DNA of 25,014 nt from a virus. How positions within the stretch are numbered: position 1 is the first letter of the stretch; every line of letters starts with the position of its first letter. The position numbers and the translations under genes were made by a program. Shown here in pieces: positions 1 through 25,014 of this stretch. The notes below the pieces were generated by a model that saw only the letters and a program-made list of their open reading frames with translations, was not told the origin of the DNA and did no database searches. Where the stretch lies: positions 1 to 25,014 of the IMG/VR virus record IMGVR_UViG_3300043570_003757. The stretch is one strand, 5' to 3'.

Positions 1-350
1 TATGTTATAATAAGCTTCAGGAATCGTCTGGTGTGGATGAGAATCTGAGGGTAAGGCTAGAGGATAGTGTCAGGGCTATGAGCAAGATCGACGATAGGAA
101 GGTCTTCTTTATGAAGAGACAGGATAGCTTGAGTTTTAGAAACATCACCAATTACTACATGAATAAGAAAATATGCAAAGAGTATCTAGCCTTGTCGAAG
201 GCTGCTATTGGTGCGATGAAAGCTCTTTCGACGATCGACCCTCAAGAGCGACAGCTGCTGCCTTCTGACGCTGCTCTTTACCTCTTGCGTATTAGAATTT
301 TGGACCAACACGGAGATTCTGAGATGATCAAGGACATAATAAATGCATGA
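1..350 (+). CDS. Unknown protein, 3' part of a gene entering from upstream
   Basis: The reading frame is open from the first complete codon (position 3) to a TGA at 348-350, so the gene probably begins before the window. A GTG at 33, with AGGA about 10 bases upstream, is a possible internal start giving 105 aa. The visible protein is basic and predicted mostly helical, with many Arg/Lys (e.g. KKICKEYLALSKAAIGAMKAL). It has no membrane segment, no cysteine pair and no motif I recognise. It precedes the ribonucleotide reductase gene by 120 bases, which is enough for a separate leader. Function unknown. Confidence 0.6.
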   Translation, partial: CYNKLQESSGVDENLRVRLEDSVRAMSKIDDRKVFFMKRQDSLSFRNITNYYMNKKICKEYLALSKAAIGAMKALSTIDPQERQLLPSDAALYLLRIRILDQHGDSEMIKDIINA

Positions 351-470
351 GAGCATAATTATGATTCTTGGTCTTGCCTCTGGCCTCAAAATTTTAACTG
401 GCGATAGTCTTGGAAGCCATACTACGAACGAAATGAAAAGACCTACAAAGTAGGCCAGAGGAGCTATTCT

Positions 471-2696
471 ATGTCAGTGGTAGAAGTGAAATCAGGAAGC
501 AAATTCAAAATCCTAAAGCCAACACCTAAAATTGTCAACATAGGTGATACCTACTTCGGCCCAGCCTACAAAGAATGCAAGCCCTTCAAGCTTACCAACA
601 CATTCCTAGACGCATATAAAGGCAAAAAACCAAATTTCGGGTTCAACGGACTAGGTGAATTCGTCTTCTATCGCACATATTCAAGAGATAAAGCAGAAGG
701 CGGAAAAGAATCATTTCTAGACGTAGCGAAAAGAGTCGTAGAAGGATGCTACGAAATCCAGCGACGGCACTGCCTATCAATCCACATCCCATGGGATTAT
801 GATAAAGCTCAAGATAGCGCGCAAGAAATGTTCGACAGAATGTGGTCATTTAAATTCCTGCCACCCGGTCGTGGATTATGGATGATGGGTACAGACTTCA
901 TGTACGCCAGAGGCTCAGCCGCATTAAACAATTGCGGGATGACCTCGACTGACATGAACCGTCACACTGATCCTGCTGAGCCATACTGCTTCATGATGGA
1001 CATGAGTATGCTTGGTGTTGGTATCGGATTCGACACTAAAGGCGCTGGCCAAGTAGAAATCCAAAAGCCAAACGAATCAAGATACGTTGAATACGAAGTG
1101 CATGATAGCCGCGAAGGTTGGGTCGATTCACTCCGAACACTGCTGCACTCCTACACCAAGAAATCCAATAATGGTGAAGTGGTCTTTAATTATGAAAAGA
1201 TCAGGCCAGCTGGTTCAGCGATCGGTGGATTCGGTGGGACTGCTGCCGGAGCGAATATCTTGTCCGACATGCATGAGATGTTCAGAAGACATTTGGACAG
1301 AAAAATCGGCAAGACACTGAGCAGTGGTGACATAGTAGACCTAATGAATTACATTGGCAAGTGTGTCGTTGCTGGCAATGTTCGCAGAACGGCACAGATA
1401 GCTTTTGGTGAAGCTGGTGATGAGGAATACTCATCACTAAAAAACCCTTATGCTTTCTTACCTGATAAGATCAAGTCTCTGATTCAGGACAAGGAAGGTA
1501 TGGCTTGGGGTAGAGCTACCAATTCTGTAGCTCATCTTGATGTGTCGGATTTTGACACTTCTGGTCTTACGCCAGAAGAACAGAATTTGCTGCTCCAAGG
1601 TACTATTCAGTGGTCAGCACTTAACAACCATCGATGGGCAAGTAACAATAGCGTCTTCGCTAAAGTAGGCATGCCTTATAGACAATATGAAAAGGATATT
1701 GCTACCAACGGTGAACCTGGCTTCTTATGGCTAGAAAATTGCCGAAATTTTGGTAGAATGATTGATGGTTATAAAGAGGGGATTGATGGGGAGGTGGTGG
1801 GGAGTAACCCATGCGCAGAACAATCGTTAGAAGACTCGGAACTATGCTGCTTGGTAGAGTCATTCCCTAATTTGCATCAGGATGACGAGGATTACAAGCG
1901 CACTTTGAAGTTCGCTTTCCTCTACGCTAAGACGGTAACCTTGTTGCCTACTCACTCTGCTCGCACCAATGCGGTCATGCTCCGTAATCGTCGTATAGGT
2001 CTTAGCCAGAGTGGGATTGTTCAGGCTTTTGCGCAGTTTGGTCGGCGTGAAGTGCTTAGCAAGTTCTGTGATGAGGGCTATAATGTAATCAAGCAGTGGG
2101 ATAAGGTTTATAGCAGATGGTTGTGCATCCCGCAGAGCATCAAGATCACGAGTGTGAAACCTTCTGGTACTGTCAGCCTTCTTACGGGCTGCACGCCAGG
2201 CATTCATTATCCGGAGGCTCAGCATTATTGGCGTCGAGTTCGTGTGAAGAGTGATAGTCCTTTGGTGCAGATTCTAAAGGATGCTGGGTATCATATCGAG
2301 CCTTCTGTGACAGATCCTGCCAATACTGCGGTTATCAAATTCGCTGTGTCCGATCCTAGAGTGAAACCGACTAATGAGATTTCTATCTGGGAACAGGTTG
2401 CTAACACTGTCGATTTCCAAAGATATTGGGCTGATAACCAAGTCTCTGTTACGATCAAGTTTAAGCCAGAGGAAGCTAAGGATATTGTAAGCGTACTTGA
2501 GGTTTATGAGGACCAATTGAAGAGCATTAGCTTCTTGCCTCATTCTAACCATGGGTACGCTCAAGCTCCTTATGAGCCATGCACAGAGCAGGAAGTAATT
2601 GAGTATAACTCAAAGCTCATCGATTTGGATTTTTCTTCTTACTATGGTAAAGAAGAGGGTTCTAAGTTCTGCGACGGTGAGCAATGCGTATTGTGA
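471..2696 (+). CDS. Adenosylcobalamin-dependent ribonucleoside-triphosphate reductase (class II, monomeric)
   Basis: This enzyme reduces ribonucleotides to deoxyribonucleotides, using coenzyme B12 to make the thiyl radical, and supplies dNTPs for phage replication. The 741-aa length is close to the 739 aa of the Lactobacillus leichmannii enzyme (RTPR), and the catalytic cysteines line up in spacing. C155 (NNCGM) is one partner of the reducing disulfide. C448 in NPCAEQSLED is the radical cysteine, with N446 and E450 beside it. C459 is the second disulfide partner, 11 residues after C448 as in RTPR (408/419). C734 and C739 form the C-terminal shuttle pair (RTPR 731/736). FLPPGRGLWMMGT at 129-141 is typical of the family. 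The start is well set by AGAGGAG seven bases upstream. Codon choice shifts between the 5' and 3' ends. A terminator hairpin follows. T4 itself uses an unrelated-subunit class Ia enzyme (NrdA/NrdB). The alternative, a class II NrdJ of the dimeric diphosphate type, fits the motifs less well. Confidence 0.95.
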   Translation: MSVVEVKSGSKFKILKPTPKIVNIGDTYFGPAYKECKPFKLTNTFLDAYKGKKPNFGFNGLGEFVFYRTYSRDKAEGGKESFLDVAKRVVEGCYEIQRRHCLSIHIPWDYDKAQDSAQEMFDRMWSFKFLPPGRGLWMMGTDFMYARGSAALNNCGMTSTDMNRHTDPAEPYCFMMDMSMLGVGIGFDTKGAGQVEIQKPNESRYVEYEVHDSREGWVDSLRTLLHSYTKKSNNGEVVFNYEKIRPAGSAIGGFGGTAAGANILSDMHEMFRRHLDRKIGKTLSSGDIVDLMNYIGKCVVAGNVRRTAQIAFGEAGDEEYSSLKNPYAFLPDKIKSLIQDKEGMAWGRATNSVAHLDVSDFDTSGLTPEEQNLLLQGTIQWSALNNHRWASNNSVFAKVGMPYRQYEKDIATNGEPGFLWLENCRNFGRMIDGYKEGIDGEVVGSNPCAEQSLEDSELCCLVESFPNLHQDDEDYKRTLKFAFLYAKTVTLLPTHSARTNAVMLRNRRIGLSQSGIVQAFAQFGRREVLSKFCDEGYNVIKQWDKVYSRWLCIPQSIKITSVKPSGTVSLLTGCTPGIHYPEAQHYWRRVRVKSDSPLVQILKDAGYHIEPSVTDPANTAVIKFAVSDPRVKPTNEISIWEQVANTVDFQRYWADNQVSVTIKFKPEEAKDIVSVLEVYEDQLKSISFLPHSNHGYAQAPYEPCTEQEVIEYNSKLIDLDFSSYYGKEEGSKFCDGEQCVL

Positions 2697-2721
2697 TGAT
2701 TGCTATGGCATGAGGATGATG

Positions 2722-2751
2722 GTGGCCAGAAGCTATACTTCTGGCCACTTT
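2722..2751 (+). terminator. Stem-loop terminator after the ribonucleotide reductase gene
   Basis: A perfect 11-bp inverted repeat (GTGGCCAGAAG at 2722-2732, CTTCTGGCCAC at 2738-2748) encloses a 5-base loop. Only three T residues follow, so the intrinsic terminator is imperfect, but it sits 25 bases after the stop and before a new Shine-Dalgarno sequence. Confidence 0.75.
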
Positions 2752-2782
2752 AGTATACAAAAATAATTCAGGAGACAATAAT

Positions 2783-3667
2783 ATGATCTATGAAAATATT
2801 GGCCGTCGTTCTATTCTAAAAGGTATTGGTGCTGCGATGGGCAATCCGCTAGGATTGTTTCAAAAAGCAGCGGTTGCGACGGCTAAGGAGTTGGCTGCGA
2901 GTGTTGTGGTTAATAGAAACATCACAAAATGTACTACAGATATGATTCCTAGTATCATAAATCGATATATATACGACGATGCGCACATACCAGTGATTAA
3001 TGGATTGGTAGAGTATCATTCGTCGTTCCATGGAAAAATATATCTAGATCCAAATGATGTAGGTGCTAATATAGCTAAATATTATAAGAATGATTTTGGC
3101 AAGTTAATAGTTGAAACTATTGGTCAAGAGGGCTTGTTTAATATTGATAAGGCATTTGGTGGGGTGTTTTCTAAGTTGTTTACGAACGCGGCTAATTATA
3201 TGGGACCACAGAAATTAGCTAAGGCTATTATGGATACTCAGGGTTACGATGTAGAGATGTTTTTAAATGCGATGCAAGATGTTGCTAAATTTTCTAATGT
3301 TATGACAAAGATGTTCAACCCTTCTGCTTTAGAGGTGTTTAAAAATACTTTCGATATGCGTGGGTATAAAGAGGGCCGAGAAGGAGATCCATGGCTTAAA
3401 GCAAGCGAGTCGGTTGTTAAAGATATGGAAGAATATTTTAAAAACCGTGGTGTAGAATTTAACATTCACAATATGTATAGGCAGAACCATAGACACTTGG
3501 AAGATACTGACGTCAAGACTCAAGCAAATGAGATCAGCGACGATGATTGGATGGCGGTTGCTCATGGTGGATATGAGCCGGGCCAGAGTGGGGGTTACTC
3601 TAAAGACAGAGTGTTTGAGTCAGTTCATTGTTTTACGAATGAATATAGACGATTGTTAAAAGGGTAA
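2783..3667 (+). CDS. Unknown 294-aa protein
   Basis: An AGGAG sits eight bases before the ATG, so the start is secure. The protein is soluble-looking apart from an N-terminal Ala/Gly-rich stretch (residues 8-42) that begins RRSILKGIGAAMG. The middle is helical with several aromatic and Asp/Asn positions. The C-terminal quarter has charged, His-rich segments (NRGVEFNIHNMYRQNHRHLE at 221-240) and a Gly-rich turn (GGYEPGQSGGYSKDR). I recognise no family. It is flanked by a terminator upstream and by the zinc-ribbon gene downstream, whose leader shares the CAGGAGACA sequence, so the two may be regulated alike. No enzyme motif was seen; a virion or host-takeover role cannot be distinguished. Confidence 0.8.
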   Translation: MIYENIGRRSILKGIGAAMGNPLGLFQKAAVATAKELAASVVVNRNITKCTTDMIPSIINRYIYDDAHIPVINGLVEYHSSFHGKIYLDPNDVGANIAKYYKNDFGKLIVETIGQEGLFNIDKAFGGVFSKLFTNAANYMGPQKLAKAIMDTQGYDVEMFLNAMQDVAKFSNVMTKMFNPSALEVFKNTFDMRGYKEGREGDPWLKASESVVKDMEEYFKNRGVEFNIHNMYRQNHRHLEDTDVKTQANEISDDDWMAVAHGGYEPGQSGGYSKDRVFESVHCFTNEYRRLLKG

Positions 3668-3733
3668 TATTGACACTCAAAACCAACCCTGCCACAGAAA
3701 ATCGCCGGAGAAACTAATAACAGGAGACAAAAA

Positions 3734-3967
3734 ATGACTGAGACCAACGAAGCACAGACCAACGAAGCACAGACCAACGAAGCACAGACCAACGAAGCAC
3801 AGACCAACGAAGCACAGACCAACGAAGCACAGACCAACGACTTTCTTGCTTCTACGTGTGGTAATTGTGGAGCGGAATTAGTAGGCAATGTCCAGTCGCC
3901 CGATGAAAGCCTCTGTTGTGATTGCTACAGATACAATAATGATGATAATGATTACGTCGAAAACTGA
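3734..3967 (+). CDS. Small zinc-ribbon protein with N-terminal TNEAQ pentapeptide repeats
   Basis: The 77-aa product begins MTE and then carries six perfect TNEAQ repeats (residues 4-33) and a partial seventh. A four-cysteine zinc ribbon follows: CGNC at 42-45 and, after a 17-residue spacer, CCDC at 63-66. It ends in an Asn/Asp-rich acidic tail. AGGAG lies eight bases before the ATG. The repeat half should be a disordered, polar, acidic linker, and the ribbon may bind DNA, RNA or a protein. The repeats are identical at base level, which points to recent expansion by slippage. It lies between an unknown gene and the UvsW-like helicase, with a terminator after it. Function unknown; the zinc site is inferred from cysteine spacing only. 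Confidence 0.8.
   Translation: MTETNEAQTNEAQTNEAQTNEAQTNEAQTNEAQTNDFLASTCGNCGAELVGNVQSPDESLCCDCYRYNNDDNDYVEN
3743..3841 (+). repeat. Six perfect 15-bp tandem repeats plus a partial copy
   Basis: The unit ACCAACGAAGCACAG is repeated six times without a mismatch (3743-3832), followed by ACCAACGA. It is in frame inside the small zinc-ribbon gene and encodes TNEAQ. It has no spacers and is not a CRISPR. Confidence 0.97.
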
Positions 3968-4038
3968 ATCCGATGTATATCAAGATTCCATTGCTTCACT
4001 AACAGCTATAGACAGCTAATTAAAGAAGTATGGTGATC

Positions 4039-4069
4039 AAATGGGCCAGGATTACCACTGGCCCATTTT
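4039..4069 (+). terminator. Stem-loop terminator between the zinc-ribbon and helicase genes
   Basis: A perfect 11-bp inverted repeat (AAATGGGCCAG at 4039-4049, CTGGCCCATTT at 4058-4068) has an 8-base loop and runs into TTTT. It overlaps the most upstream possible start of the helicase frame (ATG 4030), which argues that the helicase really starts at 4084. Confidence 0.75.
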
Positions 4070-4083
4070 CGTATTTAAAAAAT

Positions 4084-5673
4084 ATGATAGCAGAAATACA
4101 AGACAACCAGCACGTATATTTCTCCCACATAACGCATGTCGAAGAAGACATATTATGGGTAGAATTTAGTGTCACTAGACCAAACCGCTATATCGATCCC
4201 ACACAATTAGGTAACTGGGATGGCGTCTTTAGGAAATACAACAGAGCCAAAAAGCGCATAGCTAGACCATTATTAGATTATCTCAAAAAAATATGCGCCA
4301 AAAAGAATCTAATGCTTGATATAGTCGACAAAAGAAAGCCATGGAAATACGAGCCTATAGATCCAGAAGAAATAAAAGAAGACTTTCTCCCTGGCATTAC
4401 ACTAGCAGAATATCAAATAAATGCGATTAAAAAGGCTGTAGAAGAAGAAGTCGGTATAATAGACCTGCCAACAGGAGCCGGAAAGACAGAAGTATTAAGT
4501 GGTATATGTAAAGCAATACAATGCCCGACCATCATATTAGCTGACCAGACGATCGTAGTTGATCAGATAAAGCAACGGTTAGAATTACGAGACGTTACTG
4601 AAGAGGTCGGGTTGTTTTACGCTGGTAAGAGACCAAATGGTCAATTAATAGTTGTGGGATCGATCCAATCATTATCTGCTCCTAGTAAGGTCCCTGAATA
4701 TCCGACGCAGAAGAAGGATGAAACCGATAAAGCATATGCCAAGAGAGTTGAGGGTTGGGAGAGGAAGATATCTGCGTTTGAAACGAGAAAGAAGAATGCT
4801 AAAGTTCTTTTAAAGTACGTCCAAAATGCTGAAATGATTATTGTGGATGAGTGTGACAGGGCTGTATCTGATGCTTGGAAGAGCCTTTTTCGATACTATG
4901 TTAAGGCTCGTAGAAGGTATGGTGTGTCGGGTACGCCGTATGATCCTTCTAAACCTGTTGAAGCGATGGTATTACAGGAACATCTTGGGTCTATTATAGT
5001 AAGCGAGACTAGGCAGCACATTACTGATTTGGGAAGAATCATCCCGTGTGAATACTTTATGGTAGGTTTCGGGCTTGATGGTAGTATTAGCGATTCTACT
5101 GCTTATGACATAGCCTATGATGAGCAGATGACTAACAACCCTAAGTATTATCATTTATTAAAGAACATATGCAAAAAGTATTCTGTAAACGACGATGGTA
5201 CGCTTGTTATCGTCGAGAGGGAAGCTATAGGGCTAAGATTAAAAGACGAACTGTGTCAGATGGGTATTAAAGCTGATTTCATTTATGGTAAGACACCTAA
5301 GGCAGCGAGAAATGAAGCTTTTAGAGCTTTTGAGCGTAGGGAAATTCAGGTTTTGATCGGCGGTAAGATCATAAATCGTGGCCTTGATCTTGCTGGCGGT
5401 TGTGAGACCATGGTTCTTGCTTGTGGTGGGAAATTGAGGTCTGAGTTTCTTCAGAAGATTGGTAGAGCATTAAGGAGAAATAAAAAGGGTAAGAGTAAGG
5501 TTTTTGATGTTATGTTTAGAAATAACAAGTATCTTTATAATCATAGTAAAGAGCGATTGAAGACGATGATTGATGCTGGATATCCTACGAAGATAGTGTT
5601 GCCAAAGGGTATCATGCCTGGCGAAGATTTTATTAGTTCGCGTTATAGAATTCCAAAGAAATATTTAGTATAA
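4084..5673 (+). CDS. uvsW: UvsW-like SF2 DNA/RNA helicase
   Basis: The 529-aa product is an ATP-driven helicase like T4 UvsW, which unwinds R-loops and drives branch migration in recombination-dependent replication and the switch away from origin replication. Numbering from ATG 4084: residues 1-90 resemble the UvsW N-terminal domain (GNWDG at 43-47). LAEYQINAI at 107-115 is Q-motif-like. LPTGAGKT at 128-135 is Walker A, IIVDECDRA at 252-260 is motif II, SGTP at 282-285 is motif III, and QKIGRALRR at 457-465 is motif VI. An in-frame ATG at 4030 would add 18 residues, but that stretch is the terminator hairpin. T4 UvsW begins close to the equivalent of 4084. Neither start has a good Shine-Dalgarno sequence. 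Motif II is DECD rather than the DECH I recall for UvsW. The 5' third favours A/C-ending codons and the 3' third G/T-ending ones. Confidence 0.88.
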   Translation: MIAEIQDNQHVYFSHITHVEEDILWVEFSVTRPNRYIDPTQLGNWDGVFRKYNRAKKRIARPLLDYLKKICAKKNLMLDIVDKRKPWKYEPIDPEEIKEDFLPGITLAEYQINAIKKAVEEEVGIIDLPTGAGKTEVLSGICKAIQCPTIILADQTIVVDQIKQRLELRDVTEEVGLFYAGKRPNGQLIVVGSIQSLSAPSKVPEYPTQKKDETDKAYAKRVEGWERKISAFETRKKNAKVLLKYVQNAEMIIVDECDRAVSDAWKSLFRYYVKARRRYGVSGTPYDPSKPVEAMVLQEHLGSIIVSETRQHITDLGRIIPCEYFMVGFGLDGSISDSTAYDIAYDEQMTNNPKYYHLLKNICKKYSVNDDGTLVIVEREAIGLRLKDELCQMGIKADFIYGKTPKAARNEAFRAFERREIQVLIGGKIINRGLDLAGGCETMVLACGGKLRSEFLQKIGRALRRNKKGKSKVFDVMFRNNKYLYNHSKERLKTMIDAGYPTKIVLPKGIMPGEDFISSRYRIPKKYLV

Positions 5674-5710
5674 TTTAGGCAGTATATAATTAGAACATGG
5701 AGTAATGTAA

Positions 5711-6700
5711 ATGTCTGATGAGATAATCGTGGATGCGTCAGAAGAACTAGTGCTAGATGAGCTGATCGTCGATGTGGAGGCAGAAGTAGAGGTAGAAGTA
5801 CCAGAAGCGCCGCCCATGCGTCGACTTTATTTCATTAATGAGATAGTAGAGTGGAATTTAACACAATACATTTGGACTGGTTGTACGAGGGTTGAACTTC
5901 GCGATGAGATAATGAGCCATGCAACCGAATTGATTAGACAGATTATACGTAAGCAGGGTTTGCACACGATTTATCCCGGTGCTGAAGAATCTGCTTTTGG
6001 TGATTTGTTGCAGACTGCGTGGTGCCAACTTGAGAGAACGCTTTATAAGTATCGATCGAGACCGCATTGTAGGAATTGTTTTAATCCCGATAGACCATCA
6101 GACTCTTTGTTATATGATCCTCCTCCGAAGCAATATGGTATTATTACTATAGATGATGTTGTTGAAAAGATTGATAAATGTCCTATATGTAATGTTAAAT
6201 TCTTACCATATCCGTATGTCTTGCCTAAACAAGGATTATATGGTGGTACTGAGACAATCATATTTAGGGGCATGAGTAAAGTTTTTAATATGTGGTCGCA
6301 GATAGCCAGAACGGTAATCTTGGCTTACATCAAAAAAGAAGGCAGAGATAGGAAGAATGGTCATAACTATATGAACCATCTTGGGTCTAGAAACAAGTCC
6401 CAAAACAATATGATAGAAAGATTTATTCTTGAAGCCAGACAATTATCAAAATACAATGATGACTTCCTAAAAATAATAGAGACATTGGAGCTGTTGGTGA
6501 AAGAGGATGACAAGCCTCACGATGGGTTGATCGGTAAACTTGTGGATAAATCTGGTCTATCACGTGCTATTATCACAAATTGGTTTAAATATATTAAATA
6601 TCAAAGTTTCGATTTTACAGACAGCCCTGTGAACAGGATTAGAGGCGAATATAAGAATGATCGAAAGAAAGTAATAAACGACGAAGAAGACTTTGGATAA
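5711..6700 (+). CDS. Putative late transcription sigma factor (gp55-like) with a zinc ribbon
   Basis: This 329-aa protein looks like a divergent sigma-70-type factor, which in T4 (gp55) directs host RNA polymerase to late promoters. Residues 1-35 are an acidic Val/Glu-rich tail. Residues 92-115 (FGDLLQTAWCQLERTLYKY) resemble sigma region 2.1, and 192-216 (NMWSQIARTVILAYIKKE followed by basic GRDRKN) resemble regions 2.3-2.4. Between them, CRNC at 120-123 and CPIC at 157-160 make a probable zinc ribbon absent from T4 gp55. A helix-turn-helix-like segment lies at 272-298 (GLIGKLVDKSGLSRAIITNW). GGAG precedes the ATG by 8 bases. It stands just before the terminase and head genes, which would be its late targets. 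The sigma call is a pattern judgement; another DNA-binding regulator is the main alternative. Confidence 0.55.
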   Translation: MSDEIIVDASEELVLDELIVDVEAEVEVEVPEAPPMRRLYFINEIVEWNLTQYIWTGCTRVELRDEIMSHATELIRQIIRKQGLHTIYPGAEESAFGDLLQTAWCQLERTLYKYRSRPHCRNCFNPDRPSDSLLYDPPPKQYGIITIDDVVEKIDKCPICNVKFLPYPYVLPKQGLYGGTETIIFRGMSKVFNMWSQIARTVILAYIKKEGRDRKNGHNYMNHLGSRNKSQNNMIERFILEARQLSKYNDDFLKIIETLELLVKEDDKPHDGLIGKLVDKSGLSRAIITNWFKYIKYQSFDFTDSPVNRIRGEYKNDRKKVINDEEDFG

Positions 6701-6708
6701 GGAACACA

Positions 6709-7167
6709 ATGGACATTCTTGAAGAAATCCTGAAAAAAATAGACAATAAGACGATCACACTCGAAGATTTTAATCGTCTTATCAAAGAAAGTACCCCAGA
6801 AGGGGTTCAAGAGAAAATAAGAAGAAGAGTACAAAGGAACGCTACAGACTCTCATATTGACCGCAAGGGTCACCAACCGTTAAGCGCCCCGAATATGACC
6901 AGCAGAGTGGTCCCGAAACGTAAGCCAAGTAATAATCAAAAGAATAATGGCCGTGGTGACATAGGTAGGAAACACAGTGCGGAAACTGTCAAAGCCATGT
7001 ATGAAGAAGAGCAAAAAGAAGCTAAGACTGATGCGAAATATTTTGATAAGGCCAAAGAATTATCTAGCCTAGTCAAAGACAAAGATGTTATCAAGTATTT
7101 GATGGACAATAACTTAATCGATTCTAATTTTGCACATGCGATCTTGAAAGAGCTTGACGATGAGTGA
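6709..7167 (+). CDS. Unknown charged 152-aa protein
   Basis: It starts 8 bases after the sigma-like gene, with AAGGAA five bases before the ATG. It ends inside the next gene (8-base overlap), so it belongs to the same operon as the terminase genes. The N-terminus (MDILEEILKKIDNKTITLED) and C-terminus are helical and acidic, while the middle (about 50-90) is basic, Pro/Asn-rich and probably disordered (VVPKRKPSNNQKNNGRG). A small transcription co-regulator (T4 gp33 role) or a packaging accessory protein would suit the location, but no motif supports either. Function unknown. Confidence 0.8.
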   Translation: MDILEEILKKIDNKTITLEDFNRLIKESTPEGVQEKIRRRVQRNATDSHIDRKGHQPLSAPNMTSRVVPKRKPSNNQKNNGRGDIGRKHSAETVKAMYEEEQKEAKTDAKYFDKAKELSSLVKDKDVIKYLMDNNLIDSNFAHAILKELDDE

Positions 7168-7672
7168 TCTCGACTCTCTTTTCGATGAATTAGATAATGG
7201 TGATATAGACGAACGTATCAATATACCAGACGTGGTGGCCGAGAAGATTATTATAGCTGACACGTCTGTGGTGCAAGAAACCAAGGTTATAGAACATACG
7301 CCGCCACCGGTTGATATAGTAGCATATCACAAAATGATGGACTCAGTTACTGAAGATGTGCTATCCGCATGTAAAAAGGACAGGATAGAGATCCAAGAAG
7401 TCGTGGATTTGATGTTTGGCGAAATCAGGAATGATCAAGAAGCGGGGAGAAATCCATCGCGTGGCTACACGGACAATCTTACGAAATTGCTAGAAGTAAA
7501 AGCCAATGTTAATATGATTGCTGTTAAGATGATGGAGGCTAATGCTAAAATGCTAGCTGCCACCAAGGCCGGGGCAATCACCGTTAATAATAATAACATG
7601 AATGTGGCGACTGGTGATGATTATCTAAAACAAATACTATCAGAACCAATGGCTTCAACAGATGAGTATTAA
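7160..7672 (+). CDS. Terminase small subunit (gp16-like)
   Basis: The small terminase binds phage DNA and regulates the large subunit during genome packaging. The 170-aa length and the position two bases before the large-subunit gene match T4 gp16 (164 aa). The layout also fits: an acidic N-terminus (MSDLDSLFDELDNGD), a helical centre (LTKLLEVKANVNMIAVKMME, about 111-130), and a C-terminal segment with AITVNNNNMNVATG resembling gp16's MNIQNATVF-like tail. ATG 7160 overlaps the previous stop (ATGAGTGA); a TTG at 7154 is a less likely start. No separate helix-turn-helix is obvious, as in T4. Identification leans on position as much as on sequence. Confidence 0.75.
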   Translation: MSDLDSLFDELDNGDIDERINIPDVVAEKIIIADTSVVQETKVIEHTPPPVDIVAYHKMMDSVTEDVLSACKKDRIEIQEVVDLMFGEIRNDQEAGRNPSRGYTDNLTKLLEVKANVNMIAVKMMEANAKMLAATKAGAITVNNNNMNVATGDDYLKQILSEPMASTDEY

Positions 7673-7674
7673 AA

Positions 7675-9651
7675 ATGGCTTTAGATGCGTTTCAGCTAGA
7701 GACAGTTAAAAGATGTCAGCAATCATGCACATGGTTTTTGCGTAATTTCGGCAAGATTAAACACCCAATGGCCGGTATCATTCCGTTTAATGTTTTTAGC
7801 TATCAGCGATATGCTTTGAAATGCTTTAGGACTCAGAGATTTAACATTTTTAAAAAGTGTCGTCAGGTTGGCGCATCTAAGATTTCAGGAGCATTCGCAT
7901 TATGGTATGCGATGTTTCAGCCCAACAAAACAATACTTATCGTGTCTCGCCGTAATGAAGACGCTATGGGCTTTCTGCGGGAACAAGTATTATTCCCATT
8001 TAATCATTTACCAGAATGGATGCAAGAAGTATGGAAACCAGTAAAGCAGACAGAACACGAAGTTATCTTCCCTAATGGCTCAAGAATAAGCAGCCTCACC
8101 AGTCACCCTGATGTTATGCGGTCGAATAGCTCATCATTAAACATTATTGATGAAGCAGCGTTTATTCAGGGCATGGACGATATGTGGGCGTCAGCTGCTC
8201 CTACGCTAAACATGGGTGGATCGGTTATAGCTATCTCTACGACAAACGGTATAGGCGGATGGTACTGGAATACATGGACAGACGCAGAAGCTGGTCTCAA
8301 TCGATGGAACCCAATCAATATCGATTGGTGGGATATGGACTGGGTCATTGAATATGTTGACCCATTAAGTAATACAAAGCAACGCATATGTCCCAGGGAT
8401 GGCATCAGGCCGTGTAAGACGACAGAAGAAAAAAAGAAGTACGGTCCTTATTGGTCACCATGGCTGGAAGACCAATATCAGGATCTCGTGAGTGAGGGTG
8501 TGGCATGGAAATTCGAGCAAGAAATTTTAGCATCGTTCGTGGGTAGTGGTAATACTGTGCTTGATAAGGAAGCCCTATCTTTCATTGGCACTACAGTCTC
8601 TGAGCCGGAGAATAAAGTCAAGGGTACACAGATTTACGTTCACCCTGTCACTGGCGCTTCCGAGGAGATGACGTTTGATTTTGAAGACCCAGATCAAGGT
8701 TTATGGATATTTAAAAAGCCTGTTCTGTCTCTGCCTGAGAAGCGCCAGAACGGTGTGATCATTGAACGCGGGCAGAATGCCCATAGTTATGCGATGGGTG
8801 TTGATATTTCGACTGGTAAAGGTAGGGATTATAGTGCTATTCAAGTCTTCGATATGAATACGAGAGAACAAGTGGCTGAATTTATGGCGAGGGTTCTTCC
8901 ACGTGATCTTGTAAAATATGTTGATCGTGTCGGAAGGTACTACAACACCGCTATGACTGTAGTTGAGCGGAATAATGGCGGCGACATGGTGATTGATGAG
9001 CTACGCTATCAAATGGCTTATCCCAGATTGTGGCGTAAGAAAGATATCAACGATAAGCCAACTCCTGTGACTAGCACTAGACGGAAGCAGCGTGCACTGA
9101 AGGTTTCTGCTTATGGATATAACACTTCGCAGGCCAGCAAGGCTATTTTGAACAAGTATATGATCGATTATCTTAGGTCTGATCCTGATGATACTTGGAC
9201 TATTTATAGCAAAAGATTGTATAAGCAGCTTCAGATTTATGTCCGAAAGAGAGACAGGTCTGGTAGAGATACTGGCAGGACTGAAGCAGAAGATGGCGCA
9301 GGAAACTATGATGACCTCGTAATGAGCACCGCTTTGGCATTTATAGCCACGAGTGATGGTTTTATAACTGATGCCGGTAATATGTTTCCTTCTAATGGTA
9401 GTTCTGATTTCAAGAGCATGACTGGTCCGTTAATTTACAGTGATGCTGCTATGGCTGTGGCGCAGAAGACTTATATGGATAAGGGAGGTCAAAATTTCCT
9501 TATGCCTATGACTTTGAGCCCAGATGAACTGCCCGAGACTGTGGCCTCAAGAGTAGTCGACAATTATGCTCTGCAATTGGGTGCTGTCCCAATAAGTCAA
9601 GGACGCCCTATCATCACACCACAAAAATGGTTTTATGACAAAAAGAACTAA
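7675..9651 (+). CDS. Terminase large subunit (gp17-like ATPase and nuclease)
   Basis: This is the DNA-packaging motor: an N-terminal ATPase translocates DNA into the prohead through the portal, and a C-terminal RNase H-fold nuclease cuts concatemers. In the 658-aa product the adenine-binding region includes FSYQRYALKCF (41-51). The Walker A-like CRQVGASK is at 62-69, Walker B LNIIDE at 155-160, and the coupling motif ISTTNG at 187-192. The nuclease acids are D377 (GVDISTGKGRDYS), E431 (VVERNNGGD) and D546/D547 (NYDDLV), in the order of T4 D401, E458 and D542. It starts 2 bases after the small subunit's stop, so the two are probably translationally coupled. T4 gp17 is 610 aa. Residues from about 560 on, after the last nuclease acid, may be a lineage-specific tail. 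Confidence 0.96.
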   Translation: MALDAFQLETVKRCQQSCTWFLRNFGKIKHPMAGIIPFNVFSYQRYALKCFRTQRFNIFKKCRQVGASKISGAFALWYAMFQPNKTILIVSRRNEDAMGFLREQVLFPFNHLPEWMQEVWKPVKQTEHEVIFPNGSRISSLTSHPDVMRSNSSSLNIIDEAAFIQGMDDMWASAAPTLNMGGSVIAISTTNGIGGWYWNTWTDAEAGLNRWNPINIDWWDMDWVIEYVDPLSNTKQRICPRDGIRPCKTTEEKKKYGPYWSPWLEDQYQDLVSEGVAWKFEQEILASFVGSGNTVLDKEALSFIGTTVSEPENKVKGTQIYVHPVTGASEEMTFDFEDPDQGLWIFKKPVLSLPEKRQNGVIIERGQNAHSYAMGVDISTGKGRDYSAIQVFDMNTREQVAEFMARVLPRDLVKYVDRVGRYYNTAMTVVERNNGGDMVIDELRYQMAYPRLWRKKDINDKPTPVTSTRRKQRALKVSAYGYNTSQASKAILNKYMIDYLRSDPDDTWTIYSKRLYKQLQIYVRKRDRSGRDTGRTEAEDGAGNYDDLVMSTALAFIATSDGFITDAGNMFPSNGSSDFKSMTGPLIYSDAAMAVAQKTYMDKGGQNFLMPMTLSPDELPETVASRVVDNYALQLGAVPISQGRPIITPQKWFYDKKN

Positions 9652-9653
9652 CA

Positions 9654-9953
9654 ATGATACCACAAATCAACACACAAGTTATTGAAAACGTAGCAACAGA
9701 ATACGCAAGATTAAACAAAGACATTTTTAATTTTTGTGTTAATCAGATAGACTTGTATAAAGATAACAACCATCAGTTTTTGCTTGCCATTGATGATCTA
9801 ATAACCCAGACGTTTGTTACAAATGAGACAGATGATACGCCTGAGTTTATGAGAGAAGTCAATAGAGGTAGGGCGTTTGCTGTGGTTTGTCTGGTCTTAA
9901 AAATGGTATCTAACCAGATAGAAATAGATGAACTTCATAAAATATACGATTGA
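9654..9953 (+). CDS. Unknown 99-aa protein
   Basis: It starts 2 bases after the terminase stop, without a strong Shine-Dalgarno sequence, so it is probably translated by coupling. The protein is acidic and all-helical (VIENVATEYARLNKDIFNF, then REVNRGRAFAVVCLVLKMV), with no cysteine motif and no clear membrane segment. Between terminase and portal T4 encodes the tail sheath and tube (18 and 19); this is far too short for either. Function unknown. Confidence 0.75.
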   Translation: MIPQINTQVIENVATEYARLNKDIFNFCVNQIDLYKDNNHQFLLAIDDLITQTFVTNETDDTPEFMREVNRGRAFAVVCLVLKMVSNQIEIDELHKIYD

Positions 9954-9968
9954 AATAGGAGATAGTAA

Positions 9969-10205
9969 ATGTCCCAAGACCAGTTTTTAAATGATTTGTT
10001 TACCAGATGCGGTAGAAGATATACAAATCCAAATGGCAACGTCTGGTTTTTAGAAAGAAATGGTGCACGCATCGTAGAGCCTTTAACAGGCGAGCCTGAC
10101 CCTAACACATTTAGGGGCGAATATTATTACAATAGTATAGAAAACATGCTGTACCGTAAAATCAAGACTATTGCTGAGACTTTTGTCTGGAAAAGAATGA
10201 TATAA
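9969..10205 (+). CDS. Unknown 78-aa protein
   Basis: AGGAG lies 8-9 bases before ATG 9969, a strong start. The protein is basic with Asp/Glu and aromatic residues (GNVWFLERNGARIVEP, then RGEYYYNSIENMLYRKI). The N-terminal half looks like a small beta structure (strand-turn-strand around NPNGNVWFLERNG). It shares an operon with terminase and portal. It is followed by 86 bases of AT-rich spacer with no clear gene before the portal. Function unknown. Confidence 0.75.
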   Translation: MSQDQFLNDLFTRCGRRYTNPNGNVWFLERNGARIVEPLTGEPDPNTFRGEYYYNSIENMLYRKIKTIAETFVWKRMI

Positions 10206-10291
10206 GGTGGAATACTACTTCATTCTTTTTGTTCGGTCTATCATATTGTCGGCTCCTGTAAATATATGTTAACCATACGGAGAAGGATTAT

Positions 10292-13200
10292 ATGCCCAGT
10301 AACTGGCTTGTCTTCGACAGAATACGTGCTTTAACTAAATCAGCGAATGTCTTTAGAGCAGACAAGATTTTCCAGGATCAGTCTAACCTTGACAGGCTCA
10401 CAGCTGGCGGGGATTTTTTAGATTTTAGCAGCCAGGCGGCAATCCTTGATCAGACCAATCTTCAGATCAACCGTCTTGAACGGTATAAAGATTACGAGCA
10501 GATGGATCAGACTGGGGAAATTAGCTTAGCTTTAGATTTATATGCAGATGAAGCTTGCCTGACGGGCGACACGCATATACCATTGTTAGATGGAACATGC
10601 CCCACAATCGCAGAATTAGCAGAACGAGGCCAAGATTCGGAGTTCTGGGTATATTCATTTGACCAACAGACGGGGAAATATGTTCCAGCTTTGGCCAAGG
10701 GCGCTCGGATTACAGGCACGAACGTGCAGATTGTATGTGTGACTCTAGATGATGGTTCTAAGATTCGATGCACCGCAGACCATCTTTTCATGATGCGTGA
10801 TGGTACATTTGTGCAAGCATGCGATCTGAAGCATGATGATAGTCTTAAACCTTTATATAAGAAGCGTCGTTATAGAGCCAAAAACGGTAAAGCTCTATTT
10901 GAAGTAAAGCCATATTCGACAGCTACGGCATATGAATATTTCTTCAACGGAGAGCATTTCCAAAGTACTCATAGATGGGTGTATCATTCATTAAATGAAG
11001 ATTCGCCTGCCGTGGTACATCATGGGAATTTCAATAGCTTGGATAATACTCCAGCTAATTTAAAAGGGATGAATGTTTCTGAACATGATGCTATCCACCG
11101 GAAATATGGCAAATCCAATCATAGTTTTAAAAATATTGCCTGGGCGGATATAGTGAAAATAGCAGAATCATGGAGTGGTACAATAACTAGAGACAATATC
11201 TGTGCTGTTCTTGGTATTGGTGAGAGGGTACTTTACCGATTGCTAAGCGAGCAAGGCATAAGATGGGAACAATTTAGAGACAGATATAATCACTGTTCTC
11301 GTTGCAACAATCAAATCACAGGTGCTCGTCGAATATGTGTGCCATGTAGAAAAGCTTTTCTACATGATTATCATATAGAACATCAAAAAGACGTCACATA
11401 CAGAGAAAAAAGAAAAACACATAGAGCAAATAGTCCGCATATACCGGTCATTCAGAAGACTTGTAAAGCTTGTAAATTAAGCAAGAAATCTAACGAGTTT
11501 TTGCGGTCCGGATGCTCATTTAGTCCTTATTGCAATGATTGTAGGCCAATAACATGTGAAAGACGATACTTGGCAAAATCGTTTAATAACCATAAGGTGT
11601 TAAGCGTCGAATATGCGGGTGTGGTTGATAAAGTATATGACATTGAAGTTCCTAAATACCATTGTTTTGCCGCTGGGACAGATTCTTCTTGGGTCATTGT
11701 GCATAATAGTCTGGTCGATTCCGAGAAGAAGCATACGTTAATCATAAAAGCTAGGAACAAGCGGTTAAAGCATGAGCTAGAGGATCTATTCTACAATATA
11801 CTTAGATGGGATAATTTTTGCCGCCCCACAATGAGATACTTGTGCAAATACGGCGACGCTCCTTTTGAGATCATTTTAGATCAGAATCGTACATCAGTCG
11901 CCGCTCTTCGGTTTATGAATGTTTATAATTTTACGCGGATAGAGACCAGGTATGGTGATCTGATTGGTTTCTTTTACATGGACGCATTGTTTCCAAAGCC
12001 CGTGTTTTTGCATCCTTGGCAGGTAATGCACCTTAGGCTCACTAGCTTTGAAAACATTTATCATCCTTATGGTAGAGCAATCCTTGATGGTGGCAGGAAA
12101 GCGTTTAAGCAGTTGCGGTTAATGGAAGATGCTGCTCTCATTTATCGTATAACACGTGCCCCCGAGAAAAGGAAGTTCACTATACCTGTTGGAAATATTC
12201 CGGCTAAAGAGGTGCCGGAATACATGCAGATGGTAGCGAGAACGTTTAAGCGACAGAGGTTTTATAATCCTTCTACTGGGTCGTTTGATGAGCGTTATTC
12301 GCCGTTGATTCAAGAAGATGATTTTTTCTTGCCTAGGCGCACAGATGGGTCTGGTCCTGATATTGATATTCTGCCTGGCGCTGAGAATCTTGATCAAATT
12401 AAGGATATTGAATACTTTAAAAAGAAAATGATCGCCCCGATGAAGATACCATTCAATAGAGTGGGAATCGGCGATGGGGCTGGTGAGGCGAATGAGAAGA
12501 CGCTATCTCAGTCTAGCAGCGAATTTGCTAAAGCTGTTCAATGGGTACAGCGTGAGGGGGTCAATGGACTGACTAAAGTGGCTATTGTCCATTTGGCTTT
12601 GCGTGGTTATGGAGTAGAGGATTTGAAGGGTTTCGAGATTTCTTTTACCGCCAATTCTGCGTTGGAAGAGCTTTATCGAATTGAGACTTGGCAGACTCGT
12701 GTTAGCGTCATGAGTGATTTAAAGGATCTTGGATGGTTCCCTAAAGAGTGGATTGTGACGCATTTTACTGATCTTTCTCCTGATGAGATTGAGGAGATTA
12801 AAGAGTTAGAGGATGCAGAGGTAGAAGGTGGCGGTGGAATGGGCGGCGGCGGCGGCGGTGGTGGAATGGGCGGGATGCCCGATTTTGATCTTGGTGGAGA
12901 AGAGGGCGGGCCTGAAGGTGGTATGCCTCCATTAGATCTTGGGGCAGAGGGTGGTGCCGCGCCTGCTGGCGGTGAGGTTGGAGGTGAGGTTGGAGGAGAA
13001 GGAGCAGGTGGAGAGGGTGCTGGTGATGCTGGGGAAGCAGTTGATGCTGGTTTAGGGGCTCCAGCTGAAGGTTATGATATCAGTGCTGATAGGCGGTTAA
13101 TATTGGAGATTAGAAAGAGAGAGCTTAAGAGCAGGAAGCGTAAGGTTATGGCGTCTATCGCCGAACGACTTCATAGGGACTATTTTAAGGATGTTCCGTC

Positions 13201-13471
13201 TTATACTAATGGCTATGAGTATTTTATGGCCAGCAAGGAATTTGATGGCTTATCGAAGCGCCCTTCTAAAAATGATAAAATATTCAATGATGATGGTTCT
13301 CTGGCTATTAAAGATCCGTCTAAGGATGATCAGTGCTTGGTGGAATGGACTGTTGATCCTAAAGAGCGTCTTGAAGCTATCAGAGAGAATTACAATCTAT
13401 TGATTAGCGATTCAGTTGTGGTCGAGGAGAAAGTTGCTGAAATAACTGACAGGGACCTTCCTCGACGTTGA
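10292..13471 (+). CDS. Portal protein (gp20-like) interrupted by an intein
   Basis: The portal is the dodecameric ring at one head vertex that starts capsid assembly and through which DNA is packed. The precursor has 1059 residues: N-extein 1-88, intein 89-472, C-extein 473-1059. The joined portal would be 675 aa against 524 in T4. Recognition rests on EISLALDLYADEA at 76-88, and on ILPGAENLDQIKDIEYFKKK followed by MIAPMKIPFNRV in the C-extein, which parallels the T4 gp20 LPGGQNLGEIQDVEYFRKK region. A Gly-rich low-complexity segment (about 846-925) sits after the conserved core and before a basic helical stretch (LILEIRKRELKSRKRK). GGAGAAGGA precedes the ATG. The portal should be functional only after protein splicing. 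Confidence 0.93.
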   Translation: MPSNWLVFDRIRALTKSANVFRADKIFQDQSNLDRLTAGGDFLDFSSQAAILDQTNLQINRLERYKDYEQMDQTGEISLALDLYADEACLTGDTHIPLLDGTCPTIAELAERGQDSEFWVYSFDQQTGKYVPALAKGARITGTNVQIVCVTLDDGSKIRCTADHLFMMRDGTFVQACDLKHDDSLKPLYKKRRYRAKNGKALFEVKPYSTATAYEYFFNGEHFQSTHRWVYHSLNEDSPAVVHHGNFNSLDNTPANLKGMNVSEHDAIHRKYGKSNHSFKNIAWADIVKIAESWSGTITRDNICAVLGIGERVLYRLLSEQGIRWEQFRDRYNHCSRCNNQITGARRICVPCRKAFLHDYHIEHQKDVTYREKRKTHRANSPHIPVIQKTCKACKLSKKSNEFLRSGCSFSPYCNDCRPITCERRYLAKSFNNHKVLSVEYAGVVDKVYDIEVPKYHCFAAGTDSSWVIVHNSLVDSEKKHTLIIKARNKRLKHELEDLFYNILRWDNFCRPTMRYLCKYGDAPFEIILDQNRTSVAALRFMNVYNFTRIETRYGDLIGFFYMDALFPKPVFLHPWQVMHLRLTSFENIYHPYGRAILDGGRKAFKQLRLMEDAALIYRITRAPEKRKFTIPVGNIPAKEVPEYMQMVARTFKRQRFYNPSTGSFDERYSPLIQEDDFFLPRRTDGSGPDIDILPGAENLDQIKDIEYFKKKMIAPMKIPFNRVGIGDGAGEANEKTLSQSSSEFAKAVQWVQREGVNGLTKVAIVHLALRGYGVEDLKGFEISFTANSALEELYRIETWQTRVSVMSDLKDLGWFPKEWIVTHFTDLSPDEIEEIKELEDAEVEGGGGMGGGGGGGGMGGMPDFDLGGEEGGPEGGMPPLDLGAEGGAAPAGGEVGGEVGGEGAGGEGAGDAGEAVDAGLGAPAEGYDISADRRLILEIRKRELKSRKRKVMASIAERLHRDYFKDVPSYTNGYEYFMASKEFDGLSKRPSKNDKIFNDDGSLAIKDPSKDDQCLVEWTVDPKERLEAIRENYNLLISDSVVVEEKVAEITDRDLPRR
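10556..11707 (+). mobile_element. Intein with an HNH homing endonuclease, inserted in the portal
   Basis: The 384-residue element splices out of the portal at ADEA^C and HN^S. Splicing blocks seen (precursor numbering): A, CLTGDTHIPLLDG from C89; B, KIRCTADHLFMMRDG with T161 and H164; F, VDKVYDIEVPKYHCFAAG at 445-462; G, VIVHN at 468-472 followed by S473 as the +1 nucleophile. An HNH nuclease domain lies at about 226-270 (THRWVYH; VVHHGNFNSLDNTPANL, with paired His 243/244 and N252, N256). Two cysteine clusters follow (C335, C338, C349, C352; and C391, C394, C414, C417), probably zinc fingers that help bind the target DNA. The domain would drive homing into intein-free portal genes. All splicing residues look intact, so it is probably active. 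Confidence 0.93.
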
Positions 13472-13484
13472 TCTTGGAATTGTT

Positions 13485-13516
13485 TTGGCGGGGAGTACGT
13501 GATTTCCCGTCAAATT
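13485..13516 (+). terminator. Possible hairpin terminator after the portal gene
   Basis: TTGGCGGGGA (13485-13494) can pair with TTCCCGTCAA (13503-13512) over 10 positions, two of them G-U, with an 8-base loop, followed by ATTT. It is weaker than the other hairpins in the window and could be partial or an mRNA processing structure. Confidence 0.45.
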
Positions 13517-13563
13517 TAACAGTAGTTTTAGTATGCTGATGTATGCATAAGGGGTTGTCTATC

Positions 13564-16545
13564 ATGGCACAATATCAGAAATCTGTGGCTAATCCAACAG
13601 TTAAAATGGATAGTCGAAAGTTTCTGGGTGCACTAAATGAGAGTGCGCAGGCTCGTGTAGCGTTTTTCACTGACAAGGTACAGGAAATGGGTCGGTCGGC
13701 AGGACGCCAATGGCGTTTAGCTGCGCTCCGTAATAATGACCTCTTCATTGAAGACGTAAGAACAAACACATACTATCTCGCCGAACATAGCAAAACGCAA
13801 GGCAAGATAGCAATCAATAATATTAGATCCATCGAGATCTCCGAAGGCGAAAAAGCCGGACTCTTTGAAGAATCCTGCAACAGGCTCGTCAACGCTATCG
13901 AAGAAAATGACCAACGCGAAATGGCCATCGCCTTCAATAGAATGAAAGCACAGAGATTCACTGGTAAAACAGTACCAGCATCAGGAGTAGTACGAACAAG
14001 AGATGGCGTAACCCGCCACATCAACGTCAACAAAGGCATCCTGCCAGAAGACGTAAAAAACAGAATCGTAGCAACGATCGTAGAAGGTCTACAAGATAAA
14101 GTTATCGTCGAAAACGGTCATATCGAAGCAGCCTACTTTAATGACGGCCAAAGATTTAGACTACCAGTCACCAAATGGGCCAGCAAGAAGCTAGTTGCGA
14201 GAAACATGAGAGAAGCCGCTGCCAATGCGTACTTCTCACTAGGATTCCAAAAACGAATCGCAACAGTAGCCAACTACATTGCTGAAGGAAAAATCGAAAA
14301 AGCAGTCATCGAAATTATACCATTCCTAGAGGATATGGAAGAATTCACACTGCTAAACAAAAACCAAACACAACAGCTGGTCGAAAACGCGATGGCTGCG
14401 GCTGGCGTGTTCAACCAACAATTGTGTGACGACACAGCAACGCTGTTCTACCGCACTAACATGAAAGTAAGCCGAGACAAGATCCTCCGCGAATGGAAAT
14501 CAATCGCACGAGCATCCGAACATTCGGTCCTTGCCGAAAATGTCATAATCCTGGCAGAAAGCAAGAATTTTGAGTCAGCTTACGATAGATTCCTGCATTT
14601 GGTATTCGAAGCAATCAGCAACAGAGAAGTAGCAGCTGAATCGCTCGCCACGACTCTCGAAGTGCTGAAAGACAAGACACCAAAAATCAAAGAATCCCAC
14701 GAATTGTCCAGCAAATTGATGGGCTTGATCGACAGACTTAAAGGCCCAGACTTTGACGACGCAGCGATCTACGAAGCCGAAGATCTCATCGCCACAATTC
14801 AGGAAGAATTAAGCGCATCAGAATCTCTCCGCGATTTTGACAGCATGCCAGGTGATGCAAGCGAAGACATGCCGTCTAATGATAAAGGAATGGACCTTGG
14901 CGCAAGCCCTATCAGCACCGGTAAAGGTGGCCAGCCTATCATCAATATTAACAGCCCACTGATTCAAATCGGCGGCACCAGTGGTGCAGCTGAAGAAGAA
15001 GACGAATTGGGCGGCATGGATTTTGAAGATGAGGCACCTGAAGAAGAGCCATCAGACGACGAGTTTGGTGACCTTCTTTCCGGCGATGAAGATGAGCTTG
15101 CTGCTCCTGCTGCTCCCGCTGCTCCTGCAGCGCCTGCTGCGCCTGCTGCGCCAGCTTCTCCAGCAGCCCAAGCTCCTCCTGCCGGTGGGCCTCCTAAGTT
15201 TGAGAGCCGTTCACGCCGTGGCAATAGCTTCAGCGAATCCCGTCCCAAGCCTTATGAAACGAACAGGATGTTCACTAATAAGGATGAAGAAGAAGATGAT
15301 CTGTCTGGCGAGGACATTGAGGAATCTTCTGACCCATATTCATATCGTAAGGGCAATATCAAAGCCAATATGGTAATGGAATATGGCGCACCAGCTATTA
15401 AAGATGCTGCTGATCTTGACAAAGTTGTTGGCCTGATGCAACGGCTTGCTATGGAGCACAAGCTCTCAGGCCAAAGACTGGTCGATAATCTCGATGAGAT
15501 GGCGCAAGCTAGCATCGAAGCGATCGGACTCCGCCTGCCGGGTGCTCGGATGGAATCAGCCATCGAACAAGCTGTGAACTATTTCTTCGAATCAGAAGCT
15601 CCATTCCCCGGCGCTGTTCCTCCTTTCGGCAAGAAGGGCAAGAAGAGCGAAAAGAATGGGCTCGATTCGGAAGACGAGGACGAATCAGACGAGCCTTGGG
15701 AAGAAGAAGGCATGGCTGAAGATCAGTACAAATCACCACGATACAAGAAGATCGGGTATGGCCGCGCCGCTTTGAGCACCAAGAAGGGTGTGAGCGAAGG
15801 TAAAATCACTTGGCTTGAATCTGACGACAATGCTATGCTAGGAAGCATCAACGGCGTCAACTTCATTTTCGACCAAGGCGATGGAGACGCTAGCCTCGAT
15901 CCAGTAATCATGAGCGAAGACGGAAGCAGCGCTCAGATTCCAATCCCAGCTCGCTTGGTGAATAGCGCTTATGCTGCTGCAGGAATGAGCAAAGGTGATG
16001 CTCGTCCTTTCAGCAAATGGCTGAGCGAATCAATCGAGCAACTCAGACCAATCAGCGATGAAGAAGATTCAGTATTCAACGAAGCCATGGCTACTATTAG
16101 AACCTCACCGGGTGGTGGGTTCGAAATCGAACTGTCTGGCGACATCGACGTCAACATGGATGACGATGATGATGCTGATGACATGAAGCCAGTAGATTCA
16201 GTGGCCGCAGTCGATGCTTCTGACGCAGATGATGCTGAAGAAGACGAAGATGCCATGCCAAATTTTGAAGCCGAAAAGGAAGATTCGGCAGATGAAGACG
16301 ACCATGAAGAGTCAGAAAAAGAATCTGACAAAGAAGAAGAAGGTCTTGCCGAAGATATGGACATCACCGCTCCTGTCGAGACCAAATATGGCAAGGCTGC
16401 CAAAGGGAACAAGAGAGAATTCCCTGCCCATACTATGCCTAAAAAGAAGAGTGGGGACCAACTCGAAGGCATGGGTCCGGACCTGAAGAAAGATGACGGT
16501 TCTGGCTCCAAACCACCTGTTGCCAGAAAGGGCGGATCTAAATGA
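13564..16545 (+). CDS. Large acidic protein of the head operon, candidate prohead core protein
   Basis: The 993-aa product has no family I recognise. Start: AAGGGG lies nine bases before ATG 13564, whereas an in-frame ATG at 13543 has no such site. Residues 1-430 are a helical, well-formed region (e.g. QRFTGKTVPASGVVRTRDG). Next comes a disordered Asp/Glu-rich part with an Ala-Pro run (513-540). A second ordered part follows (about 605-680, DLDKVVGLMQRLAMEHKL), then a globular part (about 745-850), and a very acidic, Lys-tailed C-terminus (about 850-993). It lies between portal and protease and overlaps the protease start by 4 bases. T4 has the tiny core genes 67 and 68 at this position. A prohead internal or scaffold role is inferred from location and acidic composition only. 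Confidence 0.85.
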   Translation: MAQYQKSVANPTVKMDSRKFLGALNESAQARVAFFTDKVQEMGRSAGRQWRLAALRNNDLFIEDVRTNTYYLAEHSKTQGKIAINNIRSIEISEGEKAGLFEESCNRLVNAIEENDQREMAIAFNRMKAQRFTGKTVPASGVVRTRDGVTRHINVNKGILPEDVKNRIVATIVEGLQDKVIVENGHIEAAYFNDGQRFRLPVTKWASKKLVARNMREAAANAYFSLGFQKRIATVANYIAEGKIEKAVIEIIPFLEDMEEFTLLNKNQTQQLVENAMAAAGVFNQQLCDDTATLFYRTNMKVSRDKILREWKSIARASEHSVLAENVIILAESKNFESAYDRFLHLVFEAISNREVAAESLATTLEVLKDKTPKIKESHELSSKLMGLIDRLKGPDFDDAAIYEAEDLIATIQEELSASESLRDFDSMPGDASEDMPSNDKGMDLGASPISTGKGGQPIININSPLIQIGGTSGAAEEEDELGGMDFEDEAPEEEPSDDEFGDLLSGDEDELAAPAAPAAPAAPAAPAAPASPAAQAPPAGGPPKFESRSRRGNSFSESRPKPYETNRMFTNKDEEEDDLSGEDIEESSDPYSYRKGNIKANMVMEYGAPAIKDAADLDKVVGLMQRLAMEHKLSGQRLVDNLDEMAQASIEAIGLRLPGARMESAIEQAVNYFFESEAPFPGAVPPFGKKGKKSEKNGLDSEDEDESDEPWEEEGMAEDQYKSPRYKKIGYGRAALSTKKGVSEGKITWLESDDNAMLGSINGVNFIFDQGDGDASLDPVIMSEDGSSAQIPIPARLVNSAYAAAGMSKGDARPFSKWLSESIEQLRPISDEEDSVFNEAMATIRTSPGGGFEIELSGDIDVNMDDDDDADDMKPVDSVAAVDASDADDAEEDEDAMPNFEAEKEDSADEDDHEESEKESDKEEEGLAEDMDITAPVETKYGKAAKGNKREFPAHTMPKKKSGDQLEGMGPDLKKDDGSGSKPPVARKGGSK
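15100..15195 (+). repeat. Ala-Pro low-complexity repeat in the acidic head protein
   Basis: Degenerate 9-bp units coding Ala-Ala-Pro (GCTGCTCCT-like) occur about eight times, then decay to ASPAAQAPPAGGPP. This is probably a flexible linker between folded parts of the protein. The antisense frame reads Ala/Gly and has no gene character. Confidence 0.85.
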
Positions 16546-17267
16546 TTAATTCTCGCAGGCCAAGCGGGCGTCAGGTAATTGACCGACGCCTGATAGCAGA
16601 GACCGGAGTTATTCCAGCCGGTCTCTCAATGATCAGAGATACGGTCCCTTTCCATGTGCTAGACACAAAGAAAGCTGTGACCGAAGGAATAGGTGGAAGA
16701 GAAGAACCAGTGATGCGAATCACTGGTCTCATCCAACTTGGTGACAAAGAAAACGCAAACGGTCGGATTTATGGCACATCAGATGTTCTAAATCCAGCAG
16801 TAAGAGATATCCAAGAAGATATCTCATCCAGATCAGTCATGGGTGAATATGATCACCCCGCAGATGCTAAAATCCACCTAGATCGAGTTAGTCACTTGAT
16901 GACAAAGATCTGGATGGAAGGGAGGAAAGTTTATGGAGAGGCTGAGATTCTGCATAAGCTTCCTCTTGGGGCTTGCCTTCGCGGGCTTTTTGAACACAAA
17001 GTGCAGGTGGGCATATCATCGCGTGGTGTCGGCGACATGGAAATCAGCGAAGAAAACGGAAAAGAGCTCTATAGAGTCCTTCCGGGATACTCGTTCGTGA
17101 CATGGGACGTAGTCGCCGAACCAAGCGTTAACGGTGCCATCCTCAATATTCAGGAAGGTCTCAGCCGAAGGGTGAGGCCAATCCAGGAAAAGAGAAGCAC
17201 TTTTAGACCTGAGGTCTATCAAGACATGCTTGTTAAAGAGATTAACAAGTATTTTGGTATTAAGTAA
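16542..17267 (+). CDS. Prohead maturation protease (gp21-like, family S80 serine protease)
   Basis: The protease sits in the prohead core and, once assembly is complete, cleaves scaffold, capsid and itself so that DNA can enter. Its 241 aa compare with 212 in T4 gp21. Family motifs are clear: NANGRIY at 71-77, GEYDHP at 101-106 with the likely catalytic His105, RVSHLM at 115-120, GISSRG at 157-162 with the likely catalytic Ser159 or Ser160, and WDVVAEPS at about 188-195. The ATG overlaps the preceding stop (ATGA), so the two genes are coupled. Gene order protease, scaffold, capsid is as in T4 (21-22-23). A strong terminator follows, so scaffold and capsid need their own promoter or read-through. 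Confidence 0.94.
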   Translation: MINSRRPSGRQVIDRRLIAETGVIPAGLSMIRDTVPFHVLDTKKAVTEGIGGREEPVMRITGLIQLGDKENANGRIYGTSDVLNPAVRDIQEDISSRSVMGEYDHPADAKIHLDRVSHLMTKIWMEGRKVYGEAEILHKLPLGACLRGLFEHKVQVGISSRGVGDMEISEENGKELYRVLPGYSFVTWDVVAEPSVNGAILNIQEGLSRRVRPIQEKRSTFRPEVYQDMLVKEINKYFGIK

Positions 17268-17299
17268 TACATCCCCTAGGGTTTTGTCCTAGGCCCAGA

Positions 17300-17326
17300 G
17301 CCAACAGGAAGCTGTTGGCCTTTTTT
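17300..17326 (+). terminator. Intrinsic terminator after the protease gene
   Basis: GCCAACAG (17300-17307) and CTGTTGGC (17312-17319) form an 8-bp stem with a GAAG loop, followed by C and six T residues. Just upstream, two CCTAGG palindromes (from about 17275 and 17288) can form a second small hairpin. Confidence 0.88.
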
Positions 17327-17354
17327 GTATAATTCGTAGTTTGGCGATAAAGTA

Positions 17355-17465
17355 TTATGCTTTCTTGGATGACTTAGCTTCCATAGCAGCAACTGGATTC
17401 GTAGTCGTATTTTTTGTTTTTGGCGATCCATTCGGAGGTATCCATGGTTTATAGCTTTTCTTCAT
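17355..17465 (-). CDS. Possible 36-aa basic protein on the minus strand
   Basis: The frame begins MKKSYKPWIPPNGSPKTK and ends KSSKKA, with about nine lysines, several prolines and no odd residue run, so it reads like a real small basic protein. It is the only minus-strand candidate in the window that lies outside another gene. There is no Shine-Dalgarno sequence before the ATG. The frame is closed by TAG just upstream. It lies between the terminator and the scaffold gene. It could be a chance frame or the remnant of a displaced gene. Confidence 0.3.
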   Translation of the reverse strand: MKKSYKPWIPPNGSPKTKNTTTNPVAAMEAKSSKKA

Positions 17466-17469
17466 TTGC

Positions 17470-17477
17470 TATTTATA
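17470..17477 (-). promoter_or_regulatory. TATAAATA octamer, possible T4-type late promoter on the minus strand
   Basis: The minus strand reads TATAAATA, identical to the T4 late promoter -10 element, four bases before the ATG of a small minus-strand frame, which would give a nearly leaderless mRNA. The same octamer occurs by chance on the minus strand inside the terminase gene (9201-9208), so the match alone is weak. Confidence 0.22.
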
Positions 17478-17652
17478 GTTAAAGATATTATTGGAGATTG
17501 ATAGCTATCCTGCGTGATTATCGAGAAAGTTTTATAAGCAACCCGCTATATTTCTCGGTGAAAAATAGAGTATGCTGTAGTGGCTAAAGATGAATTTTGG
17601 CTACACTCACACAAACATAAGCTAGAGACTATCCGATATAGGGAGTTAGGAT

Positions 17653-18360
17653 ATGGATAAGATCAAGGGCCTTTTGGTTAAAGCCGGTTGTAAGCAAGAA
17701 CTGGTCGAAGCCATTGCCGAATCACTAGAAAATTTTAAAACAGACCTTAAAGAAAACTTCACCCGCGAATATGGTGTGAAAGTTGAACAAGCTAAAAAGG
17801 TCTGTGTAGAAGAAACGGAAGCCCACAAACGTGAGCTTGCCCGTCGCCTCCAGATTTTCTGCGAGGCTAAGAGTGCTGCGATCGAAGCCCAGCTGACCAA
17901 GATGTCGGCACTTAGCGAATCTCAAGCGTCTGCCAAACTCAAAAACGTCAGAGCACTGCTCGAAGGCGTCGAGTTGAATGGCAAGCGCGATGGAAAAACC
18001 GCTGCCGAAGTGGAAAAAGCTCAGCGTCAGATTAAGCAGCTCAAAGAAGAGCGAGACCGCGCAATCGCCGAAGCTAACCGCAAAACAGCGATTGCCGAAA
18101 AAGCTCTCAAACACAACCGGACACTGGTGACCGAAAACGCAAAACTCTCCGAGCAAAAGCCAACCGTCACGGAAGGCCAAGCACGAAGATTAGAAGCGCC
18201 ACGCAAATCAGCACGCCCAGCTACAACGAGAGCTACTCTTCTCGAAAGCCAAGACCGACGCCCAGTCCAACCGCGAGTAACCCAAAACACAGTAGCACGC
18301 CCCAACGGCAGCTTCAGCGTTCTGGATATCGCAGCCACCATGGACGTTGATCTAGTCTAA
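17653..18360 (+). CDS. Prohead scaffold (core) protein, gp22-like
   Basis: The 235-aa protein lies between protease and capsid genes, the place of T4 gene 22. It is highly charged and predicted coiled coil over about 20-170 (e.g. EKAQRQIKQLKEERDRAIAE), as expected for the internal core on which the capsid shell assembles. Residues 175-215 are basic and probably flexible. The C-terminus (FSVLDIAATMDVDLV) may contact the shell. Leu-x-Glu sites such as ALLE and TLLE fit cleavage by the gp21-like protease, which turns the T4 core into peptides. GGGAG lies seven bases before the ATG. The sequence is too simple for identity by similarity alone; location and composition carry the call. Confidence 0.8.
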   Translation: MDKIKGLLVKAGCKQELVEAIAESLENFKTDLKENFTREYGVKVEQAKKVCVEETEAHKRELARRLQIFCEAKSAAIEAQLTKMSALSESQASAKLKNVRALLEGVELNGKRDGKTAAEVEKAQRQIKQLKEERDRAIAEANRKTAIAEKALKHNRTLVTENAKLSEQKPTVTEGQARRLEAPRKSARPATTRATLLESQDRRPVQPRVTQNTVARPNGSFSVLDIAATMDVDLV

Positions 18361-18410
18361 CCCTGAAACCAAGAACCAGATTTTTTCCCAACCGGTACGG
18401 AGATTCCAAA

Positions 18411-19997
18411 ATGTTACCACGTTCATCAGCTCGCCAAGGCCGACACATCACAGAAGGCCGACGCCCAGCAGCCGCCCAAAACGACCTGCACCGTCAATCA
18501 GTCATCCACGAAGGCAAAAAGAATCAGCTCGTCGGCAAATGGTCCGCCGTTCTGAACAAATGCCAAGAAGTACCGAAGGCCAAATTCGGTCTCATGGCCT
18601 CCATTCTGGAAAACCAGTTCAATGCCTGGAACCCAGAAAAGCGCTCCATGATCCTGGAAGACCAAACCACCACAGCGAACATCGCCGACTTCACACGGTT
18701 TGCCCTCCCACTCATCCGCAAGTCATACCCCAAGCTGATCGCCGACAACCTGGTCGGTGTCCAGCCAATGAGCCAGCCAGCCTCGCTCATCTTCTACATC
18801 CGCTATCGCTACGCCCTCTCCAAGGGTGGCACGGTCGCTGGCACACAAATCATGCGCCAAAACACGGCCCAAGCTTACGCCCGTAACAACGGCTGGGCAC
18901 TGGACCCATACTACTCCTCACAACAAGTCGTCGGCGAAGCCCTCACAATGGCTCCAGACCGAACGCAATTCTCAGGCGTCCTCGCCCACCGTCCAGTCCT
19001 CGCCGGTACTGTCTCAGTAGAAGTCTACTACAACGCCACCGATTCTAACCCAAGCTGCAACGACGCCAAGCCAGCCTTCCGAGTCACCTTCGACTCAAAC
19101 GGTGCGCCTGACGTTGCGCTCTACGACGGTGACCCAAGCGACCTAGTAACCGACGCACTCGTCCTCGACGAAGCCTCCACCAAGTTCGACCACACGACCG
19201 GCCAAGTTGCAGTTCGTTGGAAGGGCGGCGGATGGGCAGCAGACGCCTACGCAGTCGTCAACTACGAGTACGACCTCGAATCCAACCCATTCCAACCAGA
19301 AGTCACCCTCAGCATCGACAGTGATTCGGTCTCCGCAATCACCCGCAAGCTGAAGACCTCCTGGAGCCTCGAAGCCGCTCAAGACCTCAAGTCAGTCCAC
19401 AACATTGACGCTGAGAGCACCTTGACCGACCTCATGGCCGACGAAATGGTTGCCGAAATCGACCGGGAAATCATCAATGACTTGATCATTGCCAGCTCGA
19501 TCCGCGCAGACCACAACTTCGCAACAGCCGCAGGTGCCTCGGTTAACTTCACCGACCGTAACATCGCCCTGATGTACAAGTCACTCGAAGTTGCCAACAT
19601 CATCCACCGGACCACACTCCGTGGCCCAGCCAACTGGATGGTCATGAGCGCCGACATCAGCTCCAAGTTCGAACAACTTAATGACTTCCGCGCCAGCGAC
19701 GCCTTCAACACAGAAGGTGTGGATATCGGAATCATGAACGTTGGAACGATCCAAGGCAAGATGCGCCTCTACAAGGACCCATTGTTCCCGAACTGCAAAA
19801 TCCTGATGGGCTTCAAGGGATCAAGCGTTCTGGATGCTGGTTACTTCTACGCACCATACATCCCACTGTTGAGCACCCCAACGGTACTCGACCCCAACAG
19901 CTACTCCCCATCGAAGGGCATCATGTGCCGCTACGGGAAGAAGCTGATCGAAGATGGTGGCCTGTACTATGCGACAATTAACGTTAGTAATCTCTAA
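18411..19997 (+). CDS. Major capsid protein (gp23-like)
   Basis: This 528-aa protein builds the head shell hexamers (T4 gp23, 521 aa). Clear parallels are KLIADNLVGVQPMSQP at 108-123 (T4 NLIAFDICGVQPMNSP), SLEAAQDLKSVHNIDAE in the second half (T4 SIELAQDLRAVHGMDAD) followed by MVAEIDREIINDL, and DAGYFYAPYIPL near the end (T4 DAGIYYAPYVAL). The N-terminal 83 residues contain four Ile-x-Glu sites (E15, E34, E67, E83). By analogy with T4 cleavage at E65, removal after E83 is the likely maturation step. ACGGAG precedes the ATG. Codon choice is strongly biased (TTC, AAG, ATC, GCC, ACC, TAC), as in a very highly expressed gene. A 14-bp hairpin terminator follows. Confidence 0.96.
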   Translation: MLPRSSARQGRHITEGRRPAAAQNDLHRQSVIHEGKKNQLVGKWSAVLNKCQEVPKAKFGLMASILENQFNAWNPEKRSMILEDQTTTANIADFTRFALPLIRKSYPKLIADNLVGVQPMSQPASLIFYIRYRYALSKGGTVAGTQIMRQNTAQAYARNNGWALDPYYSSQQVVGEALTMAPDRTQFSGVLAHRPVLAGTVSVEVYYNATDSNPSCNDAKPAFRVTFDSNGAPDVALYDGDPSDLVTDALVLDEASTKFDHTTGQVAVRWKGGGWAADAYAVVNYEYDLESNPFQPEVTLSIDSDSVSAITRKLKTSWSLEAAQDLKSVHNIDAESTLTDLMADEMVAEIDREIINDLIIASSIRADHNFATAAGASVNFTDRNIALMYKSLEVANIIHRTTLRGPANWMVMSADISSKFEQLNDFRASDAFNTEGVDIGIMNVGTIQGKMRLYKDPLFPNCKILMGFKGSSVLDAGYFYAPYIPLLSTPTVLDPNSYSPSKGIMCRYGKKLIEDGGLYYATINVSNL

Positions 19998-20034
19998 GCG
20001 ATCGTCTCTTATGAGATTCGCTTCATAATAGAAC

Positions 20035-20070
20035 ACAATACCCAAATCGAAAGATTTGGGTATTGTCGTT
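20035..20070 (+). terminator. Strong stem-loop terminator after the capsid gene
   Basis: A perfect 14-bp stem (20035-20048 with 20053-20066) closes a GAAA tetraloop and is followed by CGTTTCT. The GAAA loop and long stem make it the most stable hairpin in the window. It should also protect the 3' end of the capsid mRNA. Confidence 0.85.
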
Positions 20071-20137
20071 TCTATGTATTTTATATCATAGAGGATCAGA
20101 CAGTTATAGATCAAATAAGCCAATATGAAGGATAAAT

Positions 20138-20821
20138 ATGCCTACTCTGAAGAGACCTGATACTTGCCGATGCGGTTCCTCACGAATGTTGAGAGAAAAA
20201 GCCCCCGAAAGATGGGTCTGTGTGGATTGTAAAACAGTTGTGGTTTCTCGAAAGCCTTTGATAGATAGGAATCTTTGTAGGAGCTGTGGTGTGTCTCGTC
20301 TGGACTCTGAATTTAAAGAAGATTGTAATATATGCAAAAAATGCGCAAAAGACTATACCAATGTTTATTATAGCAAAAATAACGCCAGGCTGTTAAAATA
20401 CAAGAAAGAATATTATAAAGATAATAGGGAGAAAATTAGAAAGCATTCAAATGACTATTGGCAATCTTCTATGGACATATTTTTGAATTATGTTTATCGA
20501 AGATGCAAAGGCACAGCTAAACAAAGATTAGGAGCAAGAAGGAGAGATGTGGAATTTGAAGTCTCTTTTTCATACATCAGAAGACTTTATGAATTAAATC
20601 AAGGTAGATGTGCTATTAGCGGGCTAACAATGGCACATAAGTGGTCGGATTTGATGGCTCTGTCGATAGACCGTATTGATTCTAAGCGCGGATATATTGA
20701 GGGCAATGTGCAATTAGTATGCATGTGGGCTAATTTAGCCAAGCAGAAGTTCACCAATGATGATATGAAGAAGGTATTGGATATGTATTACGACCTTCGC
20801 AAGAGTCAGGAGAGCATATAA
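20138..20821 (+). CDS. HNH endonuclease with zinc-binding N-terminus, probably homing type
   Basis: The 227-aa protein has cysteine pairs at C10/C12 with C28/C31 and at C47/C50 with C63/C66/C69 (two probable zinc ribbons). A basic helical linker follows (80-110, KKEYYKDNREKIRKHSN). The nuclease core lies at about 156-205: GRCAISGL, SIDRIDS at 176-182, GYIEGNVQLVC at 185-195, N199. This is the phage HNH variant in which DRID stands where many HNH proteins have DH. GAAGGA lies six bases before the ATG. Such free-standing nucleases in T4-like phages cut homologous phage DNA near conserved genes and spread by repair; here the neighbour is the capsid gene. Its AT-rich codon use contrasts with the capsid gene and suggests separate origin. 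Its stop overlaps the next start by one base. Confidence 0.85.
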   Translation: MPTLKRPDTCRCGSSRMLREKAPERWVCVDCKTVVVSRKPLIDRNLCRSCGVSRLDSEFKEDCNICKKCAKDYTNVYYSKNNARLLKYKKEYYKDNREKIRKHSNDYWQSSMDIFLNYVYRRCKGTAKQRLGARRRDVEFEVSFSYIRRLYELNQGRCAISGLTMAHKWSDLMALSIDRIDSKRGYIEGNVQLVCMWANLAKQKFTNDDMKKVLDMYYDLRKSQESI

Positions 20822-21327
20822 TGCCTGCGCCAGTTCCAGTTCATGAGCGGTTCAGTGATGAGATTAAGCAGCTGACGATTAAACTGTTTAATGAGGGCTG
20901 GACACATGCAGAGATTGGTGAGTATTATTATGAGCCGGAGCGTACTATAGCTAAATTGTGCAAGCATCTTGGGCTTAAGCGGTCTCGTAGTGAGGCTAGT
21001 GCTCTTAAGATGAGGAGTAAGCTTGATAATGAGGAGACTGTTAGGTATATTAGGGAGAATAGGGACAGGCATTCTGTTGGTGAGTTGGCGTTGATGTTTA
21101 ATTCGTCTGTTGCGTCTGTTCAGCGTCTTTGTGTGAAGTATGGTATTGTTTTTGATGGTGGTGTGTTGAGGGAGCGTTTGAATTCTAAGTTGGTGGGTGC
21201 TTGGTCTGAGGAGATGCGTTTTGAGGCTAGTGTTAGGGCTAGGAATGTGTCGGATGAGGTTCGTATGAGGATTTCTGAGCGTTCTCGTAAGGCTAGACTT
21301 GCTAAGAATGGAGCGTGTGATGAGTGA
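20821..21327 (+). CDS. DNA-binding protein with two helix-turn-helix motifs
   Basis: The start codon shares its A with the TAA of the HNH gene (TAATG), so translation is probably coupled. In 168 aa there are two similar helix-turn-helix units, 27-52 (GWTHAEIGEYYYEPERTIAK) and 84-109 (HSVGELALMFNSSVASVQRL). A Ser/Arg-rich C-terminus follows (123-160, WSEEMRFEASVRARNVSDEV) that recalls the NUMOD-type modular DNA-binding segments of homing endonucleases. No nuclease motif is present. It could be the DNA-recognition half of a two-gene homing endonuclease, or a small regulator. Third codon positions are strongly G/T-rich. Confidence 0.8.
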   Translation: MPAPVPVHERFSDEIKQLTIKLFNEGWTHAEIGEYYYEPERTIAKLCKHLGLKRSRSEASALKMRSKLDNEETVRYIRENRDRHSVGELALMFNSSVASVQRLCVKYGIVFDGGVLRERLNSKLVGAWSEEMRFEASVRARNVSDEVRMRISERSRKARLAKNGACDE

Positions 21328-21335
21328 CAAGATCG
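21301..21335 (+). repeat. Gene-start junction repeat, copy 1
   Basis: This 35-base stretch matches 21675-21709 at 33 of 35 positions. It contains GGAG, then ATGAGTGACAAGATCG, the start of the next gene. A shorter relative lies at 23786-23801. Confidence 0.9.
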
Positions 21336-21679
21336 ATGGAGTGCCGATGACGTCACTTGAATTTATTGACTCTGAATTGCTTAGAATACGGAATTATGAG
21401 AATGATTTTGATGGGGAAGATTCAATTGCTCCACCTGCTGAGATTGTGGATTCGGCGTCGCGCTTTTTCGCCCAATTTAAGAGTGGGCTGATACCGGCTC
21501 CTCATAGAGTCTCAGCGACTGTGAATCAGACGGTATTGTTCGAATGGTATTTCCCTTGGTTTTATCACTCTTTCGAGTTTGTTTCGCCGTCTAAGGCCGA
21601 AGCGACGTGGATACCTAAAGATGCGACAGAAGCGGTGACCCACAAGATCATACTAACCCAATTTGATAAGGCTTGCTAA
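21320..21679 (+). CDS. Unknown 119-aa protein
   Basis: The best start is ATG 21320, six bases after GGAG; it overlaps the previous stop by 8 bases. The N-terminus is MSDKIDGVPMTSLEFIDSEL. The rest (APPAEIVDSASRFFAQFKSG, then PAPHRVSATVNQTVLFEWYF) follows a pattern I associate with small bacterial and phage proteins of unknown function that have a Pro-rich turn and a conserved Glu-Trp. I cannot name the family. The last 13 codons (HKIILTQFDKAC and its stop) recur as a fragment around 23753-23789, so this gene or a relative was once duplicated. Confidence 0.72.
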   Translation: MSDKIDGVPMTSLEFIDSELLRIRNYENDFDGEDSIAPPAEIVDSASRFFAQFKSGLIPAPHRVSATVNQTVLFEWYFPWFYHSFEFVSPSKAEATWIPKDATEAVTHKIILTQFDKAC

Positions 21680-21690
21680 TAATGGAGCAT
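21639..21690 (+). repeat. Left border repeat of gene slot 1
   Basis: The 52 bases covering the end of the upstream gene and the start of the next recur at 23750-23801 with two mismatches (50 of 52 identical). See the paired entry for what lies between the borders. Confidence 0.95.
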
Positions 21691-21693
21691 GTG

Positions 21694-22059
21694 ATGAGTG
21701 ACAAGATCGTTGTGGGGGCCAAGACGCCGCTTGATTTTATTGACTCTCTGCCAAATGGCGAGGCTAAAATTGCTGCGATGGTGGTCTACCAGATGTGTAG
21801 AATTTTTGATATAGCTAACGGCACGATCAGGCCAACGGCACGAGAAGTCGATAAACTTAACAAAAGCGAGTTCAATGTATATTGGGTCAAACGCGACCTT
21901 GAAACGGGACAGCTACTAAAGTACAGCGACGGATATGTTGAAACATTTAGTACTCTCAGTGTCATGAGCAATACTTTTTATCCGCACCAACCGCATTCTA
22001 GCCGTTTTCGGTACGAATTATATCTTGGCGACAAACCGTGCGCGTCTGATGCAGTATAA
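21694..22059 (+). CDS. Unknown 121-aa protein, cargo of gene slot 1
   Basis: ATG 21694 is six bases after GGAG; earlier in-frame starts (21673 TTG, 21682 ATG) lack such a site. The N-terminus MSDKIVVGAKTPLDFIDSLP copies the pattern of the preceding gene (MSDKIDGVPMTSLEFIDSEL), then the proteins diverge. The rest is a mixed alpha/beta sequence (YWVKRDLETGQLLKYSDGYV) with no known motif. It ends within the 22-base right border repeat. Function unknown. Confidence 0.72.
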   Translation: MSDKIVVGAKTPLDFIDSLPNGEAKIAAMVVYQMCRIFDIANGTIRPTAREVDKLNKSEFNVYWVKRDLETGQLLKYSDGYVETFSTLSVMSNTFYPHQPHSSRFRYELYLGDKPCASDAV

Positions 22060-22077
22060 CAGGAGTGACTGATGTCT
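22056..22077 (+). repeat. Right border repeat of gene slot 1 (RBS-start sequence)
   Basis: 22 bases, including ACAGGAGTGACTGATGTCT, are identical to 24138-24159. The repeat contains AGGAG and the ATG of the following gene, so it is a mobile or copied ribosome-binding and start unit. Confidence 0.95.
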
Positions 22078-22272
22078 AATGATATTGATGAGGTACGGCC
22101 TGTTGTGTGGTGTAGGAAGATTCATAAGACGGGTGAGTATGAGAAGAGTTCTAGTGGTCATATTGCTGTGTGGACATCAGGTAGTGCTAAAGCCTTTCTG
22201 ATTAATAGTTCTATTCCGATGTGGTACATTGAATTGGGGAAGTTCGAGAAGTATACGGGGAAGCAGAAATGA
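22072..22272 (+). CDS. Unknown 66-aa protein
   Basis: AGGAG seven bases upstream fixes the start. The small basic protein (VVWCRKIHKTGEYEKSSSGH, then WYIELGKFEKYTGKQK) looks like a compact beta-rich fold. Its first codons share GATATTGATGAGGT with the next gene, giving MSNDIDEV here and MSDIKDIDEV there. Its stop overlaps the next start (ATGA). Function unknown. Confidence 0.72.
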   Translation: MSNDIDEVRPVVWCRKIHKTGEYEKSSSGHIAVWTSGSAKAFLINSSIPMWYIELGKFEKYTGKQK

Positions 22273-22511
22273 GCGATATCAAGGATATTGATGAGGTTTG
22301 TCTTACTTTTGGCAAGTATAGAGGTATGACACCGGCTGATGTGTCGATTAAAGATCCGCATTATATTGTGTGGATGTATCATACTGTGAAACCAGTCCCG
22401 TGCAGCCATGAATTGATGCTGGAATGCCAAGAAGAGGCGGAGAATATAGAGTTGGCGATGTACTATGAGGCTGAGCAATATGATATTGAAAACTATGGGG
22501 ATAGGGACTAA
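22269..22511 (+). CDS. Small protein with an ExoX-C-like domain
   Basis: The 80-aa protein has LTFGKYRGMTPADVSIKDPH followed by YIVWMYHT (residues 12-39). This matches the pattern (GKY.G.....I...DP.Y..W) of the C-terminal domain found on ExoX-like exonucleases and as a stand-alone domain in phages. No exonuclease domain is attached. The C-terminus is very acidic. It overlaps the previous gene by four bases. The domain may bind nucleic acid or a partner protein, but its role here is unknown. Confidence 0.75.
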   Translation: MSDIKDIDEVCLTFGKYRGMTPADVSIKDPHYIVWMYHTVKPVPCSHELMLECQEEAENIELAMYYEAEQYDIENYGDRD

Positions 22512-22514
22512 ACA

Positions 22515-23087
22515 ATGGCTAGAGGCTTTTATAGCTTGGTGCAATATTGCCCGGATCGCTTTCGTGGCGAGACGGTGAACGTGGGCTTGATTTTGGCGTG
22601 TGAGAACCCGCTCGCGATGAAAGTGCGTATGGCTAGGGAATTTTCGCGTTTGCGTGCGTTTTTTGCGTTGAGCGAATTGGATATTGATAATCTCAGGTGT
22701 ATGTTGGAAGGCTTGGAAAGTCGCATTGTGTCATGCGTCGAGGGTTTTCAAACGATGGAAGATTTGGGGGCTTTCGCTTTGACACTAGCCAACGACTTGC
22801 GGTTGACAGAGCCGCGATTATCCAAGATTGAAACTATCGAAGCGGACTTTGAGAGCCTTTTTGCCGATCTTGTTGAAACGCAAGGCAAGCCAGCCATGGA
22901 TAAGGGATTATATTTTCTTAATCCTGATTTGGTGGATGATCCAAAGTATAAAGCTATTTTAGAGCGTTCTACCGAGAAATTGGGATTAATGGAAATCTAT
23001 ACCCTAATTGAAATGGAATCTATACTTAGGGATCAAATGGAATCTAAACTTAGGGATCTTGCCTACTTCTATATGGCTGGTAAATGA
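22515..23087 (+). CDS. DUF3037 family protein
   Basis: The N-terminus FYSLVQYCPDRFRGETVNVG followed by LIL (5-27) is the hallmark of DUF3037 (Y.L..Y.P...R.E.VNVG). The 190-aa length is somewhat longer than a minimal member. In bacteria this family is, as I recall, often encoded beside a HipA-like kinase; no such kinase is in this window. Near the C-terminus an eight-residue unit (MESILRDQ / MESKLRDL) is duplicated. The start lies 3 bases after the previous stop. The next gene overlaps its stop by four bases (ATGA). Molecular function is not known. Confidence 0.85.
   Translation: MARGFYSLVQYCPDRFRGETVNVGLILACENPLAMKVRMAREFSRLRAFFALSELDIDNLRCMLEGLESRIVSCVEGFQTMEDLGAFALTLANDLRLTEPRLSKIETIEADFESLFADLVETQGKPAMDKGLYFLNPDLVDDPKYKAILERSTEKLGLMEIYTLIEMESILRDQMESKLRDLAYFYMAGK
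23011..23058 (+). repeat. 24-bp tandem duplication inside the DUF3037 gene
   Basis: 23011-23034 and 23035-23058 are adjacent copies that differ at one base (T/A), in frame, adding eight residues to a C-terminal helix. A recent slippage event is likely. Confidence 0.93.
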
Positions 23088-23359
23088 CATATTTTACTTT
23101 ATACTCCCAGGAGGATGCGTGGGTGTTCCTCATAACCCGGCTTATGCAATTAGGCTTAGAGTATAATGCACTGCTGGTGTTTGATATATGTAGTTGGATA
23201 CAGCACTATTCGGAGGTATTCGTTCAAGACATTCAGACACTTATGTTGTTAGATATATTTCGGGTTGTGGTGTTTATGGGTTGGATCAGGTTTGTTGAGA
23301 TTGGTATACCTTATACGAATTTGAGATGTGTTCATAATTATAGGTCCAAGATTCCCTAA
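23084..23359 (+). CDS. Unknown hydrophobic 91-aa protein
   Basis: The ATG overlaps the DUF3037 stop (ATGA), so it is probably translated by coupling; there is no good Shine-Dalgarno sequence. The protein is rich in aliphatic and aromatic residues (AWVFLITRLMQLGLEYNALL; LMLLDIFRVVVFMGWIRFVE). One segment around 55-75 could be membrane-associated, but charged residues interrupt it and an amphipathic helical bundle is as likely. Function unknown. Confidence 0.62.
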   Translation: MTYFTLYSQEDAWVFLITRLMQLGLEYNALLVFDICSWIQHYSEVFVQDIQTLMLLDIFRVVVFMGWIRFVEIGIPYTNLRCVHNYRSKIP

Positions 23360-23416
23360 AAATTCTATAGTCTTGAAATTAACTGACAAAAAATTCTGCT
23401 TCTTGGAGAAAGCCAA

Positions 23417-23674
23417 ATGCCAAAATATAAGAGCTATCTGAGTGGTCCTGATCAAATTGGAAGGCTTAATGATGAATTTCAGATATTAAGGGCAATTAGA
23501 GGTGTTTTAGAGTTGAATTCTAAGGTGATGGAAGACCTTAAGACTGGCAAGATAAATACTGACTCTGTAAAGAAGTTTTTGCTAGTTCAGGTGATGATGG
23601 TTCTTGACGGCAAGGCTAATCCTGCGCTGGTGCGGCAGTTGATAGTGCTTCAGGATTTTAAAAACAACTGGTAA
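23417..23674 (+). CDS. Unknown 85-aa helical protein
   Basis: GGAGA about nine bases upstream supports the start after a 57-base spacer. The protein is helical throughout (ILRAIRGVLELNSKVMEDLK; SVKKFLLVQVMMVLDGKANP), without cysteines or known motifs, and could be a small adaptor. The DNA after its stop breaks down into gene fragments and short repeats. Function unknown. Confidence 0.72.
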   Translation: MPKYKSYLSGPDQIGRLNDEFQILRAIRGVLELNSKVMEDLKTGKINTDSVKKFLLVQVMMVLDGKANPALVRQLIVLQDFKNNW

Positions 23675-23698
23675 TTGAGAGCGGAGGAATTGTATTGT

Positions 23699-23767
23699 AT
23701 GATCTGGACAACAATTGACGGCGCTCACAATCGGCGCTCACAATCGGCGCCCACAAGATCATACTAA
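23699..23767 (+). pseudogene. Short gene fragment (22 codons) with a ribosome-binding site
   Basis: GGAGG lies 11 bases before an ATG that opens MIWTTIDGAHNRRSQSAPTR and stops two residues later. The frame runs into the 13-bp repeats and then, out of frame, into the copied end of the 119-aa protein gene. It looks like a gene cut short by the rearrangement that made this junction. Confidence 0.45.
23719..23757 (+). repeat. 13-bp tandem repeat at the rearrangement junction
   Basis: CGGCGCTCACAAT occurs twice in a row (23719-23731, 23732-23744) and a third, diverged copy CGGCGCCCACAAG (23745-23757) passes into the 52-base border repeat. Microhomology at CCACAAG suggests how the junction formed. 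Confidence 0.88.
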
Positions 23768-23801
23768 CCCGATTTGATGAGGCTTGCTAATAATGGAGCA
23801 T
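23750..23801 (+). repeat. Left border repeat of gene slot 2, with a gene fragment
   Basis: 50 of 52 bases match 21639-21690. It includes a fragment reading HKIILTRFDEAC and a stop, the copied C-terminus of the 119-aa protein (HKIILTQFDKAC), with no gene body before it. Confidence 0.95.
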
Positions 23802-23825
23802 ACAAGCAAAGGTCTGGGTGAATCT

Positions 23826-24161
23826 ATGAAAATCCTGTTTTCAGGTGAATGGCATTATCCGTCGGGCGGATCCCGCGATTTCGTTATGCTTGGTACAGAG
23901 CAAGAGTGTTTGGACAAGTATCAACACATGGCTATGAATACATTGGGAGGCGTAGATGTCTGGCCACGGCAATGTTGTGACTGGGGCGAAATCGTTGATC
24001 ACACTACAATGAAACAAGAGATATTTTTATCGTTTCGTCGTCATAACTTCAGCGGTAAAACTGGGATAATCGAAGTACAAAAAATGATCGATGGAAAAAT
24101 GGTGGACGGTAGTTTACTGTCCATATCGTTGACCGCGATAACAGGAGTGACTGATGTCTGA
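23826..24161 (+). CDS. Unknown 111-aa protein, cargo of gene slot 2
   Basis: The natural N-terminus appears to be MKILFSGEWHYPSGGSRDFV at ATG 23826. An in-frame ATG at 23793 lies in the border repeat and would add 11 residues. The protein has mixed structure with several Trp, Cys and Gly residues (NTLGGVDVWPRQCCDWGEIV) and no recognised motif. It is unrelated to the slot 1 protein despite the shared borders. Its last residues (ITGVTDV) are read from the right border repeat in frame, so its original C-terminus may have been lost. Confidence 0.68.
   Translation: MKILFSGEWHYPSGGSRDFVMLGTEQECLDKYQHMAMNTLGGVDVWPRQCCDWGEIVDHTTMKQEIFLSFRRHNFSGKTGIIEVQKMIDGKMVDGSLLSISLTAITGVTDV
24138..24159 (+). repeat. 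Right border repeat of gene slot 2
   Basis: 22 bases identical to 22056-22077, again carrying AGGAG and ATGTCT, but here the ATG opens only a 13-codon frame. Confidence 0.95.
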
Positions 24162-24195
24162 CATGTTGGGGTGTACAGGCAACCCTAAAACCTAA
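24154..24195 (+). pseudogene. 13-codon gene-start remnant
   Basis: From the ATG in the right border repeat the frame reads MSDMLGCTGNPKT and stops. It has the best ribosome-binding site of the area but no gene body, so it is probably what is left of a gene that once followed slot 2. Confidence 0.45.
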
Positions 24196-24218
24196 AAAGA
24201 GGCAGTAAGGAGAAGACA

Positions 24219-24392
24219 ATGACTATCGCTGAGCTAATCGAAAAGCTCTTACAATTAGAACAAAGCGCCACGGTTTCTTTACGGTACGAATTTGAGACCA
24301 TCCATGAAGAACTGGCTCTCTCCGTATGGTATGATACCCTTGAGAACGTCGTATACATCGACGCTGTGCCAGATGAGCTATATGCACCCTGA
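24219..24392 (+). CDS. Unknown 57-aa protein
   Basis: AAGGAGA six to seven bases before the ATG is a very good ribosome-binding site. The product begins MTIAELIEKLLQLEQSATVS and ends DAVPDELYAP. An N-terminal helix is followed by beta-like segments (LALSVWYD, NVVYIDAV), and the whole is acidic. About 100 bases with no gene follow (24393-24492), apart from short GAGGAG-led frames of fewer than 15 codons. Function unknown. Confidence 0.68.
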   Translation: MTIAELIEKLLQLEQSATVSLRYEFETIHEELALSVWYDTLENVVYIDAVPDELYAP

Positions 24393-24492
24393 CACAACAT
24401 TTCATTTTGAGGAGCAGTGGATATTGACGCCGACTTGATTGCTTGCCATTAATGACTGGTTAGAGTCACACAATCAAGAAGAGGAGTCACTA

Positions 24493-25014
24493 GTGTACAT
24501 TGAACAGGCGAAAATCGCTAGCCAGCACAGATGCTTCAAAAAGGGTAAAAAATTCAGATTCAGAGACATAACGGTCATAGTCGGTGATCAGGGCTGTGGT
24601 AAATCAACATTATTGAAGGGGTTACAAGCCCAGGCTAAATTTTTAGATCTGCAGCTAACTCCTCTTGGTTTAAAGGGAGTGAATTCATTTTATTTTGATT
24701 CAGAGCATATGAATCCCAGGACCACTGATCCGACGCTTTACTCTAAGGCTAACGGTGAGGATATTGGTATTGGCTATGTCGGGTCAATCATGTCTAGATT
24801 TAAGTCTCATGGTGAGGTTTTAAAAATGTATACGGTTGACTGTCTCAAAAAGGTGAAGGATAGTGTGATCTTGTTGGATGAGCCTGAGGCCGGTTTATCG
24901 TTAAGAAATCAGTTTAAAGTCTGGGATGAGGTCACAAGGGCTAGTGAAAACAAGTGTCAGATAATAATAGCGACTCATTCGCTTGTTATTATTCAGGCCG
25001 CTGAGGATGTATTG
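24493..25014 (+). CDS. ABC/AAA-type ATPase, 5' part (runs off the window)
   Basis: The frame opens with GTG 24493, seven bases after GAGGAG, and stays open for 174 codons to the window end. Walker A is GDQGCGKSTL at about 31-40. Walker B is VILLDEPEAGLS at about 125-136, with the D-E pair and a D-loop-like AGLS. A switch histidine lies in IIIATHSLVI at about 157-166. This is the fold of predicted ATPases related to SMC/ABC and OLD proteins. Residues 60-115 are an inserted stretch (YFDSEHMNPRTTDP). The missing C-terminus would show whether a nuclease (TOPRIM) or other domain is attached. It may act in DNA repair, in exclusion of other phages, or in signalling. Confidence 0.88.
   Translation, partial: MYIEQAKIASQHRCFKKGKKFRFRDITVIVGDQGCGKSTLLKGLQAQAKFLDLQLTPLGLKGVNSFYFDSEHMNPRTTDPTLYSKANGEDIGIGYVGSIMSRFKSHGEVLKMYTVDCLKKVKDSVILLDEPEAGLSLRNQFKVWDEVTRASENKCQIIIATHSLVIIQAAEDVL

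Follow-up and report, generated by a model that had tools for sequence, protein, structure and literature searches.

Accessory genes joined near start codons behind gp23 in an uncultured T4-like phage

The origin of mosaic phage genomes that are built from intact genes is an old question, and most joints are too old for reading. In the DNA analyzed here, the 25,014-nt stretch of the IMG/VR record IMGVR_UViG_3300043570_003757 that is called the window throughout, four related lineages keep the joints legible, with occupied, empty, and re-used slots beside three alternative endonuclease genes. The window comes from an uncultured T4-like phage, as indicated by Pfam matches to gp23, to a gp20 portal protein with an intein, and to a T4-type terminase, and the studied array of small genes lies 1.6-4.2 kb downstream of gp23. 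An earlier note on this DNA had described two gene slots with the same borders and unrelated cargo, and had proposed that accessory genes are swapped as units by recombination at the repeated gene junctions. The locus thus raises the question of whether these borders are exchange sites or came along with the genes.

We scanned IMG/VR with the borders, gp23, and genes A, C, E, and F. This yielded contigs of the same strain (G003 and G005) and three related lineages, namely G004 (231 kb), G001 together with L011, and G006 (65 kb). The comparison therefore covers four independent lineages, all of which are metagenome contigs. In the phage GenBank collection, B and C had no protein match, and the array had almost no DNA match. 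The genes of the region are as follows.

18411-19997, plus strand: gp23, T4-like major capsid protein (Pfam Gp23, E 3e-76; 2539 phage records match)
20035-20066, no strand assigned: terminator-like hairpin with a 14-bp stem, 3' of gp23 (RNA folding)
20138-20821, plus strand: HNH-1, HNH/endonuclease-VII-like, a homing-endonuclease candidate (PHROG 3322 endonuclease, 4e-22; PHROG 1035)
20821-21327, plus strand: gene a, 168 aa, putative HTH-like DNA-binding protein (weak matches to PHROG 323, E 3e-4, and PHROG 664, E 1e-3), overlapping at its 3' end with the beginning of gene A
21320-21679, plus strand: gene A, 119 aa from MSDKI; homologues in G004, G001, L011, and G006
21694-22059, plus strand: gene B, cargo of slot 1, 121 aa; 97% amino acid identity in G004
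22072-22272, plus strand: gene D, 66 aa; lost in G004 and G006
22269-22511, plus strand: gene E, 80 aa, ExoX-like C-terminal domain (Pfam PF20600, E 2e-7)
22515-23087, plus strand: gene F, DUF3037; in place of the relatives' gene K
23084-23359, plus strand: gene G, 91 aa; seen in this strain only
23417-23674, plus strand: gene H, 85 aa, GatB_Yqey-domain match
23793-24161, plus strand: gene C, cargo of slot 2, 122 aa with MEH as the start or 111 aa with the inner ATG (MKIL)
24219-24392, plus strand: gene I, conserved, right neighbor of slot 2
24493-25014, plus strand: AAA ATPase (AAA_15/AAA_21), truncated by the window end; 98% nucleotide identity in G006

The order behind gp23 is HNH-a-A-B-D-E-F-G-H-C-I in the window. 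It is HNH-a-A-B-[reverse-strand block]-E-K-H-X142-I in G004, HNH2-a-A-D-E-K-M in G001, and LAGLIDADG-A-[reverse block as in G004]-E-K-H-I-M in G006. The reverse-strand block between A/B and E in two of the relatives measures about 3.9 kb (L026 13675-17550, L093 13904-17780), and its genes, judged by eye from their translations, look like those for a glycosyltransferase, an acetyltransferase, and a methyltransferase.

The repeats at the junctions are located as follows.

21295-21373, plus strand: repeat of gene-start DNA where a meets A (84% to 21669-21747)
21639-21690, plus strand: left border, copy 1, with the final 13 codons and stop of A, a ribosome site, and the B start
22056-22077, plus strand: right border, copy 1, with the B stop, a ribosome site, and the D start codon
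23750-23801, plus strand: left border, copy 2, putatively an imported copy of an A/B junction (52/52 to G004, 50/52 to the window)
24138-24159, plus strand: right border, copy 2, putatively an imported D ribosome site and start codon, through which C reads

The 52-bp left border (50/52 positions, 96%) and the 22-bp right border (22/22, 100%) recur within the window just as the earlier note had described, far beyond the chance expectation of about 1e-18 and 6e-5 pairs, respectively; when the window was resampled 100 times with a Markov-1 model, exact repeats reached 18 at most. The 79-bp repeat at the a/A junction was absent from that note. As it lies at both the a/A and the A/B junction, genes A and B have in common a ribosome site, a start, and about 18 codons, after which they diverge abruptly. 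The claim that the cargo genes are unrelated also held: BLASTP detected no similarity between B (121 aa) and C (111 or 122 aa; E = 7), and thus none of the homology that the note had named as an argument for ordinary tandem duplication. Of the genes A, B, C, and X142, C alone matches a PHROG family convincingly (PHROG 1411, a family of unknown function, E 2e-6, residues 12-73). The AlphaFold models of B and C, with mean confidences of 48 and 39, were too poor for a fold comparison.

At the borders themselves, RNA folding gave no stable hairpins (z about -0.8 to 0.4), and a T4 late promoter scan gave no signal. Promoter-like sites were no more frequent there than in shuffles under a model that leaves T4-type early promoters outside, and no inverted repeats that pair the slot edges were found. 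In the 231-kb relative, self-comparison and a motif scan brought out the a/A/B starts as the sole clear short gene-start repeat; almost all remaining repeats were tandem or inside repetitive genes.

Slot 1 is occupied by B in the window and in G004 and is cleanly empty in G001 and L011, in which A is joined to D at a shared TGATG. The D start of G001 sits exactly at the position of the B start of the window (AATATTGGAGTATGTGATG/TCTAATGG versus AATAATGGAGCATGTGATG/AGTGACAAG and ATAACAGGAGTGACTGATG/TCTAATGATATTG), which identifies B as a unit that extends from start codon to start codon. The other joints are of the same kind. The switch between E/F and E/K occurs exactly at the ATG (TAAACAATG/), and for gene M, too, homology sets in exactly at the ATG in comparisons of G001 with G004, G006, or the sister contig of the window. 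In G004 and G006, D is gone except for its start, which has been joined to E within GATATTGATGAGGT. The E-type start recurs in gene H of these two relatives, which begins with MSDIKDID versus MPKYKSY in the window, and gene A of G006 has a B-type start. These hybrid starts reveal crossovers inside shared gene starts, and the starts shared by A/B, D/E, and E/H behave like crossover sites.

The impression that joints prefer gene starts is borne out by counting. Over all pairs of the four lineages, 43 of 72 homology endpoints lay within 20 nt of a start codon, compared with 6.5 expected and a maximum of 23 in 5000 circular shifts, although not all of these endpoints are independent, as they were scored on each genome. 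The window's start at 24154 was taken as 24157 in this count, which is unaffected by the difference. Tests on single genomes, in which no joint is scored more than once because it recurs in another genome, placed 8/14, 10/16, 5/9, and 8/16 endpoints near starts (p from 1e-3 to 4e-9). Because the genes abut, many endpoints are also near a stop codon, and starts and stops cannot be fully separated as endpoint sites; moreover, the clustering at starts can also reflect selection against broken genes rather than the exchange mechanism. The comparison shows that joints fall mostly at ribosome sites and start codons, that several neighboring genes have start DNA in common, and that crossovers inside shared starts have led to hybrid genes and gene losses.

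The fragments in slot 2 are:

23699-23767, plus strand: 22-codon stub, consisting of X142 codons 1-8 followed by a 13-bp tandem duplication and the junction scar
24154-24195, plus strand: 13-codon start remnant, related to the H-I intergenic DNA of G006

Between H and I, G004 has an intact X142 (142 aa), and G006 has no gene but only a short remnant. In the window, the first eight codons of X142 are followed by the 13-bp tandem duplication, the 52-bp A/B-junction copy, C, which reads through a D-type ribosome site and start, and the 13-codon remnant. Stub and remnant are both present as previously described, but the peptide HKIILT.FD.AC, which had been taken as a copied C-terminus, is not translated in slot 2, as the stub reads this DNA in another frame. 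Over all 52 positions, the left-border copy in slot 2 matches the A/B junction of G004, and it has two mismatches to that of the window itself. Gene C was found in this strain only within IMG/VR, and slot 2 of G004 and G006, both of which lack C, contains neither the 52-bp nor the 22-bp border. As slot 2 without C is borderless, its borders are probably not docking sites; in the simplest reading of the sequences, they would be flanks of slot 1 that arrived as passengers with C.

What remains of the swapping proposal is that accessory genes are gained, lost, and replaced as units at junctions with a ribosome site and a start codon, whereas the idea that the same borders define both slots is not supported. 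Cargo does differ between strains. The right border (final 20 bases as query) matched only same-strain contigs in IMG/VR. The 15-base core of the left border matched 17 viral contigs, only five of which had wider similarity to the window, and we took the other matches as chance. A simple crossover over 7 bp (ACAAGAT) was considered for the left joint of slot 2, which falls inside a gene, and was dropped because it would not yield the sequence seen there, GGCG-CCCACAAGAT; the joint instead lies within a small tandem duplication.

The genes between gp23 and the array show another kind of exchange. HNH-1 is 99.9% identical in nucleotides between the window and G004 (one change in 684 nt) despite different gp23 genes, and the identity of the two phages climbs to 98-100% at the gp23 3' end. 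The gp23-adjacent site holds HNH-2 (48% amino acid identity to HNH-1) instead of HNH-1 in G001/L011 and a LAGLIDADG gene in G006 and contig L023, which likewise have different gp23 genes and rise in identity in the gp23 3' end. Here, a gene of a homing-type endonuclease family adjoins a conserved gene, and the comparative pattern is that of allele transfer and flank co-conversion across diverged backbones. The free-standing Seg endonuclease genes of T4 undergo intronless homing with allele replacement and co-conversion of flanks (PMC2993671); the likeness to them is one of sequence pattern, and the identity tracts in gp23 are the trace expected from such homing (PMC2993671). The site is therefore a candidate for natural intronless homing outside the classic T-even phages. 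An endonuclease relative was found within 1.5 kb of gp23 in 42 of the 69 gp23 relatives with enough downstream sequence and was not seen in the other 27, with same-strain contigs counted separately and some matches being partial. Three alternative endonuclease genes at one gp23-adjacent site are distributed over two gp23 backbones (L093 11810-13513; L024 11701-12384; L023 after 11584).

Taking these data together, we think it probable that start-codon-bounded genes are exchanged behind gp23 and that the borders of slot 2 are passengers. Gene C would formerly have been located between A and D in a relative; as no contig with the donor order A-C-D was found in the IMG/VR searches, we infer this step. 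Through a short-homology or template-switch event, a segment that comprised C together with the end of A on one side and the D ribosome site and start on the other would then have entered X142, the gene between H and I. Less certainly, double-strand breaks by the free-standing endonucleases next to gp23 may have made this region a hotspot of exchange among co-infecting phages. The gp23-linked endonucleases as a driver of cassette turnover are plausible but unproven, with the 27 gp23 relatives that showed none nearby speaking against it, and the locus offers a concrete, testable case that links homing endonucleases to accessory-gene turnover in T4-like phages. We find it distinctly improbable that there is a dedicated cassette-exchange locus in which shared starts are kept as homologous crossover handles and gene bodies are exchanged, powered by the endonucleases, behind resident starts.

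It is possible, though in our view doubtful, that random illegitimate recombination and selection suffice, with off-junction recombinants dying and with shared starts and endonucleases having no causal role. This is the standard view of phage mosaicism (PMC3029335), and the intragenic left joint of slot 2 beside its small tandem scar would suit it, whereas the hybrid starts D/E, E/H, and A/B share about 14-30 bp or more at the joint and endonuclease alleles were exchanged with a co-conversion-like tract. Homologous recombination at 52-bp and 22-bp docking sites on each side of both slots could explain why different cargo is flanked by both borders, and crossovers were indeed seen at shared starts elsewhere in the array; with slot 2 of G004 and G006 devoid of either border and the right border limited to the same strain, we consider this explanation unlikely. 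It is highly unlikely that one gene was duplicated in tandem along with its junctions and that the gene bodies then diverged fast. B and C have no similarity, PHROG 1411 matches only C, and junctions of 84-96% identity next to bodies with none form an edge too sharp for gradual divergence, even though the cargos are similar in size and A and B have their start DNA and 18 similar codons in common.

Since all data are metagenome contigs, an assembly chimera at the repeats was also weighed. We give it almost no credence, as G003 and, in its left part, G005, with other sample codes in IMG/VR, show the same order, and the 52- and 22-bp repeats are shorter than an ordinary read. Equally remote is the movement of genes by promoter/terminator cassettes like the PeSL of T4, which an array of accessory genes in a T4-type phage might suggest, but for which the borders lack stable hairpins and an excess of promoter-like sites. 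PeSL, reportedly described by Arbiol and colleagues in 2010, is said to be short repeated intergenic DNA tied to accessory-gene shuffling in T4-type phages; no promoter plus stem-loop was detected in the repeats here. With no promoter, stem-loop, or inverted repeat at the borders, PeSL, integron-like, and transposon readings are unsupported, and the borderless slot 2 without C and the lack of inverted repeats at the slot edges do not resemble an integron or a transposon. In lambdoid phages, conserved boundary sequences are common to different phages at fixed positions, whereas the repeats here occur within one genome too; the array nevertheless recalls the idea of homologous recombination at short inter-module junctions. 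This idea of lambdoid boundary sequences is cited in PMC3029335.

Phage mosaicism is generally pictured as exchange at gene boundaries, and a very close precedent exists. Compared with Brujita, mycobacteriophage Island3 has an extra gene of unknown function, 68, the last 18 residues of which duplicate the C-terminus encoded by the gene before it, and its gain or loss was explained by repeats of about 50 bp at the joints (PMC3029335). Here, too, closely related phages lack the gene (B in G001/L011, C in G004/G006), and the joint repeat of 52 bp includes the final 13 codons of A, with the caveat that the gene residing upstream of slot 2 does not end in this 52-bp repeat. Unlike in Island3/Brujita, several genes are concerned, one slot has alternative cargo, borders moved to a second site, and endonuclease genes are neighbors. 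The Start Associated Sequences of Cluster K mycobacteriophages (PMC3203893), a 13-bp motif that precedes many genes all over the genome, likewise place repeats at the ribosome sites of genes that are not related to each other; here, however, the repeats extend into codons and, in the 231-kb relative, are confined to a/A and A/B. The array is thus a clear and unusually well resolved case of ordinary modular phage mosaicism and no new mobile system.

Some further aspects of the window were observed. At 24424, the window parts abruptly from its sister contig (G003; L021 16026 onward), to which it is nearly identical elsewhere; beyond this point, the window has the AAA ATPase and the sister contig the genes L73-L115-M, a recent rearrangement of the array within the strain. 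Two gp23 relatives, L146 and L147 (68% and 81% identity), lie in contigs binned as Lokiarchaeota MAGs (WJMJ01000154.1 and WJKO01000042.1). The intein is inside the portal gp20 gene at 10292-13471 (Pfam Intein_splicing, residues 96-472). A ribonucleotide reductase gene at 471-2696 has a match to the B12-dependent insertion domain PF21995, and a small ORF at 3734-3967 contains a 15-bp tandem repeat with TNEAQ units, the copies of which are mostly identical, so that its length is possibly variable.
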